Below are positions 1 to 56,273 of a stretch of 56,273 nt of DNA, one piece after another. The position numbers and the translations under genes were made by a program. The stretch is taken from assembly GCF_000177335.1 (NCBI RefSeq), contig NZ_ADFP01000011.1, positions 1 to 56,273 of the forward strand, in the 5' to 3' direction. Under the pieces are notes generated by a model, which had not been told where the DNA came from, made no database searches, and worked only from the letters and a program-made list of their open reading frames with translations. Position 1 is the first letter of the stretch; each line of letters starts with the position of its first letter. The DNA is from Pyramidobacter piscolens W5455. Its GTDB lineage: Bacteria > Synergistota > Synergistia > Synergistales > Dethiosulfovibrionaceae.

Positions 1-142
1 GCGCCTGAGCCATGCGCTCCGCGGCGCGGGGCACGGCGCCGAGGGAGCGGGCGCGGCGGAGTGTTTCCGCCCCGTCGGTGCCCTTCAGCGCCACGGGACC
101 GCCCATTCCCGCCACGGGATTGACGAAAAAGCCGATCTTCAT
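1..142 (-). CDS. ATP-NAD kinase family protein (AcoX-like), 5' part only
   Basis: Only the first 47 codons are present; the gene runs off the left edge. The start reads MKIGFFVNPVAGMGG and continues into a VALKGTDG stretch, which is the typical N-terminus of the AcoX/ATP-NAD kinase-like family (diacylglycerol/NAD kinase fold, first beta strand plus glycine-rich loop). The ATG follows the gcvPB stop codon with no gap, so it is the fourth gene of the SDR-gcvPA-gcvPB operon and probably translationally coupled. Members of this family often sit in catabolic operons (the acetoin cluster gave the AcoX name), but the substrate is usually unknown. The family call is fairly safe; a role in NAD(P) phosphorylation is inference. 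Confidence 0.7.
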   Translation of the reverse strand, partial: MKIGFFVNPVAGMGGPVALKGTDGAETLRRARSLGAVPRAAERMAQA

Positions 143-1732
143 CTACTTCTTTTTCGGCTGGAAGTAGCCTGCGTACTTCTGCTTATAATTGCGCCACGAC
201 AGCGCCCACTTGGCGGGGTCGTCGAAATAGTCGTGGCTGATGTGGTGCACGGTGCTGTTCAGCGGCGCTTCGCGGATGACCTCGGGCCGCTCGTAGCACT
301 CGCGCGCGATGGAAGCGAGGATATCGCAGTATCTGTCGAGGTCGGCCTTTGAATACGACTCGCTCGGTTCGATCGTGAACGGTTCGGGGATCACCCACGG
401 CTCGTGGCTCGACCAGTAATGCGTGCCGTAATCGGGGATGCGGCGCGAGAAGTCGGCGGTGCCGAAGCCCGTGTCCTTCTTGAGCCGTTCCCAGCTGTAA
501 CGGGCCTGTTCGATGCGCGGTTTGTGATTGGGAAAACTGATCGACGCGCCCTTGATGGCGAGGATTTTTTTCATGCAGTAGTTGTTGTTGAGGATCGCCA
601 CCCTGCTCACCTCGCGCAGCCCTTCCGCCCCCAGACTCATGATCCAAGCGTAGGCGCGCACCGCCACGGGCGCGACGCCCCAGAAGGACTTGACCTTGCC
701 GCAGCTGCGGGGCAGGTCGAAATCGAGAAAATAGCCTTTCTCCTCGTTGCGTTCGACCAGCGGCGCGGGCAAATAATCGCGCAGCTCTTTGCGGCAGGTC
801 ACCATGCCGACGGCTGGGCCGCCGCAGCCGTGCGGCGACGAGAAGGTCTTGTGCAGGTTGAAGAACGACATGTCGAAGTCGGCCTCGACGGTGCGCGTGA
901 TGCCGAGCAGGCCGTTGGCGTTGGCCTGGTCGTAGCAGCAGATCGCGCCCGCTTCGTGGGCCAGCCGCGTGAACTCGCGGATGCGGCGGTTGAAGATGCC
1001 CGTATCCTCAGGGTTGGTCATGAAGATGGCGGCGACTTTGTTGTTTTTCAGCGTCGCCTTGAAGGCTTCGATGTCGGGCAGGCCCTCGGCGTCGGGCGGC
1101 AGCACGACGGCCTTGTACCCCTTGACGATCGGGCAGGCCGCGTCGGCAGGGTGCGAGAAGAACGTGGTGACGACGGTGTCGCGGTCGCTTTCGCCCCTCG
1201 CTTCCCAATAGGCGCGCACCACCGACGCCATGGCGAGGATGCCGTGGGCGCCGCCGCCGGGCTGGATGCTGAAGCAGTCGAGGCCGGAAATTTCCCTGAA
1301 CAGCTCGCCCAGACGCCAGATGATTTCGAGAATGCCCTGCGCCGTGCCGTCGGGCTGCAGAGGGTGCATGTCGGCCACCTTGGGACAGCCGGCGAGGCGG
1401 TCGTCCACCTTGGGACTGTACTTCATCGTGCAGGTGCCCTGGCCGATGTCGATGTTGCTGTCCACGCCGAGGTTTTCCTGGGCCAGATGGTTGTAATGGC
1501 GGGCCAGCTGCGGCTGGCCGATCTCCGGCAGGTCGGGCGCGTTTTCGCGCCTCATATTTTCGGGCAGGCTGGAAACGCCGTCGCCCACTTCGGCCGCGAC
1601 GGCCGGCGAAACTTCTGGGACCAGCACGCCGCGCTCGCCCTTGACGCTCAGTTCGTAAATGATCGGCTCGTTCCAGCTCGCCTGATGGAAACGGTCAAGT
1701 CGGGTGTCTCTTTTATCCGCGATTTTATCCAT
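143..1732 (-). CDS. gcvPB: Glycine dehydrogenase (decarboxylating) subunit 2, P-protein beta
   Basis: 529 aa, PLP-dependent fold type I. With subunit 1 it would decarboxylate glycine and pass the aminomethyl group to lipoylated H-protein. A GxCTMKYSPK stretch (about residues 99-108) corresponds to the family's SCTMKYNP motif. The PLP-binding lysine is K295 in FNLHKTFSSPHGCGGP. A late IEPSESYSK matches the family's IEPTETESK. It is some 40 residues longer than usual P-beta subunits, and the C-terminal part (WRNYKQKYAGYFQ) is unusual. It lies 22 bp after gcvPA and directly before the NAD-kinase-like gene. No gcvT or gcvH is nearby, so the acceptor must be encoded elsewhere or the enzyme may work on another amine; that is inference. 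Confidence 0.88.
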   Translation of the reverse strand: MDKIADKRDTRLDRFHQASWNEPIIYELSVKGERGVLVPEVSPAVAAEVGDGVSSLPENMRRENAPDLPEIGQPQLARHYNHLAQENLGVDSNIDIGQGTCTMKYSPKVDDRLAGCPKVADMHPLQPDGTAQGILEIIWRLGELFREISGLDCFSIQPGGGAHGILAMASVVRAYWEARGESDRDTVVTTFFSHPADAACPIVKGYKAVVLPPDAEGLPDIEAFKATLKNNKVAAIFMTNPEDTGIFNRRIREFTRLAHEAGAICCYDQANANGLLGITRTVEADFDMSFFNLHKTFSSPHGCGGPAVGMVTCRKELRDYLPAPLVERNEEKGYFLDFDLPRSCGKVKSFWGVAPVAVRAYAWIMSLGAEGLREVSRVAILNNNYCMKKILAIKGASISFPNHKPRIEQARYSWERLKKDTGFGTADFSRRIPDYGTHYWSSHEPWVIPEPFTIEPSESYSKADLDRYCDILASIARECYERPEVIREAPLNSTVHHISHDYFDDPAKWALSWRNYKQKYAGYFQPKKK

Positions 1733-1754
1733 AACGATCCTTCCTTTCCGTCCT

Positions 1755-3137
1755 TCAGGCGAGAATTTCGGAGAGCGCCTCGACCAGCGCGTCCACGTCG
1801 TCTTCGCCGGTGCGCTCGGTGACGCACAGCAGCGCGCACTGTCCCAGCTCGGGGAAGTCGCGGCTCAAATCGAAGCCGCCGAGAATATTCTTTTTCAAAA
1901 GCGCCGCGTTGACCTCGGCGACCGTTTTGTTCTCGAAGCGCACGACGAACTCCTGGAACGTCGCGCCGCTCAGCGGGCAGACCGTCAGCCCTTTTACGGA
2001 AGCCAAACGTTTGCGCAGCAGCAGGCTGCGCTGCAAAATGGTCTTGCCCAGTTCCTGCATGCCCTTCGGCCCAAGGCTGGCGAGGTACACCGCCGCGCCG
2101 ATGCTCCACAGCGCCGCGTGCGTGCCGACGAATTCCTTGGCGCGGTCGCGGACGGCGAACGAGGTGCGCTCCCACATCACGTCGCCGAAGCCCCATTCGC
2201 CGTGAGTCGTCGGAGCCAGGCCGAACAGGCGCGAAGGATACTCGCGCACGATCTCAGGCCGGTCCTTGGCGGCCATGTAGCCGCCCACGCCGCCGCCGTA
2301 GTTCATGTGGATGCCCAGCGCCTGGATGTCGCCGCAGGCAAGGTCGGCGCCGTACTGGAAGGGCGGCTTCATCACGCCCAGCGTCGAAGGTTCGGCGTAA
2401 ACGACGGACAACGCCCCGGCCGCGTGCGCCAGATCGGCGATCCGAGACGCCTCTTCCTCGACGACGCCGAAGAAGTTGGGATTCATCACCATTACCGCCG
2501 CGGTTTTATCACTCAGTTTCGCCTCGAGATCGTTCAGATCGAGACGGCCGGTCGTGCGGTCGTAGGCGACGGAGGTCGCCTTCACGTCGGGATGCAGATA
2601 CGTCTTCACGGCGCGCGCCACGTCGGGATTCAGCGTCGAGGGGATCAGCACCTCGTCGCGCTTCGTCACGCGCGTCGCCATGCGCAGCGCCGTGCCCGCG
2701 GCCTGCGAACCGTCGTAATTGGGCACGTTGACCACGTCGCAGTCCAACAGCTCGGCCATCATGCTCTCGTACTCGAAACAGGCCTGGAAGCGTCCGTGAT
2801 CCTCGTACGGCTCGCCGGCGTAGGCCGAAAGGAACTCGGAGCGGTTGATCACCTCGTCCACCAGCGCGGGAACGTAGCGGTTGTAGCAGCCCGCGCCGAG
2901 GAAGCTGGTCATCTCGTTGGCCGTCTTGTCCTTGGCGAGGATGCCCGACACGTGGCGGACAAGATCGCATTCCGCCGCGTAGGGCTGCGGAAGCTTGAGC
3001 GGTTCCTTCATGAGCAGCTCCCGGGGAATGTTCTGCCCGATCAGCTCGTCGATGGATTCCGCCCCGATGAACTTGAGCATCTCGGCCTGAACGGCCGGAT
3101 CGGAGTTGGGAATGTAGGGATAATTCCGTTTCGACAT
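1755..3137 (-). CDS. gcvPA: Glycine dehydrogenase (decarboxylating) subunit 1, P-protein alpha
   Basis: 460 aa. Start chosen at MSKRNYPYIPNSD because AGGAGG lies about 7 nt upstream; the reading frame is open further but overlaps the SDR. Family hallmarks are the N-terminal YIPNSDPAVQAEML, the FLGAGCYNRYVP segment, NYDGSQAAGTALRMA, and NYGGGVGGYMAA near residue 260. This subunit has the aminotransferase-like fold but lacks the PLP lysine, which is on subunit 2. Together they form the alpha2beta2 P-protein found in many anaerobes. It is 34 bp downstream of the SDR gene in the same operon. Confidence 0.9.
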   Translation of the reverse strand: MSKRNYPYIPNSDPAVQAEMLKFIGAESIDELIGQNIPRELLMKEPLKLPQPYAAECDLVRHVSGILAKDKTANEMTSFLGAGCYNRYVPALVDEVINRSEFLSAYAGEPYEDHGRFQACFEYESMMAELLDCDVVNVPNYDGSQAAGTALRMATRVTKRDEVLIPSTLNPDVARAVKTYLHPDVKATSVAYDRTTGRLDLNDLEAKLSDKTAAVMVMNPNFFGVVEEEASRIADLAHAAGALSVVYAEPSTLGVMKPPFQYGADLACGDIQALGIHMNYGGGVGGYMAAKDRPEIVREYPSRLFGLAPTTHGEWGFGDVMWERTSFAVRDRAKEFVGTHAALWSIGAAVYLASLGPKGMQELGKTILQRSLLLRKRLASVKGLTVCPLSGATFQEFVVRFENKTVAEVNAALLKKNILGGFDLSRDFPELGQCALLCVTERTGEDDVDALVEALSEILA

Positions 3138-3171
3138 CGTAAGACCTCCTCGAAAAATCACGCGCCGCGCG

Positions 3172-3954
3172 CTAGGCGATGCCGCCGCCGTCGACGACCA
3201 GCGCCGAACCCGTGACCCACGGCGACATGCCGCTGCACAGGAAGAACACGCACATCGCCACGTCCTCCGGCGTGCCGAGCCGGGCGATCGGGCGCGCCGC
3301 GCACGAAGCCTTGAACGCCGAGTCGTACGTGCCGCCCAGCTGCTCGCATTCGCTCTTGAGCATCGGCGTGTCGCTGTCGCCGGGGCAAACGCAGTTGACG
3401 TTGATATTATGAGGGCCACAGTCGATCGCCAGAGCGCGGGTCATGTTCCATACGCCGCCCTTGGATGCGCAGTACGCCACGGCCTGATCGCCGCCCTTCA
3501 AAGCCCAACCGGAACCGATGTTGACGATCTTGCCGTGCCCCTGCTTCTTCATGTAGGGCACCACATTGTGGCACATCAGGTAAACGCTTTTCAGCGTCAC
3601 GTTCAGCACCAGATCCCAGTCTTTTTCTTCGAGATCTTCCACCGTGCGGCGGCGGGTCGCTCCCGCGCAGTTGACGAGACTGTCGATGCTGCCCCAGCGC
3701 TGGAACGCCGCTTCGGCCGCCGCGGCGCAGTCGGCCTGACTGGTGACGTTGCAGCGCATGAACGCCGCGTCGCCGCCGCTGGCCCTGATTTTCGCGGCCA
3801 CTTCCTCGCCGCCCTTCTCGTTGATGTCCAGCAGCATCACCTTCACGCCGGCGTCGGCGAAGAAGCGGGCGATCCCCGCCCCCAGCCCCGACGCAGCTCC
3901 CGTGATGACGGCGTTTTTGCCCCTCATGCCGCACAGTTCGTTCAAATCCAACAT
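3172..3954 (-). CDS. Short-chain dehydrogenase/reductase (SDR)
   Basis: 260 aa, the normal length for a classical SDR. Visible motifs: the Rossmann loop GAASGLGAGIA (residues about 19-29), NCAGATR at about 92, an IGSGWALKGG active-site Ser region, YCASK (YxxxK), and a C-terminal VVDGGG. It should be a soluble NAD(P)-dependent oxidoreductase of an alcohol or carbonyl substrate that cannot be named. GGGAGG precedes the ATG. It is the first gene of the operon leading into gcvPA-gcvPB. That placement suggests it makes or removes a small amino/hydroxy compound feeding the P-protein; this is inference only. Confidence 0.85.
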   Translation of the reverse strand: MLDLNELCGMRGKNAVITGAASGLGAGIARFFADAGVKVMLLDINEKGGEEVAAKIRASGGDAAFMRCNVTSQADCAAAAEAAFQRWGSIDSLVNCAGATRRRTVEDLEEKDWDLVLNVTLKSVYLMCHNVVPYMKKQGHGKIVNIGSGWALKGGDQAVAYCASKGGVWNMTRALAIDCGPHNINVNCVCPGDSDTPMLKSECEQLGGTYDSAFKASCAARPIARLGTPEDVAMCVFFLCSGMSPWVTGSALVVDGGGIA

Positions 3955-3981
3955 GACGACGCCTCCCTGTCATAAAAACCC

Positions 3982-3989
3982 GTATACAA
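3982..3989. promoter_or_regulatory. GTATACAA half-site in leader of the gcvP operon
   Basis: An 8-base match to the right part of the TTGTATACAA palindrome at 4126. It lies 28 bp upstream of the SDR start codon inside the inferred 190-nt leader. A third copy sits at 4292. It may be an accessory operator, but an 8-mer alone is weak evidence. Confidence 0.3.
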
Positions 3990-4125
3990 AAAAGCGACCG
4001 ACGCGAACAGGGGGCAAAAGTTTTTTGCCCGCCCGTCATTCATCGCTCGCCGTCTGCCGCGTTTTTTCAAGAGCACAAAACGAAAAACGCCCATCAGAAT
4101 TGCGAGGCGATGCTCTCACGCTTGT

Positions 4126-4135
4126 TTGTATACAA
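4126..4135. promoter_or_regulatory. Perfect palindrome TTGTATACAA, putative GntR-type operator
   Basis: The 10-bp perfect palindrome falls at about +9 to +18 of the transcript predicted from the adjacent promoter, a classic repressor position. TTGTATACAA resembles operators of GntR/FCD and VanR-type regulators. Half-sites occur at 3982 and 4292, and a 9/10 match (TTGTATATAA) lies at 8743 upstream of the D-aminoacylase gene. Which regulator binds is unknown. Confidence 0.5.
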
Positions 4136-4149
4136 TCTATTTGAAAAGA

Positions 4150-4178
4150 ATATTACGACAAGGGCGCTTATTTGTCAA
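4150..4178 (-). promoter_or_regulatory. Sigma70 promoter of the SDR-gcvPA-gcvPB operon
   Basis: On the minus strand TTGACA (4178-4173) and TAATAT (4155-4150) are separated by exactly 17 bp, close to consensus. The predicted start is near 4143, giving a leader of about 190 nt. This is among the best promoter matches seen in the window. Confidence 0.75.
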
Positions 4179-4298
4179 GGGAATTTTGCCGCCGAAATTG
4201 AATCAACGCCGCCCGCTCGCCCAAATTCATCCGACACGACGTTGTCAAAAGCCGCCGTTCTCGTTATCGAGAAACGCGCACCGAAAATCCAGTATACA

Positions 4299-4337
4299 AA
4301 AATTCCGCGGCGTGTGAGAAAAGCCGCGGAATTTTTT
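4299..4337 (-). terminator. Bidirectional intrinsic terminator
   Basis: The arms AAATTCCGCGGC and GCCGCGGAATTT flank an 11-nt loop, with T-runs on both strands. It ends the parA/winged-helix transcript on the minus strand and insulates the gcvP promoter. The 3955-4427 gap holds only this hairpin, the gcvP promoter and the palindromic sites. Confidence 0.75.
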
Positions 4338-4427
4338 ACGCGCCAGACGGGCGCCTGTTAGAGCCGTTCAATCACTTTGATCCACAATACAGGAGGATGT
4401 CAATCCCTCAGTTTCGCCGCAGCGCGT

Positions 4428-4901
4428 TTACTTTGCGGGCGTTCTGTTCACGCGAATTGTCTTGCTGATGGTGCGGCCGCGGCCGCCACGCTCGGTATGG
4501 AGCACGGTGATCCACCCGGCCAGCGCCAGCTCGTTCAGCGCCCGCGCCAGCTTGTCGGCGCGCACTCTCATTTTTCCGGCCAGCTCGTCGATGACGATGA
4601 CGCCGCCGCTGCGGGCGGCCTGGCAGCTCAGCATGACGAGCCAGTCGAATTTGTTCATCACGCCGGGTTTCATGGCCTGGTACCAGTCCCACACGGCATC
4701 CTGTCCCGAAAGCGCCTCGACCGTCGGCGCTGCGGCGGCTGGAACGGATTCGGCCGGTTCCGCGGCGACGGGCGAGGGTTCTTCTTCGAGCGATGGGCTC
4801 TCAGCCGCCGCGGGGGGCGTTTCCGGTCGCTGATTGAAGGCCGCGAAGCTCTGCAGCGCTTCCGCGACGTTTTTGTCCAGTTTGAAGGAATCTTTTTCCA
4901 T
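4428..4901 (-). CDS. Hypothetical protein with C-terminal winged-helix-like domain, ParA neighbour
   Basis: 157 aa, not recognised as a named family. Residues 1-25 are polar, 26-70 are an Ala/Pro/Glu-rich low-complexity linker, and 75-157 look like a compact winged helix: VIVIDELAGKMRVRADKLARALNELALAGWITVLH, followed by a basic Gly/Arg wing GGRGRTISKTIRVNR. It starts 23 bp after the parA-like gene and is the last gene before a terminator. A ParA ATPase followed by a small DNA-binding protein is the layout of plasmid-type partition pairs, so this may be the centromere- or DNA-binding partner. That role is inference. Confidence 0.6.
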   Translation of the reverse strand: MEKDSFKLDKNVAEALQSFAAFNQRPETPPAAAESPSLEEEPSPVAAEPAESVPAAAAPTVEALSGQDAVWDWYQAMKPGVMNKFDWLVMLSCQAARSGGVIVIDELAGKMRVRADKLARALNELALAGWITVLHTERGGRGRTISKTIRVNRTPAK

Positions 4902-4924
4902 ATCACGGCACCGCCTTTCCGTTG

Positions 4925-6073
4925 TCAGTCCCGCAGCGAAAGCGTCTGCCGGGCCAGTTCGCCGAAGACCGCCAGCGCTTCCTTTTCTTTCGCCTCGAGC
5001 CCCTCGACGCCGAGGAAGCGGTTATAGCAGTCGGCTACGGCCGCGCGGCGCGGCACTTCGTACAGCGGGATGCCGCTTTTGGCCAGCTGCTCGGTCACCG
5101 CCGCGAGGATTTCGCGGTCGAGGCGCTGGCGTCGGTCGCAGCGAGAGAAGATGACGCCGCAGATGCGCAGGCCGGGGTTGCGGTGTTTGTACTCCGCCAG
5201 CGTCGCGGAAAAATGCGGCAGGGTTTTGAGACACTGGCGGCTCGGGTCGATCGGCAGCAGCACGTCGCTGGCGGCCAGCAGCGCGTTCTTCAACGCCAGC
5301 GTCGCCGAAGGCGGCGTGTCGATCAGCACCAGCTGATATTCCCGCGCGGCGCGGTCGAGAAAGTGCGCCAGTCGGTCTTCCAGCGCGCCCTCCGCCGCCG
5401 GCAGGACGTCGGCCGCGGAAGGGTGGGCCGGCAGGATGTCGACGCTGGCATAGCGGGTGGAGCGGATCAGCAGCTCGGGATTGCCGGCATAGGGCTGGGG
5501 ATCCAGCAGGGCGCGCAGGCTGAGGTCGGCGGGAACGTCCTCGGCGCGCAGGAAGAAATCGGTCGCCGAGCCCTGCGGATCGGTGTCGACGACCAGCAGG
5601 CGCCCGTCGCGTTTTTCTTCGTCCCAAATTTTCTGGATCGCCGTGGCGATGAAACAGGTGATCGTGGTCTTGCCGACGCCGCCCTTGAGCATGGAGACCG
5701 CCACGCGCTTCTGCGCGGCGCGGGCGGCGCTTCGGGGCTCGCCGTCCGCCGCGTTTTTTTCGTCCGCAACCGGTTCCGCTCGGGGAGGAACGTCTTCCGC
5801 CGCCGCAGGCTCTTCCGCTCCCGTCGCTTTGTCCGCGGCGGGAACGGACGGCTCGTAATCGAATTCGACCACTTCCAGCCGCTGCGGGACGATGTCGCCC
5901 ATCTGCGCGGCCCAGCCCGCCCACTGCTCCACTTCCTCGCGCTCTTCATCGCTGAGGGGGATCTCCTCTTCGGCTTCGGAAAGCGGCTGAGGCGGCAGCG
6001 GCGCGGGAGGCGGCGGGAGATTTCTGATCCGCATCAGCCCTATGGATTTCAAGATGCTGTCCAGAATGGTCAT
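4925..6073 (-). CDS. ParA/Soj-type ATPase with long acidic N-terminal extension
   Basis: 382 aa from the ATG preceded by GGTGAG; homologous sequence starts only near residue 121. Deviant Walker A is KGGVGKTT (130-137), Walker A' is DTDPQGSATD (about 163-172), and Walker B/switch is IDTPPS. Residues 20-120 are Pro/Glu/Ala-rich and look disordered, with an acidic patch (EEEIPLSDEEREEVEQ). ParA-family ATPases move DNA or protein cargo along the nucleoid. The extension, and a winged-helix protein instead of a ParB next door, argue against the standard chromosomal soj-spo0J pair. It could position another cargo or be a relic of a plasmid. The fold call is firm; the role is open. Confidence 0.85.
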   Translation of the reverse strand: MTILDSILKSIGLMRIRNLPPPPAPLPPQPLSEAEEEIPLSDEEREEVEQWAGWAAQMGDIVPQRLEVVEFDYEPSVPAADKATGAEEPAAAEDVPPRAEPVADEKNAADGEPRSAARAAQKRVAVSMLKGGVGKTTITCFIATAIQKIWDEEKRDGRLLVVDTDPQGSATDFFLRAEDVPADLSLRALLDPQPYAGNPELLIRSTRYASVDILPAHPSAADVLPAAEGALEDRLAHFLDRAAREYQLVLIDTPPSATLALKNALLAASDVLLPIDPSRQCLKTLPHFSATLAEYKHRNPGLRICGVIFSRCDRRQRLDREILAAVTEQLAKSGIPLYEVPRRAAVADCYNRFLGVEGLEAKEKEALAVFGELARQTLSLRD

Positions 6074-6109
6074 GTTCTCACCGTCCAATCGATGGATGCT
6101 CATGTTCAC

Positions 6110-6115
6110 ATTATA
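6110..6115 (-). promoter_or_regulatory. Probable -10 box (TATAAT) of parA-like gene
   Basis: A consensus TATAAT on the minus strand lies 37 bp upstream of the chosen start. The -35 at 17 bp spacing (TTTTTA) is poor, so confidence is limited. Confidence 0.35.
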
Positions 6116-6337
6116 ATGCATGGGCGCAAAAATAAAAAAGGCTCGCCGCAAAGTTCCTTCACAAAAAGGCTTTCGTACGGAAAGCAGCGCCGCCGCTTTA
6201 CCGCTTCCGCCTGCCATACTCCATATCGGCGGCGCTGTCAAAAGGCGCGCGGGGCAAAACTTCGAGCCCGCTTCAGCTTGACAGCTTCCCCTATAATGGA
6301 TTCGGAAAGGTGTCATATCATGAAAGGGATGATTTTT

Positions 6338-6904
6338 ATGCGCAAGGATTTCGGCAAGCAAACGATCGTCACGCCGCTGCCCGTGCTTATCATCGCGACC
6401 TACGGCGACGACGGGCGCCCCGACGCCATGAACGCCGCCTGGGGCGGACAGGTTGACAACGACATGGTCCACGTCGAGTTGGACAACTCACATCTGACCA
6501 CCGACAACATCAAACGGAGAAAAGCTTTCACGGTCAGTTTCGCCGACCGCAAAAACCTCGTCATGGCCGATTATTTCGGCCTCGTCTCCCGCCGTAAGGA
6601 AGACAAGATCGCCCAAACGGGAGCGCATGTGGAAAAAAGCGCTCACGTGGACGCGCCCGTCATCACCGACTTTCCGTTGACGCTGGAGTGCCGGCTCGTC
6701 AGCGTCAGCGAGGAGTTCGGCGGCACCCGCGTGGTCGGCGAGGTGGTCAACATGAGCGCCGACAAGTCGATCCTCGACGAAAAAGGGCACGTCGATCTGG
6801 GCAAGGGCGAGTTCCTCTGCTACGATCCCGCCGCTTTCGCGTACCGCGTCATCGGCGAGCGCGCCGGCGCCGCCTTCAAAGACGGTCACAAGATCGGCGC
6901 CTGA
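6338..6904 (+). CDS. Flavin reductase family protein (FMN-binding split barrel)
   Basis: 188 aa from MRKDFGKQTIVTPLPV. An alternative in-frame ATG at 6320 also has a purine-rich upstream element (GGAAAGG), but homologues usually start close to the chosen Met. Residues 8-40 (PLPVLIIATYGDDGRPDAMNAAWGG) are typical of the flavoredoxin/DIM6-NTAB-type flavin reductases that bind FMN and use NAD(P)H or another donor. A later stretch, SFADRKNLVMADYFGLVSRR, forms the usual cap. It is a cytoplasmic single-gene unit with a strong terminator downstream. In anaerobes such proteins act as electron carriers or reduce small molecules; the partner is unknown. Confidence 0.85.
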   Translation: MRKDFGKQTIVTPLPVLIIATYGDDGRPDAMNAAWGGQVDNDMVHVELDNSHLTTDNIKRRKAFTVSFADRKNLVMADYFGLVSRRKEDKIAQTGAHVEKSAHVDAPVITDFPLTLECRLVSVSEEFGGTRVVGEVVNMSADKSILDEKGHVDLGKGEFLCYDPAAFAYRVIGERAGAAFKDGHKIGA

Positions 6905-7000
6905 TTCGTTCCGGCGTGACGGGACGCGGAACGTTTTACGCCGAGCCGGCCGCCGCGTCGGAACGTGCCGTTTCATAAGAGATCAAGAGAATTTATTCAT

Positions 7001-7057
7001 GAATCGCCGCGAGCGAGAATCCCTATAGGGAATCCGTCCGCGGCGATTCGTTTTTTT
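7001..7057 (+). terminator. Intrinsic terminator after flavin reductase gene
   Basis: An 11-bp stem (GAATCGCCGCG with CGCGGCGATTC) encloses an inner palindrome CCCTATAGGG and is followed by seven T. It also lies just past the 3' end of the convergent D-aminoacylase gene. Confidence 0.8.
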
Positions 7058-7068
7058 CGAAAAAAGTT

Positions 7069-8679
7069 TCATTCGTCGTCGGGCGTCCAGTAACGCAGAA
7101 CCCGCCCCGCGCGCTCGCCGGTCGTTTTGCCGCGGCAGGCGCCGAGGCGGCCGTCGACCCATACGGCTTCGATGCCGACAGGCGGCGTCATGGGGCGTTC
7201 GTACGTGCCGCGGTCGGCGACCGTCTCCGGATCGAAGAGCACCAGGTCCGCGTCCATGCCGGGACGAAGGATCCCCTTGCCGCTCAGGCCGAGGCGCGCC
7301 GCGGGCAGCGACGTCATCTTGCGCACGGCCTCTTCCATGGAGAAGAGCTTCAGCTCGCGCGCGTAACGTCCGAGAACGCGCGGGAACGTGCCGCTGTATC
7401 GCGGATGCACGAACTCTTCCGGCGCGGCGACCGCGCCGTCCGAGCCGATCATCACCAGCGGATCGGCGATGACGTTGCGGACGTCCTGTTCCGTCATCGT
7501 GAAGTAAACGCCGTGATCGGCGCCCTGATTGCGGAGGATCACTTCGAGCAGCGCGTCGAGCGGATCGGTCCCCATCTTCCGGGCAGCGTCTTCGAGGTTC
7601 ATGCCGCGGTATTCGGGCGTGAGCGGAAGCTCGCCGAGCACGATCCCCTTCGCGCCGCCGCCGTGCTCCATCGTCTTGCGCCAGCGTTCCGAGTCCGCCA
7701 TTTCGTCGTGCAGCGCCCGCCGCGCCTCGGGATCCGAAAGAAGCTTCACGATGCCGGCGACGCCGCCCGAATGCACCCATTTGGGCATCAGCGAGCGCAG
7801 ATTGGAACTGGCCGCCGTGTAAGGGTACTGGTCCACGGTGACGTCCAGCCCCTCGGCGCGGGCGGCGCGGATGATGGAAAAAAGATGTTCGGCCATGCCG
7901 GGACGGTCGCTCTCGCGCGCCTTGAGATGCACGACCTGAGCCGGGATACGGTTGACGCGCGCCACGTTAATCGTCGCGCGCACGCACTCCGGCGACTTGT
8001 CGGCCTGATTCCTCATGTGCGACAGATACAGGCCGCGGCGCTTCGTCAGTCCGCCGGCGACGAACTCGAGCTCTTCGTCGGAAGAGTAAATTCCGGGAGG
8101 GTACGCCAGGCCGCTGCTCAAGCCGAACGCGCCCTCTTCCATGCTCTGTCCGACGAGCGCCCGCATCCGTTCCAGTTCCTCGCGCGAAGGGTCGCGGCTG
8201 TCGAAGCCCATCACGCAGAGGCGCACCGTCCCCTGACCGACAAACGAACCGGCGTTGACGCCGAGCGGCTGACGGTCGAGGCGCGCCAGCCATTCGCCGA
8301 AACTGTTCCAGTCCCAGTCGACGCGACGACCGCTTTTGGTCACGCCGGCGTACTCGTCGAGTTCAGCCTTGCGCTCGGGGCAGATCGGCGCGGGGCTGAT
8401 GCCGCACTGCCCCATGATCACCGTAGTGACGCCCTGCAGCATAATGTTGGCGGCCTCGGGATTGTAGGTCATGCCGAAATCGGCGTGGCTGTGGATGTCG
8501 ATGAAGCCGGGAGCGAGCATGAGCCCCGAGGCTTCGACCGTTTCGTCGTTCCGGCCGGCTTTGACGCCGCGGCCGACGGCGGCGATCTTTCCGTCTTCCG
8601 TTCTTAGACTGCCCCGGAACCACGCCGCTCCGGTCCCGTCGCAAATTTTCGCGTTATGGATGAAATAATTTCGCGCCAC
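7069..8679 (-). CDS. N-acyl-D-amino-acid deacylase (D-aminoacylase family amidohydrolase)
   Basis: 536 aa from a GTG start (MARNYFIHNAKICDG) preceded by AGGAG at 9 nt; the frame is open 21 bp further upstream but has no ribosome site there. Metal-dependent amidohydrolase features: DIHSHADF (metal-binding HxH) after a small beta domain, GQCGISPAP, LSSGLAYPPG, VDQYPYTA, and MIGSDGAV near the C-terminus. The family removes acyl groups from N-acyl-D-amino acids or dipeptides in the cytoplasm. It is divergent from the dpp peptide transporter 0.4 kb away, so it may process imported peptides. The exact substrate cannot be read from sequence. Confidence 0.85.
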   Translation of the reverse strand: MARNYFIHNAKICDGTGAAWFRGSLRTEDGKIAAVGRGVKAGRNDETVEASGLMLAPGFIDIHSHADFGMTYNPEAANIMLQGVTTVIMGQCGISPAPICPERKAELDEYAGVTKSGRRVDWDWNSFGEWLARLDRQPLGVNAGSFVGQGTVRLCVMGFDSRDPSREELERMRALVGQSMEEGAFGLSSGLAYPPGIYSSDEELEFVAGGLTKRRGLYLSHMRNQADKSPECVRATINVARVNRIPAQVVHLKARESDRPGMAEHLFSIIRAARAEGLDVTVDQYPYTAASSNLRSLMPKWVHSGGVAGIVKLLSDPEARRALHDEMADSERWRKTMEHGGGAKGIVLGELPLTPEYRGMNLEDAARKMGTDPLDALLEVILRNQGADHGVYFTMTEQDVRNVIADPLVMIGSDGAVAAPEEFVHPRYSGTFPRVLGRYARELKLFSMEEAVRKMTSLPAARLGLSGKGILRPGMDADLVLFDPETVADRGTYERPMTPPVGIEAVWVDGRLGACRGKTTGERAGRVLRYWTPDDE

Positions 8680-9090
8680 ATTCTTCAACTCCTGATCCAC
8701 AAGATAAAATTTTCCACTTTTCGTCGCGCTGACGCTGTATATTTGTATATAACATACTCTTCTCGCTTGCTGATTTCAGGACGTCTCAGCCATCGGCCAG
8801 CAAACTGTTTTATTAGATTACTAAGGCTTTTATGTGCTGTCAAGACGCCTATGGGACCGTAATGCATTTTTTATAGCTTTATGATATACTGTACACAAAC
8901 ATGACAAAGTAAAATTTTACGTTAAGAATCTAATTTCGATAACATCGCTTGCCTTTCATGAACTCCAGACGGCGCTCCGCTTTCGCTCGTTTTTCGAAAA
9001 CGGGAGCGGCCGTTTTATTTGACGGGGAAAACACAAACGGCGGCGTTTGTGCGGAAATAATTTTTTTTGGCAAAGGGAAGGGAGAACCGT
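8680..9090. other. Divergent intergenic region, D-aminoacylase / dppB
   Basis: An AT-rich 411-bp spacer with no convincing gene. TTGTATATAA at 8743-8752 matches the 4126 palindrome at 9 of 10 positions. TATACT at 8885-8890 is a plausible -10 for dppB, but no good -35 lies at 16-18 bp. The dppB leader would be about 200 nt. No riboswitch or terminator structure was recognised. Confidence 0.5.
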
Positions 9091-10020
9091 ATGCTCAAGT
9101 ACACGATACGAAGGCTTATTTTGCTTGTCCCCGTTCTCGCGGGCGTGGCGCTGCTGGTCTTTACGCTGCTCTACATCACGCCCGGCGATCCGGCGCGCAT
9201 GGCTCTGGGAGAGGACGCGCCGCAGGAGGCGGTCGAGCAGTTCCGCAAGAATTACGGGCTTGACGACCCGTTTTTCGTGCAGTTCGGGCGCTACTGCTAC
9301 AAGGCGCTGCTCCACGGCGACATCGGCGATTCCTACGTTACGAAGTCGTCGGTGAGCGAGGAGATCCTCACTCGTTTCCCCACCACGCTGAAGCTCGCCT
9401 TCTGGGCGGTCGTGCTCGGCGTAGCGCTGGGACTGCCTTTCGGCATCATCTGCGCGATCCGGCAGTATTCGATCTTCGATTCGGTGTCGATGGTCTTGGC
9501 GCTGATCGGCGTCGCCATGCCGAACTTCTGGCTGGGCGTCCTGCTGATTTTGCTCTTTTCCGTAAAGCTGAACTGGCTGCCGCCCTCGGGCTTCACCACC
9601 TTCGCCGAAATGGCGATGCCGGTTTTCACGCTGTCCGGCGGCACGCTGGCCGTGATCACGCGCATGACCCGTTCCAGCATGCTGGAAGTCATCAAGTCCG
9701 ACTACGTGCGCACGGCGCGTGCCAAGGGGCAGCGCGAATCGGTCATCATTTGGCGTCACGCCTTGCCGAACGCGCTGATCCCGATTTTGACCATCGTCGG
9801 CATGCAGTTCGGCGGCCTTCTGAGCGGCGCGATCCTGACGGAGACAGTGTTCTCCATTCCCGGCGTCGGCCGTCTGATGGTGGAGTCCATCAAGATGCGC
9901 GACTTCCCCGTGGTTCAGGGCGGCGTGCTGTACATCGCGCTGGTTTTCTGCTTCATCAATCTGGCCGTGGATCTGCTGTACGCCTGGGTCGATCCGCGCA
10001 TCAAGGCAAAGTACCGCTAG
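9091..10020 (+). CDS. dppB: Dipeptide/oligopeptide ABC transporter permease DppB
   Basis: 309 aa; start chosen at MLKYTIRRL because AAGGGAG lies 7-8 nt upstream. It has a first TM (residues 9-30), a periplasmic N-terminal domain (TPGDPARMALG...YGLDDPFFVQF), then five further membrane segments. The EAA loop that docks the ATPase is seen in YVRTARAKGQRESVIIWRHALPNALIPI. It forms the inner-membrane channel with DppC. It is the first gene of dppB-C-D-F. Confidence 0.92.
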   Translation: MLKYTIRRLILLVPVLAGVALLVFTLLYITPGDPARMALGEDAPQEAVEQFRKNYGLDDPFFVQFGRYCYKALLHGDIGDSYVTKSSVSEEILTRFPTTLKLAFWAVVLGVALGLPFGIICAIRQYSIFDSVSMVLALIGVAMPNFWLGVLLILLFSVKLNWLPPSGFTTFAEMAMPVFTLSGGTLAVITRMTRSSMLEVIKSDYVRTARAKGQRESVIIWRHALPNALIPILTIVGMQFGGLLSGAILTETVFSIPGVGRLMVESIKMRDFPVVQGGVLYIALVFCFINLAVDLLYAWVDPRIKAKYR

Positions 10021-10033
10021 GAGGGCTTTTTCG

Positions 10034-10888
10034 ATGCTTCTCAAGAAAAACAGCATGCTGCGCCTGACGCTGGTGCGTCTCAGAAGAAACCATCTGGCCA
10101 TGATCGGGCTGGCGATCGTGCTGACGCTGATCTTCGTGGCCGTTTTTGCGGATTACATCGCGCCGTTCAAATATTCGCGCCAGCATCTGCGCGAAACGCT
10201 GCAGGCGCCGAACGCGAAGTATCTGCTCGGTACCGACGAGTTCGGGCGCGACGTTTTGAGCCGCCTGATCTACGGCGCCCGCGTCTCGCTGCAGGTAGGG
10301 CTGGTCGCCGTCTCCATCTCGCTGCTCGTGGGCGGATCGCTGGGGGCGATCGCCGGTTTTTACGGCGGCAAGCTCGACAATCTGATCATGCGCCTGATGG
10401 ACGTGCAGCTGGCCGTGCCTTCGACGCTGCTGGCCATCGCGATCGCTGCGGCGCTCGGGCCGGGTCTGTTCAACCTGATGATCGCCGTCGGCATTTCCTC
10501 GGTGCCCCGGTTCGCGCGCTTGCTGCGCGCCTCGGTGCTCTCGGTCAAGGAGATGGAGTTCGTCGAAGCGGCGCGGGCCATGGGCGCCAGCGATTTCCGC
10601 ATCATCGTGCTGCATATCCTGCCGAACTGCTGCGCGCCGCTGATCGTCCAGGCGACGCTGAGCGTCGCCAGCGCGATCCTGTCCTCGGCGTCGCTGAGCT
10701 TCATCGGCCTCGGCATCCAGCCTCCCTACCCCGAATGGGGCGGCATGCTGTCGAGCGCCCGCGACTACCTGCGCAGCAGCCCGTATCTCAGCATGTTCCC
10801 CGGCATCGCCATCGTCGTCACGATCATCGCCCTGAACTTCATCGGCGACGGGCTCCGCGACGCGCTGGATCCCAAGCAGAAACGATAA
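10034..10888 (+). CDS. dppC: Dipeptide/oligopeptide ABC transporter permease DppC
   Basis: 284 aa. Residues 20-45 are the N-terminal TM (MIGLAIVLTLIFVAVFADYIAPF), followed by the family's LLGTDEFGRDVLSRLIYGAR motif and the EAA loop FVEAARAMGASDFRIIVLHILPN. The end reads GDGLRDALDPKQKR, the usual C-terminus. It starts 13 bp after dppB with GGAGGG upstream and pairs with DppB in the inner membrane. Confidence 0.92.
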   Translation: MLLKKNSMLRLTLVRLRRNHLAMIGLAIVLTLIFVAVFADYIAPFKYSRQHLRETLQAPNAKYLLGTDEFGRDVLSRLIYGARVSLQVGLVAVSISLLVGGSLGAIAGFYGGKLDNLIMRLMDVQLAVPSTLLAIAIAAALGPGLFNLMIAVGISSVPRFARLLRASVLSVKEMEFVEAARAMGASDFRIIVLHILPNCCAPLIVQATLSVASAILSSASLSFIGLGIQPPYPEWGGMLSSARDYLRSSPYLSMFPGIAIVVTIIALNFIGDGLRDALDPKQKR

Positions 10889-10902
10889 ACGGAGCGTAAA
10901 AC

Positions 10903-11901
10903 ATGGCAGACTTTCAGAAAAAACTTCTCGATATCCGCGATCTGACCGTTCAGTTCGACACCGACTCCGGCGTCGTCCACGCCGTCAACCATCTCAACAT
11001 GCAGCTGGAAGAGGGCAAGGCGCTGGGGTTCGTCGGCGAGACGGGCGCCGGCAAGACGACGACCGCGCTGGCGATCCTGCAGCTGATCCAGTCGCCTCCC
11101 GGCGAGATCACCAGCGGCGAGATCTGGTTCAAGGGGCAGAACGTGCGCGAGATGACGGAAGCGGAACTGCGCAACATGCGCGGCCGCGAGATCGCCATGA
11201 TCTTCCAGGATCCGATGACGTCTCTGAACCCGATCATGACGGTGGAAGAGCAGATCATGGAGATGATCTCGCTCCACTCCGACCTGAAAGGCAGCGAGAT
11301 CCGCGAGCGCGCGCTGGAGATGATGCGCCTTGTCGGCATCCGTCCCGAACGGGCGAAGGACTATCCGCATCAGTTTTCCGGCGGCATGCGCCAGCGCGTC
11401 GGCATCGCCATCGCCTTGGCCTGCAAGCCCAGTCTGCTGATCGCCGACGAGCCGACGACGGCGCTCGACGTGACGATCCAGGCGCAGGTGCTGGAGCTGA
11501 TCAAAGAGCTGCAGAAGCAGGTCAAGACTTCGATGCTGCTGATCACTCACGACCTCGGCATCGTCGCGGAAACGTGCGACAGCGTCGCCATCATGTACGC
11601 GGGACGTCTTGTGGAGTACGCGGACATCCAGCATCTGTACGGCAATCCGCTGCATCCTTACACGCAGGGGTTGTTCGACGCGGTTCCCGACCTCGAAAGC
11701 CCGATCGGCGAAAAGCTCGCCGTCATCCAGGGGCTGCCGCCCGATCCCACCAATCTGCCGCGCGGCTGCAGTTTCTCGCCCCGCTGCCCCTACGCGCAGG
11801 CGGAATGTCTTGAAAAGCCCTGCGGCATGAGGGAGATCGAGCCCGGCCACTTCATCGACTGTTATTTCCCGCATCAATACGAGGGAGGTTCGCGCGCATG
11901 A
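10903..11901 (+). CDS. dppD: Dipeptide/oligopeptide ABC transporter ATPase DppD
   Basis: 332 aa. Walker A is GETGAGKTT (about residues 46-54), the Q-loop is in [10 protein letters not shown], the ABC signature is [12 protein letters not shown], Walker B is [12 protein letters not shown], and the switch His is in LITHDLG. The C-terminal oligopeptide-transporter extension carries [15 protein letters not shown], the cysteine-rich segment that can bind a 4Fe-4S cluster in this family. It is 14 bp after dppC and overlaps dppF by 4 bp (ATGA). Confidence 0.93.
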
Positions 11902-12884
11902 CCGGCACAATCGAAAAGACAGACCCCATCGTCGAGATCAGGCGCCTGAAAAAATACTTCCAAGTCGCAGGCGGCCAGCTTCACGCCGTGGACGACGTGA
12001 CCGTCTCGATCCCCCGCGGCAAAACGCTGGGACTGGTCGGCGAGTCGGGCTGCGGCAAATCGACGCTCGGGCGCGTGGTGATCGGCCTTATCGGCGCGAC
12101 GGACGGCGAAATCTTTTTCAACGGCAAAGACTCGCTCAAGTACGGTCCTTCCGAGCGCGCCCAGTTCCGCAAGCACGCTCAGATCGTCTTTCAGGATCCG
12201 TTTTCGTCGCTGAATCCGCGCATGACCGTCTCGCAGTTGATCGCCGAGCCGATGGTGATCAACAGGGCCTATTCCCACCGCTCCGAACTGGATCACAAAG
12301 TCAAGCAGCTGATGGACACGGTCGGCCTGGCGGAACGGCTGACGAACTCCTTCCCGCACGAGCTGGACGGCGGACGCCGCCAGAGGATCGGCATCGCCCG
12401 CGCCTTGGCGCTGGATCCCGAATTCATCGTGCTGGACGAGCCCGTCTCGGCGCTGGACGTGTGCATCCAGGCCCAGATCCTCAACCTGCTCGGCGAACTG
12501 AAAAAGGAGCGCGGCTACACCTACCTGTTCATCTCCCACAACCTCAGCGTCGTGCGCTACGTCTCCGACGAGATCGCCGTCATGTACCTCGGCCAGATCG
12601 TGGAGAAGGCCGACAATCTCCGTCTCTTCCAGGATCCCGTGCATCCCTACACGCAGGCGCTGCTTTCGGCCATTCCCGTGGCGCGGCTGAACCGCAAGAA
12701 AAAACGCATCCTTCTCGAAGGCGACGTGCCCAGCCCCGTCAATCCGCCGCAGGGGTGCCGCTTCGCCGGCCGCTGCGCTTACCGTCAGGACGTCTGCATG
12801 GCGCAGACGCCCGAGCTGCGCGAGATCGAGCCGTCCCACTTCGTGGCCTGCCACTTCGCGCGGGACTTGCGGCTTCATGCCTGA
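11898..12884 (+). CDS. dppF: Dipeptide/oligopeptide ABC transporter ATPase DppF
   Basis: 328 aa. Walker A is GESGCGKST (about 47-55), the Q-loop is FQDPFSSLNPR, and Walker B is FIVLDEPVSALD. The signature reads LDGGRRQRIGIA rather than LSGGQ: the conserved Ser is Asp, a variant that occurs in some DppF-like proteins of anaerobes and should not be read as inactivation. The C-terminal cysteine segment GCRFAGRCAYRQDVC is present. It overlaps dppD (4 bp) and the next gene (8 bp). Confidence 0.92.
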   Translation: MTGTIEKTDPIVEIRRLKKYFQVAGGQLHAVDDVTVSIPRGKTLGLVGESGCGKSTLGRVVIGLIGATDGEIFFNGKDSLKYGPSERAQFRKHAQIVFQDPFSSLNPRMTVSQLIAEPMVINRAYSHRSELDHKVKQLMDTVGLAERLTNSFPHELDGGRRQRIGIARALALDPEFIVLDEPVSALDVCIQAQILNLLGELKKERGYTYLFISHNLSVVRYVSDEIAVMYLGQIVEKADNLRLFQDPVHPYTQALLSAIPVARLNRKKKRILLEGDVPSPVNPPQGCRFAGRCAYRQDVCMAQTPELREIEPSHFVACHFARDLRLHA

Positions 12885-13476
12885 CCTCGCGCCCCTGCCG
12901 CCGCGTCCGCAGGACTCTGACGACGCGACGCTGCGCTGGTTCGCCGGCGTGCCGCTGGGAACGAATCCGCTGATCCTGCTCGATTTTTTCACGTTGCTGG
13001 CGATCGCCTGGGTCGTCTCATGGGGCGCGCTGGTGGCGACGCAGTTCGTCCTCGGCGGATACGTGGACGTTTCGCATTACAAAGGCGCCGCCGCCGTCGC
13101 TTCGTTCCTCTCGTTGATCTTCATCGGCTTTTACGGCGTGGTCTGCTTCGTCATCACGCGCAACCGCTACGCGGCGCTGTACCGCTGCGGCCGCGACGCC
13201 GTCCTGTGCGAAAACATGCGCTGCAATCCGCGCGCTTTGGAATGGCGGGCGCTGCGCTTCACGGCCTATCCTATCGAGCCGGTACGAGATCCCATCCGCA
13301 GCGTGGAACGCCGGGCTTTATGGAAGGACGTGACGAAGGCGCAGCGGATTGACAGCCTGCGCGTGATCGTCCTCAAAGGGAAACGCGGCACGCTGATGCG
13401 GGTGTACTGTCCCGACGAAAAGATTTACGCCGAGGCGCTCGCGTTCATCGGCGCGAGGACGGGCGCTACCGTATAG
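12877..13476 (+). CDS. Hypothetical two-TM membrane protein in dpp operon
   Basis: 199 aa, family not recognised. Two hydrophobic helices (about residues 32-58 and 69-94) are separated by a short loop. A soluble basic domain of about 100 residues follows (NRYAALYRCGRDAVLCENMRC...RVYCPDEKIYAEALAFIGARTG) that looks like a small beta-rich PH-like or DUF-type domain. The start overlaps dppF by 8 bp, so translation is coupled. It may be an accessory of the transporter or simply a passenger; nothing in the sequence decides this. Confidence 0.7.
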   Translation: MPDLAPLPPRPQDSDDATLRWFAGVPLGTNPLILLDFFTLLAIAWVVSWGALVATQFVLGGYVDVSHYKGAAAVASFLSLIFIGFYGVVCFVITRNRYAALYRCGRDAVLCENMRCNPRALEWRALRFTAYPIEPVRDPIRSVERRALWKDVTKAQRIDSLRVIVLKGKRGTLMRVYCPDEKIYAEALAFIGARTGATV

Positions 13477-13568
13477 CGAGAGAGTTTTTCCCACAGGTTT
13501 TTCCCTCGCCGGCATGGGCCGGCGGGGCGGTTTCCATGGACTTTATCATTGTGAAAGGAAGTGTGTTC

Positions 13569-15089
13569 ATGAATTTGAAGAGGTATTCCGTTTTGTGCGC
13601 TGTTCTTGCGTTGGGTCTGATGTTCTGCGGCGCGGCCGCGGCCGTTCCCGAGGACACCATCACGGTGGGCATGGCGGCGGACGCCAAGTCGCTGGATCCG
13701 CAGATGACCAACGACACCACGTCGAGCACCTACATGATCCAGATGTACGAGCCGCTGATCGAGATCAACAAGGACAAGGAACTGGTCCCCTGCCTGGCCG
13801 AAAACTGGAAGAAGCTCGACGATCTGACCTACGAGATCACGCTGCGCAAAGGCGTCAAGTTTCATAACGGCGCCGAAGTGACCGCCGACGACGCCGTGTT
13901 CACGCTGAACCGCATGACCACACCCGCGGCGGCGGCGGTCAAGTCCTACGGCGCGAACATCGACGCCTCAGGCCTGAAAGTCATCGACCGCTATACCTTC
14001 CAGGTGAAAGCGACTTCGCCGATGGCCGGTTTCCTCTCGTACCTGACCCATTCGTCGGCCTACATTCTCTGCAAGGCCGCCGTCGAAGCCGCCGGCGAAG
14101 ATTACGCCAAACACCCGATCGGCACCGGCCCCTTCAAGTTCGTGGAAAAGCTCAAGGGCGACCACGTGTCCTACGAGCGTTTCGAGGACTACTGGGGAGA
14201 CAAGGCCCGCTACGGGAAGCTGCTGATGCGCACGATCCCCGAGGCCACCAGCCGCGTCATCGAGCTCGAGACCGGCAACATCGACATCGCTTACGGCATC
14301 CCCAACAACGACTTCAAACGCCTGCAGGACGAGGGCAAGGTCGCCGTGTACAACAAACCCGGCCTTTCCATCACCTACATGGGATTCAACACGCAGACGC
14401 CTCCGTTCGACAATCCCAAAGTCCGCAAGGCCATCACCATCGCCATCGACCGCGAGGGCGCGCTCGACGTCGTTTACAAGGGACTGGGGCGCGTGCCCAC
14501 CAGCCCGCTGATCCCCGTGAACAGTTACTTCCCCGATCCCGTACCGGTGGAGTACGATCCCGACAAGGCCGAAAAAATGCTCGAAGAGGCCGGCATCAAG
14601 AACCTCGAGTTCACCATCTACACCAACGAGAACAAGCAGCGCAAGGATTACGCCGAAGTCATCCAGGCCATGCTGGGCGACCTGGGCATCACCGTCAAAA
14701 TCCAGGTTCTCGAGTGGGGCACGTTCCTCGAACAGCTCAAGGGCGGCAAGCTGCCCGTCTTCATGATCGGCTGGGCCGCCGACAACATCAACCCCGATCC
14801 CGACGCCTACATCAAGGCCGCCATGCACTCCAAGTTCGCCGGCCCCTCCAACCGCGTCTGGCTGAAGGACGATCTGGTCGACGAGCTGCTTGACAAGGGC
14901 ACCGTCACCCCCGACGGCCCCGAGCGCGCGGAGATCTACAGAAAGTTCTGCGACCGCGTCAACGAGCTGAACCCCTGGTGCTACCTGGCGATCGCCGACA
15001 CGCTTTACGGCGCGAACAAGAACCTGAAGGGCGTGGAGAATTTCTACCGCGGCTCGATCAACCGCCTGGACCGCGTTTATTACGAATAA
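13569..15089 (+). CDS. Peptide ABC transporter substrate-binding protein 1 (SBP family 5)
   Basis: 506 aa from MNLKRYSVLCAVLALG, with GAAAGGAAG upstream. A Sec signal peptide ends near GAAAAVPEDT; the hydrophobic core contains LMFC but not a good lipobox, so cleavage by signal peptidase I is more likely than lipidation. SBP_bac_5 hallmarks: DAKSLDPQMTND, LVPCLAENWKKLDDLTYEITLRKGVKFHNG, GTGPFKF, and PDAYI near the C-terminus. It lies 92 bp after the membrane protein and shares most of its sequence with the next gene. It should capture peptides or another amine-bearing solute for DppBCDF. Confidence 0.9.
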   Translation: MNLKRYSVLCAVLALGLMFCGAAAAVPEDTITVGMAADAKSLDPQMTNDTTSSTYMIQMYEPLIEINKDKELVPCLAENWKKLDDLTYEITLRKGVKFHNGAEVTADDAVFTLNRMTTPAAAAVKSYGANIDASGLKVIDRYTFQVKATSPMAGFLSYLTHSSAYILCKAAVEAAGEDYAKHPIGTGPFKFVEKLKGDHVSYERFEDYWGDKARYGKLLMRTIPEATSRVIELETGNIDIAYGIPNNDFKRLQDEGKVAVYNKPGLSITYMGFNTQTPPFDNPKVRKAITIAIDREGALDVVYKGLGRVPTSPLIPVNSYFPDPVPVEYDPDKAEKMLEEAGIKNLEFTIYTNENKQRKDYAEVIQAMLGDLGITVKIQVLEWGTFLEQLKGGKLPVFMIGWAADNINPDPDAYIKAAMHSKFAGPSNRVWLKDDLVDELLDKGTVTPDGPERAEIYRKFCDRVNELNPWCYLAIADTLYGANKNLKGVENFYRGSINRLDRVYYE

Positions 15090-15104
15090 GGTTCACCGAT
15101 AACA

Positions 15105-15142
15105 AAAAGCAGGCGCCGAAATCGTTTTCGACACCTGCTTTC
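15105..15142 (+). terminator. Hairpin between the two binding-protein genes
   Basis: AAAGCAGG and CCTGCTTT arms with a partly paired interior, followed by only a weak T-rich stretch. It may be a leaky terminator or an mRNA-stabilising stem separating the two paralogues. Confidence 0.5.
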
Positions 15143-15201
15143 ATATCTGGAAAGAATCGGCGGTCTATCGCCAAGAAATTTTTTATCGGGAGGAAAAACT
15201 C

Positions 15202-16719
15202 ATGAACGGAAAACATTCCAAAACGATTTTCTGCGCGCTTTTTCTCTGCTTCCTGCTCGTCGGCTGCACCCGGGCGGCGGGAAAAGACCGGCTGGCCGTC
15301 GGTATGCCTGCCGACGCGAAGTCTTTCGATCCGCAGATGACCAGCGACACGGTCTCCAGCACTTATATGATCCAGATGTACGAGCCGCTCTTCGACTTCT
15401 CTCGCGACAAAAAACTGATCGGCTGCCTCGCCGAGAGCTGGAAAAAGCTGGATCCTCTCACCTACGAGATCACTCTGCGCAAAGGCGTCACGTTCCACAA
15501 CGGCGACGAGCTGACCGCGGAAGACGCCGTTTTCACGCTGCGCCGCATGACGACGCCCAAAGCGGCGGCCGTCAAAGCTTACGGCGCAAACATCGACCCC
15601 GCCGGATTCAAAATCATCGACCGCTACACCTTCCAAGTCAAAGCGACGTCCCCCATGGCGGCCTTTCTCTCTTACCTGAACCACTCTTCCAGCTACATCA
15701 TGAACAAAAACGCCGTCGAAGCCGAAGGCGACAATTACGGCCGGCATCCTGTCGGCACGGGGCCTTTCAAATTTTCGGAAATGCTCAAGGGGGATCACGT
15801 CTCTTTTGAGCGATTCGACGATTACTGGGGTCTCAAGCCGCGCTTCAAAAGCCTGATCATGCGCACCATCCCCGAACCCGCCAGCCGAGTTATCGAGCTT
15901 GAGACAGGAAACGTCGATCTCATCTACGACATCCCCAACAGCGACTTCAGACGCCTTGAAAACGAAGAAAAAGTCAGAGTGTATCATAATCCCGGGCTGG
16001 CGCTCACCTACATGGGCTTCAACACTCAGATCCCGCCATTCGATAACCCCAAGATCCGCAAGGCTATCACCCTCGCCATCGACCGCGAAGCCGCTCTGAA
16101 CGTCGTTTACCACGGGCTCGGCGTCGTGCCGACCAGCGTGCTGCTGCCGATCCACAACTATTTCCCCGAACTGGCCGCTCCGGAATACGATCCGGACAAG
16201 GCGCGAAAACTCCTCGAAGAAGCGGGCGTGCCCAATCTTTCGTTTACCCTTTACACGAACGAAAGCAAGCAGCGCCGCAACTACGCGGAAATCATTCAGT
16301 CCATGCTCGCCGACATCGGCGTGACCGTGCAGATTAACGTGCTCGAGTGGGGCAGCTTCCTCGAACAGCTCAAGAACGGCAATCTTCCCGTCTTCATGAT
16401 CGGCTGGGGTTCCAGCGTCAACCCCGACCCCGATGCCTACATCAAGACCGCCATGCACTCGCGTTTTGCCGGTTCGACGAACCGAGTCTGCTTGAAGGAC
16501 AAAGAAGTGGACGAACTTCTCGAACAGGGAGCCGTGACCGAGGACGGGCCGGAGCGCGCTAAAATTTACGCGCGTCTCTGCGAACGCATCGACGAACTGA
16601 ATCCCTGGTGCTGTCTGGCGATCGCCGACACGCTCTACGGGACCAACAAGGATCTCAAAGGCGCAGACGGATTCTATCACGGCACGCTGAACCCGCTGAA
16701 CAGCGTTTTTTACGAATAA
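15202..16719 (+). CDS. Peptide ABC transporter substrate-binding protein 2 (lipoprotein, SBP family 5)
   Basis: 505 aa with a lipoprotein signal peptide: the lipobox LLVGC at residues about 18-22. The mature part follows SBP1 almost position by position (DAKSFDPQMTSD, ITLRKGVTFHNG, GTGPFKF, LEWGSFLEQLKNG, PDAYI). This makes it a recent tandem duplicate that has kept a lipid anchor while SBP1 apparently has not. The preceding RBS is GGGAGGAAAAA. The two may serve the same permease with different affinity or substrate. Confidence 0.9.
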   Translation: MNGKHSKTIFCALFLCFLLVGCTRAAGKDRLAVGMPADAKSFDPQMTSDTVSSTYMIQMYEPLFDFSRDKKLIGCLAESWKKLDPLTYEITLRKGVTFHNGDELTAEDAVFTLRRMTTPKAAAVKAYGANIDPAGFKIIDRYTFQVKATSPMAAFLSYLNHSSSYIMNKNAVEAEGDNYGRHPVGTGPFKFSEMLKGDHVSFERFDDYWGLKPRFKSLIMRTIPEPASRVIELETGNVDLIYDIPNSDFRRLENEEKVRVYHNPGLALTYMGFNTQIPPFDNPKIRKAITLAIDREAALNVVYHGLGVVPTSVLLPIHNYFPELAAPEYDPDKARKLLEEAGVPNLSFTLYTNESKQRRNYAEIIQSMLADIGVTVQINVLEWGSFLEQLKNGNLPVFMIGWGSSVNPDPDAYIKTAMHSRFAGSTNRVCLKDKEVDELLEQGAVTEDGPERAKIYARLCERIDELNPWCCLAIADTLYGTNKDLKGADGFYHGTLNPLNSVFYE

Positions 16720-16784
16720 CCGCTATCTCCGGAACCGTACGCGAAGCAAAATTCGGCTGTTTCGCCGACGGGGGCGAGCTGCGA

Positions 16785-16821
16785 AAAAATCCCGCTGGTC
16801 ATTTTGATCAGCGGGATTTTT
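16785..16821 (+). terminator. Intrinsic terminator of the dpp operon
   Basis: The arms AAAAATCCCGCTGGTC and GATCAGCGGGATTTTT are separated by five bases and end in a T-run. This is a strong terminator 66 bp after SBP2. Confidence 0.85.
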
Positions 16822-16952
16822 CATGTAGAATATTCTGTAGAAAGACATGAACGGCAGCAATATATGCGGCAAGACAAGAGCATCCGAGAATCTTCGTGTC
16901 GTCCGAGTATAAAACGGCGTTCGCATCATGGAGAACTTTGCGGGAGGAAAAA

Positions 16953-18287
16953 ATGGATCTGGGCAGAGACAATATCGTCAAGCTGATATTTTATCATTCC
17001 GTGCCGGCGACGGTAGGTATGCTTGTCAATGCCGTCTACAACTTGGCGGATAGGATCTTCATCGGCTATGCCGTTGGCGCGGAAGCTTTCTCGAGTATGA
17101 GCGTCGCCAGCGCGGTCTTTTTGGTGCTGCAGGCTTTCGGAACCTGGATCGGCATTGGCGCGGCTTCCTTGATTGCGATCAAAATGGGAGAAAAACGGCC
17201 GCAGCGGGTCGAAGAGCTGATCGGCGGCGCGCTGGTCACTCTGGCGACGACCTCGGCCGTCGTCTTCTTGGGCGTATCCGCATTTCTTGACGACGTGCTG
17301 TATTTTTTCGGCGCCAGCGGCAGCACCATCCCTTACGGCAGAGAGTATCTGATCGTGATCGCGTGTGGGTTGCCGTTCATGATAACGGGCACGGGGCTGT
17401 ACCACATAAACAGGGTGATCGGCTATCCGACGGAGGCGATGCTGTTCACAGCTGTCAGCGCGCTGCTCAACGTTCTCCTCGATTTCGTCTTTCTCTTTCC
17501 TTTCGACATGGGGATCGGCGGCGCGGCGCTGGCCACGGTGATTTCGCAGTTCATCCTGTTGTTGTGCCTGCTGCGGCTCTTGCTGAAAAAGACGACGGCA
17601 TACGGCGTCCGTCTGAAAAATTTAAAGTTACGATACCGCGACGCGCTGGATATCTACATAGCTGGGCTCTCCACGTTTTTCACCCAGGTCGTTTCTTCGC
17701 TGATCGCCGCGGCGGCGAACAATCAGCTGCTGCGCTATGAAAACTATTTCGCGGTCGGCGCTTACGGCGCTATCAACATCACGTATTCCGCCGTTCTGAT
17801 GCCGGTTTTCGGGATCGGACAGGGCAGTCAGCCGATTATCGGCTACAACTATGGAGCGAAATTTTACGCGAGGGCAAGAGAAGCTCTTTACAAATCTCTG
17901 CTCCTCGCCTTTCTCATCGGTATAGGCGGCTGGCTGCTCTTTCATCTCCAGTCAGTGGAAGTGATGTCGGCCATCACCAACGGGGACGGACGGATCATGT
18001 CTTACGCCGCGGACGGTCTGGAAAAATTGACGCTGCTGTTTCCTCTCGCCACCGTCCAAGCGGTCGGACAGGTGTATTTTCAGTCGATCGGAAAGCCGAA
18101 GAAGACGCTGCTGCTCAGCGTGCTTCGCCAAACCGTCTTCTTGATCCCGATGCTTTACATCCTGCCGCAGTTCTGGGGGACAGACGGCGTCTGGTACGCC
18201 ATTCCCGTCGCGGAGTTCCTTTCTTTGCTTTGTACGGGATCCTTTATTGCTGTGGAAAATTATCGGATGAGAAAATACTTGGGCTAA
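16953..18287 (+). CDS. MATE family efflux transporter
   Basis: 444 aa, the usual MATE length; start MDLGRDNIVKLIFYHSVPA with GGGAGGAAAA upstream (the frame is open further but lacks a ribosome site). About twelve hydrophobic segments. N-terminal VGMLVNAVYNLADRIFIG, the first-half EYLIVIACGLPFMITGTGLYHINR and the second-half GIGQGSQPIIGYNYGA are typical of DinF/MepA-type MATE proteins. It should export cationic or aromatic compounds with Na+ or H+. A single-gene unit, convergent with the next gene with a 28-bp gap. Confidence 0.92.
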   Translation: MDLGRDNIVKLIFYHSVPATVGMLVNAVYNLADRIFIGYAVGAEAFSSMSVASAVFLVLQAFGTWIGIGAASLIAIKMGEKRPQRVEELIGGALVTLATTSAVVFLGVSAFLDDVLYFFGASGSTIPYGREYLIVIACGLPFMITGTGLYHINRVIGYPTEAMLFTAVSALLNVLLDFVFLFPFDMGIGGAALATVISQFILLLCLLRLLLKKTTAYGVRLKNLKLRYRDALDIYIAGLSTFFTQVVSSLIAAAANNQLLRYENYFAVGAYGAINITYSAVLMPVFGIGQGSQPIIGYNYGAKFYARAREALYKSLLLAFLIGIGGWLLFHLQSVEVMSAITNGDGRIMSYAADGLEKLTLLFPLATVQAVGQVYFQSIGKPKKTLLLSVLRQTVFLIPMLYILPQFWGTDGVWYAIPVAEFLSLLCTGSFIAVENYRMRKYLG

Positions 18288-18315
18288 AAATCTGTTCAAA
18301 AAACTCTGCCGCAGA

Positions 18316-19704
18316 TCAGCCGACTTTCGGCACGATGCGGTCGTTCAGGCGCAGGCCCCAGACGGTTCCGTCTTCGCTGAAGCAAGGGCGCAGCTCGGAT
18401 ACGGCGAAGCCGCTGCGCAGCAGCGCCATGCGGCCGCGCACCATGCGAACGTTCGCCGGTTTGCCGTCGTTGAGGACGGAAATGCCGCTGCCGTCCCTTT
18501 CGATGACGACCTCCGCGCCTTCGCCGGAGCGGTAGCGTCCGCAGGCGGCCTCAATGACTTCCGGCTCCCAGGGGCAGTCGGTCCAGAGGTCTTCCGGCTG
18601 CGGCTCCCAGCCGGCGGCGATGCGGAGCAGCGCGTCGGCGATCAGCGAGACGGGGACGTTCTGCGTGTTGCACAGCACGACCGCGCCGCGTTCGAGTTCC
18701 GGCGACCAGGCGATGTGCGAGGAAACTCCCGGCAGGCTGCCGCCGTGGCGGTACACCGTGAGGTCGCGCATGAAGCCGACGCTCAGTCCGTAGCCGTAGA
18801 ACTGATGATGCTTCGCCGCCACGCGCGGGCTTACCATGTCGCGGACGCTCCGTTCCGCGACGATCGCGCCCGCTTCGCCGCGGCCGCCGTTGAGATACAT
18901 GCGCAGATACTTTTTCATGTCGCCCAGCGTGGATTTCATCGCGCCGCCGCCGTTGAGTACAAAGGCGCTGCGGTAAAAGTCGAGGTTGCCCTCGCTCACG
19001 CCGAGGTCGTCGCTGTACAGCAGCGACGTGTCGGCGTCGGCGGCGGGGCGCAGGAATCCGCAGGTGCTCCGGTTCATGCCGAGCGGCGCGAGGATGCGGC
19101 GCTCCACGTAGCGGGCGTACGACCCTTCGCCGCCGCGGCGGCGCACGATGTCGCTGAGGATGCCGTAGCCGTCGTTGCAGTAGCTCATGTATTCGCCGGG
19201 GCGCCCCAGCCGCGGCGCGGGATCGTCCATGGCCTGCGTCACCAGCTCGATCGCCGCCTGCGCGACGCGGTCGTCGTAAGCCGTTTCCTGCGAGCGCGGA
19301 TCGACGCCCAGTTTTTTCAAAAGGTCGGGCAGCAACGCGCGCGGCATGGGGAAATAGCCGCCGCTGTGGCTCAGGAAGTGCGCCACGCTCACGGGGGCCT
19401 GCCCGGCGTTTTTGAATTCCGGGCAGTAGGCGGACGCCGGCGCCTGCAGATCGACGAGGCCTTTTTCCGCCATCTGCATCAGCGCCAGCGCGGTGAAGGA
19501 CTTGGTCACCGAGGCCAGGCCGAAGATCGTGTTTTCGTCGACGGGCAGGCGTCGCGCCGCGTCGCGGGAACCGAAAAATTTCTGATAGGCCGTACCGCGC
19601 CGATCGACGACGGCGACGGCAATGCCGCGGGCGCGATGGGCCGCCATGATTTGTTCCGCATAGTCGCAGAAAGCGGATTCTTTTGTCCGAAAAGGATCTG
19701 TCAT
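18316..19704 (-). CDS. Serine hydrolase, class-C beta-lactamase/esterase fold
   Basis: 462 aa from MTDPFRTKESAF with AAGGAG upstream. Catalytic SxxK is S65-V-T-K68, the Tyr motif is YCN (usually YxN), and the third motif is HGG in VYRHGGSLPG. A C-terminal domain of about 100 residues (ACGRYRSGEGAEVVIERDG...) resembles the beta-barrel extension of D-aminopeptidase/esterase relatives. No signal peptide is seen, so it is probably cytoplasmic and acts as an esterase or D-amino-acid peptidase rather than as a resistance beta-lactamase. Substrate unknown. Confidence 0.85.
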   Translation of the reverse strand: MTDPFRTKESAFCDYAEQIMAAHRARGIAVAVVDRRGTAYQKFFGSRDAARRLPVDENTIFGLASVTKSFTALALMQMAEKGLVDLQAPASAYCPEFKNAGQAPVSVAHFLSHSGGYFPMPRALLPDLLKKLGVDPRSQETAYDDRVAQAAIELVTQAMDDPAPRLGRPGEYMSYCNDGYGILSDIVRRRGGEGSYARYVERRILAPLGMNRSTCGFLRPAADADTSLLYSDDLGVSEGNLDFYRSAFVLNGGGAMKSTLGDMKKYLRMYLNGGRGEAGAIVAERSVRDMVSPRVAAKHHQFYGYGLSVGFMRDLTVYRHGGSLPGVSSHIAWSPELERGAVVLCNTQNVPVSLIADALLRIAAGWEPQPEDLWTDCPWEPEVIEAACGRYRSGEGAEVVIERDGSGISVLNDGKPANVRMVRGRMALLRSGFAVSELRPCFSEDGTVWGLRLNDRIVPKVG

Positions 19705-19834
19705 CGATGATTCTCCTTGAGAGCGTAAATTTTGAGGCGTGAAAACGGCCTTATTATAAACGAAGCGGGGCAAAACAGACGGCCAAGAGTCACGTTCAGC
19801 CCGCCTTCGGGCGGCGGCTCGCGCGCCGGATAAA

Positions 19835-19882
19835 AATACGCTGCGGAAAGGGGACAAAGCGACCCTTTCGCAGCGTATTTTT
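19835..19882 (-). terminator. Intrinsic terminator after small secreted protein gene
   Basis: AAATACGCTGCGGAAAGGG pairs with CCCTTTCGCAGCGTATTT around a 7-10 nt loop, with T-runs on both strands. It lies 12 bp past the stop of the 19895-20344 gene. Confidence 0.8.
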
Positions 19883-19894
19883 GTCGCCGCACGG

Positions 19895-20344
19895 TCAATG
19901 GCCGGCGGCGCTTTTTTCGCCGATGGAGGCGGCGATGTCGTTGGCTTCGGAGTCTTTGCCGAAGACGTAGACCATGAGGATGCGCCCGCGGCTTTCCAGC
20001 ACGCGGACGTTGACCGGCTCGCCGTTCTGGACGAAATCCAGGCGCAGCGAGCCTTTTTTGTCGCGGCGGATGTCGTTCTTTTTCACGCCCACCGCGTCGG
20101 CCAGATTTTCGGCCACGCTCTTGACGGTGCCGCTCTGGGTGGTGGCGGCCTGATCGACGATGACGGCCGCGCTTTCGTTCTGATTATAGATCAGGACCTG
20201 TTCGCCCTGTCTGAAGGACCAGCCGTCGGGGATCTCGACCGACAGGCCGTAGAAATTGACGCTCATTGCCGGCAGAGGACGCGCGGCCGACAAAAAGAAC
20301 AGCATCGTCAGCAGGGCGACGCTCGACGCCGATATTTTTTTCAT
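19895..20344 (-). CDS. Small secreted protein, function unknown
   Basis: 149 aa from MKKISASSVALLTMLFF, with AGGAGG 9 nt upstream (a GTG two codons earlier is too close to it). A signal peptide of about 26 residues ends near PAMS. The mature part (VNFYGLSVEIPDGWSFRQGEQVLIYN...) resembles small periplasmic proteins with one alpha/beta domain, of the kind often annotated as hypothetical lipid- or stress-related proteins. No cysteine after the signal, so not a lipoprotein. It has its own transcript between two terminators/promoter regions. No function assigned. Confidence 0.75.
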   Translation of the reverse strand: MKKISASSVALLTMLFFLSAARPLPAMSVNFYGLSVEIPDGWSFRQGEQVLIYNQNESAAVIVDQAATTQSGTVKSVAENLADAVGVKKNDIRRDKKGSLRLDFVQNGEPVNVRVLESRGRILMVYVFGKDSEANDIAASIGEKSAAGH

Positions 20345-20604
20345 GAACACGAACCTCCTTTGCCGCCGGAGGACTTACGGACGCCTCCGGAAGTTACGCC
20401 CTGATTCTAGCAGACGGGAAATGCCCGCACATGAGAGAAAACAACAATCCTTTGGGCGGACGGGGGCCGCTGCTTCTCGTCTTTTCTTTCGCATTTTCCG
20501 ACAACGCGAAACACAACACTGAAACTTGAACCGTCTTTTTCTCTCTGAACGTTTCTTTTTACTCTTTTGAGGTGGATTCGAGGAAATTTTTATTGTAAAA
20601 TAAG

Positions 20605-20712
20605 AAGTCATGATATGCAGTTTCAGCCCGGGGAATTTGGTGAAAGACCAAAGCGGCCCCGCCACTGTGAGCGTTTTGCGCGCGAGTCAGGATACCGGCC
20701 TGAAACGGGGGA
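20605..20712 (+). ncRNA. Cobalamin riboswitch 1 (upstream of mutA)
   Basis: The core elements are in order: GTTTCA at 20620 pairing with TGAAAC at 20701 (P1), then GGGGAATTTGGTGAAAGACCA, GCGGCCCCGCCACTGTGA, and the 3' GAGTCAGGATACCGGCC. These match the conserved B12-box layout. A GC-rich hairpin (20726-20754) follows, then a T-run at 20772-20778, consistent with transcriptional control. Adenosylcobalamin is the cofactor of the downstream mutase, so binding would normally switch expression down when cobalamin is abundant; the direction is family knowledge, not seen here. Confidence 0.88.
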
Positions 20713-20725
20713 ACAGAGAGCGAAT

Positions 20726-20778
20726 CTTGCGCGGGCGGGATTTCGCCGCGCAAGCGCGTTTTCTTCGCTGATTTTTTT
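20726..20778 (+). terminator. Candidate expression platform of cobalamin riboswitch 1
   Basis: CTTGCGCGG pairs with CCGCGCAAG around GCGGGATTTCG. The T-run (20772-20778) begins 17 nt after the stem, further than in a canonical terminator, so termination may be weak or the hairpin may work differently. It lies between the aptamer and the mutA ribosome site GGGAGGA. Confidence 0.45.
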
Positions 20779-20831
20779 CCGCCGGCGGGGGAACGGGCAA
20801 ATTTTCAGCGTCAGGGAGGATTTGATTCACC

Positions 20832-22979
20832 ATGGAAAAAGACCAGCAGAAGTCTGCGCCGATCACTCCTGTCACCTTTGACGAGTTCAAAGTCCCCACG
20901 TACGAGGAGTGGAAGCAGGCCGCCGAAGCGGCTCTGAAGGGGGCGCCCTTCGACAAAAAAATGTTCACGCCGACCTGCGAAGGCATCACACTTCAGCCTA
21001 TCTACACGGCCGAGGACGTCAAGGATCTGAAAGACTGCCAAACTTTTCCCGGCGAACAGGATTATCTGCGGGGCGTCAGGAGCGCCCCTGCGCACGGCAA
21101 ACTCTGGGAGATCGCCCAGGGCGTCGACGCGCGCGGCCCGCGCCGGGCCGGCGAACTGGCCGCCGAGGAACTGAAAAGGGGCGCCACGGCCATCCACCCG
21201 GTGCTCGATTACTCCAGCACGCACGGCATGGACGTCCCCGCCTGCGAGCGCCGCGGCGTCAGCATCTGCTCGCTCGAGCATCTGGAAAAGTTTTTCGCCG
21301 ACGCCGATCCGAGCGCGCACGAGCTGCACGTCGCCGCCGGCGCGTCCGCCCTGCCGATGCTGGGCATGATCGCCGCCTGGTGTAAAAATCACGGCGTCGC
21401 GCCTTCCAGCCTGAAAGGCTGCGTCGGCGCCGACCCCATCGGCGCGCTGGCCCGCGACGGCTCCCTGAGCCGGTCGCTCGGCAGCCTGTACGATGAAATG
21501 GCGCAGACGCTGCTTTGGGCCGAAAACAACCAATGCGCGCTGCGCACGGTCCTGATCCGCGGCAGCGTCTACGCCGACGCCGGAGCGTCCGCCGTTCAGG
21601 AGACGGCCTGCGCGCTCGCCGACGCCGTCGCCGTGATCCGCGCCATGTCGGAACGCGGAATCGCCCCCGAGGTGACCGCCCGCCATCTTCGCTTCGAGGT
21701 CGGCCTCGGCGCCAACTTCTTCATGGAGATCGCCCGCCTGCGCGCCCTGCGCGTGCTCTGGGCGCACGTCGCGCGCGCCTTCGGCTGCGAGGGTGAGAGC
21801 GCGAAGGTCAACGTCATCGCCAAGACCTCGCCGTTCACCGTGACGGTCTACGATCCCTACGTCAACATCCTGCGCACGTCCACGCAGGCCTTCTCGGCCG
21901 CCGTGGCCGGCGTCGATTCCATGAACGTCAACTGCTTCGACTGGGCCGTCCGCCCCGCCACCGAACAGGCGCGCCGCATCGCCCGCAACCAGCAGATCAT
22001 GATGCAGACCGAGTTCAACCTCGACGCCGCCGTCGATCCCGCCGGCGGTTCCTGGTACGTGGAGACTCTGACCCGCCAGGTCGAAGACCGCGCCTGGGAG
22101 CTGTTCCAGAAGGTCGAGGCCGAAGGCGGAATCGTCAAGGCCCTTCAGTCCGGCCTGATCCAGAACGAGATCGGCGCCGTGCTCGCCGATCGCTTCAAGA
22201 AGCTCGCCACCCGCGCCGAACGGGCCGTCGGCAACAACATGTACGCCAACATGGCGGAGACGCCGCTCGACGTGCCCGCAAGCGACCTGGCCGAGTTCAA
22301 GGCCGACCGCGAGGCCAAGGTGGCCGAGATCAAAAAGCGCCGCTGCCCCGACTGCCTCGCCAAGGCGCTGAAAGACGTGGCCGAGAGTTCCAAGTGCGGC
22401 AAGGGCGGCCAGGTCGTCCACGCCGCCGAAGCGTTCGCGGCCGACGCGCTGCTGTCCGATCTGTGGAAAACTCTCGACGCCGCCGGGCCCTGCGATCTGA
22501 AAGTCGCGCCGCTTGAGCCGCACCGCTGGACCGAACAATACGAAGCGCTGAGGAAACGTACCGAGGACTACGCCGCCACAACCGGCGGCAACGTCAAAGT
22601 TTTCCTCGCCAACATGGGCCCCATCCCCCAGCACAAGCCCCGCGCCGATTTCAGCACGGGCTTCTTCGAAGTGGGCCACTTCGAAGTGCTGAAGAACGAC
22701 GGCTTCGAGACCGTGGAACTGGCCGCCGTAGCCGCCGCGGAGAGCGGCGCCGACGCCGCCGTGATCTGTTCCACCGACGACACCTATCCCGAGCTCGTGC
22801 CGCCGCTGGCCCGGCTGATCAAGCAGAAGCGCCCGGACATGACCGTATTCCTCGCCGGCGCGCCCGCCCCCGAGTTCAAGCAGAGCTATCTCGACGCCGG
22901 CGTCGACGATTTCATCCACGTGAAGGCCAACTGCCTCCAAGTCCTCTCCGCCATGCAGAAAAAAAAGGGGATGTGCTAG
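20832..22979 (+). CDS. mutA: Methylmalonyl-CoA mutase small (beta) subunit
   Basis: 715 aa. Partner of MutB in the heterodimeric mutase that interconverts succinyl-CoA and methylmalonyl-CoA. It has the N-terminal TIM-barrel domain (FKVPTYEEWKQAAEAALKG; NIDAAVDPAGGSWYVE-type sequence around residue 400) and a C-terminal flavodoxin-like domain. In place of the cobalamin-binding DGHDRG it reads ANMGPIPQHKP (about residue 595), as expected for the non-catalytic subunit. Behind cobalamin riboswitch 1, with mutB starting 3 bp downstream. In fermenting anaerobes the pathway runs from succinate to propionate. Confidence 0.92.
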   Translation: MEKDQQKSAPITPVTFDEFKVPTYEEWKQAAEAALKGAPFDKKMFTPTCEGITLQPIYTAEDVKDLKDCQTFPGEQDYLRGVRSAPAHGKLWEIAQGVDARGPRRAGELAAEELKRGATAIHPVLDYSSTHGMDVPACERRGVSICSLEHLEKFFADADPSAHELHVAAGASALPMLGMIAAWCKNHGVAPSSLKGCVGADPIGALARDGSLSRSLGSLYDEMAQTLLWAENNQCALRTVLIRGSVYADAGASAVQETACALADAVAVIRAMSERGIAPEVTARHLRFEVGLGANFFMEIARLRALRVLWAHVARAFGCEGESAKVNVIAKTSPFTVTVYDPYVNILRTSTQAFSAAVAGVDSMNVNCFDWAVRPATEQARRIARNQQIMMQTEFNLDAAVDPAGGSWYVETLTRQVEDRAWELFQKVEAEGGIVKALQSGLIQNEIGAVLADRFKKLATRAERAVGNNMYANMAETPLDVPASDLAEFKADREAKVAEIKKRRCPDCLAKALKDVAESSKCGKGGQVVHAAEAFAADALLSDLWKTLDAAGPCDLKVAPLEPHRWTEQYEALRKRTEDYAATTGGNVKVFLANMGPIPQHKPRADFSTGFFEVGHFEVLKNDGFETVELAAVAAAESGADAAVICSTDDTYPELVPPLARLIKQKRPDMTVFLAGAPAPEFKQSYLDAGVDDFIHVKANCLQVLSAMQKKKGMC

Positions 22980-22982
22980 ACC

Positions 22983-25181
<2,199 letters not shown>

Positions 25182-25213
25182 AAGTCTCCTCCCCCCGAAA
25201 AGGAGAAAAAACG

Positions 25214-26344
25214 ATGAACACCGAAAACACCACCTACCAGCCCGAGTGGCAGCCGCAGAACGCCGGCGGCGAATTCGCCTGCTTCGTGACAAAGGGCGTG
25301 GACGGCACCGGCGCGCCTACCGCCGCCAACGTCCAGCCCGTGCGGCGCAACCTCTCCGTCGACGAATACGCGCGAGGCATCCTGAATGGCGAACGCGCGA
25401 TCCTGTCGCGGGCCATCACGCTGATCGAGAGCAACGCTCCCAAGCATTTCGCCACGGCGCAGGAACTGATCCAAAAGCTGCTGCCCCACACGGGCGGTTC
25501 CATGCGCGTCGGCGTTACCGGCGTGCCCGGCGCCGGCAAAAGCACCTTCATCGAAGCGCTCGGCTCGTGGCTGTGCGACCGCGGGCACCGCGTCGCTGTG
25601 CTCGCCGTCGATCCCAGCAGCACCGTCACCAAGGGCAGCGTCCTCGGCGACAAGACGCGCATGGAAAAGCTGTCGCGCCACCCCAACGCTTTCGTGCGTC
25701 CGTCCCCGTCGGGCGGCACGCTCGGCGGCGTCACGCGCAAAAGCCGCGAGACGCTGCTGCTCGTCGAGGCGGCGGGCTACGACGTGGTCCTCGTCGAGAC
25801 CGTCGGCGTCGGCCAGAGCGAAACGACCGTGCGCAACATGGTGGATTACTTCCTCATGGTGGCGCTGACCGGCGCGGGCGACGACCTGCAGGGCATCAAA
25901 AAGGGCATTATGGAGATCGCCGACTCGATTCTCGTCAACAAGGCCGACGGCGACAACAAAGTCAAAGCGTTGTCGGCGCGCGCCGACTTCGACATGATGC
26001 TCCACTACCTGCGTCCCGCCACGGAGGGCTGGGGCAGCCACGCCTACACCTGCTCGTCGCTGACGGGCGAGGGCATTCCCGAGATGTGGGGCGTGATCGA
26101 GGAGTTTTTCAAGACCGTGCGCGGCAACGGCGTCTTCGAAAAACGGCGCAAAGAACAGGTGCTCAAATGGGTCAACGACATGGCGCAGGAGCATCTGGAA
26201 AACCTCATCGGCGCCAACCGGGCCATCGCCGCCGCCAAGGCGCGCATCGAGGAGGAGGTCACCGCGGGCAAATTGCCGCCCACGCAGGCCGCCCAAGAGA
26301 TCATCGACGTGATGGAGCGCGAGCTGTTCCACGCCGGGCGGTAG
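25214..26344 (+). CDS. meaB: Methylmalonyl-CoA mutase-associated GTPase MeaB
   Basis: 376 aa from MNTENTTYQPEWQP, with AAAAGGAG upstream. A G3E-family P-loop GTPase: Walker A GVPGAGKST (about residue 104-112), VDPSS, VETVGVGQSE and the base-recognition NKADG. C-terminal helices VLKWVNDMAQEHLENLI mediate dimerisation in the family. MeaB gates loading of adenosylcobalamin and protects the mutase from inactivation. Its N-terminal segment of about 45 residues is longer than in most homologues. Last gene of the mut operon. Confidence 0.92.
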   Translation: MNTENTTYQPEWQPQNAGGEFACFVTKGVDGTGAPTAANVQPVRRNLSVDEYARGILNGERAILSRAITLIESNAPKHFATAQELIQKLLPHTGGSMRVGVTGVPGAGKSTFIEALGSWLCDRGHRVAVLAVDPSSTVTKGSVLGDKTRMEKLSRHPNAFVRPSPSGGTLGGVTRKSRETLLLVEAAGYDVVLVETVGVGQSETTVRNMVDYFLMVALTGAGDDLQGIKKGIMEIADSILVNKADGDNKVKALSARADFDMMLHYLRPATEGWGSHAYTCSSLTGEGIPEMWGVIEEFFKTVRGNGVFEKRRKEQVLKWVNDMAQEHLENLIGANRAIAAAKARIEEEVTAGKLPPTQAAQEIIDVMERELFHAGR

Positions 26345-26398
26345 ATGTTTTTCCGCCGCGCCAGCGATCGCCGGGCGCGAGCCGATCCGAAAAAAGCG

Positions 26399-26428
26399 GA
26401 GAAGACGTTCCACGTGGAACGTTTTCTC
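26399..26428. repeat. 30-bp inverted repeat centred on GTTCCACGTGGAAC: parS-like and/or terminator
   Basis: GAGAAGACGTTCCA is mirrored by TGGAACGTTTTCTC around a CG centre with one mismatch, so the core GTTCCACGTGGAAC (26407-26420) is a perfect 14-mer. The core matches ParB-binding parS (TGTTYCACGTGRAACA) at 14 of 16 positions. On the plus strand it is followed by a T-rich tract (26429-26446), so it could also terminate the mut operon. A second, perfect 16/16 copy is at 31904. Confidence 0.6.
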
Positions 26429-26447
26429 CTCTTTTATTTTTTTCTGC

Positions 26448-26453
26448 TATAAT
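26448..26453 (+). promoter_or_regulatory. TATAAT -10 box of the CoA-transferase leader
   Basis: A consensus -10 with no good -35 at 17 bp (TTCTCC). The predicted start near 26460 would place the whole second riboswitch in the transcript. Confidence 0.45.
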
Positions 26454-26477
26454 CTGTCTCAGAAACCCAATCGAATA

Positions 26478-26650
26478 ATCAGCACGGTTCGAGACGCTGC
26501 GTCTCGATCAAAAAGGAACCGGGTGAGAATCCCGAGCGGTCCCGCCGCTGTAAAAGCCTCAGCTTCTCCACGCGCCACTGTGAGCCTCGCGCTCATGGGA
26601 AGGCGGAGAAGGCTCCATGGGCTTGAGCCAGAAGACTTGCCGCGCTGAGC
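26478..26650 (+). ncRNA. Cobalamin riboswitch 2 (upstream of CoA-transferase)
   Basis: Conserved blocks are in order: GGAACCGGGTGAGAATCCCG, GCGGTCCCGCCGCTGTAA, a peripheral arm, GCCACTGTGAG, GGGAAGGCGGAGAAGG and TGAGCCAGAAGACTTGCC. This is the longer classical cobalamin riboswitch with the extended P6-like arm, unlike the compact riboswitch 1. It is about 150 nt upstream of a gene that does not itself need B12 but acts in the same propionate cycle. Confidence 0.88.
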
Positions 26651-26729
26651 ACGAAAAAGTTCTCGCGAGCGACGGAACGTGTGTGCTGCTTCAGACCTTC
26701 TTTTTTGACCGAGGCCCCGGCGGCGTACG

Positions 26730-26763
26730 TTCTTTCGGCATTGAGTGCCGGAAGAATTTTTTT
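26730..26763 (+). terminator. Intrinsic terminator, expression platform of cobalamin riboswitch 2
   Basis: TTCTTTCGGCA and TGCCGGAAGAA form a stem around TTGAG, followed by seven T, 38 bp upstream of the CoA-transferase start codon. A strong terminator directly between aptamer and gene indicates control by transcription termination. Confidence 0.75.
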
Positions 26764-26801
26764 CGCGTGGACCGCCGCCGCGCCGAAAGGAAGGAAGAAA
26801 C

Positions 26802-28307
26802 GTGTACAACCGCATCAGCAATCACGAGGCCGAGGCCAAGACCATGTCGGCGGCGCAGGCCGCCGAACTGATCAAGGACGGCATGACCGTCGGCACGAGC
26901 GGCTTCACCATGGCCGGGTACCCCAAGGCCGTGCCCATGGCGCTGGCCCGCCGCGCCGAACGCGGCGAGAAGATCCGCATCAAGCTGATCACCGGCGCGT
27001 CCGTCGGCGACGAACTCGACGGGCGGCTGGCGCGCGCCGGCGTGATCGAACGGCGTTATCCCTATCAGACCAACCAGAGCGTGCGCGAGCTGGCCAACGA
27101 CGACCGCCTCGCCTATGTGGACATGCACCTCAGCCAGGTGCCCTTCTGGATCAAAAACGGCTACTTCGGCAAAATCGACATAGCCATCATCGAAGCGATC
27201 GGCATCGACGACGAGGGCAACATTATCCCCTCCACGTCGGTGGGCTGTTCCAACGTGCTGGCGGAGTACGCCGAAAAGGTGATCGTCGAGGTCAACACGG
27301 CGCAGCCCGTCAAGCTGGAAGGTATGCACGACGTGTACAGCCCGCGGCGCATGAAGGAGACCGAACCGATCCCGATCGTGCGCCCCAACAACCGCGTCGG
27401 CATGCCCTACATCCGCTGCCGTCCCGACAAGATCGCCGCCGTGGTCGTCACCGACATTCCCGATTCGACGCGCCATCTGGCGCAGACCGACGCAAGGTCC
27501 CAGATCATGGCCGACTATCTGGTCGCGTTCCTCGAGAACGAAGTGGCCTGCGGGCGGCTGCCGCGCAAGCTGCCGCCGATCCAGTCGGGCGTCGGCAACA
27601 TGGCCAACGCCGTGCTGGGCGGCCTGCAGAAATCGAAGTTCCGCAACCTCTCCATCTATTCGGAAGTGCTGCAGGACTCCGTGCTCGACCTGATCGAGAC
27701 GGAGCGCGTCTCGTTCGCCTCGGGGACGGCGCTGACCATCTCGCCCGAGCGCATCGACGCCTTTTACAAGAGTCTGGAGATGTACAAGTACAAGATCATC
27801 CTGCGCCCCGTGGAGATCAGCAACTCGCCGGAAGTGATCCGCCGCCTCGGCGTCATCGCCGTGAATACGGCGCTGGAAGTGGACCTCGAGGGCAACGTCA
27901 ACTCCACGCACATCGGCGGCTGCCAGATCGTCAACGGCCTCGGCGGCTCGGGAGACTTCGCGCGCAACGCCGCGCTCTCGGTGTTCACCACGCCGTCGAC
28001 GGCGAAGAACGGAACGATCTCCTGCATCGTCCCGCATGTGGCGCACGTCGACCACACGGAACACGACCCTCACGTGATCATCACCGAACAGGGCTGCGCC
28101 GATCTGCGCGGGCTCACGGCCTACGAGCGCGCCCGCGCGCTGATCGAGAACTGCGCGCACCCCAAGTTCCGCCCGGCGCTGCAGGCGTTCGTCGAGCGCA
28201 GCGCCGCGCGCCCCGGCTTCCGTCACGGCTTCGCGCCGGAGGATCCGCAACGCTGGATGCGGGATTATCGCCCCGAAGAAAACGAATCAGAGAAAGGGAA
28301 TGACTGA
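26802..28307 (+). CDS. Acetyl-CoA hydrolase/transferase family CoA-transferase (likely succinate/propionate type)
   Basis: 501 aa from a GTG start with AAAGGAAGGAAG upstream. Domain order follows the acetyl-CoA hydrolase/CoA-transferase family: an N-terminal MTVGTSGFTMAGYPKAVP, ASVGDELDGRLARAG, IIEAIGIDDEGNIIPSTSVG, and the C-terminal INGLGGSGDFARNA and EQGCADLRGLTAYERA. The family moves CoA among acetate, succinate, propionate or butyrate. Placement behind a cobalamin riboswitch and next to the mutase operon supports propionyl-CoA:succinate CoA-transferase, closing the succinate-to-propionate cycle; that substrate assignment is inference. Confidence 0.88.
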   Translation: MYNRISNHEAEAKTMSAAQAAELIKDGMTVGTSGFTMAGYPKAVPMALARRAERGEKIRIKLITGASVGDELDGRLARAGVIERRYPYQTNQSVRELANDDRLAYVDMHLSQVPFWIKNGYFGKIDIAIIEAIGIDDEGNIIPSTSVGCSNVLAEYAEKVIVEVNTAQPVKLEGMHDVYSPRRMKETEPIPIVRPNNRVGMPYIRCRPDKIAAVVVTDIPDSTRHLAQTDARSQIMADYLVAFLENEVACGRLPRKLPPIQSGVGNMANAVLGGLQKSKFRNLSIYSEVLQDSVLDLIETERVSFASGTALTISPERIDAFYKSLEMYKYKIILRPVEISNSPEVIRRLGVIAVNTALEVDLEGNVNSTHIGGCQIVNGLGGSGDFARNAALSVFTTPSTAKNGTISCIVPHVAHVDHTEHDPHVIITEQGCADLRGLTAYERARALIENCAHPKFRPALQAFVERSAARPGFRHGFAPEDPQRWMRDYRPEENESEKGND

Positions 28308-28602
28308 AATCATGTTTTTGAAATCGCTTCTCGAGATCACGATGCTGATCTGCTTCGGCGCCGCCTGGCCCATCTCCATCTACAAATCGTGGACCTCGCG
28401 CAGCAGCAGGGGCAAGAGTCTGCTTTTCCTCGTCGTCATCATCGTCGGTTATCTGGCGGGCATCGGCAAATGCCTGCTGGACGGCGCCACGCACTGGAGC
28501 GTGGTCGCGCTTTACGTCGTGAACGTGACGATGGTCTCGATCGACATGCTGCTCTATTTCCGCAACGAAGCGCTGGAAAGAAAGGCCGCGGAAGCCCGCT
28601 AG
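28300..28602 (+). CDS. Small PQ-loop/SemiSWEET-like membrane protein
   Basis: 100 aa with three hydrophobic helices (about residues 8-28, 38-58 and 66-86). Helix 1 carries AWPISIYKSW, which resembles the Pro-containing motif of PQ-loop (SemiSWEET) half-transporters, and it has a following SRSSRGKSLLFL segment. The ATG at 28300 overlaps the preceding stop codon; a second Met at 28312 (MFLKSLLEI) is an equally possible start. Coupled to the CoA-transferase and so under the same riboswitch. The solute is unknown. Confidence 0.65.
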   Translation: MTEIMFLKSLLEITMLICFGAAWPISIYKSWTSRSSRGKSLLFLVVIIVGYLAGIGKCLLDGATHWSVVALYVVNVTMVSIDMLLYFRNEALERKAAEAR

Positions 28603-28666
28603 GCCGCCGCGGCGAGCGCCGGGATCCCCGGCGGAAGCGTTCCGCGGGCATCGCCCCGCCGCTCCA

Positions 28667-28714
28667 TGACTATATTTAGCGTACAAAAATTAAATCTATT
28701 CGTATATTTAGCGT
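28667..28714. promoter_or_regulatory. Tandem NrdR-box-like sites upstream of nrdD
   Basis: Two 16-mers, TGACTATATTTAGCGT (28667-28682) and TTCGTATATTTAGCGT (28699-28714), share ATATTTAGCGT. They are spaced 32 bp apart, three helical turns. They fit the pattern ACACWATATATWGTGT in the core and right arm. Paired NrdR boxes at this spacing upstream of ribonucleotide reductase operons are the established arrangement for the NrdR repressor. Confidence 0.7.
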
Positions 28715-28721
28715 TTATCTC

Positions 28722-28750
28722 TTTACGAGACGCTTTTTATGGTGTATGAT
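28722..28750 (+). promoter_or_regulatory. Promoter of nrdDG
   Basis: TTTACG (28722-28727), 17-bp spacer, TATGAT (28745-28750). The NrdR-like boxes lie immediately upstream of the -35. Predicted leader about 100 nt. Confidence 0.5.
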
Positions 28751-28857
28751 GACGGCAAATTTCATTCCGAGACGGAATCCATCCGTTCGGCTTGGAAGAG
28801 CACGCCCGCCGAGGGCGCGGCATTCCGGCCGCAAATGAAGAAAGAGAGGCCTTTCAA

Positions 28858-31242
28858 GTGATCGAGACGATTAAGAAGAGGGACGGCCGTCTGGCCCCCT
28901 TCAACGAAGACCGCATCACCCGCGCCATTTTTCTCGCCGCGTCCGCCGTGGCGGAGAAGGAAGGCACGGCGGCCGACTACCGCATCGCCGAGGGGCTGAC
29001 GTCGCAGGTCGTGCGCCGCCTCAACGAAAAGTACGCCTCCGGCTCGCCCAGCGTCGAGGACGTGCAGGACATGGTGGTGAAGGTGCTGATCGAAAACGGC
29101 CACGCCCGCACCAGCGAGGCCTACATCACCTACCGCAACGAGCGCACGCGCGTGCGCGACTCGCATACCCGCCTGATGAAGGCCATCGAAGAGATCACGT
29201 TCGCCGACGCCAAGACCGCCGACGTAAAGCGCGAAAACGCCAACATCAACGGCAACACGGCCATGGGCACGATGCTGGAATACGGCAGCGCCGTGTCGCG
29301 CGAATTCTGCAAGACGCACGTGATCCACCCGGCTCACGCCCGGGCGCACGACGAGGGCGACATCCACATCCACGACATGGATTTCCTCAACATGGGCACG
29401 CTGACCTGCTGCCAGATCGACATCCGCAAGCTGTTCAAGGGCGGCTTCTCGACGGGGCACGGTTTTTTGCGCGAGCCGCAGGACGTGATGAGCTACGCGG
29501 CGCTGGCGGCGATCGCCATCCAGAGCAACCAAAACGACCAGCACGGCGGCCAGAGCATCCCGTATTTCGATTACGGCATCGCCGACGGCGTGCGCAAGAC
29601 GTTCCGCAAGCTGTACGCGGGCAATCTCGCCAAGGGGCTGGAACTGCTTCGCGACCTCGACGCGAAGTCCGCCGTCAAAGACGCGGAAAACCGCGCCGAA
29701 GCCGAAACGGGGCGCGCCATCAGCCTGACGGACGACGCCGAACGGGACGAGGCCGAGCGGAAGATCCTCGCCGCGTCGCTGAAAACCGACGAGACGGAGC
29801 TGATCAAACTTCAGGCTTTCGCCCGCAGGGAAGCCCTCGCCGAAACGGACCACCGCACTTATCAAGCCATGGAGGCGTTTATCCACAACCTCAACACGAT
29901 GCATTCCCGCGCCGGCGCGCAGGTCCCTTTCTCGAGCATCAATTTCGGCACCGACACGTCTCCCGAGGGGCGCATGGTCTCGCGCAATCTGCTGCTGGCG
30001 ACCGAAAAAGGGCTGGGCGACGGCGAGACGCCGATCTTCCCCATCCTCATCTTCAAGGTCAAGGAAGGCGTCAACTACAATCCCGGCGATCCCAATTACG
30101 ACCTGCTCCGGCTCTCGTGCCGCGTCACTTCCAAGCGGCTTTTCCCCAACTTCAGCTTCCTCGACGCGCCCTTCAACGCCGAATACTACAAGCCCGGCGA
30201 CCCCGACACGGAAGCCACCTACATGGGCTGCCGCACGCGCGTGGTCGGCAACCGCTGCGGCGAATCGACCGTCAGCGGGCGCGGCAACCTGTCCTTTACC
30301 ACGATCAACCTGCCCCGCCTCGGCATCGTCCACGGACGGGCGCTGGGCGGCGCGACCGATCTCGACGCTTTTTTCAGGGACCTCGACGGCAAGATCGACC
30401 TGGTCGTCGATCAGCTGCTGGAGCGTCTGGAGATCCAGAGCCGCCGACGCGTCAAAAACTTCCCGTTCCTGATGGGACAGGGCGTGTGGAAAGGCTCCGA
30501 CGGCATGAACGACGAGGACGAACTGCGCGACGTGATCCGCCAGGGCACGCTGACGCTCGGCTTCATCGGCCTGGCCGAGTGTCTGGTGGCCCTGACGGGC
30601 AAGCACCACGGCGAAAGCGACGAGTCGCAGGAGCTGGGGCTGAAGATCGTCCGCCACATGAGGGAACGCATGGATCAGGCTTCGGAACAGTACGACCTGA
30701 ATTTCTCCCTCATCGCCACGCCCGCGGAAGGGCTGTCGGGGCGCTTCACCCGCCTCGACGCCCAAAAATTCGGCGCGATCCCCGGCGTCACCGACCGCGA
30801 ATATTACACCAACTCATTCCACGTGCCCGTGTATTACAAGATCGGCGTCTTCGAGAAGATCGCCCGCGAAGCGCCCTACCACGCGCTGACCAACGGCGGG
30901 CACATCAGCTACGTGGAGCTGGACGGGCTGGGAGCCAACAACCCCGAAGCCTTCGAAACCATCGTGCGCGCCATGAAGGAGGCGGGGATCGGTTACGGCA
31001 GCATCAATCACCCCGTCGACCGCGACCCCGTCTGCGGCTACACGGGCGTCATTTCCGGCGACGTGTGCCCCCACTGCGGGCGCCATGAATCCGACGGCCC
31101 CGTCGGCTTCGAGCGCATCCGCCGCATCACCGGCTATCTCGTGGGAACTTTGGACCGCTTCAACAACGCCAAGCGCGCCGAAGTCCGCGACCGCGTCAAG
31201 CACAATCAGTGCGGAGCGGAGGAAGAGGCGAACGCCAAATGA
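28858..31242 (+). CDS. nrdD: Anaerobic ribonucleoside-triphosphate reductase
   Basis: 794 aa from a GTG start with AGAGAGG 8 nt upstream (open frame extends 22 codons further without a ribosome site). An N-terminal ATP-cone (IETIKKRDGRLAPFNEDRIT), then the NrdD glycyl-radical fold with HIHDMDFLNMGTLTCCQ. The C-terminal zinc site is VCGYTG...CPHCGR, and the glycyl-radical motif is RRITGYL with Gly near residue 759. It reduces NTPs to dNTPs under anaerobiosis, using formate or thioredoxin-type reductant. It overlaps nrdG by 4 bp. Confidence 0.95.
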   Translation: MIETIKKRDGRLAPFNEDRITRAIFLAASAVAEKEGTAADYRIAEGLTSQVVRRLNEKYASGSPSVEDVQDMVVKVLIENGHARTSEAYITYRNERTRVRDSHTRLMKAIEEITFADAKTADVKRENANINGNTAMGTMLEYGSAVSREFCKTHVIHPAHARAHDEGDIHIHDMDFLNMGTLTCCQIDIRKLFKGGFSTGHGFLREPQDVMSYAALAAIAIQSNQNDQHGGQSIPYFDYGIADGVRKTFRKLYAGNLAKGLELLRDLDAKSAVKDAENRAEAETGRAISLTDDAERDEAERKILAASLKTDETELIKLQAFARREALAETDHRTYQAMEAFIHNLNTMHSRAGAQVPFSSINFGTDTSPEGRMVSRNLLLATEKGLGDGETPIFPILIFKVKEGVNYNPGDPNYDLLRLSCRVTSKRLFPNFSFLDAPFNAEYYKPGDPDTEATYMGCRTRVVGNRCGESTVSGRGNLSFTTINLPRLGIVHGRALGGATDLDAFFRDLDGKIDLVVDQLLERLEIQSRRRVKNFPFLMGQGVWKGSDGMNDEDELRDVIRQGTLTLGFIGLAECLVALTGKHHGESDESQELGLKIVRHMRERMDQASEQYDLNFSLIATPAEGLSGRFTRLDAQKFGAIPGVTDREYYTNSFHVPVYYKIGVFEKIAREAPYHALTNGGHISYVELDGLGANNPEAFETIVRAMKEAGIGYGSINHPVDRDPVCGYTGVISGDVCPHCGRHESDGPVGFERIRRITGYLVGTLDRFNNAKRAEVRDRVKHNQCGAEEEANAK

Positions 31243-31766
31243 AGATCCGCCTCGCCAGTCCGATGACCCGCGACAGCATCGTCGACGGGCCGGGGCTGCG
31301 GGCGGTGATCTGGGCTCAGGGATGCTTCCACAACTGCCCGGGCTGCCACAATCCGTGTACGCACAACCCGTTCGGCGGCTTCGAGATGGACGCGGACGAC
31401 CTGATCGCCCAGCTGGACTCGCTCCATCTGCAGCAGGGGCTGACGCTTTCCGGCGGCGAGCCGTTCCTGCAGGCGCGCGCCCTGGCCGCAGTGGCCCGCG
31501 CGGCGCATCTGCGCGGACTGAACGTGTGGGCCTTCACGGGCTTCACCTTCGAGCAGCTGACCGACCGCAAAAATCCGGCCTGGGAGGACCGCATGGCTCT
31601 GCTCGAACAGATCGACGTGCTCGTCGACGGACGCTTCGAGCGCGACAAGCGCGATTTGTCGCTGCGCTTTCGCGGCTCGTCCAACCAGCGCATCCTCGAC
31701 GTGAAAAAAAGTCTCGCCCTGCAGTCCCCCTGCGTCATCGCGGAGTACATGCGTCAGGCCATGTGA
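31239..31766 (+). CDS. nrdG: Anaerobic ribonucleotide reductase activating protein (radical SAM)
   Basis: 175 aa from MKIRLASPMTRDSI, overlapping the nrdD stop (ATGA), with GGAGGAAGAGG upstream. The radical-SAM cysteines are in GCFHNCPGCHNP (CxxxCxxC) and the SAM-binding GGE motif is LSGGEPF. It generates the glycyl radical on NrdD. Normal family length. Confidence 0.95.
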   Translation: MKIRLASPMTRDSIVDGPGLRAVIWAQGCFHNCPGCHNPCTHNPFGGFEMDADDLIAQLDSLHLQQGLTLSGGEPFLQARALAAVARAAHLRGLNVWAFTGFTFEQLTDRKNPAWEDRMALLEQIDVLVDGRFERDKRDLSLRFRGSSNQRILDVKKSLALQSPCVIAEYMRQAM

Positions 31767-31797
31767 CCGTCCCCCGCCGCGATGCGGGCACAGCCCG

Positions 31798-31856
31798 AAA
31801 AAGCCGTTCCGGAGAGCGCTGAAGAAATCATCAACGCTCTCCGGAACGGCTTTTCG
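31798..31856 (+). terminator. Intrinsic terminator after nrdG
   Basis: A perfect stem of about 20 bp (AAAGCCGTTCCGGAGAGCG with its complement) around a 16-nt loop ends in TTTT. Confidence 0.85.
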
Positions 31857-31903
31857 TTTACGCCGCCGCGCCGCCGGGGCCGTAAAGTTTTTTCGGAGCG
31901 AAG

Positions 31904-31919
31904 TGTTCCACGTGGAACA
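31904..31919. promoter_or_regulatory. parS-like ParB-binding site TGTTCCACGTGGAACA
   Basis: A perfect 16-bp palindrome that matches the parS form TGTTYCACGTGRAACA at all positions. It is embedded in a 36-bp inverted repeat (31894-31929, CGGAGCGAA...TTCGCTCCG, one mismatch). No T-run follows on either strand, so it is not an ordinary terminator. It lies in the nrdG/methyltransferase convergent gap, 5.5 kb from the related site at 26407. Confidence 0.65.
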
Positions 31920-32009
31920 TTTCGCTCCGAACATTATAAAAGCTGGCTCGATATTGCATGCTAAAAACTCGATATTGCTCCGCGCCGCTGCGCCGGGGCA
32001 AGCGGAGCG

Positions 32010-32801
32010 CTATTTCACGCCGTAGAGCAGCCCCACGCCCGCGGTCATCACGGGACGCGCGAGCGCGGGGACGAAGGACGCGCCGGCGCGGGAAACGTAA
32101 CCAACTTCCCGCAGTCCGCTGTCTTTCATCTGCTGCACAAGCTCCTCCATGTCGCCGTAAAGAGCGGAGCGGCCAAACAAATCGACGAAGGCGAAGCTTC
32201 CTCCCTTTTTCAGCACGCGCAGCGCCTCCTCGACGACAGGCCGCTTCGACCGGCCGGAGATCGTCTTCACCTCGTGAAAGACAAAACAGCTGACGACGGC
32301 GTCGAAACTTTCATCGGCGAATTCCAGACGGGCCGCGTCGCCGTGCCGGAAATCGATCCGGCCGTCGCAGCCTTCGAGTCGTGCGTTCTCCTCGCATTGC
32401 TTTTGCGAGTAATCCCACACGCCGCTCCAGTAATCGACGCCGATAACCTGCGCGCCGGGGAAGCGGCGCGCGCAGCGGATCGACAGCGCTCCCGAGCCGC
32501 AGCCGATATCCAGCAGCCGTCCTTGCCCTTGCCAGGCAAGATGATCCAGCAGATCGTCGTAAAACTTCCCCGCAAGGCCGCCGCCGCGCAGGTCGATCGT
32601 CTTCCGGCAGTACTGCATGTATACGGCAGCGACCAGCGACAGACCGCTGAGCGCGCCCAGCAGCAGCGCCGCGGCTGCATTGCGCCAGAACAGCGCGTTC
32701 ACGATCAGCAGGAGCAGCACCCCCAGCAAGATTCCCCACAAGGCGTTCATCAGCTTCCGGGGGATCCAGTTGCCGTAGTTCGCTTTTTTTGAAGAGTCCA
32801 T
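32010..32801 (-). CDS. Membrane-anchored class I SAM-dependent methyltransferase
   Basis: 263 aa; start at MDSSKKANYGNW because GGGAGG lies 9 nt upstream of it, whereas the ATG three codons earlier abuts the ribosome site. Two N-terminal TM helices (about residues 17-62) precede a Rossmann-type methyltransferase domain with motif I LLDIGCGSGALSI (about residue 96), motif II GVDYW, and post-I SFDAVVSCFVFHEV. The catalytic part faces the cytoplasm. The substrate (lipid, quinone or small molecule) is not evident. Single gene. Confidence 0.8.
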   Translation of the reverse strand: MDSSKKANYGNWIPRKLMNALWGILLGVLLLLIVNALFWRNAAAALLLGALSGLSLVAAVYMQYCRKTIDLRGGGLAGKFYDDLLDHLAWQGQGRLLDIGCGSGALSIRCARRFPGAQVIGVDYWSGVWDYSQKQCEENARLEGCDGRIDFRHGDAARLEFADESFDAVVSCFVFHEVKTISGRSKRPVVEEALRVLKKGGSFAFVDLFGRSALYGDMEELVQQMKDSGLREVGYVSRAGASFVPALARPVMTAGVGLLYGVK

Positions 32802-33204
32802 TGAAGCCATCCTCCCTTAGTTAGTCTTAATTAACCAAGAAAATTCTACCACAGGAATGCACCAAGTGAAAGGGAACGTTTCTTTACGGAAAATCATATG
32901 ATTCCGCAGGATTTTTACTCGCGACGACAAACGCGACGCTTCGTTTTTCGCTTTTGTTCTCATTGTTGCCCGCGTCGTTTTATTGAAACAGCAGCACTCC
33001 CTCATCGGGATCGGGAGACGCTCATCTCCCCCATGCTCTTTCTCGCTAAAAAGCGTTAACAGAGCCTGCCGGGCGCGACGAGGAAGATCCACCAAGCGAG
33101 CCGCACAGGCCGCGCCGCGGTCGAGGTAGTCCTGAGCGACGGGACTTCCTCCCACGCCCTTATGTTTGGCCTTGTTATCGAGAAATAGTTATTCATACTC
33201 CTTC
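32802..33204. other. Intergenic region between methyltransferase and IS remnant
   Basis: 403 bp. TAGAAT on the minus strand about 35 bp upstream of the methyltransferase is a possible -10 with a weak TTTCAC -35. The rest contains an open minus-strand stretch (DYLDRGAACAARLVDLPRRARQALL-like) without codon usage or motifs that I trust. It may be decayed sequence next to the insertion element. No RNA gene seen. Confidence 0.3.
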
Positions 33205-34154
33205 TCATTTAAAGCACCTAACGACCCATTGTCTTGCGGTAATACTCCTTATGGTCTGAACGGTGAGATTTCCGATCGTGCGGCACAGACGCTCGATGGG
33301 GTTCATCTCGGGGGTATTATGGAACAGGGGATGTTGGCGGGAACCTGAAGCGCTTTGGACTTGTGCCAAGCGGCTCCGTCACAGCAGAGCAGAATATGAT
33401 CTTCCGGAAATCGGCGTGAAAGTTCCCGCAGGATAATGTTCATACAATCGCTGTCGCAGCTGGGCATGATCAAAAAGAGGCTTTCTCCCGTAAGCAGCTC
33501 TATGGCGCCGTAAGCATAGCGGTATTCGCGGATGTGAAGGCAGGGAACGTTCGGGCGGACGCCTTCTGTACCAGCAGTATTTGGGCTTGTCGATCCTGCC
33601 GAAGCCGGCTTCGTCCTGGAACATCGGTCTGACGTTCCCTGATGTGGATAACTCTTTTAATTCCTGAACTTGAGCGTTAATTTTTTTTGAGGCCTCGATG
33701 GCCTCCTCGCGCGCTTTCTTGGGGTAATGGCTGCGCGGCATGACTTTTCTCCAGTCATGACGTTTCAGGACCGCATAAATATGAGTCGGACTGATAGTAT
33801 GTCCCACCGCGGTCTGATGGGCTATTTCCGCCACCGAAACGATTTCTCCTTTCTCGGCTTTCTCCAGATAAGGCGCAAGTACGGCTTCTTCCTGCTCACA
33901 GGTCATGTTCCGATGGTTGCCAAGGTAATGGCATGCAGCATATACGAGAGGCCGCGATCGATAAACTGCGAGATGATCTTGCTGACGTTCGTGAAGTGGT
34001 ATTCCGTGATTTCGCTGATTTCTTTCAAGGTTTTCCCCCCGGCGCGCAAGCTGAGGATTCTCAGTTTGGCTTTGATCTTCTTGTTGCGATTCTTTTTCCG
34101 CGCGGCTTCGATTTCCGCTTGCTGTTCTGATGTGATCTCGTATTTCACGGACAT
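33205..34154 (-). pseudogene. Decayed IS630-family transposase
   Basis: The first part (34154-33903, 83 aa) is an N-terminal helix-turn-helix (LSLRAGGKTLKEISEITEYHFTNVSKII). It runs into a stop and overlaps the next frame by ATGA, as in two-frame IS630 transposases. The second part has the Winged-helix and DDE start (FQDEAGFGRIDKPKYCWY). It then shifts frame near 33560; the correct sequence continues in another frame (RPNVPCLHIREYRYAYGAIE, then HILLCCDGAAWHKSKALQVP), and shifts again near 33335 into LFHNTPEMNPIERL up to a stop at 33205. Two frameshifts beyond the ORFA/ORFB overlap make it non-functional. No clear terminal inverted repeats were found. Confidence 0.8.
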
Positions 34155-34278
34155 TCTATATCACCTCGGAGGCGTTATAACTGAGTTACGGGGACTTTGG
34201 CTATACTATAAAGAAGTAGTATCAGAAGAACGTTCCCGGTCCTTCGTTGTTTCCGCGGGATGAAGTTCTCCGGTTCCA

Positions 34279-34334
34279 CAATACGCGTTGGGGTGAGGCG
34301 AACGACGTCGTTCGCCTCACCCCAACGCGTATTG
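34279..34334. repeat. 56-bp perfect palindrome without loop
   Basis: The left half begins CAATACGCGTTGGGGTGAGG and continues GCGAACGAC; the right half is its exact reverse complement, 28 bp each, with the centre between 34306 and 34307 and no spacer. It lies between the decayed IS630 element and the 3' end of the lactate-permease gene. No T-run follows on either strand. Such long spacer-free palindromes are normally unstable in bacteria. Confidence 0.9.
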
Positions 34335-34385
34335 CAGATGGAACTCTTTTCGAGCTTTCTCATCGATACGTCGTCCATAGAGTTG

Positions 34386-36107
34386 CTACTGTGTCAGTAG
34401 TTCCGGCATCGGATCGACCCCGGCGGCCAGAAGGAGCCCGACTACCGCCGCGACGACAGCGGCATAGACCAGGCAGGGAAGGATGTTCGTACGGATCAGC
34501 TTGCCTTCGTTGCCGTTGGTGCCGGTGGTGGCGCAGACTGCAACGATATTGTTGACGCAGATCATGTTGCCGATGCCGCCGCCCATGGTCTGGAGCGCCA
34601 CGATGAGGACCTGGGACAGGCCGACGAGGGTCGCGGTCTCGAACTGCAGCGAAGCGAACAGCGTGTTTGACACCGTGCAGGAACCCGACATGAACGCTCC
34701 GAGAACGCCGATGAGCGGAGCGATAATGAAGTAAGTCCCCTGGAAGAGTTTCGCCAGCGCGTCGGCCATGACGTAGAGCATCGAGCTGTTCTTGAACGTG
34801 AACTCCGAGCCCGCCGCGGCGCCGGCGACAGCCGCCCCGATTTGCGCGCTCGACGTGTAGCGGTACAGGTTGACCATGGCGACGCCGAACAGCAAGGCTG
34901 TGGCCGCGCCGGACCAGTTTTTCACGGAATCTACGACGGCGATTTTGGTCTCTTCCCGCGACATGCGGTGCAGCGGAACCGTCAGGATTGCGACGAGGAC
35001 GAAGGGCATGATGCCGGGGTTGTACAGGAATTTGAAGTCCCAGCCGATTCCCTCGAAGCCGAGGATGTTCCCGACGCGCAGGATAAACGGATCGTTGTTA
35101 AAAAGGGTTTTGAGGCCGAAAGCGTTCAGCCTCGTCAGCACCAGGATAACGCCGATGACGATGTAGGGCGTCCAGGCCAGAAGTGGCTTCATGCTCTTGT
35201 CCTTGACGGATGTGACAACTGTGGTGGACTGCCAGGAGGGCTCGCCCCATTCTTTGTAGCCGTCGAAGGTCCAGACCTTTTTGGGGACGCAGACGCCTTT
35301 TTTCGCGCAGAACATCATCACGATCATGCCGCCGAGGAAAGCCGTCATGGAAATCAATTCGGGGGCGGCGAAGAACGACATGACGATGTAGATCGAGCCA
35401 ACGACGACGCCGGTGAGCAGGCAAAACGGAACGGCAGGGACGGCGTCCCTGAACGAACGGTTCTTCCCGAACGCCTTACACATCATGAAGACGACGGCCA
35501 TGATGATAAACAGACCGCCGATCATGTTCGGGATGCAGACCCAGCGTGTCAGCACCGTCGTGAATTTTTCGGGATCGCCGCCGAGATGTTTCACCGCGTC
35601 CGCAACGACTTTGGAAGCCGTGAGCAGCGGCACGCCGACAGGGCCGGGGTTGACAGGCGTCGAGTTGCAGACGAGGCAGATCGCCGCCGCGGCGAGAGGG
35701 GGAAATCCCAGGCTGATCAGAATCGGCGCGCCCAAGGCGGCCGGCGTGCCGAACCCCGCCGCCCCCTCGATAAATCCGGCGAAGCAGTAGCCGACGATGA
35801 TAGCCTGAAGACGCGCGTCTTCGGTGATGCCGGAGAACATTCCGTTGATGGAAGCCATGGCACCCGACTGCTTGAGCACGTTCATCAGCAGGATGGCCCC
35901 GAAAATGATGGCGCTCGTTTCGAAAGAAGCCAGGAAGCCGGCGACCGTTCGGGCGGCGGCTTCTCCGATCCCCATGCCCCAGACGGAGCACGCGACAGCA
36001 AAAGCCGCGAGCCATGAAATGATCAGCGATCGTTTGGCGGACCAGTTCATAAAGACCATGAAGACGATAGTGAGCAAGATCGGTACGGCGGCAATCAATG
36101 CATACAT
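34386..36107 (-). CDS. L-lactate permease family transporter (LctP/LldP)
   Basis: 573 aa with about 13-14 hydrophobic helices. Family motifs: GFIEGAAGFGTPAALGAPIL (about residues 112-131), STPVNPGPVGVPLL, and GGIGNMICVNNIVAVCATTG near the C-terminus. AAGGAGA precedes the ATG. LctP proteins import 2-hydroxy monocarboxylates (lactate, glycolate) with H+. Here the gene is divergent from a TetR regulator and the Grd-like locus, so it may import the substrate or export a carboxylic acid product of that pathway; this is inference. Confidence 0.9.
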   Translation of the reverse strand: MYALIAAVPILLTIVFMVFMNWSAKRSLIISWLAAFAVACSVWGMGIGEAAARTVAGFLASFETSAIIFGAILLMNVLKQSGAMASINGMFSGITEDARLQAIIVGYCFAGFIEGAAGFGTPAALGAPILISLGFPPLAAAAICLVCNSTPVNPGPVGVPLLTASKVVADAVKHLGGDPEKFTTVLTRWVCIPNMIGGLFIIMAVVFMMCKAFGKNRSFRDAVPAVPFCLLTGVVVGSIYIVMSFFAAPELISMTAFLGGMIVMMFCAKKGVCVPKKVWTFDGYKEWGEPSWQSTTVVTSVKDKSMKPLLAWTPYIVIGVILVLTRLNAFGLKTLFNNDPFILRVGNILGFEGIGWDFKFLYNPGIMPFVLVAILTVPLHRMSREETKIAVVDSVKNWSGAATALLFGVAMVNLYRYTSSAQIGAAVAGAAAGSEFTFKNSSMLYVMADALAKLFQGTYFIIAPLIGVLGAFMSGSCTVSNTLFASLQFETATLVGLSQVLIVALQTMGGGIGNMICVNNIVAVCATTGTNGNEGKLIRTNILPCLVYAAVVAAVVGLLLAAGVDPMPELLTQ

Positions 36108-36495
36108 GCGGGTAAGTCTCCTTTCGCCTTGTGCCCCCGGAAGCGCAGGGAATAAAGGCCGCGATGAGATTTGATGAAAGGACGTTCCGACGTCGCCCTT
36201 ATAGTACGTGTTTGCGAAAAAATATGAACCGTACAGACTCTGGAAATGTATGAATTTTTAACACAGCCCCGACGTGCATGCGAAAAAATGCACAAAAATC
36301 GTACAGTATCACGATATGCGCAAATTATAACGTGGAAGAATGGAAAATCCCTTTTTTTTAAACCGAAAGTGTGCTATAAAATGTATGTAATAGATTGTTA
36401 AAAGCATGTAATTTTCATGGGAATATCTGTATTCCAAACGTGCCGAAACGATATGCAGCGTCGATCCGAACCGGCCAGGAAGGAGAAGACGGAAA
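36108..36495. promoter_or_regulatory. Divergent lctP/tetR control region with paired direct repeats
   Basis: 388 bp, AT-rich, no gene. TGCGAAAAAAT occurs at 36213-36223 and 36279-36289, each followed by CGTACAG (36230 and 36300 areas), as a direct repeat 66 bp apart. GTGCAT...ATGCAC (36274-36293) is an inverted repeat overlapping the second copy. These are candidate operators of the adjacent TetR protein. CTATAAAAT near 36375 is a possible -10 for tetR, and TACTAT near 36200 on the minus strand one for lctP. Confidence 0.4.
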
Positions 36496-37119
36496 ATGTC
36501 TGTAAATCTTATTACGAAGGAAGCGATCGCTTCGACGCTGGAGAGCCTTCTCCTGGAGAGGCAGTTTTCGAAGATCCCCGTAAAGGACGTTACTGAAGCC
36601 TGCGGCATCAGCCGGAATACATTCTATTATCACTTCAAGGACAAGTACGAGCTGATGAACTGGATCCTAGACGACGACATGGCGAAGAACGTGGAAAATT
36701 ATGACGACCCCATGCGCATTCCCGAAACGTTTGTGTCCATGTGCGGTTTTATGTACCGGAGGAAGAAGTTTTACTACCCCTGCATGCAGTACGACGGTCA
36801 GGATTCGTTGTACCAGCATTTGACGGATTTTTTCTTCGAACTGTGGAAGCTCAACATCGACATGGTGTATGCGGCGTCCGGGTTCAAGCTGAGCGAGTAC
36901 GAGATCACCGTTTACGCGAAAATGAACGCTCACGCTCTGGTGGGGCTGATGCGGGACTGGATCCATGCGGGGATGCGCGACAATTACAGGAGTTATTTCG
37001 AGCAAGTCAGCGAGATATTCCGCGTACAGAGCGAGATGTACGCCATCATGTCCGAAAATAAACAGATATCGAAACGCGGCGGTGCGACGAAAAACATTGG
37101 GGGAATACAGGCGTCATGA
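36496..37119 (+). CDS. TetR/AcrR family transcriptional regulator
   Basis: 207 aa. The N-terminal helix-turn-helix reads FSKIPVKDVTEACGISRNTFYYHFKDKYELMNWI (residues about 24-57), the DhaS/TetR_C_8-type signature. The rest is an all-helical ligand domain with several aromatic and Cys residues (FVSMCGFMYRRKKFYYPCMQYDG). AGGAGA lies upstream. The stop codon overlaps the next start (ATGA), so it is co-translated with the half-GrdB gene. It probably senses the pathway's substrate and controls itself and lctP. Confidence 0.85.
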   Translation: MSVNLITKEAIASTLESLLLERQFSKIPVKDVTEACGISRNTFYYHFKDKYELMNWILDDDMAKNVENYDDPMRIPETFVSMCGFMYRRKKFYYPCMQYDGQDSLYQHLTDFFFELWKLNIDMVYAASGFKLSEYEITVYAKMNAHALVGLMRDWIHAGMRDNYRSYFEQVSEIFRVQSEMYAIMSENKQISKRGGATKNIGGIQAS

Positions 37120-37937
37120 ACAAAGCGGAAATCATTTATTCTGTGACGGAGGAATCGGGCGAGGCGCGGGATAACGTCATCCCGTTCATCGCGTACCATA
37201 CGCCGGCGCCCAAACGCTGTCTCGACATGTTGCTCGCCAAGTATTACGGGGAAAAGTTTTGCTCGGAAGTGAAAATGCCCGTACCGGAAGAGCACGTGAC
37301 GCCGGTTCTTTCCGTTCCGCTCGCGGCGGCGCGGATCATGATGGTCACGGACGGGGGGCTGGTGCCGAAAGGGAATCCCGACTGCCTGCCGCCGTCCAAC
37401 GCGCGGGAGTTCCACGCCTATGGTTTCGGTTTTGCAGAGCGATTCAAAGCCGAAGAATACGAAGTGTCTCATCAGGGCTACGATCACGGCGACGTCGACG
37501 AAGACCCGAACCGCCTGCTCCCGCTGGATATCCTGCGGGAGATGACGCGCGCAGGGGAGATCGGCGGCGTTTATCCGCGTTTTCTGTCGACGACGGGCGT
37601 CATGATGCCTTCCGAGACGGCGCGCAGGATAGGGCGCGAGATTGCCGTCCGCGTGTCGGCCTGTTCGATTGACGCCGTGCTTATTGTTTCAACCTGTGGA
37701 ACCAGCACGCGATGCGGCGCCTGCATCGCGCTTGCGCTGGAAGATCGCGGGATTCCCGCAGTGCAGATCACGAACCTCACGGAGATCGCGTGGAGCATGG
37801 GCGTGCGGCACGTCGAAAAGGGCGCCAGCGTGGGGAGTCCGGTTGGTTTTGCGGGGCTTTCGCAGCAGGAGGAACGCCGACGGCGGCGGCGCATCGTCTG
37901 CTCGGCGCTGCGCAGGCTGTGCGCGGACTTTGCCTAG
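37116..37937 (+). CDS. Half-length GrdB homologue with Cys in place of selenocysteine
   Basis: 273 aa versus about 437 for GrdB. It aligns only with the C-terminal two-thirds of the full GrdB-like protein at 39404: LAKYYGEKFCSEVKMP, VTDGGLVPKGNPD, EYEVSHQGYDHGDVDEDPNRLLPLD, and the active-site loop VSTCGTSTRCGA, where C194 sits at the Sec position and C200 is kept. The N-terminal Rossmann-like part of GrdB is missing, and the C-terminus ends in a short Arg-rich tail (RRRRRRIVCSALRRL) instead of the usual one. The start overlaps the tetR stop. It may be a redox or thiol-based partner or a substrate sensor; not a simple pseudogene, because the frame and active-site loop are intact. Confidence 0.8.
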   Translation: MNKAEIIYSVTEESGEARDNVIPFIAYHTPAPKRCLDMLLAKYYGEKFCSEVKMPVPEEHVTPVLSVPLAAARIMMVTDGGLVPKGNPDCLPPSNAREFHAYGFGFAERFKAEEYEVSHQGYDHGDVDEDPNRLLPLDILREMTRAGEIGGVYPRFLSTTGVMMPSETARRIGREIAVRVSACSIDAVLIVSTCGTSTRCGACIALALEDRGIPAVQITNLTEIAWSMGVRHVEKGASVGSPVGFAGLSQQEERRRRRRIVCSALRRLCADFA

Positions 37938-37993
37938 ACGTGCCGGATGACGCTTGAGCGAGGTCTTTTTGAACAGATTAATAATATGTAAAG

Positions 37994-38035
37994 AAAACAG
38001 ACATAGGCGTCCTTTGCCTATTGTCTGTTTTTTTG
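37994..38035 (+). terminator. Intrinsic terminator between half-GrdB and GrdE-like genes
   Basis: AAACAGACATAGGC and GCCTATTGTCTGTTT form a long stem around GTCCTTT, followed by seven T. It separates the tetR-halfGrdB transcript from the reductase genes. Confidence 0.85.
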
Positions 38036-38114
38036 TGCGGATGGAGAATGTGCGTATGAAAGAGTTCCGGCGAAACATTGTGCGACGATGTAAACGGAAA
38101 GGAGAGGAAAATCA

Positions 38115-39383
38115 ATGAGCAAGAGATTGCAGATTGATTACATCCACATTAAAGACGTGAAGTTCGGGGACCGAACGGCGCTCGATCACGGCGTCCTGAC
38201 CATCGACAAACAGGAACTGCTGGATATGGCGGGCAGCGAGCTGTTCGGAAAGCTGGACATCAAACTGGCCCGTCCCGGCGAAAACTGCCGCATCCTCGGC
38301 ATCCACGACATTATGCAGCCCCGGTGCAAAGCGGACGCGCCCGAGACGTCGTATCCCGGCATTTGGGGGAAACTCGCCCCCGTGGGCGAGGGACGCACGG
38401 TGGCGCTCAAGGGCGTGGTCGTTTCCGACATTTACTACGCCAAGTGCAACGTCAAATACTATCTTGACATGGGCGGAGAGTGCGCCAGGTACACGAACTT
38501 TTCGCGCCACTTCCACGTGATCCTGGACGCCGAACCGGCGGAAGGGGTCAGCGACCTGAGCTATGCGGAAGCGCTGAAATACGCGTCCCTGACGATCAAC
38601 GTCCGTCTGGCAAAACTCGGCATCGGCGAAACCCCGGACGAGACGAAAACGTACCAGCTCGGTCCGGTAGGCCCGGGCCCCGACGGCAAGCCGCTTCCCC
38701 GGGTGGCGTATCACGTCGTCCACATGGCCTCGCACGATACCTGGAACTTCCTGATGTACGGGCAGAGCGCGCTGAACTTCCTGCCGATCGTCGTGCAGCC
38801 GACCGAGATATTGGACGGAGCGATGATCTGGCGCTACTGGGAGCCGAACTACTTCCTGCAGGAAGAGATCTACATCAAGGAACTGATGGAACGCCACGGC
38901 AAAGATATTGATTTTGCCGGCGTGGTCTTCTCCAACAACGTCATGAAGATCGACGGCAAGGATACCATGGGCATGATTGCGGCGACGCTCTGCAAGGAAA
39001 CGCTGAAGGCGGACTGCGTCATCGTCAACAAGTCCGGCATGGGGCACTGCCAGCTGGATCAGGCGCTCGCCTTCAACTGGGAAGAGAAGATGGGCATGCG
39101 GTGCGTGATGAATCTGAGCGCCGTTTCCAACGACAGGCCCGGCGACATGCTGGTCATCGCCGACCCGAGGATCGACGCGGTCATCAACAGCGGCCGGAAC
39201 TACGATCTGCACCATCCGCGCGTGGAGCGCCTGATCGGGGAGGGGACGAACGTGCCCTCGCTGCTGGGCGTGGACGCGAAGGGGCCGTTCACGCATACGA
39301 CGAACTTCGCGTATCAAGGGATCTGGTCGCAGCTCGGCGACTGTTACGTGACGACGGACGCGGACCTTCCCTACTCCAAGTGA
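38115..39383 (+). CDS. Glycine/sarcosine/betaine reductase component B, GrdE/GrdG/GrdI-like subunit
   Basis: 422 aa with GGAAAGGAGAGG upstream. Family sequence throughout: HIKDVKFGDRTALDHGVLTIDKQEL at the N-terminus, KLARPGENCRI, VGEGRTVALKGVVV, QPTEILDGAMI, and MERHGKDIDFAGVVFSNN. In glycine-reductase GrdE a GNC segment right after PTEVMDGAIV is autoprocessed to a pyruvoyl cofactor. Here that segment reads WRYWEPNYFLQEE and has no cysteine. So it is probably not cleaved, as reported for the betaine enzyme, and does not use a Schiff base. Twenty bp upstream of the selenoprotein gene, as in known grd pairs. Confidence 0.88.
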   Translation: MSKRLQIDYIHIKDVKFGDRTALDHGVLTIDKQELLDMAGSELFGKLDIKLARPGENCRILGIHDIMQPRCKADAPETSYPGIWGKLAPVGEGRTVALKGVVVSDIYYAKCNVKYYLDMGGECARYTNFSRHFHVILDAEPAEGVSDLSYAEALKYASLTINVRLAKLGIGETPDETKTYQLGPVGPGPDGKPLPRVAYHVVHMASHDTWNFLMYGQSALNFLPIVVQPTEILDGAMIWRYWEPNYFLQEEIYIKELMERHGKDIDFAGVVFSNNVMKIDGKDTMGMIAATLCKETLKADCVIVNKSGMGHCQLDQALAFNWEEKMGMRCVMNLSAVSNDRPGDMLVIADPRIDAVINSGRNYDLHHPRVERLIGEGTNVPSLLGVDAKGPFTHTTNFAYQGIWSQLGDCYVTTDADLPYSK

Positions 39384-39403
39384 CCGGGAAAGGAGGAATC
39401 GAC

Positions 39404-40723
39404 ATGTCTGAACCGATCAGAGTGGTGCACTACATCAATCAGTTCTTCGCCGGCATGGGCGCGGAAGATACCGCGAGCGTCGGCGTTTCCGTCAGAGAGG
39501 AGCCGGTTGGCCCCGGACTCGGGCTGCAGAAGGAACTGGGGGACGACTATAAGATCGTTGCGACGATCATCTGCGGCGACAACACGATCGCCGAAAAAAC
39601 AGACGAGATTCTCGCCGAATTCGACAAGCTGATCCGGAAGTACGACGCCCAGCTGTTCATCGCCGGGCCCGGCTTTAACGCGGGACGTTACGGGATCGGC
39701 TGCGGCGCTTCGACTGCCTACGTAACGGAAAAGATGAAACTTCCCGCGGTGACCGCGCTATACTCCGAAAATCCCGGCACGGATCTTTACAAGGACCGCT
39801 GTTACATCCTGCAGACCGACAACAGCGCGGCGGGCATGCGGCAAACGCTTCCCAAGCTGGCGGCGTTCGCCAAACGGCTTGCGGCGGGAAGCCCAATCGG
39901 CGACGGGAAGAAGGAAGGCTACCATGGCTCCGGTCCCGCCGTGGAGATCGATTATTCCGTTCCCGCCAGCCGCCGGGGAGTGAATATGCTGCTTGCCAAA
40001 TATCATAACAAGCCCTTCGCGACGGAAGTCCGCATGCCGAATCACGAGGAGATCCCGCTTCCGGTGCTGCATAAACCGCTGAAAGAGATCAAACTCGCTC
40101 TGGTCACGGACGGGGGGCTTGTACCCAAGGGCAATCCGGACAGCATGGTGCCGACCAATTCCAAGACCTTCAACAAATACAGAATCGGCAACGTGGCGCG
40201 CCTTGACGCAAAAGATTACGAAGTCAGCCACCAAGGCTACAACAACGCTTTCGTGTTGGACGACCCGAACCGCCTCGTTCCCGTGGACGCAGCGCTTGAT
40301 CTCAAGAAGAAGGGCGTGATCGGCGAATTGCTGGATTCGTACTACACGACGGCCGGCGTGATGACGCCGATGGAAATGGGCAAAAAATTCGGCAGCGAGA
40401 TCGCCGCGGACTTGCGCAAGCAGGATGTCGACGCGGTCATCCTGACCAGCACGTGAGGCACGTCTTCACGCTGCGGTGCAGTGATGACGAAAGAGATCGA
40501 ACGTGCCGGCATCCCGGTCATCCACGTGACGAACCTGACGGAAATCTCCAAGGGGATCGGCAGTCACAGGATCCTCAGGGGCAACAGCGTCCTGCACGTC
40601 TTTGGGAACCCGAAACTGCCGAAGGAGCAGGAATTCAAATACCGCGAGGAACGCTTGGAAAAGGCTCTCGACATGCTGGAAGAAAAACCGGAAGCTGGAC
40701 AGCACACGCTTATCGAGGAGTAA
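39404..40723 (+). CDS. Selenoprotein: glycine/sarcosine/betaine reductase component B, GrdB/GrdF/GrdH-like (Sec351)
   Basis: 439 aa when the in-frame TGA at 40454-40456 is read as selenocysteine. The codons before and after stay in one frame and give LTST-U-GTSSRCGAVMTKEIERAG, matching the family active site STUGTCTRCGA; the middle Cys of that motif is Ser354 here and Cys357 is kept. Without readthrough the protein would end at 350 residues, exactly at the catalytic residue. AAAGGAGGAATC precedes the ATG. In the known enzymes, with the GrdE-type subunit it activates the substrate and transfers a carboxymethyl group to selenoprotein GrdA. GrdA and GrdCD are not in this window. Confidence 0.9.
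40458..40479 (+). promoter_or_regulatory. Candidate SECIS stem-loop for Sec351
   Basis: Directly after the UGA, GCAC (40458-40461) pairs with GTGC (40476-40479) with two further pairs inside and a loop of about nine bases (CTTCACGCT). Bacterial SECIS elements sit just 3' of the UGA, within the coding region, so location fits. The stem is short and the assignment needs folding and comparison. Confidence 0.45.
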
Positions 40724-40813
40724 ATGGCCAAAGATGAGCATTTTTCACAACTGCGCAAAATGGAGACAATTTCGTTATGTGAAGAATGCGGACGGAAAGC
40801 GCGCATAGTATGA
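40724..40813 (+). CDS. Possible 29-residue peptide with CxxC
   Basis: The ATG directly follows the selenoprotein stop (GAGGAGTAAATG), with the GAGGAG in ribosome-site position. The peptide is MAKDEHFSQLRKMETISLCE and then ECGRKARIV; LCEECGRK is a zinc-ribbon- or thiol-like CxxC. It ends at a TGA followed by TGT, TTT, TAA. Coding status is uncertain; it could be a chance frame. Confidence 0.3.
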   Translation: MAKDEHFSQLRKMETISLCEECGRKARIV

Positions 40814-40877
40814 TGTTTTTAACGAGAGAGCGCCGGGAATCCAGCGTTCATCGAAAGACCTGAAAGGAGACGGTTTT

Positions 40878-41759
40878 ATGAAGTACAATTGCGAAGTGAT
40901 CGATCTGGCAAGGAAAGACAATGGCAAGAAACTGTACTTTACGAAATTTGACTGTCCCGCCAGCTGGGGCGACAAGAATGTACTGCTCGTACACGGTTTG
41001 ACCTACACCCAGCACGTTTTTGACATCAAGTACAAGGATTACAGCGTCTGCGAATATTTTGCGAAAAACGGCTACACGGTGTGGCGCGTCGATCTCGGCG
41101 GATACGGACGTTCGGAAGAATACGAAAACGGTTTCGACGTCACGACCGAGAACGCTGCGAAAGATATCCTCTGCGCTGTGGAGAAAATCTGCGAACTCCA
41201 GAAGGTCGAGAAGGTCCCCGTCGTCGGCTGGTCCTGGGGAACCATGACGACGGCGAAGGCCGCCGAACTCGACAAGAGTACCCATATCAGCAAGATCGTC
41301 TGGATGGGACCGTTCCTGGGCGGCGCTTTCCCTCCCGCCGAGTGCAAGGATCCGTTTACTTTCCTGCAGTATCCGTACGTCGTTCGGGTATTCCAGCATC
41401 TTCCCGGCAGCGATGAAGACGTCGACATGGACACTGTCGAGCCCGAAATCGTAGGACTTTGGTGCGACCATGTCTACAAGATCGACGGCAAGCACGGCCG
41501 CCCGAACGGCGGAAACAGGGAAATTCTTGGCTGCGGCGACAAATGGTCGGTCGAGACCAAGAAAGTCCCGTGTCCCGTTCTGATCGTTACCGGAGACTGC
41601 GATTTCTATGTGAATATCGACCGCGTCTACCAAGCGGCCAAGGAACTGCCGGAAGGTTCTCAGCTTCTTCACCTGCACGGCGCCGGCCACTGCATGTACC
41701 TCGAGAAGGATTACTACAAGAAGACCAGGGAGACGATCCTCGACTTCCTGAACAAGTAG
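40878..41759 (+). CDS. Alpha/beta hydrolase 1 of the Grd-like locus
   Basis: 293 aa. Start ATG has GAAAGGAGACG upstream. Oxyanion region VLLVHGLTYTQHVF (HG at 39-40), nucleophile elbow GWSWG with Ser119, catalytic Asp at 240 or 242 in VTGDCDFY, and catalytic His271 in HGAGH. No signal peptide; cytoplasmic. The family covers esterases, lipases, dehalogenases and thioesterases and the substrate cannot be read. It lies 154 bp behind the selenoprotein and is closely related to the hydrolase at 43999 (same length, same catalytic pattern). A role in freeing or finishing the reductase substrate is inference. Confidence 0.85.
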   Translation: MKYNCEVIDLARKDNGKKLYFTKFDCPASWGDKNVLLVHGLTYTQHVFDIKYKDYSVCEYFAKNGYTVWRVDLGGYGRSEEYENGFDVTTENAAKDILCAVEKICELQKVEKVPVVGWSWGTMTTAKAAELDKSTHISKIVWMGPFLGGAFPPAECKDPFTFLQYPYVVRVFQHLPGSDEDVDMDTVEPEIVGLWCDHVYKIDGKHGRPNGGNREILGCGDKWSVETKKVPCPVLIVTGDCDFYVNIDRVYQAAKELPEGSQLLHLHGAGHCMYLEKDYYKKTRETILDFLNK

Positions 41760-41773
41760 CCGCAATCTATGGG

Positions 41774-41807
41774 GCCGCACGCGCGTTGACCGGCGTGCGG
41801 CTTTTTT
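41774..41807 (+). terminator. Intrinsic terminator after hydrolase 1
   Basis: GCCGCACGC and GCGTGCGGC enclose a ten-base loop, followed by six T. It closes the grdE/grdB/hydrolase transcript. Confidence 0.85.
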
Positions 41808-41845
41808 GCGCGCCGCGCCGGAAGAGGCGGAAAGGAGGACGGGAC

Positions 41846-42586
41846 ATGAAGATACGGACGGCGGCCGAGATGAAAAGAAACGTTCCAGAGCGCTTTGCGT
41901 GGATCCTGGATCACGTTTTCGAGCAAGTGCGCGCCGGGCGGATAAAGGTCGGAGAGGAACTTCCGTCCGCCGGCGAGCTCGCCGCGGCGCTCGGCGTTTC
42001 CGAAAGCGAGTCCGCCGCGGCCCTTCGCGAGATGGAGACTCTCTGCCTCGTCGAAAAACGTTCCGGGTCGGGACCCTATATATTCGGAAGTGTATCGAAC
42101 GGCTTCACCCACACGTTCGACGTCATGCGGATGCTGGGGATCGTCGGGCCGCGCGACGTCGGCGCTTTTCGAAAGAGCATGGAGCTGGCGGTTTACGACC
42201 TCGCGTTCCGCAATCGGAACAAAAGGCTCGAGCTGGCGGAGATGAAAGAAGTCCTCGGCGCTTTCCCGCAAGAGAATATCGAGACGCAGATCAGGCTGGA
42301 TCAGCGGTTCCATTATCTGCTGACCGAAATGACGGACAACGGAGTTATGACGATGCTGATGTCCGCGATCTTCGAAATCTACGGACGCTGGGTGACGCGG
42401 GGGCTCGGCGCGATGCCAGAGCGGGGCATGCGCCGCCTGCACAACGCCCATACGAAAATATACGAAAGCCTTCTCCACAACGACAAGGCGGCGGGGCTTG
42501 AAGCGATCGACGAACATTATTACCTCATAGAATTGGCGGGAGAAGAAATGCTGAACGTCCGCAGTCCGCGGCAGCCGTTGGTCTGA
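41846..42586 (+). CDS. FadR/FCD-type GntR-family regulator 1 (divergent recognition helix)
   Basis: 246 aa with AAAGGAGGAC upstream. N-terminal winged helix VFEQVRAGRIKVGEELPSAGELAAALGVSESESAAALREME. The recognition helix SESESAAALREM lacks the Arg-rich pattern of regulator 2 (SRNSVREGVRALE). The C-terminal FCD domain (about residues 90-235) keeps metal-ligand positions: Asp and His in LDQRFHYLL, and His in AHTKIYESLLHNDKAAGLEAIDEHYY. It may bind a different operator, act with regulator 2, or have lost DNA binding. Confidence 0.82.
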   Translation: MKIRTAAEMKRNVPERFAWILDHVFEQVRAGRIKVGEELPSAGELAAALGVSESESAAALREMETLCLVEKRSGSGPYIFGSVSNGFTHTFDVMRMLGIVGPRDVGAFRKSMELAVYDLAFRNRNKRLELAEMKEVLGAFPQENIETQIRLDQRFHYLLTEMTDNGVMTMLMSAIFEIYGRWVTRGLGAMPERGMRRLHNAHTKIYESLLHNDKAAGLEAIDEHYYLIELAGEEMLNVRSPRQPLV

Positions 42587-42622
42587 CGGGAGCGCGCCGC
42601 CGTTTTTAACGTGATGTGATGG

Positions 42623-42660
42623 AAATGACCGGCCCCTGGAGCGCGCGGGCGGTCATTTTT
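42623..42660 (+). terminator. Intrinsic terminator after GntR 1
   Basis: AATGACCGGCCC pairs with GGGCGGTCATT (one bulge), followed by five T. Confidence 0.7.
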
Positions 42661-42703
42661 GCGCTTTAACGCCGGAAAAATTTTGCCGCGTCTTATAGCC
42701 GTC

Positions 42704-42732
42704 TTGACAGTGATGTATTTTAGGAGTATTGT
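42704..42732 (+). promoter_or_regulatory. Promoter of GntR 2
   Basis: TTGACA (42704-42709), 17-bp spacer, TATTGT (42727-42732). Predicted start near 42739. The operator-like TGGTAGGACCA lies at +7 to +17. Confidence 0.7.
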
Positions 42733-42744
42733 GCGGGTGAAAAG

Positions 42745-42755
42745 TGGTAGGACCA
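42745..42755. promoter_or_regulatory. FadR/GntR-type operator TGGTAGGACCA, site 1
   Basis: TGGT-NNN-ACCA is the established operator form for FCD-type GntR proteins such as LldR and PdhR. The site sits just downstream of the -10 of the regulator's own promoter, which indicates autorepression. Confidence 0.7.
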
Positions 42756-42777
42756 AAATTAGTCAGGGGAGGAACAG

Positions 42778-43482
42778 ATGGCCTGTCTGCGAGAGTTCGA
42801 AAAAGTCATAGACTACATCATCGGCGAGATCCGCGAAGGCAGGGCAGTCGTCGGGAGCGAGATCCCCTCGGAGCGGCAGATCTCGGCGGAGCTCTGCATC
42901 AGTCGGAACTCCGTGCGCGAAGGCGTACGCGCTCTCGAGAACATGGGCGTCGTCGAAAGCCGCCATGGTTCGGGAAATTACATTTCTGGCAGCATTTCCG
43001 GCAGCGTCAAGCGTGCTCTCGACGTGATGCTCCTGCTGCGGAAGATCGACATGAAAGAGATTTCGGACTACCGCAAGAGCACGGAATTGGCCGTTTTCGA
43101 TCTGGCTTTCGGCAACCCCGACAAAAACAACCAGCTGCGCAAGATCTCCGAAATACTGGACGACTTTATGAAACAGCCGCTGGAAGAGCGGATCCGGAGG
43201 GACAACGAGTTCCATTACGCTCTGGTAAAAATGGCGGATAACCAGATCCTTTCGATCGTCATGAGCAGCATTTCCGAGGTGTACTCGCGGTGGGTGCGGC
43301 AGGTGCTGGAGTCGATGCCCGAAAAGGGCATGCGGCAGCTGCACGAAGCTCATACGAAACTCTTCGAAAGCTTCATCCATAACGACAAAGCGGCAGGCAT
43401 CGCAGCGATCGACGAGCATTATTTTACGATCAGCCTGATGGCCGGCCGGATCGGCAAAAAAGACGCAGGAAACGGCGTGTGA
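42778..43482 (+). CDS. FadR/FCD-type GntR-family regulator 2
   Basis: 234 aa with GGGGAGG upstream. Winged helix VIDYIIGEIREGRAVVGSEIPSERQISAELCISRNSVREGVRALENMGVVESRHGSGNYI with an intact recognition helix. The FCD ligand domain has the expected His/Asp residues (DNEFHYALVKMADNQ, AHTKLFESFIHNDKAAGIAAIDEHYF). FCD regulators usually sense small carboxylates or amino/hydroxy acids. The operator TGGTNNNACCA occurs in its own promoter and again before the next gene (43500), so it probably controls itself and the small protein/hydrolase 2 unit. Confidence 0.88.
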   Translation: MACLREFEKVIDYIIGEIREGRAVVGSEIPSERQISAELCISRNSVREGVRALENMGVVESRHGSGNYISGSISGSVKRALDVMLLLRKIDMKEISDYRKSTELAVFDLAFGNPDKNNQLRKISEILDDFMKQPLEERIRRDNEFHYALVKMADNQILSIVMSSISEVYSRWVRQVLESMPEKGMRQLHEAHTKLFESFIHNDKAAGIAAIDEHYFTISLMAGRIGKKDAGNGV

Positions 43483-43499
43483 TTATTTCTCAAATAAAG

Positions 43500-43510
43500 T
43501 GGTAGAACCA
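43500..43510. promoter_or_regulatory. FadR/GntR-type operator TGGTAGAACCA, site 2
   Basis: Same TGGT-NNN-ACCA form as site 1, with the longer match AGTGGTAGRACCAA shared between both. It lies 18 bp after the GntR 2 stop and 34 bp before the small membrane protein start. Confidence 0.65.
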
Positions 43511-43543
43511 ATTAAGCCGGCACAAACGGGGGAGGAATCTGTT

Positions 43544-43858
43544 ATGACAGCGCTGAACTGCATCGTTTTCATCGTCGCCGTCGTTGCGCTGATGTTGGGC
43601 GGCGCGCGCGTCAAACTGCGAGCGCCCTCGTTGGCCGCGAGGACCGTGCGGAAAAACGACAGCGGCCTGGTTCTTGAATTCGACGATTTTGGCCGTTTGC
43701 CGCCGCCGGTGGTCGACGTTTTCCGCGCGGTCTATTCCGTGGGGAAAGAGTACGTCTACGAAGGCGCAACGTACCGCCTCGCAGAAATGAGGACCGTCGC
43801 GCAGGCGGGCGAAAAGGGCGCGAAAATGGTCTGTACGTTTGTGGAACGCGGTGGCTAA
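43544..43858 (+). CDS. Small single-TM protein of unknown function
   Basis: 104 aa from MTALNCIVFIVAVVALMLGG, with GGGGGAGGAATC upstream. One N-terminal TM helix (residues 4-22) with a soluble C-terminal domain of about 80 residues (GLVLEFDDFGRLPPPVVDVFRAVYSVGKEYVYEGATYRLAEM-like) facing one side of the membrane. Family not recognised. It is downstream of operator site 2 and upstream of hydrolase 2. Confidence 0.65.
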   Translation: MTALNCIVFIVAVVALMLGGARVKLRAPSLAARTVRKNDSGLVLEFDDFGRLPPPVVDVFRAVYSVGKEYVYEGATYRLAEMRTVAQAGEKGAKMVCTFVERGG

Positions 43859-43998
43859 GATTCTATGGGAAAAAGCGGATGTCCGCACAGATTGCCGGAG
43901 GGGCCGCGCAGACATCGGATACGGCGCGCGGCTCACGATGCGCGGGCACTTCGGGGAGTCGCGGCGAACGAATTCGGATTGTGAAAAAGGAGGCATTC

Positions 43999-44880
43999 AT
44001 GGAGTTCTCGTTTGAAAGCGTTTTTGTACGGAGAAAAGACAACGGCAAGAAGATCTTCGTAAACAGGTGCTTCTGTCCGGCCAGCTACGACGCGAAGAAC
44101 CTGCTTTGCGTACATGGTCTGACGTCGTCGAACCACGTATTTGACCTCGATTACAAGGATTACAGCGTGGCGCGCTATTTCGCGCGAAACGGTTATAACG
44201 TCTGGTGCATGGATTACGGCGGCTATGGGCTGTCGGACAAATACGAGAACGGTTTCGATGTGGACACGGAGAACGCGGCGAAGGACGTTGTCGCCGTCGC
44301 CGGGGAAATCTGCGCGCGCCAGCATGCCGACAAGCTGAACGTCCTTGGCTGGTCTTGGGGAAGCATGACCTCCGCCCGGGCTTCCGCGATGCGTCCCGAA
44401 CTGTTCCGAAGAATGGCGTGGGTCGGCCCCTGTTTTGGCGGCACGCTTCCGACGACCGTGGTCAAAGAACCTTTTACCACGCTTTCCTATCCGTATTGCG
44501 TGCGCGTGTTTCAAAGGGTGAACGGCTCGGATACGGAAGTCGACTATGCGACGGTGGAGCACGGTTTGGTGAGTCTGTGGGTCGAACAGGTGTTCAAAAA
44601 CGACGCGGGGCACGGACGTCCCAACGGAGGCAACCGCGACATCTCGGCTGCAGGGGACAAATGGCTGATCGAACCGGAGACGGCCACGTGCCCCGTCCTT
44701 CTTCATTTCGGGGACAAAGACGTGTACGTCGACAAAGGACGGGTCAAAATAGCCCTTGACAAGCTACCGAACGGTTCCGCCTGCAATTTCATGAAAGGCG
44801 CGGGGCACGCGCTCTGGGTGGAAAGGGATTATTACAGACCCTTCCGCGAGCGGACTCTGGCGTTCTTTGAAGAGGAGTGA
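43999..44880 (+). CDS. Alpha/beta hydrolase 2 of the Grd-like locus
   Basis: 293 aa from MEFSFESVFVRRKDNGK, with AAAAAGGAGG upstream. A full-length paralogue of hydrolase 1: shared KDNGKK start, NLLCVHGLTSSNHVFDLDYKDYSV, DYGGYGLSDKYENGFDV, nucleophile elbow GWSWGS (Ser about 119), HGRPNGGNRDI, GDKDVYVD (Asp) and KGAGHALW (His). The two probably arose by duplication and act on related substrates. A terminator follows. Confidence 0.85.
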   Translation: MEFSFESVFVRRKDNGKKIFVNRCFCPASYDAKNLLCVHGLTSSNHVFDLDYKDYSVARYFARNGYNVWCMDYGGYGLSDKYENGFDVDTENAAKDVVAVAGEICARQHADKLNVLGWSWGSMTSARASAMRPELFRRMAWVGPCFGGTLPTTVVKEPFTTLSYPYCVRVFQRVNGSDTEVDYATVEHGLVSLWVEQVFKNDAGHGRPNGGNRDISAAGDKWLIEPETATCPVLLHFGDKDVYVDKGRVKIALDKLPNGSACNFMKGAGHALWVERDYYRPFRERTLAFFEEE

Positions 44881-44916
44881 CGCAGGGGCAGGGGATACGG
44901 AGGACGGAAGGAACAA

Positions 44917-44956
44917 GGGCGCCGGTCGGCATTTGCCGCGCGGCGCCCATATTTTT
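44917..44956 (+). terminator. Intrinsic terminator after hydrolase 2
   Basis: GGGCGCCG and CGGCGCCC enclose a 16-nt loop with inner pairing, followed by ATATTTTT. Confidence 0.75.
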
Positions 44957-45024
44957 ACAGTTTCGGCCCGACAAAGGCAAATCCTTTCCTGCACATCGAA
45001 AACCCCGACAACGAGGAGGAAAAG

Positions 45025-45645
45025 ATGGACGAAAGCGGAAAAAAGCACCGTGTCACGATGTTCCTTGACGTTATTTGCGAATGGTGTTACCTGGCCAAAG
45101 GGATTTTGGACAGTCTGCGCGGCCGTTACGATCTTGACGTGACCCTGCTCTTTATGGAAATACATCCCGACGCGCCGGAAGGCGGGATGCCCATGAGCTG
45201 GCACATCCCCGAACCGAAAAAGTTCTTCGCCATGCTGAACGCGATGGGAGCACCTTACGGCGTCCGTTTCCGCGATAGGGACGTTTTCTCCAACACGCGC
45301 AAGGCCCTGCTCGCCGCCGAGTACGCGAAATCCATCGGCAAGGGAGAAAATTTTCTGCGCGCGATCTGGAGAGCCTATATGGAAGAGGGAAAAAACATTT
45401 CCGAAGAGGCCGTGATCGAAGAAGCGGCTATGACGGCGGGGCTCGGCCCCCGGGCGCTCGAGGTCGCGTGGGGAGCTCCGGAGTGGGGCGAGCGCCTTCG
45501 GGAAAATGCCGTGCTGAACGATCGCTGCGGAATGGACGGCAACGTGCCCGGATTTGTCATCGACGGAAAATACACGCTCTCAGGCGCTCAGTCCGCAAAG
45601 ACATGGGAAGAGATCCTGCAGAGGATCGAACGGACGGGAGATTGA
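45025..45645 (+). CDS. DsbA/FrnE-family thiol oxidoreductase
   Basis: 206 aa with GAGGAGGAAAAG upstream. Thioredoxin-fold CxxC is in VICEWCYLAK (residues about 17-26), and the cis-Pro loop is GNVPGFVIDGKYTLSGAQ. The helical insertion fits the FrnE/2-hydroxychromene isomerase-like branch of the DsbA family. No signal peptide, so it is cytoplasmic and is more likely a reductase or isomerase than a periplasmic disulfide donor. Last gene of the Grd-like region; a link to the selenol/thiol chemistry of GrdB is possible but unproven. Confidence 0.85.
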   Translation: MDESGKKHRVTMFLDVICEWCYLAKGILDSLRGRYDLDVTLLFMEIHPDAPEGGMPMSWHIPEPKKFFAMLNAMGAPYGVRFRDRDVFSNTRKALLAAEYAKSIGKGENFLRAIWRAYMEEGKNISEEAVIEEAAMTAGLGPRALEVAWGAPEWGERLRENAVLNDRCGMDGNVPGFVIDGKYTLSGAQSAKTWEEILQRIERTGD

Positions 45646-45709
45646 CGCTTTTCGTCGATCAAAATATCCGATCGGCAACGCCGTTTTCCGCACCGTGCCG
45701 TCATAAATC

Positions 45710-45738
45710 TTGCGTTTTTCAGGGAATAAATATATACT
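45710..45738 (+). promoter_or_regulatory. Promoter of the cupin gene
   Basis: TTGCGT (45710-45715), 17-bp spacer, TATACT (45733-45738). The predicted leader is about 38 nt, containing GAAGGAGGAG before the ATG at 45783. Confidence 0.65.
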
Positions 45739-45782
45739 TTTCATGCTTAACGTTATTTTTATTTCCGAAGGAGGAGTGTTTC

Positions 45783-46658
45783 ATGAAAAAATATCGTGCC
45801 GGGCTCTGTCTCGCTGCCGCGCTGCTGGGCGCCGGAGCGGCTTTCGCCGCCGTGGAGCTGAAGCCGCAGAAGCACGGCCAGTGCTACACGGCCGAACAGC
45901 TCTTCATCCTCGACAAGAAAGGCGCCGGCGGCGGCATGGGCACGCTGCACGGCGAGTTCGCCTTCCGCCGCGAGCAGGCGCTCGAAGACGACGCGATCAA
46001 GGAGATCGGCTGGATGACGCTGAAGCCCGGCGCCTACATCGGCCTGCACTCCCACAAGGACAACGAGGACGCCTACCTGATCGTCTCCGGCAAGGGCGTT
46101 TTCACCGACGGCAACGGCAACGCCTGGGTCGTCGGCCCCGGCGACATGACGCTGGCCCGCCCCGGCCAGTCGCACGGCCTCGCCAACCTCTCCAAGGAAG
46201 ACCTCGTGTTCCTCGACATCATCGCCAAGAACAACGCCGCCGACCTTGAAGCGCTCGCGAAGAACCCCACCGGCCAATGCTTCCGGCTGAAAGACCTCTT
46301 CGACAAGAACGTCGAGAAGGCCGGCGCGGGCAAGGGCACGGGAGTGCTCTACGGCAAGTTCGCCTTCCGCCGCGAGCAGGCCACCGACGACCAGGCCATC
46401 AAGGAGATCGGCCTGATGACCCTGAAAAAGGGCGCTTCCATCGGCATGCATCCGCACGTGGACAACGACGACGCCTACATCATCATCGCCGGCACGGGCG
46501 TTTTTACCGGCAGCGACGGCAAGGAGATCGAAGTCGGCCCCAAGTCCGTCACCATCGCCGGCCCCGGCGAGAGCCACGCGCTGCGCAACGACAACGACCA
46601 AGACCTGGTCTTCATCGACCTGATCGCCAGGAACCACGCGCTCAAAATCGCCAAATAA
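45783..46658 (+). CDS. Secreted bicupin protein
   Basis: 291 aa with a signal peptide (MKKYRAGLCLAAALLGAGAA, cleavage near AFAAVE). Two homologous cupin domains, about residues 40-155 and 170-291. Each has a LMTLKPGA/LMTLKKGA strand, an HSHKDNEDAYLIVSG or HPHVDNDDAYIIIAG metal-binding box and a GPGDMTLARPGQSHGL-type second box. Internal duplication is plain from FAFRREQA appearing in both. Metal-binding cupins have many functions; no substrate can be named. Exported to the periplasm. Confidence 0.85.
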   Translation: MKKYRAGLCLAAALLGAGAAFAAVELKPQKHGQCYTAEQLFILDKKGAGGGMGTLHGEFAFRREQALEDDAIKEIGWMTLKPGAYIGLHSHKDNEDAYLIVSGKGVFTDGNGNAWVVGPGDMTLARPGQSHGLANLSKEDLVFLDIIAKNNAADLEALAKNPTGQCFRLKDLFDKNVEKAGAGKGTGVLYGKFAFRREQATDDQAIKEIGLMTLKKGASIGMHPHVDNDDAYIIIAGTGVFTGSDGKEIEVGPKSVTIAGPGESHALRNDNDQDLVFIDLIARNHALKIAK

Positions 46659-46678
46659 CCAGGCATTTCGCGAAACAG

Positions 46679-46733
46679 AAAGGCAGGAAAAGGAGAGATC
46701 GTCTCCCTTTCCTGCCTTTGCGTTTTCATTTTT
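46679..46733. terminator. Bidirectional terminator between cupin and FliB-like genes
   Basis: AAAGGCAGGAAAAGGAGA is complementary to TCTCCCTTTCCTGCCTTT (one mismatch/bulge) around GATCG, with T-rich sequence on the plus side. Confidence 0.8.
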
Positions 46734-47861
46734 TTACCCCAGCGCCAGCTTCGCCACGCCGTCGGGCGAGAGCGCGCCGGCTTCGCGCAGCACGATGGGC
46801 GCGTTCCGGGCGAAGCTGCCGTGTTCGATGAAGCGGAAGGCGGCGGCGCAGACGTCGATCAAGGCTTCCGCGCTCCGGTGCGCGCGCGTCCAGCCGACAG
46901 CTGCAAAACGCGCCAGAGCGTAAACGGCGCAGAACGCTGCCAGTTCTTTTCTCAGCGACTCCGTCGCCGCGGAACAGGGGAAGCCGCAAAAGAACACGTG
47001 ATTCACCAGCAGGTGTTCGGCAAAAACCGGCCATTCCGGAAATTCCGCCTCGAAGTCTTCCGAAAAACGAACGTACTTTTCCACGGCGGGAGCGAGCTCC
47101 GCCGCCGCGGCAGTCTTGAGCGCTTCCCCATCGAGAGGGAGGCCGTAGAGGGCGAAAACTTCCCGGGCGTAGTCGCCCAAACTGAGGCTGTCGCAGGCCA
47201 GTTCGCCCATCAGCAGCGCGCAGAGGCGAAAAGCCGCGGCGCGGTCAGGCTCCGCTTCCCCGGGAACAAGCCCGGCCAGCGCTCCTAAATTCATCAGCCG
47301 CCGCGGCACAGGACAACCGCGGTCCTGAAGAACGGCAAGACAGCGGTCGCGCGTCTCTCTGTCGCGGCGCGCCCGTTCGCCGTCTTCGCCGATCCGGAAG
47401 TCGGGCAGCGAAGCGGGCTTTTCGATGAGCAAAAAGCGCAGCGGCTCCCGCTGCTCCAGAAGCAGTTCCAGCGTGCGCTCGCAGCTGTTGGCGCAGGAGC
47501 ATTCCCCTTCGAAAGAGACGCGCAGAGCGCGCGGATAGAGCCGGCACACGCCGGGGATCGCCGCTTCGCCGCGCTCCCGCTGCAGCGCGCAGTACCCGTC
47601 TTCCCGCTGCAGGTAGCAGCGGCCGCGCCAGTCGTGGTTCAGGCCCGCGTAACGTTCGGGCGTCGCGTCGGCGAGCACGGAAAAAGCGCGGTCCAGGCGT
47701 TTGCGCAGCGAGGCCGTGCAGTTCATGCCCACCAGGCGGAAGTAGTCGTCCCGGGACACGCAAACGCCCCAGCCTTTGCAGCAGCACGAGCGGCAGGCGC
47801 CGCACTTGCACTGGAATTTGGGAAAATACTCCGGCACGAGAATTTGCTGAATTTCAGCCAT
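46734..47861 (-). CDS. FliB-family (flagellin lysine-N-methylase-like) protein
   Basis: 375 aa. Cysteine-rich N-terminus CKCGACRSCCCKGWGVCVSRDDYFRL, then CYLQREDGYCALQ, GVCRLYPRAL and CSCANSCERTLELLL: the spacing of cysteines matches FliB/YkgJ-like proteins that bind a metal or Fe-S cluster. FliB methylates lysines on flagellin in Salmonella. No flagellar gene is nearby, and in non-motile gut anaerobes homologues are common, so the target here may be another protein. AAGGGG precedes the ATG. Probably monocistronic. Confidence 0.8.
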   Translation of the reverse strand: MAEIQQILVPEYFPKFQCKCGACRSCCCKGWGVCVSRDDYFRLVGMNCTASLRKRLDRAFSVLADATPERYAGLNHDWRGRCYLQREDGYCALQRERGEAAIPGVCRLYPRALRVSFEGECSCANSCERTLELLLEQREPLRFLLIEKPASLPDFRIGEDGERARRDRETRDRCLAVLQDRGCPVPRRLMNLGALAGLVPGEAEPDRAAAFRLCALLMGELACDSLSLGDYAREVFALYGLPLDGEALKTAAAAELAPAVEKYVRFSEDFEAEFPEWPVFAEHLLVNHVFFCGFPCSAATESLRKELAAFCAVYALARFAAVGWTRAHRSAEALIDVCAAAFRFIEHGSFARNAPIVLREAGALSPDGVAKLALG

Positions 47862-48106
47862 TTATAAAAACCCCTTCGGACAGGTTGAAAAAGCGCAGAG
47901 CTTTTCGAACGAATTATAATTCTGCGTGCCGCCGCCGATGAGGTTTTTATAAATACATAATGCAAATTATAATTTATATTTTTGTCCCAAAGGGTTTCGG
48001 CCGTTTCGAGCCATCATGGGGTGGCAAGGAACCCCTGAGCCCTTTTTGATAACGAGAATTAGGACAACATCCATGTGAGATTCTTTTATCGAGAAGCAGC
48101 GCCCCT
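47862..48106. other. Intergenic region between flavodoxin 1 and FliB-like genes
   Basis: 245 bp. Several A/T-rich TATAAT-like blocks (for example ATTATAAT near 47915 and 47970) could form the minus-strand FliB promoter. The 3' part has a GC-rich block GGGTGGCAAGGAACCCC; its minus strand reads KGSGVPCHPMMARNGRNPL without a start codon or ribosome site. No clear gene. Confidence 0.35.
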
Positions 48107-48691
48107 TCACAGCCCCAGCTTCGCGAGCCACTCGGTTACGGCCTGTTGGGCCTGAGGGCGTTCGTTCTGGGCGACGGCGCCGCGCACGGCGAGGCCGCCA
48201 AGGATCTTGGCGTCGGGCAGGGCTTTTTGCAGCGACTCCTGCGTGCGCCCCATGCCGCTGCCTTCGTGGGTGGCGAACGGAACCACGGTTTTGCCCTTCC
48301 AGTCGTGGGATTCGAGGAAGGTGAACACGGCCATGGGCATTTCGCCCCACCAGATCGGATAGCCAAGAAAGACCGTGTCGTAGGCGCCGATATCTTTGTC
48401 CTCGGCCAGTTCGGGGCGCACGCCCGCGCGCAGTTCCTTCCTGGCGATGTCGGTGGTCTCGTCGTAGCCTTCGGGATAGGCGTTGGCGGCCCTGATCTCG
48501 AACAGGTCGGCGCCGGTGGCGGCGGCGATCATCTTGGCGACGATCATGGTGTTGCCTTCTTGAATGACGCCGACATGGTACTGCTCGCCGGTCTTGGAGA
48601 ACACGGCGACGAGCGTTTTGCCCCGCGGCGCGGCCGGGGCGCAGCCGGCGGCCAGCGCCAGGACGGTCAGCGCGAGAATGAACTTTTTCAT
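48107..48691 (-). CDS. Lipoprotein flavodoxin
   Basis: 194 aa from MKKFILALTVLALAAGC. The lipobox LAAGC puts lipidated Cys at residue 17, so this flavodoxin is exported and membrane-anchored. FMN-binding loop FSKTGEQYHVG, then AAATGADLFEIRAANAYP, YDTVFLGYPIWWGEMPMAVFTFLE (flavin-stacking Trp pair) and THEGSGMGRTQESL. It is the Flavodoxin_4-type long flavodoxin. Last gene of the SDR/flavodoxin cluster, 107 bp after the cyclophilin-like gene. An extracytoplasmic electron-carrier or quinone/FMN reductase role is inference. Confidence 0.85.
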   Translation of the reverse strand: MKKFILALTVLALAAGCAPAAPRGKTLVAVFSKTGEQYHVGVIQEGNTMIVAKMIAAATGADLFEIRAANAYPEGYDETTDIARKELRAGVRPELAEDKDIGAYDTVFLGYPIWWGEMPMAVFTFLESHDWKGKTVVPFATHEGSGMGRTQESLQKALPDAKILGGLAVRGAVAQNERPQAQQAVTEWLAKLGL

Positions 48692-48798
48692 GTGGAACCA
48701 CTCTTTCTGTGTGAAAAATTTTCGATTGGGGACGGAACCCCGCCGCCCGGCGTCAGTATAACATTGAAGCCGGCTCTCATGGCAAGACGACGATTCTT

Positions 48799-49308
48799 TC
48801 ACAATGCGAGCGGCGAATTGCCGGGGACGTTTTTCGCCGCAACGGAGTCGCCAATAGGGTTCTCGCCGGCGGCAACGCCGGACACGCTTTCGACGCGCGC
48901 GCCGATCCGTTCCGGCGCAGCGGCCAGCCGTTCGCAGACTTTCTTGTCGCCGATTTCGCCGAGGTGGACGACCTCGTAGGGGGCAATGTCGCTGTCGATG
49001 TAGTTGATGACGAAGGCGTTCCAGCCGTCCCAGTAATAGAGGTGTCCCGCCTTGACCTGCGAGGTGCGTTCCGCGGCGAACTCCGGGCGGAAGGGCAGCT
49101 CGGCGTAGAACTCGTGCCCGCCGAAGCGTTTCATGTCCAGTTCCAGAGGCAGGCGCGCGGCGATGTCGCGCGCGGTGACGTTGTCTTCGAGCGCGGCGGC
49201 ATAGGTTTTCCCGTCGATGAGGATCTGCAAGGGTATTCTCCTTTCCGCCGCGTCGGATGCGACGAAGCCGAAAAACGCGAACGCCAGCGCGACGCCGAGC
49301 TTTCTCAT
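48799..49308 (-). CDS. Secreted cyclophilin-like fold protein
   Basis: 169 aa from MRKLGVALAFAFFGFV, with GAGGG upstream and a signal peptide ending near SDAAE. The mature part (IPLQILIDGKTYAAALEDNVTARDIAARLPLELDMKRFGGHEFYAELP) matches the bacterial cyclophilin-like family (Cyclophil_like2) that often neighbours flavodoxins. YYWDGWNAFVINYIDSDIAPYEVVHLGEI is the second conserved half. Prolyl-isomerase activity is not established for this family. It starts 12 bp after the SDR stop. Confidence 0.8.
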   Translation of the reverse strand: MRKLGVALAFAFFGFVASDAAERRIPLQILIDGKTYAAALEDNVTARDIAARLPLELDMKRFGGHEFYAELPFRPEFAAERTSQVKAGHLYYWDGWNAFVINYIDSDIAPYEVVHLGEIGDKKVCERLAAAPERIGARVESVSGVAAGENPIGDSVAAKNVPGNSPLAL

Positions 49309-49319
49309 GGCGCGCCCTC

Positions 49320-50150
49320 TCATTTCTGCGGCCTGAGCGGACCGTAAAAAAACGAAGCCGTGGCGCCGCCGTCGACGAGAAAGTCGGCGCCGGTAATGAA
49401 AGCGCCCTGCGGCCCCATGAGCAGTTCGGCGACGTTCGCCACTTCGTCGGCGGTGCCGGGACGACCGGCCGGGCATTTGGCGAACATGGTCCTGTAGAAT
49501 TCGCCGCGCGGTCCGTTGAATTCGTCCAGCGCCAGCGGCGTGACGATGATGCCGGGCGAGATGGAGTTGAGGCGCGCGCCGCGCTCGCCCCACTTGACCG
49601 CTTCGGCCATGACGCGCTTGACGTTGCAGCGTTTGGCCAGCTGATAGGCATGCAGCGTGTCGCGGACGTTTTTCGGCTGCAGCAGAGGCAGCGACAGCAA
49701 CTCCTCCGCCGGCGTGCAGGCCAGCAGTTCGTCCTCGGCAGGGGTGAGCGCCGGCATACGGTGCCCCGACTGGCTGGAGATGGTCACGCCGGTGCCGCCG
49801 CGGGCGATGACGCTGCCCACTTCTTCAAGCAGCATGGCCGTGCCGTAAAGGTCGACTTTTAAAATCACGGGCACGGGCGCCTGGCTGGGCGATACGCCGG
49901 CGGCGTTGACAAAGCGCGTGATCCTGCCGTATCGCTGCGCTTCAGCGATCAGGGCGCGCACCGAGTCGCGCGAGGAGATGTCGGTTTCCACGGCGACGGC
50001 GTCGAATCCGGCCTCATTCATGGTCCTGGCGATGGCTTCGGCGTTTTCCAGACGCTTGTCGCCGACGACGATCTTCATTCCGAAGCCGACGCGGCGGGCG
50101 ATGGCCATGCCGATCTGCCCGGCGCCGGTCCAAATCATCACGTCTTTCAT
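49320..50150 (-). CDS. Short-chain dehydrogenase/reductase in flavodoxin cluster
   Basis: 276 aa from MKDVMIWTGAGQIGMAIARRVGFG, with AGGAGG 8 nt upstream. Cofactor loop GAGQIGMAIA, VNAAGVS, TISSQSGHRMP with active Ser, and YQLAK (YxxxK). C-terminal LVDGGA. The N-terminal TGAGQIG differs slightly from the classical TGxxxGxG spacing. Between two flavodoxin genes in one minus-strand unit; a reductase acting together with them is likely, substrate unknown. Confidence 0.85.
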   Translation of the reverse strand: MKDVMIWTGAGQIGMAIARRVGFGMKIVVGDKRLENAEAIARTMNEAGFDAVAVETDISSRDSVRALIAEAQRYGRITRFVNAAGVSPSQAPVPVILKVDLYGTAMLLEEVGSVIARGGTGVTISSQSGHRMPALTPAEDELLACTPAEELLSLPLLQPKNVRDTLHAYQLAKRCNVKRVMAEAVKWGERGARLNSISPGIIVTPLALDEFNGPRGEFYRTMFAKCPAGRPGTADEVANVAELLMGPQGAFITGADFLVDGGATASFFYGPLRPQK

Positions 50151-50179
50151 GCGAAATTCCTCCTGTCTTTCGATGGATG

Positions 50180-50695
50180 TCACACGTTCGCCTTTGCCCA
50201 AGCGGCGATAACGGCTTCGGAGGCGGCCGCTTCGGCGCCGTGGACGGCCAGCCCCGCGCCGAACGAGGCCCCCTTGCACAGGGATTTGAGCGAACGTTTG
50301 CAGCTGCCGAGGCCGCTGCCCTCGTGCGTCATCAGCGGCAGCACTTTTTTGCCGGCGAAGTCAAGGCGCTCCAGCAACGAGAACACAGCCATCGGGAAGG
50401 TGCCCCACCAGCAGGGGCCGCAGACGAAAACCGTGTCGTAGCCGTCGAGCGAGTCGAGGTATCTTTTCAGCGCGGGACGAGCGTTGGCGCGCAGCTCGGC
50501 TCGGGCTTCCTCGGTGCAGGCGGCGTAGTCCGCCGCATAGTCCTTGACGGGCTCGACCTCGAACAGGTCGCCGCCGACGGCTTTTTGAACGAACTCGGCG
50601 GCGACCTCCGTGTTGCCTTTTTTCAGGTTGACGATCGAGCCGTTGACGTAATTCTGCCCCTTGCGCGAATAGTAGACGATCAGATTTCCCGGCAT
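50180..50695 (-). CDS. Cytoplasmic flavodoxin (Flavodoxin_4 type)
   Basis: 171 aa, without signal peptide. FMN loop VYYSRKGQNYVNG, then FVQKAVGGDLFEVEP, YDTVFVCGPCWWGTFPMAVFSLLE and THEGSGLGSCKRSL. A close relative of the lipoprotein flavodoxin at 48107, so the cluster has an inside and an outside version. GAGG precedes the ATG. First gene of the minus-strand unit. Confidence 0.88.
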   Translation of the reverse strand: MPGNLIVYYSRKGQNYVNGSIVNLKKGNTEVAAEFVQKAVGGDLFEVEPVKDYAADYAACTEEARAELRANARPALKRYLDSLDGYDTVFVCGPCWWGTFPMAVFSLLERLDFAGKKVLPLMTHEGSGLGSCKRSLKSLCKGASFGAGLAVHGAEAAASEAVIAAWAKANV

Positions 50696-50945
50696 GACGT
50701 TGCCTCCTCATTTGAATTCGATTCGGGCGTTCGGCGCGGGGCCGAACTTCCGTCTCGCGTTTTGTCCGCATCATATACGATAAAGCACGCTTCAGGGCAA
50801 ACTTTCCAAATCGCGCTTTGCGGCGGGAACGATGAAACGAGACGCTTCTTCCGCGCCGGGAAACCGGAAAGCGCGTCTGCATTTTTCCTTTCTTTGTGTT
50901 AGACTGGGGCCGTACCATAAAAATCAACGGTTCGGGAGGATGCAC

Positions 50946-51953
50946 ATGAAAAAGTTTGCGGCTCTGGTTCTGGCGGTATGGGTGACGGCCGGCGCGGCCG
51001 GCGCGGCGGAGAGGCCCAAGGTGACGATCTACACCTCGATGTACGAGGACATCATCGAGGCGATGACGGACGTGCTCGCGGAAAAGTTCCCCGACTACGA
51101 CGTCGAGTTCTTCTACGGCGGCACCGGCACACTGCAGGCCAAGATCGCGGCGGAGATGGACACTCAAAAGCTGGGCTGCGACATCCTCATGGTGGCCGAC
51201 CCGTCCTACGCGCTGGAGCTGAAGGCGAAGGGCCTCCTGCATCCCTACGTTTCCAAGGAAGCGGCGCATCTGGCCTTCGAATACGACGCGGAGGGGTGCT
51301 GGTATCCCGTGCGCGTCAGTAACATGATCCTGGCGTACAATCCCGAGAAGTACGGGAAAGAAGACGTGCCCCGCACGTTCGGCGATTTCGCCGGCGAATC
51401 CATGAAAGGCGTCGGTTCCATGTCCAACCCGCTCACCTCGGGCACGGCGCTGGTCGCCATCTCGGCGCTGAAGGACAAGTACGGCTACGGGTATTACGAC
51501 AGGCTGGGCGCCAACCGCGTCATGGTCGAGTCCGGCTCGGTGGCGCTGACCAAGCTGGAGACGGGCGAATGCAAGGAGATCATGATCCTCGAGGAATCGG
51601 TGCTGAAAAAGCGCGAGGAAGAAGGCAGCGCCATCGAAGTGATCTATCCCGAAGACGGCACGATCTGCGTGCCCTCGCCAATCATGACCGTGAAGGACGA
51701 GTGGAGCGCCCACGGCCACGAAAAAGTCTGCGAGGAATTGACGGACTGGTTCCTCTCTGCCGAGGGGCAAAAGTACATCGTCAAGGCGTGGATGCACTCC
51801 GTGCGCAAGGATCACCCCGAAGCGCCCTACGACGCGGCCGCCACCGCCGGCATCGTCGCCAACTCCATGCCCGTGAACTGGCAGCGCTGCCTCGACGAAC
51901 GCGCCGAACTGAGAACGAACTTCGAAGAGCGCGTCAAGAACGCCGCCAGATAA
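50946..51953 (+). CDS. Extracellular solute-binding protein, iron(III)/thiamine type
   Basis: 335 aa from MKKFAALVLAVWVTAGAAGA (signal peptide ending near GAAE), with GGGAGG upstream. SBP family 1 (AfuA/FbpA-like): VTIYTSMYEDIIEAMTDVL, FFYGGTGTLQAKI, CDILMVADPSYALELKAKG, MSNPLTSGTALVAISAL, WFLSAEGQKYI. Such proteins bind Fe3+, phosphonates, putrescine or thiamine. No permease or ATPase gene is adjacent, so its transporter is encoded elsewhere. Monocistronic, followed by a terminator. Confidence 0.88.
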   Translation: MKKFAALVLAVWVTAGAAGAAERPKVTIYTSMYEDIIEAMTDVLAEKFPDYDVEFFYGGTGTLQAKIAAEMDTQKLGCDILMVADPSYALELKAKGLLHPYVSKEAAHLAFEYDAEGCWYPVRVSNMILAYNPEKYGKEDVPRTFGDFAGESMKGVGSMSNPLTSGTALVAISALKDKYGYGYYDRLGANRVMVESGSVALTKLETGECKEIMILEESVLKKREEEGSAIEVIYPEDGTICVPSPIMTVKDEWSAHGHEKVCEELTDWFLSAEGQKYIVKAWMHSVRKDHPEAPYDAAATAGIVANSMPVNWQRCLDERAELRTNFEERVKNAAR

Positions 51954-52013
51954 GGCAAGACGGAAGGGCACCGCGAAGAAACGTTGTTTTGCGGCGAAAC
52001 CCACAGATGAAAA

Positions 52014-52056
52014 AAAGCGCGGCGTCCGACTGGATGCCGCGCTTTCTTCATTTTGT
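52014..52056. terminator. Bidirectional terminator between binding protein and pflB
   Basis: AAAGCGCGGCGTCC and GGATGCCGCGCTTT around GACT, one mismatch, followed by CTTCATTTTG on the plus strand and A/T-rich sequence on the minus strand. Confidence 0.75.
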
Positions 52057-52098
52057 ACCGCTTTTCCCGCCATCTTCGCAGCGCCCTTTGTTTGAAAG

Positions 52099-54345
52099 CT
52101 ACATGCGCTCGTGGGCGGAACGGGCGATGACGTCGAGCTGCTGCTCGCGGGTGAGGTCGATGAACTTGACGGCGTAGCCGGAAACGCGGATCGTGAAGTT
52201 GGCGTACTCGGGCTTTTCGGGGTGGTCCATGGCGTCCTGGAGCCTGTCGACGCCGAAGACGTTGACGTTGAGGTGATGGGCGCCGCGGTCGAAGTAGCCG
52301 TCGAGCACGTGCACCAGATTGGCGCTGCGCTCTTCCGCCGTGTGGCCGAGCGCGCCGGGGCTGATGGTCTGGGTGTTGGAGATGCCGTCGAGGGCGCACT
52401 CGTAGGGCAGTTTGGCGACGGAGTTGAGCGAGGCCAGCAGGCCGTTCTTTTCCGCGCCGTAAGCGGGGTTCGCGCCGGGCGAGAGCGGTTCGAAGGCTTT
52501 GCGGCCGTCGGGCAGCGCGCCGGTGTTTTTGCCGTAGACGACGTTGGAAGTGATCGTCAAAATCGACGTGGTGGGCTCCGAACCGCGGTAGGTGTGGAAG
52601 CGGCGCAGCTTGGTCATGAAGGTCTTGAGCAGCCACACAGCGATCTCGTCGGCGCGGTCGTCGTCGTTGCCGTAGCGCGGGAAGTCGCCCTCGATCCTGA
52701 AATCCGTCGTCACGCCCCGCTCGTTGCGGACGGGGGACACGCGCGCGTATCTGATGGCCGAGAGCGAGTCGACGACGTGGGAAAATCCGGCGATGCCGGT
52801 GGCGAAGGTGCGCCGTACGTCCGTGTCGATCAGCGCCATCTCGGCGGCCTCGTAATAGTATTTGTCGTGCATGTACTGGATCAGGTTGAGCGTGTTGACG
52901 TACAGCCCCGCCAGCCAGTCGAGCATCGCGTCGAACTTGGCCATGACTTCATCGTAATCCAGCGTCTCCGCGGTGATGGGACGGAACTCGGGGCCGACCT
53001 GCGCGCCGGTCTTCTCGTCGACGCCGCCGTTGATGGCGTAGAGCAGGCACTTGGCGAGGTTGGCGCGGGCGCCGAAGAACTGCATCTCCTTGCCGGTCTG
53101 CGTGGCGGACACGCAGCAGCAGATGCTGTAATCGTCGCCCCAGACGGGACGCATCACGTCGTCGTTTTCGTACTGGATGGAGCTGGTCGAAACGGAAACG
53201 GCGGCGGCGTAGCGCCTGAAGTTCTCCGGCAGGCGCGAAGAGTAAAGCACAGTCAGGTTCGGCTCGGGCGCGGGCCCCATGTTCTCCAGCGTATGCAGGA
53301 AGCGGAAGTCGTTTTTGGTCGTCATGTGGCGGCCGTCCAGCCCCAGCCCCGCCAGTTCCAGCGTAGCCCAGATGGGGTCGCCGGAGAAAAGCTGATTGTA
53401 GGAGGGGATGCGCGCGAACTTGACGATGCGGAGCTTGAGCACGAACTGGTCGATCAGCTCCTGCGCTTCCGCCTCGGTAAGCGTCCCTTCGCGCAGGTCG
53501 CGCTCGACGTAAACGTCGAGGAAGGTGGAGACGCGCCCCACGCTCATGGCCGCGCCGTTTTGGCTCTTGACGGCGGCAAGGTAGCCGAAATAGAGCCACT
53601 GCACGGCCTCGCGGGCGTTCCGCGCAGGACGGGAGATGTCGAAGCCGTAGGCGGCGGCCATCTCCCTCATCTGTTCGAGGGCGCGGATCTGTTCGCTCAG
53701 CTCTTCGCGCTGGCGGATCACGCCGTCGGTCATGATGCCGCAGCCGCAGTTGGCGAAGTCGGCCTTTTTCTTTTCGATCAGGAAATCGACGCCGTAGAGC
53801 GCCACGCGGCGATAGTCGCCGACGATGCGGCCGCGCCCGTAAGTGTCGGGCAGGCCGGTGATGATCTTGTTGCGGCGGGCGGCGATCATCTCCGGCGTGT
53901 AGGCGTCGAACACGCCCTGATTGTGGGTCTTGCGGTATTCGGTGAAGATTTTGTGCAGCTCGGGATTGGGCGTGTAGCCGTAAGTCGTGCAGGCCTCCTC
54001 GGCCATCTTGATGCCGCCGTAGGGCATGAAAGCGCGCTTGAGCGGCTTGTCGGTCTGCAGCCCGACGATCTTCTCGAGCGCTTTGTCGGCCTCGCCGATG
54101 TAGGCTGGCCCGTAGGCCGTGATCGACGAGACGGTCTCGGTCTCCATGTCGAGCACGCCGCCTTTGGCGCGCTCCTCCTTTTGCAGTTTCTGCACGTCGT
54201 CCCACAGCTTGGCGGTGGCGGCGCTGGGTCCGGCCAAAAAGGCGGCGTCGCCGTCGTAGGGGCTGTAATTGCGCTGGATGAAATCGCGGACGTTGACGTC
54301 GTCGCGCCAATGCGCTCCGGTGAAGCCTCTCCATTCTTCCCTCAT
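52099..54345 (-). CDS. pflB: Formate C-acetyltransferase (pyruvate formate-lyase)
   Basis: 748 aa from [13 protein letters not shown]; the ATG two codons earlier abuts the AGGGAG ribosome site, so the inner start is preferred. Catalytic Cys-Cys pair in [12 protein letters not shown] (about residue 407), pocket [21 protein letters not shown], and glycyl-radical motif RVSGYAV with Gly723. Length and motifs fit true PFL rather than choline or glycerol lyases (SICCCVSA and the SPGANP segment). It converts pyruvate plus CoA to acetyl-CoA and formate. Downstream of pflA, 51 bp gap. Confidence 0.93.
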
Positions 54346-54396
54346 GTTCATGCTCCCTTTCTTTGAAGCGGCCGCGGCGGCCGCGTTAAAATTTCT

Positions 54397-55233
54397 TTAC
54401 GGAAGACGCGCGGTTTTCTCCCGCTCGCCGTGCCAGCAGTGTGCCGCCTTTTTCGCGGCGACTCCCTGATTGTGATCGCGTTTGATCGTTTCGAACGGGA
54501 TCGGGCGGCCGGGGCTCTTTTGGCCGCGCAGGACGGCCTCGGCGTTGGCGACCCGGTCGGGCGCCGGCGGCAGGACGCCGGACAGCGTATACGGCAGCCC
54601 CCTCTGCTTCCACTTGTACTCGCCGAAGGCGTGGTAGGGCAGCACTTCGATCTTTTCGACGTTGGCCAGCGTTTCGATGAAGGCCCGCATGCGGAACAGC
54701 GCGCCGTCGTCGTCGGTGACGCCGGGGACGAGCACGTGCCGGAGCCACACGGGCTTGCCGATCCCCGACAGCCAGCGGAGACAGTCGAGGATGTTCTCGT
54801 TGCCGCAGGCGGTCAGTTTTTTGTGCGGTCCGGGGTCGATGTGCTTGATGTCGACCATGAGCAGGTCGGTGTATTCCATCAGCTCGGCAATGGTCCCGAA
54901 AAACGGCTCTTCGCGCGTGAAGGGCTGCGCGGCCGTGTCGATGACGCGCTTTTTGGCTTCCCTGAACAGTTCCAGCAGAAAGTCGATCTGCAGCAGTGGC
55001 TCGCCGCCGCTGACGGTGATTCCTCCCTCCTTGCCCCAGTAGCTGCGGTAGCGTTCCGCCCGGTCGAGCAGTTCGGCCGCGGTCTTCAGCTCGCCGCCGC
55101 GGCAGCCCCACGTGTCGGGGTTGTGGCAGTAGCGGCAGCGCATGGCGCAGCCCTTGAAAAAGATCACGAAACGGACGCCCGGCCCGTCGACGGAACCGAA
55201 CGATTCGGTGGAATGGATCCTTCCCTGCAACAT
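54397..55233 (-). CDS. pflA: Pyruvate formate-lyase activating enzyme (radical SAM)
   Basis: 278 aa from MLQGRIHSTESFGSVDGPG, with GAGAGGAC upstream. Radical-SAM cysteines in GCAMRCRYCHNP, SAM-binding GGEPLLQ, and DIKHIDPGPHKKLT. About 30 residues longer than typical PflA, with a basic C-terminal tail (KRDHNQGVAAKKAAHCWHGEREKTA). It generates the glycyl radical on PflB. The order pflA then pflB is the reverse of the usual one. Confidence 0.92.
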   Translation of the reverse strand: MLQGRIHSTESFGSVDGPGVRFVIFFKGCAMRCRYCHNPDTWGCRGGELKTAAELLDRAERYRSYWGKEGGITVSGGEPLLQIDFLLELFREAKKRVIDTAAQPFTREEPFFGTIAELMEYTDLLMVDIKHIDPGPHKKLTACGNENILDCLRWLSGIGKPVWLRHVLVPGVTDDDGALFRMRAFIETLANVEKIEVLPYHAFGEYKWKQRGLPYTLSGVLPPAPDRVANAEAVLRGQKSPGRPIPFETIKRDHNQGVAAKKAAHCWHGEREKTARLP

Positions 55234-55272
55234 TGTCCTCTCCCCCTTTTGTCCCAACGGCGGAGACGGAAA

Positions 55273-55314
55273 CGGCGCGGAAAACCTGAGAAGGCTTTCC
55301 GCGCCGTGTTTTTT
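55273..55314. terminator. Hairpin in the pflA leader
   Basis: CGGCGCGGAAA pairs with TTTCCGCGCCG around ACCTGAGAAGGC. T-run follows on the plus strand only, where no gene ends. On the minus strand it falls at about +31 to +64 of the pflA transcript and may affect mRNA stability or end antisense transcription. Confidence 0.5.
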
Positions 55315-55343
55315 CCGCCCCTGCGGCTTTCGCCTTCGGGACC

Positions 55344-55385
55344 AATATAGCGTTTTTTCGGGAACGATTCCTTGATTGCAGTCAA
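55344..55385 (-). promoter_or_regulatory. Class II FNR-dependent promoter of pflA-pflB
   Basis: On the minus strand TTGACTGCAATCAA (55385-55372) matches the FNR box TTGAT-N4-ATCAA at 9 of 10 positions. TATATT (55349-55344) is the -10; the inferred start is 55337, which puts the box centre at -41.5, the textbook class II activator position. No -35 hexamer is needed or seen. The box overlaps the stop codon of the upstream CRP/FNR gene. Confidence 0.7.
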
Positions 55386-56086
55386 CTTTGGCTCTCGGCC
55401 CGATAGATGTCTTCCAGCCCCGGGCGGTCGACGACGAGGATTCGCCCCTGCCCGGTACGGCGGATCAGGCCGTCTCTCTCGAAGCGGCTCAGGCCGCGGC
55501 TGACCGTTTCCGGACGCAGGCCGACGGAGGCGGCGATGTCGTCGAGTTTCAGTTCGATGTCGGGGCCGATGCAGCGCCGGTCGCGGTCCAGCAGAAAGCC
55601 GGCGAGGCGGAGGCGCGGATCGCGCACGGAGAGGAGCAGGTTCTTTTCGTTGGCCTGGCGCAGCTTCCGGCCGAGCAGGGAGATCAGCGTCATGGCGATC
55701 TGCGGCTGCTCGCCGAGCAGGCGCAGGAATTCGCCGCGGCCGACCAGGCACAGCCTGACGGGAGTGAGGCAGACGGCGGCGTAGGGATAGACGGTGTTCT
55801 CCATGAGCAGACCGTCCCAGACGGTGTCGCCGTCGTGCAGGATGTCGAAGATGTGTTCTTCGCCTTCGGCGTCGTAGCGGCAGAGTTTGACCTTTCCGGC
55901 GACGATGAACAGGACCGACCGGATCGGCTGGCCCTCGCGGAACAGCGTTTCGCCGCGGGCGCAATCCTTCTGCGACGAGTACCTGACCAGCCGCAGGCGA
56001 GCCTTCCCGGGCAGAAAGGAAAGCAGCGGCGAGGGGGTCGCGCAGGGCAGATTGCAGAGACAGGATCTTTTGTCGTCGTTTTCCAT
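55382..56086 (-). CDS. CRP/FNR-family transcriptional regulator
   Basis: 234 aa from MENDDKRSCLCNLP, with GGAG 6 nt upstream; the frame is open further but contains no ribosome site. The N-terminus carries C-x-C-x3-C (SCLCNLPC) before a cyclic-nucleotide-binding-type beta roll (CARGETLFREGQPIRSVLFIVAGKVKLCRYDAEGEEHIFDIL). The recognition helix PETVSRGLSRFERDGL has the ExxSR pattern of FNR that reads TTGAT. With a matching box upstream of pflA, this is probably the activator of pyruvate formate-lyase. Whether the cysteines hold an Fe-S cluster cannot be told from sequence. Confidence 0.85.
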   Translation of the reverse strand: MENDDKRSCLCNLPCATPSPLLSFLPGKARLRLVRYSSQKDCARGETLFREGQPIRSVLFIVAGKVKLCRYDAEGEEHIFDILHDGDTVWDGLLMENTVYPYAAVCLTPVRLCLVGRGEFLRLLGEQPQIAMTLISLLGRKLRQANEKNLLLSVRDPRLRLAGFLLDRDRRCIGPDIELKLDDIAASVGLRPETVSRGLSRFERDGLIRRTGQGRILVVDRPGLEDIYRAESQS

Positions 56087-56273
56087 GTTTTCTCCATCGC
56101 GCGGCGTCGCTTCTCCAGCGATCGGGAGGCGCTCTCTTTCGTCGTTTGTCGGTTTCGCCGCGCGATGCTGCCGTCCTGTCTTCCGAACGGAACGGATATT
56201 ATCGCGCGTACTGTTTAAATCACATTTTATCACGAAGAGAGCGTGAATACGTCTCCGCTCTGGAGAAAAAAGC
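56087..56273. promoter_or_regulatory. Upstream region of the CRP/FNR gene
   Basis: The minus strand holds TAATAT at about 56195-56202 and, further upstream, TGTGATTTAAACA, weakly like a CRP half-site. No confident -35. The window ends here. Confidence 0.3.

What the first reader, a model, noticed from the sequence alone, without database searches (positions are those of the whole stretch)
36496..45645. Candidate undescribed selenium-dependent reductase pathway
A GrdE/GrdI-like subunit and a selenocysteine GrdB/GrdH-like subunit are grouped with a half-GrdB, a TetR, two alpha/beta hydrolases, two FCD-type GntR regulators, a one-TM protein, a cytoplasmic DsbA-family protein and a divergent lactate-permease-family transporter. 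Seen: gene order and motifs. Established: Grd component B gives substrate specificity, while GrdA, GrdC and GrdD are shared. Inference: this is a substrate-specific module for a compound that is neither glycine nor sarcosine, possibly released by the hydrolases.
Basis: partly seen in the sequence, partly recalled or inferred. Interest (0 to 1): 0.85.

Follow-up and report, generated by a model that had tools for sequence, protein, structure and literature searches.

The report
Fluoroacetate reductase with a sensor-like gene
This anaerobic bacterium carries the recently described genes for breaking down the poison fluoroacetate, and beside them an altered half-copy of the enzyme that looks as if it has become part of the switch that detects the poison.

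Summary
The listed genes are real, but the pathway is not undescribed. The 38115 protein is FarE, fluoroacetate reductase (NCBIfam NF053623, 938 bits, cut-off 675), known from farACEB of Cloacibacillus porcorum MFA1 (PMC10838667). Pyramidobacter sp. C12-8, isolated on fluoroacetate, has the same gene order and a 99% identical FarE. The genome has GrdA, GrdC, GrdD, SelA, SelB and tRNA-Sec.

The accessory anatomy looks new. (1) The half-GrdB is a Cys-for-Sec paralogue of FarB's C-terminal half. It occurs at 21 of 30 far loci, always with a TetR in the locus; 13 pairs overlap and one is fused into a 525-aa frame. Among 149 Synergistota genomes I found it in 6 of 8 with FarE and 0 of 141 without. 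I read it as an enzyme-derived ligand sensor. (2) An LctP permease is at 14 of 30 loci, an oxalate/formate-type MFS carrier at 6, never both. (3) The module is common in gut Bacillota. Hydrolase, GntR and DsbA genes recur only sporadically. Sensor role, carrier role and natural substrate are inferred.

The parts
34386..36107 (-). LctP-family (lactate/glycolate permease) transporter; probable uptake carrier of the substrate anion
   Evidence: TIGR00795 315 bits, cut-off 341; homologues at 14 of 30 far loci, never together with the MFS carrier; divergent next to tetR in 12 of the 14, not in L057 and L063
36496..37119 (+). TetR-family regulator, DhaS-like
   Evidence: PF00440/PF14278; best NCBIfam DhaS TIGR02366 107 bits, below its cut-off of 129; best PDB hits 4mk6 and 2iu5 DhaS
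37116..37937 (+). Half-GrdB: Cys-for-Sec paralogue of the FarB C-terminal half; proposed ligand sensor for the TetR
   Evidence: PF07355 positions 181-347; TGT at 37695 where FarB has TGA; start overlaps the TetR stop by 4 bp; tree
38003..38021 (+). Terminator-like hairpin with T-rich tail between half-GrdB and farE
   Evidence: the scan found 16 such sites against 11.7, sd 3.2, in shuffles, so weak by itself
38115..39383 (+). FarE, fluoroacetate reductase, GrdE-type subunit of component B, without the GNC site of GrdE
   Evidence: NF053623 938 bits; alignment with own GrdE proteins
39404..40723 (+). FarB, selenocysteine subunit of component B
   Evidence: PF07355 430 bits; single UGA read as Sec; FarB clade 100/98
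40454..40456 (+). In-frame UGA, Sec351 of FarB
40461..40489 (+). SECIS-like hairpin after the UGA
   Evidence: CGCTGC...GCAGTG recurs in the nine FarB sites folded (one base differs in L043). Energy does not discriminate: z -1.1 here, -1.6 at the Cys site of the half-GrdB (100 mononucleotide shuffles)
40878..41759 (+). Alpha/beta hydrolase 1 (Ser nucleophile motif GWSWG)
   Evidence: PF00561 76 bits; 52-68% identical copies in L042, L048, L052, L061
41846..42586 (+). FCD-type GntR regulator 1
   Evidence: 49% homologue in L043
42778..43482 (+). FCD-type GntR regulator 2
   Evidence: 56% homologue in L063
43499..43858 (+). 119-aa protein, no Pfam family; among the loci scanned found only in the same genus
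43999..44880 (+). Alpha/beta hydrolase 2 (Ser nucleophile motif), about 51% identical to hydrolase 1
   Evidence: the 51% is between hydrolase 1 of the window and the hydrolase 2 orthologue in L033
45025..45645 (+). DsbA-fold oxidoreductase
   Evidence: PF01323 93 bits; homologues also in L035, L042, L043, L053, L063

Best explanation
The locus is a fluoroacetate (haloacetate-type) reductase module of the known far kind. FarE-FarB binds the halo-acid; Sec351 of FarB attacks the alpha carbon and expels fluoride. The carboxymethyl-selenoether passes to the shared GrdA and GrdC/D, giving acetyl phosphate and ATP; this route is inferred from glycine reductase and the 2023 paper. A pyruvoyl/Schiff base is unlikely, because FarE lacks the GrdE GNC site (absence shown; meaning from the paper). 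LctP imports the anion in place of the MFS carrier (inferred from the swap pattern). The TetR and the Cys half-GrdB form a regulatory pair: the half-GrdB keeps the conserved residues of FarB's C-half but has Cys for Sec, so it would bind, perhaps be alkylated by, the halo-acid without turnover, and switch the TetR that controls lctP and farEB. The genetic linkage is shown; the sensing and the targets are inferred. The direction is open: a broken tetR in the fluoroacetate isolate C12-8 fits a repressor, DhaS kinship fits an activator.
For: FarE model 938 bits. C12-8, isolated on fluoroacetate (PMC12366334 passages), has this locus as its only close FarE. FarB has UGA in 28 of 28 distinct rows with the site in view; the half-GrdB has a Cys codon in 21 of 21. 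The half-GrdB is at 21 of 30 far loci; among 149 Synergistota genomes in 6 of 8 with FarE and 0 of 141 without, within the limits of the list. A homologous TetR is in all 21 half-GrdB loci; 13 of 18 same-strand unfused pairs overlap by 4 or 7 bp; one is a 525-aa fusion. The pair lies upstream, downstream or on the other strand of farEB in different loci, yet is adjacent in 20 of 21. LctP 14, MFS 6, both 0 of 30 (tally 96). A 17-mer upstream of farE recurs upstream of lctP in five related loci. Sec machinery, GrdA, GrdC, GrdD present.
Against: No far enzyme has been purified in anything I read; the published evidence is transcript induction and fluoride release by cultures. LctP transport and half-GrdB ligand binding are untested. 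9 of 30 far loci show no half-GrdB (L058 is cut by its contig end, L057 close behind farB), and 10 of 30 show neither carrier family (L044 and L058 cut). Three loci have the TetR homologue without a half-GrdB (L043, L056, and L063 where it is about 7 kb beyond farB). L049 has the pair divergent, L054 apart. The 30 loci are not independent: window, L041 and L034 are near-identical, and so are L045-L047. C12-8 is a reported degrader although its tetR has a frame-breaking 4-bp insertion near the start, so the TetR is hardly an obligate activator there. The 17-mer was derived from closely related loci, has other 3-mismatch hits (L044, L055, L059, L062), and has no match in the window. FarE-bearing gut Lachnospiraceae are not obvious fluoroacetate habitats.
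Confidence: 0.7

Rival explanations
1. FarEB's natural substrate is another alpha-substituted acetate anion, released by the neighbouring esterases or amidohydrolases and imported by lactate-type carriers; fluoroacetate is a fortuitous substrate and inducer.
For: Many FarE loci are in gut Bacillota. Hydrolases recur: hydrolase-1 type, Abhydrolase_3 and M20. Carriers of lactate-like families recur: LctP; the MFS of L049, best NCBIfam SfMCT L-lactate carrier at 238 bits, below its cut-off of 320; LrgA/LrgB in L048. L038 has a LarA-type protein before farE. The 2023 authors also suspected another preferred substrate.
Against: The operon is induced about 5000-fold by fluoroacetate and not highly by glycine in C. 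porcorum. Two rumen isolates came from enrichment on fluoroacetate. The hydrolases are not universal.
Confidence: 0.35
2. The half-GrdB is a working enzyme subunit: a PrdB-like Cys variant that pairs with FarE as a second, slower reductase.
For: It matches the PrdB model weakly (74 bits, cut-off 300) and keeps the invariant residues around the active site.
Against: It stays with the TetR, not with FarE, when gene order changes. It is fused to the TetR in L035. All 21 have Cys while FarB keeps Sec. Terminator-like hairpins separate it from farE in several loci (window by scan; others by eye).
Confidence: 0.12
3. It is an ordinary sarcosine, betaine or glycine reductase component B.
For: FarB's best NCBIfam hit is the sarcosine GrdF model (449 bits).
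Against: 449 is far below that model's cut-off of 800; the 38115 protein scores 938 to FarE and 175 to GrdG. The genome has three other GrdE/GrdB pairs, GrdE at 26-30% identity to FarE, one beside a betaine BCCT-type carrier.
Confidence: 0.02
4. The two alpha/beta hydrolases are hydrolytic fluoroacetate dehalogenases acting beside the reductase.
For: The fold class is that of known fluoroacetate dehalogenases (recalled).
Against: The nucleophile motif is GWSWG (Ser), read directly in both sequences, not Asp. Hydrolase 1 has no solved relative by phmmer at E 1e-5.
Confidence: 0.03

Closest known systems
farACEB fluoroacetate reductase of Cloacibacillus porcorum MFA1 (PMC10838667)
   Same: FarE by its curated model and FarB beside it; Sec in FarB; first Cys of CxxC lost in FarB; FarE without the GrdE GNC site. 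The paper counts Pyramidobacter piscolens among the carriers and degraders.
   Different: No MFS farA and no radical-SAM farC beside farEB here; instead a divergent LctP, two Ser hydrolases, two GntR and a DsbA-like gene. The paper's text says no transporter was evident in P. piscolens and does not discuss a half-GrdB; its Figure 3 was not seen and may draw it.
Glycine/sarcosine/betaine reductase component B (GrdE/B, GrdG/F, GrdI/H)
   Same: Same two-subunit architecture and Sec motif position
   Different: 26-30% FarE identity to own GrdE-type proteins; FarB and half-GrdB together split from the three own GrdBs with 100/100 support
DhaS-DhaQ of Lactococcus lactis (TetR activator plus coactivator; the paralogy of DhaQ to the enzyme subunit DhaK and covalent ligand binding are recalled)
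   Same: The window's TetR is DhaS-like and is paired with a paralogue of the enzyme it would control
   Different: Unrelated enzyme family; TetR score below the DhaS cut-off; activator or repressor role here unknown
D-proline reductase PrdB
   Same: A stand-alone protein matching the GrdB C-terminal half
   Different: Half-GrdB scores 74 against a PrdB cut-off of 300, but 184 to the GrdB-type model TIGR01918 (cut-off 65); it has Cys, not Sec

Membership tests
Fluoroacetate reductase (far) | FarE above the curated NF053623 cut-off | tested here: met
   938 against 675 bits
Fluoroacetate reductase (far) | FarB selenoprotein directly downstream with Sec and without an intact CxxC | tested here: met
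   STUGTSSRCGA in FarB; own GrdBs read STUGSCTRCGA, STUGTCTRCGA and ATUGTCTRCGS
Fluoroacetate reductase (far) | FarE lacks the GrdE autoprocessing cysteines | tested here: met
   SGNCVSACDK of two own GrdEs aligns with WRYW and a gap in FarE; that this is the processing place is my inference from the paper's statement and recall. The third own GrdE, beside a BCCT carrier, lacks it too
Fluoroacetate reductase (far) | farA MFS antiporter and farC radical SAM in the operon | tested here: not met
   Neither is among the genes between 34386 and 45645; the paper says P. piscolens lacks both yet degrades fluoroacetate, so they are not obligatory
Fluoroacetate reductase (far) | Releases fluoride and acetate from fluoroacetate | not testable with these tools
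   Indirect only: C12-8, with a 99% identical FarE and the same gene order, is a published degrader
Grd component B fed by shared GrdA, GrdC, GrdD and Sec machinery | These genes exist in the genome | tested here: met
   GrdA 246 bits with UGA; component C beta 710 and alpha 557 bits; tRNA-Sec 66 bits, cut-off 47; SelA, SelB. SelD, trxAB, grdX not searched
DhaS-DhaQ type regulation | TetR in the DhaS equivalog | tested here: not met
   107 against 129 bits, though the nearest solved proteins are DhaS types
DhaS-DhaQ type regulation | Physical complex with an enzyme paralogue that binds the inducer | not testable with these tools
   One gene fusion and overlapping genes are indirect support
PrdB | Score above TIGR04483 and Sec at the active site | tested here: not met
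   74 against 300 bits; Cys codon TGT
Sarcosine, betaine or glycine reductase B | FarB score above the NF040794, NF040795 or TIGR01917 cut-off | tested here: not met
   449/800, 385/775, 392/602 bits
Fluoroacetate dehalogenase (alpha/beta hydrolase) | Asp nucleophile | tested here: not met
   GWSWG in both hydrolases, by reading; the Asp rule is recalled

The most novel reading that the evidence does not exclude
A retired copy of half of a selenoenzyme has become a small-molecule sensor. The Cys half-GrdB captures fluoroacetate (or a related halo-acid) in a FarB-like active site without turning it over, and through a stable or fused complex switches a DhaS-like TetR. This would be a natural, genetically portable fluoroacetate sensor, and a second independent case (after DhaS-DhaQ, recalled) of a TetR that reads its ligand through an enzyme paralogue.
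Probability: 0.5. Interest if true: 0.72.

Novelty: new variant of a known kind. Interest (0 to 1): 0.55.

Why it matters
Anaerobic C-F bond cleavage is rare (general knowledge), and far is one of its few described systems. Its distribution is widened here from a few Synergistota to named Bacillota (Faecalimonas umbilicata, Hespellia stercorisuis, Catonella morbi), an uncultured Olsenella and a MAG labelled Deltaproteobacteria, some with cultured strains that can be tested. The paper's remark that P. piscolens has no evident transporter gets a candidate answer (LctP). The half-GrdB/TetR pair offers a testable explanation for the strong induction by fluoroacetate and a possible biosensor.

Tried and rejected
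Betaine, sarcosine or glycine reductase: rejected on scores and tree. Hydrolases as dehalogenases: rejected on the Ser motif. Half-GrdB as PrdB: rejected on score and the missing Sec. Structure route: the AlphaFold2 model of the half-GrdB is confident (mean pLDDT 86.1, pTM 0.81) but has no PDB fold match at E 0.001 or better (best 0.022). By sequence no solved GrdB or GrdE relative was found (the one hit, E 0.99, is a ribosomal protein). So the structure gave no ligand information. SECIS by folding energy: not informative, the Cys site of the half-GrdB folds at least as well. The 17-mer search did not carry over to the window, nor to loci outside that Bacillota group near farE, apart from one 3-mismatch hit in L062; it is a clade-limited lead only. 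Papers on DhaQ/DhaS: searches listed no primary paper; only a gene table and a legend were seen, so the mechanism of that pair is recalled. Literature searches on far and its neighbours; a half-GrdB/TetR pair, or LctP with fluoroacetate, did not appear in what they listed or in what I read. Term search in PMC12184663 (gut C-F cleavage) found no 'reductase', 'Cloacibacillus' or 'Faecalimonas'. Papers seen: PMC10838667, parts 1-2 of 4 (all text before the references) plus its figure legends and passages; PMC12366334, PMC12184663, PMC8952416 and PMC7911632, passages only; all others as search listings with the start of their abstracts. Supplements and figures were not seen, so Figure 3 of PMC10838667 was judged by its legend.


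Full report
OBSERVATION. FarB is read through a single UGA at 40454. The half-GrdB at 37116 matches only the second half of the GrdB profile and has TGT (Cys) at the position of the Sec codon. The host assembly has 2.56 Mb in 140 contigs. It contains three further GrdE/GrdB pairs, GrdE at 26-30% identity to FarE, GrdA with its own UGA, the two component C subunits (GrdC, GrdD) beside a YedE-type selenium transporter, SelA-SelB and tRNA-Sec. SelD, trxAB and grdX were not searched.

IDENTITY. NCBIfam names the 38115 protein FarE, fluoroacetate reductase, at 938 bits over the whole model (cut-off 675). The 2023 paper PMC10838667 (text before the references; legends) describes farACEB in Cloacibacillus porcorum MFA1, induced about 5000-fold by fluoroacetate, with orthologues in C. 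evryensis and Pyramidobacter piscolens that also release fluoride. Its Fig. 3d legend names an alpha/beta hydrolase, fadR and acrR in such clusters. So the core and much of this neighbourhood are in print. The closest named genome is Pyramidobacter sp. C12-8 (contig NZ_MUHX01000005.1, L041; same 135,496-base contig length as G004), reported as isolated by enrichment on fluoroacetate (PMC12366334 passages). Its FarE is 99% identical with the same gene order from LctP to the DsbA-like gene. G004 has four GrdE-type matches; the other two listed have E 5e-43 and 1e-42 and the fourth is weaker still. This is the best available evidence for the substrate of the window's locus. Two features that the paper gives for far hold here: CxxC in FarB is not intact and FarE lacks the GrdE GNC site.

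DISTRIBUTION. The single genome-contig scan gave 23 FarE loci: besides two Pyramidobacter loci, mostly Lachnospiraceae and other Bacillota at 72-86% identity, with an uncultured Olsenella (71%), a MAG labelled Deltaproteobacteria (76%) and Synergistales PG1894 (62%). I scored five FarE proteins against the curated model: the window, L042, L044 and L059 pass, and L060 falls just short (669 against 675); the rest were not scored. With the G genomes I count 30 distinct loci. They are not independent: window, L041 and L034 are near-identical, L045-L047 too, and L044, L045, L057 and L058 are cut. Twelve Bacillota FarEs (L042-L052, L061; 81-86%) are closer to the window than the G112, G080 and second G005 copies (76-77%), which suggests transfer between phyla; no FarE tree was built.

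TRANSPORTER. LctP is at 14 of 30 loci and an oxalate/formate-type MFS carrier at 6, with no locus having both; 10 show neither (tally). LctP is divergent next to tetR in 12 of the 14; in L057 it is about 7 kb away and in L063 it follows a DsbA-like gene. The swap makes LctP the likely carrier. Other lactate-type genes recur: LrgA/LrgB beside far in L048, and by eye in L052 and L063; a LarA-type protein in L038 behind genes that look like a TRAP carrier (by eye).

HALF-GrdB AND TetR. The half-GrdB occurs at 21 of 30 far loci, each time with a Cys codon; FarB has UGA in all 28 distinct rows where the site is in view. In the C-half tree the 28 FarBs are one clade (100/98) and the 21 half-GrdBs lie beside it in more than one branch, all split from the three own GrdBs (100/100); a single origin of the half-GrdB is neither shown nor excluded, and the tree warns of long branches. 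In 149 Synergistota genomes hits without an in-frame UGA, all above 390 bits, occur only in G000, G004, G005 (two), G080, G101 and G112: 6 of 8 genomes with FarE, 0 of 141 without (Fisher p 2e-9, not corrected for descent). The window's own row shows a TAG because the match runs past its natural stop. The two FarE genomes without it are G074 and G002, whose contig ends inside farB. The list was cut at about 247 bits, so a very divergent half-GrdB could be hidden; every other row shown carries UGA. A TetR homologous to the window's is at 24 of 30 loci, including all 21 with the half-GrdB (in L044 only a 102-aa piece was seen). The DhaS resemblance itself was tested on the window's TetR only. 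Of 18 same-strand unfused pairs, 13 have a half-GrdB start overlapping the TetR stop by 4 or 7 bp, L042 has only a start 67 bp inside, and 4 are 85-108 bp apart. In G005's second far locus the two form one open frame of 525 aa (550 open codons). L049 has the pair divergent; L054 has it on either side of farEB. The pair lies upstream, downstream or on the other strand relative to farEB in different loci. These facts tie the half-GrdB to the regulator rather than to the enzyme. Because its active-site surroundings are conserved but Sec is replaced, I propose a non-turnover ligand sensor, by analogy with DhaS-DhaQ (mechanism recalled).

DIRECTION OF CONTROL. C12-8's tetR has a 4-bp insertion after about the sixth codon that breaks its reading frame, while the window and G005 are intact there. 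If it is not a sequencing error, a strain enriched on fluoroacetate that lost its TetR fits a repressor; DhaS kinship would fit an activator. This is a single case and stays open. In nine related Bacillota loci a 17-mer lies 117-270 bp before farE (0-2 mismatches). Copies with two or three mismatches lie before lctP in five of them, and with two mismatches before a hydrolase cluster in three (simulated expectation 0.05 per 21 kb at two mismatches and 0.1 at three, 20 runs). Other 3-mismatch hits without such a position occur in L044, L055, L059 and L062. The pattern came from these loci, which are closely related, and the window has no match, so this is only a lead that lctP and farE share a regulator.

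HYDROLASES AND OTHERS. Hydrolase-1-like genes (52-68%) are at 4 loci outside the genus, DsbA-like genes at 5 further loci (L035, in the same genus, and L042, L043, L053, L063), FCD-GntR of 49-56% identity at 2 outside the genus; weaker GntR hits of 22-31% in L037, L049 and L051 were not counted. Other hydrolases (M20, Abhydrolase_3) stand in several Bacillota loci. They fit a feeder role for a conjugated substrate, and are the main reason to keep a natural substrate other than fluoroacetate open. Both window hydrolases have a Ser nucleophile motif.

VERDICT. The core is known; the finding's headline of an undescribed pathway does not hold. The enzyme-paralogue sensor, the LctP replacement and the spread in gut Bacillota are the parts that I did not find in the papers searched, with the limit that supplements and figures were not seen and that Figure 3 of PMC10838667 may draw the half-GrdB.

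Noticed in passing
L041 8388-9011 (Pyramidobacter sp. C12-8): tetR of the strain isolated on fluoroacetate carries a 4-bp insertion near its start that breaks the frame; the window and G005 are intact there. Possible derepressed isolate.
   Followed up: partly
L035 5412-6986: TetR and half-GrdB fused in one 525-aa open frame in G005, which also has a second, window-type far locus.
   Followed up: yes
L045, L046, L047, L050, L051 lctP-tetR gaps; L046 14089, L047 9854, L050 13880: Copies like the 17-mer TGTAAYAGAWTTAAACA found before farE also lie before lctP and before a hydrolase cluster.
   Followed up: partly
L046, L047, L048, L050, L051, L061 downstream of farB: An M20 amidohydrolase follows farB in six Bacillota loci (family search on the L048 copy only). 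L035 also has a member of this cluster somewhere in its stretch.
   Followed up: partly
L043, L044, L046, L047, L050, L057: Pairs of an Abhydrolase_3-type protein and a 138-aa protein near far loci (family search on the L043 pair only, the small one has no Pfam match).
   Followed up: no
L048, L052, L063: LrgA/LrgB-like gene pairs next to far (by eye; family search on L048 only).
   Followed up: no
L039 12580-14019; L060 12648-14041: A DUF5058 protein (L060 tested; L039 alike by eye) plus a second small protein after farB where LctP and the MFS carrier are absent; possibly another carrier.
   Followed up: no
L038 7215-9245: An alpha/beta hydrolase and a LarA-type (lactate racemase) protein directly before farE in G074.
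   Followed up: no
window 20557-20717 and 26468-26658: Two cobalamin riboswitches on the + strand.
   Followed up: no
window 33379-33906: Looks by eye like a transposase fragment not far from the LctP gene; not searched.
   Followed up: no

What the first reader, a model, noticed from the sequence alone, without database searches (positions are those of the whole stretch)
40454..40456. In-frame UGA decoded as selenocysteine in GrdB-like gene
The frame stays open across TGA from 39404 to 40723. The residues around it (TST-U-GTSSRCGA) match the GrdB active site, where Sec is expected. An automated annotation would split or truncate the gene. The middle cysteine of the canonical UGTCTRC motif is Ser here, leaving only Sec351 and Cys357.
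Basis: partly seen in the sequence, partly recalled or inferred. Interest (0 to 1): 0.7.

Follow-up and report, generated by a model that had tools for sequence, protein, structure and literature searches.

The report
Selenocysteine fluoroacetate reductase with likely sensor
The internal stop codon is real and almost certainly read as selenocysteine: the gene is farB, part of an enzyme already proposed to let gut Synergistota break the carbon-fluorine bond of the poison fluoroacetate, and beside it lies an overlooked half-size, cysteine-bearing copy of the enzyme that is tied to a gene regulator and probably senses the substrate.

Summary
Confirmed and identified. ORF 39404-40723 carries one in-frame TGA (40454-40456), and homology to the GrdB family continues to its end. 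The genome has tRNA-Sec, SelA, SelB, SelD, GrdA and component C. All 26 intact orthologues compared keep the TGA. In the 17 closest, synonymous codon variation is at its gene-wide minimum exactly at codons +5 to +9 after it, where a bacterial SECIS lies.

The gene is not a glycine, sarcosine or betaine GrdB. It is FarB. Its neighbour (38115-39383) is FarE (NF053623, 938 bits, cut-off 675) and lacks the pyruvoyl cleavage site. Leong et al. 2023 (PMC10838667) described this system and noted that FarB lacks CxxC, so the core finding is already known.

New here: (1) two FarB clades, UGTSSRC (this window and the fluoroacetate degrader C12-8) and UGTSSRG (Cloacibacillus). (2) The module also occurs in Bacillota, Actinomycetota and a Myxococcota/Deltaproteobacteria MAG. 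(3) A Cys-for-Sec half-GrdB (37116-37937) overlaps a DhaS-like TetR gene. In Synergistota it occurs only in far-positive genomes (6 of 9, against 0 of 179), and in one Pyramidobacter it is fused to the TetR. I propose a DhaS/DhaQ-like sensor pair that induces far. This is untested.

The parts
34386..36107 (-). LctP-family (lactate/glycolate permease) transporter, divergent to the cluster; candidate fluoroacetate/small-acid importer
   Evidence: TIGR00795 316 bits and PF02652 316 bits; adjacent in 13 of 30 FarEB loci
36496..37119 (+). TetR-family regulator, DhaS-like (TetR_N + TetR_C_8)
   Evidence: TIGR02366 DhaS 107 bits, cut-off 129; nearest solved structures 4mk6 and DhaS 2iu5
37116..37937 (+). 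HalfB: C-terminal half of a GrdB/FarB, Cys194 in place of Sec; proposed ligand-sensing partner of the TetR
   Evidence: PF07355 146 bits over profile 181-347; overlaps the TetR gene by 4 nt; Cys in all 22 rows
37695..37697 (+). Cys codon of HalfB at the position of Sec (VSTCGTSTRCGAC)
37994..38030 (+). intrinsic-terminator-like hairpin with T-run between HalfB and farE
   Evidence: -18.8 kcal/mol, z -6.7; longer stretch -23.3, z -8.8
38115..39383 (+). farE, fluoroacetate reductase subunit without pyruvoyl site (WRYWEP where GrdE has SGNCVSACDK)
   Evidence: NF053623 937.8 bits, cut-off 675; alignment
39404..40723 (+). farB, selenoprotein subunit, 439 aa with Sec351
40454..40456 (+). in-frame TGA read as Sec351
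   Evidence: present in all 26 intact FarB compared
40469..40483 (+). codons +5 to +9 after the TGA: lowest synonymous diversity in the gene; SECIS-like nucleotide constraint
   Evidence: rank 1 of 179 windows in 17 orthologues

Best explanation
The TGA encodes selenocysteine 351 of FarB, the catalytic selenoprotein of a fluoroacetate reductase (a glycine-reductase component-B relative). Proposed chemistry, inferred from Leong 2023 and glycine-reductase knowledge: FarE holds the haloacid without a pyruvoyl or Schiff base. The FarB selenolate attacks the alpha carbon and expels fluoride, leaving carboxymethyl-Sec, which passes to the common GrdA and component C to give acetyl phosphate. Shown here: open frame and homology through the TGA, Sec machinery, conserved TGA, synonymous constraint after it, FarE identity, loss of the pyruvoyl site, and orthology to the sole FarE copy of the fluoroacetate degrader C12-8. 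Inferred: Sec insertion itself, the substrate in this organism, and the role of the neighbouring TetR plus Cys half-GrdB as a DhaS/DhaQ-like substrate-sensing pair controlling far (my probability about 0.45-0.5).
For: Frame and family match. Sec machinery. TGA in 26 of 26 intact orthologues with true TAA/TAG ends. Synonymous minimum at codons +5 to +9 (Arg always CGC, Ala always GCA in 17 genomes; GC3 ranged 0.30-0.76 among those tabulated). FarE equivalog 938 bits against cut-off 675, and a C. porcorum-like locus with MFS-rSAM-FarE-FarB order also passes (883 bits). FarE lacks the NC cleavage site. Sharp gap in the phylum (FarE orthologues 62-100%, all others 35% or less). C12-8 orthologue 99% (FarE) and 95% (FarB), its only FarE-clade copy. 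GrdA with TGA and component C present. Published induction and degradation data: PMC10838667, PMC12366334.
Against: No protein or 75Se data here. The hairpin after the TGA is not much better than shuffles (z -0.92) and shows no covariation. farA (MFS) and farC (radical SAM) are absent beside farEB in this window. FarB scores below the GrdB, GrdF and GrdH equivalog cut-offs, and no FarB model appeared among the NCBIfam hits. No purified FarEB assay is known to me, and its presence in many gut Bacillota suggests another natural substrate may exist.
Confidence: 0.86

Rival explanations
1. FarEB here is a Sec-dependent reductase, but its natural substrate is another small 2-substituted acid (for example chloroacetate or a glycolate-like acid); fluoroacetate is a side activity.
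For: LctP lactate/glycolate-type permease adjacent in 13 of 30 loci; the module occurs in human and animal gut Bacillota where fluoroacetate is unexpected. Leong et al. also doubt that fluoroacetate is the preferred substrate.
Against: Strong fluoroacetate induction in C. porcorum MFA1 (about 5,000-fold) and a degrader strain, C12-8, with this clade only.
Confidence: 0.35
2. The TGA is a true stop, giving a 350-aa truncated FarB or a pseudogene.
For: Table-11 annotation gives this; the fold after the TGA is not clearly better than shuffles.
Against: The downstream 88 codons are conserved as protein in 25 orthologues, the TGA itself is invariant, Sec machinery is present, and the three ordinary GrdBs of the same genome have TGA at the same site.
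Confidence: 0.03
3. The half-GrdB (37116-37937) is a third enzyme subunit, PrdB-like, rather than a sensor.
For: Keeps Cys194 and Cys200, the GrdB C-terminal fold region and an active-site-like motif.
Against: Cys in place of Sec in every copy, overlap or fusion with a TetR gene, a strong terminator before farE, PrdB model score far below cut-off (74 against 300), and FarEB without it in 9 of 30 loci (some on short contigs).
Confidence: 0.2

Closest known systems
farACEB fluoroacetate reductase of Cloacibacillus porcorum MFA1 (Leong et al. 2023, PMC10838667)
   Same: FarE above the equivalog cut-off, no pyruvoyl site; FarB with Sec and a broken CxxC motif; TetR plus half-GrdB also directly downstream in the C. 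porcorum-like genome (L077)
   Different: No MFS (farA) or radical SAM (farC) beside farEB; an LctP permease instead; FarB motif UGTSSRC rather than UGTSSRG
far-like cluster of Pyramidobacter piscolens (same paper, Fig. 3d legend: bioH, fadR, acrR nearby)
   Same: Matches the window's gene content: alpha/beta hydrolase, FadR-type and TetR regulators, no farA or farC
   Different: None evident; this window is probably that locus or a sibling (organism name not given by the tools)
Glycine reductase selenoprotein B (GrdB) with GrdE
   Same: PF07355 family, Sec at the same site, same gene order E-B
   Different: UGTSSRC instead of UGTCTRC; partner lacks the pyruvoyl cysteine; scores 392 against cut-off 602
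D-proline reductase PrdB
   Same: Half-length GrdB homologue, like HalfB
   Different: HalfB has Cys, not Sec, scores 74 against cut-off 300, and pairs with a TetR gene
DhaS/DhaQ regulatory pair of Lactococcus lactis (from my own knowledge; DhaQ called coactivator in PMC7911632)
   Same: TetR of the DhaS type next to a paralogue of the enzyme subunit
   Different: The paralogue is of FarB, not of DhaK; TetR scores 107 against the DhaS cut-off 129; fused into one protein in one genome

Membership tests
Bacterial selenoprotein | In-frame TGA with family homology on both sides | tested here: met
Bacterial selenoprotein | tRNA-Sec, SelA, SelB and SelD in the genome | tested here: met
Bacterial selenoprotein | SECIS element just after the TGA | tested here: inconclusive
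   Synonymous constraint at codons +5 to +9 is the strongest in the gene; hairpin z -0.92 and no covariation
Bacterial selenoprotein | Selenium actually incorporated | not testable with these tools
   needs 75Se or mass spectrometry
GrdB family (PF07355) | Profile match above gathering score | tested here: met
   430 bits, cut-off 22
Glycine / sarcosine / betaine GrdB equivalogs | Curated equivalog score | tested here: not met
   392/602, 449/800, 385/775 bits
Glycine / sarcosine GrdB | UxxCxxC motif | tested here: not met
   UGTSSRC
Fluoroacetate reductase FarEB | FarE equivalog score | tested here: met
   937.8 bits, cut-off 675
Fluoroacetate reductase FarEB | FarE without pyruvoyl cysteine | tested here: met
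Fluoroacetate reductase FarEB | FarB without the conserved CxxC | tested here: met
   First Cys replaced by Ser; second (Cys357) kept in this clade, lost in the Cloacibacillus-like clade
Fluoroacetate reductase FarEB | farA (MFS) and farC (radical SAM) in the operon | tested here: not met
   Absent beside farEB in the window; Leong et al. report the same for P. piscolens, which still degrades fluoroacetate, so this is not a strict requirement
Fluoroacetate reductase FarEB | Fluoride release from fluoroacetate | not testable with these tools
   Orthologue in degrader C12-8 only by sequence
D-proline reductase PrdB (for HalfB) | Curated equivalog score | tested here: not met
   73.7 bits, cut-off 300
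DhaS/DhaQ-type regulator pair (TetR + HalfB) | TetR is a DhaS equivalog | tested here: not met
   107.4 bits, cut-off 129; so DhaS-like only
DhaS/DhaQ-type regulator pair (TetR + HalfB) | Paralogue of the enzyme subunit linked to the TetR | tested here: met
   Overlap of 4-7 nt in most loci with TetR and HalfB in tandem; fusion in L078; tree groups HalfB with FarB at 100/100
DhaS/DhaQ-type regulator pair (TetR + HalfB) | Paralogue acts as ligand-dependent co-regulator | not testable with these tools
   needs expression or binding assays

The most novel reading that the evidence does not exclude
The half-size, Cys-for-Sec FarB paralogue is a dedicated haloacetate sensor: its active-site Cys194 binds or is carboxymethylated by the substrate, and together with (or fused to) a DhaS-like TetR it switches on the far genes. 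It would be a decommissioned selenoenzyme turned into a transcriptional co-regulator, explaining the strong induction by fluoroacetate.
Probability: 0.45. Interest if true: 0.7.

Novelty: already known. Interest (0 to 1): 0.45.

Why it matters
C-F bond cleavage by a selenoenzyme bears on livestock poisoning by fluoroacetate plants and on anaerobic defluorination. The selenoprotein itself is published. What is new is that the module also occurs in Bacillota, an Actinomycetota MAG and a Myxococcota/Deltaproteobacteria MAG, that two FarB motif clades exist, and that a Cys-type half-enzyme is welded to a TetR regulator. That last point makes the unknown inducer sensing of far directly testable, and it warns annotators that the half-gene is probably not an enzyme.

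Tried and rejected
Glycine, sarcosine, betaine and D-proline reductase identities: rejected by curated cut-offs. Alpha/beta hydrolases at 40878-41759 and 43879-44880 as fluoroacetate dehalogenases: not supported; by inspection the first has a serine-type nucleophile elbow (GWSWG), the best NCBIfam matches are polyhydroxyalkanoate depolymerase/esterase types, and only a weak haloalkane-dehalogenase hit (20.6 bits) appears for the second. A covarying SECIS hairpin: not found, since the sequence is nearly invariant. A pooled synonymous test over both FarB clades was not significant (P 0.26 with 5 usable codons); the single-clade test was clear. A shared TetR operator palindrome upstream of TetR and farE: none convincing. 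Solved relatives of FarB: none by sequence. HalfB model (pLDDT 85) gave no clear fold match in Foldseek or VIA-align. A joint TetR/HalfB alignment for the fusion was misaligned and not folded.

Full report
1. Observation. Reading TGA as a residue, 39404-40723 yields a 439-aa protein with one TGA, codon 351 at 40454-40456, in the context LTSTUGTSSRCGAV. A clear ribosome site precedes the ATG. An 88-codon open stretch after the TGA is not rare at 61% GC (P about 0.06), so the open frame alone proves little. The family match does: TIGR01918 aligns residues 6-427 (412 bits against cut-off 65).

2. Is it selenocysteine? The genome that holds the window (G000, 2.56 Mb in 140 contigs) has tRNA-Sec (ARAGORN anticodon TCA), SelB, SelA and a SelD that itself carries a TGA. 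The three ordinary GrdBs of this genome all carry one TGA at the same site, in UGTCTRC, UGTCTRC and UGSCTRC. GrdA has an in-frame TGA too. A scan of public genomes with the neighbouring protein FarE gave 22 loci, and a phylum search gave more. All 26 intact FarB genes compared keep the TGA and end at TAA or TAG; one further copy (L038) carries an extra stop and was set aside. After the TGA, third positions change far more than first and second ones, as in coding sequence.

3. RNA signal. The fold just after the TGA is weak (z -0.92) and does not covary. In the 17 orthologues with UGTS(S/T)RCGAV, however, the lowest synonymous diversity of the whole gene falls exactly on codons +5 to +9 (rank 1 of 179 windows). 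Arg is CGC in 17 of 17 and Ala is GCA in 17 of 17; in the genes for which it was tabulated GC3 runs from 0.30 to 0.76 (that sample also includes L045 of the other clade at 0.25). This is what a SECIS inside the coding sequence would do. A test pooled over both clades was not significant, because the second clade has a different peptide there.

4. Which family? The protein scores below the equivalog cut-offs for glycine, sarcosine and betaine selenoprotein B (392/602, 449/800 and 385/775 bits). The upstream gene 38115-39383 hits NF053623, fluoroacetate reductase subunit FarE, with 937.8 bits against cut-off 675. In Synergistota FarE orthologues stand at 62-100% identity and everything else at 35% or less. 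FarE has WRYWEP where the glycine- and sarcosine-type GrdEs of the same genome have SGNCVSACDK, so there is no pyruvoyl group. Leong et al. 2023 (PMC10838667) described farACEB in Cloacibacillus porcorum MFA1: about 5,000-fold induction by fluoroacetate, FarB lacking CxxC, FarE lacking the processing cysteines, and a P. piscolens locus without farA and farC whose fluoroacetate activity was reduced by 70%. Their Fig. 3d legend lists bioH, fadR and acrR genes in such clusters, which fits this window. The fluoroacetate degrader Pyramidobacter sp. C12-8 (PMC12366334) carries the orthologous locus (FarE 99%, FarB 95%) as its only FarE-clade copy. The core finding is therefore already known.

5. Anatomy beyond the paper. 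(a) FarB splits by motif: UGTSSRC or UGTSTRC (this window, C12-8, most Bacillota) and UGTSSRG (Cloacibacillus-like genomes, Catonella, others), in which the second Cys is lost too. One Pyramidobacter genome (G118) holds one locus of each kind. (b) The module is not confined to Synergistota: Lachnospiraceae, Clostridiaceae, an Olsenella MAG and a Deltaproteobacteria/Myxococcota MAG carry it. (c) In 13 of 30 loci an LctP-type permease lies beside it; this may replace farA.

6. The half-GrdB. Between the TetR gene and farE lies 37116-37937, the C-terminal half of a GrdB with Cys194 at the Sec position. It is present in 21 of 30 FarEB loci (some others are short contigs), always Cys. In a profile search of 188 Synergistota genomes the Cys half-type occurs in six genomes only (at least 388 bits, no TGA). 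FarBs follow at 337-369 bits and every other listed GrdB at 269 or less. All six are among the nine far-positive genomes (hypergeometric P 1.5e-9; relatedness not corrected). A tree joins HalfB and FarB against the ordinary GrdBs of this genome with 100/100 support; FarB is one clade, and HalfB a group or grade beside it.

7. Proposed role. HalfB overlaps or closely follows a TetR gene: overlap 4 nt here, 7 nt in most Lachnospiraceae, a gap of about 85-110 nt in four loci, and fusion in L078. In a few loci (L032, L037) the two genes are near but not in tandem. In the C. porcorum-like genome the pair lies directly after MFS-rSAM-FarE-FarB. In G118 TetR and HalfB are one 524-aa protein with TetR_N, TetR_C_8 and GRDB domains; it is the only fusion found in the phylum. 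The closest solved relatives of the TetR are a DhaK-regulator and DhaS. DhaS works with DhaQ, a paralogue of the kinase subunit (own knowledge; DhaQ is called a coactivator in PMC7911632). A strong terminator-like hairpin separates HalfB from farE in the window (z -8.8), so the pair is probably a transcription unit of its own. I therefore propose that HalfB senses the substrate through the retired active site and that the pair controls far. Shown: linkage, Cys replacement, fusion, phyletic pattern. Inferred: binding, direction of control, operator (none found).

8. Verdict. The Sec claim is well supported and the gene is FarB of a known system. The added interest lies in the regulator pair. 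The mechanism of defluorination is taken from the literature and family chemistry, not shown here.

Noticed in passing
L078:5270-6844 (-), genome G118: TetR and Cys-type half-GrdB fused in one 524-aa reading frame with a linker of roughly 80-100 residues; the only such fusion among 188 Synergistota genomes.
   Followed up: partly
L019 8075-9400 (-) and about 9701-9795: A P4-like tyrosine integrase gene lies about 300 bp from the tRNA-Sec gene, suggesting an island inserted at selC (recognised by eye, not tested).
   Followed up: no
window 33379-34154 (-): Two adjacent ORFs look like halves of a frameshifted IS630-type transposase beside the LctP gene (recognised by eye, not tested).
   Followed up: no
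window 40878-41759 and 43879-44880: Two related alpha/beta hydrolases and two GntR/FCD regulators follow farB; this set is shared with C12-8. They do not look like fluoroacetate dehalogenases.
   Followed up: partly
L076:10273-11520 (-): Amidohydrolase next to far in the C. evryensis-like genome, in the place where the C. porcorum-like genome has the radical SAM gene (matches hutI in the Leong Fig. 3d legend).
   Followed up: partly
L038:9279-10595: FarB copy with an additional in-frame stop in a Clostridium MAG; pseudogene or assembly error.
   Followed up: no
G000:C66:7469-8401: SelD of this genome also contains an in-frame TGA, so it is probably a selenoprotein itself.
   Followed up: no
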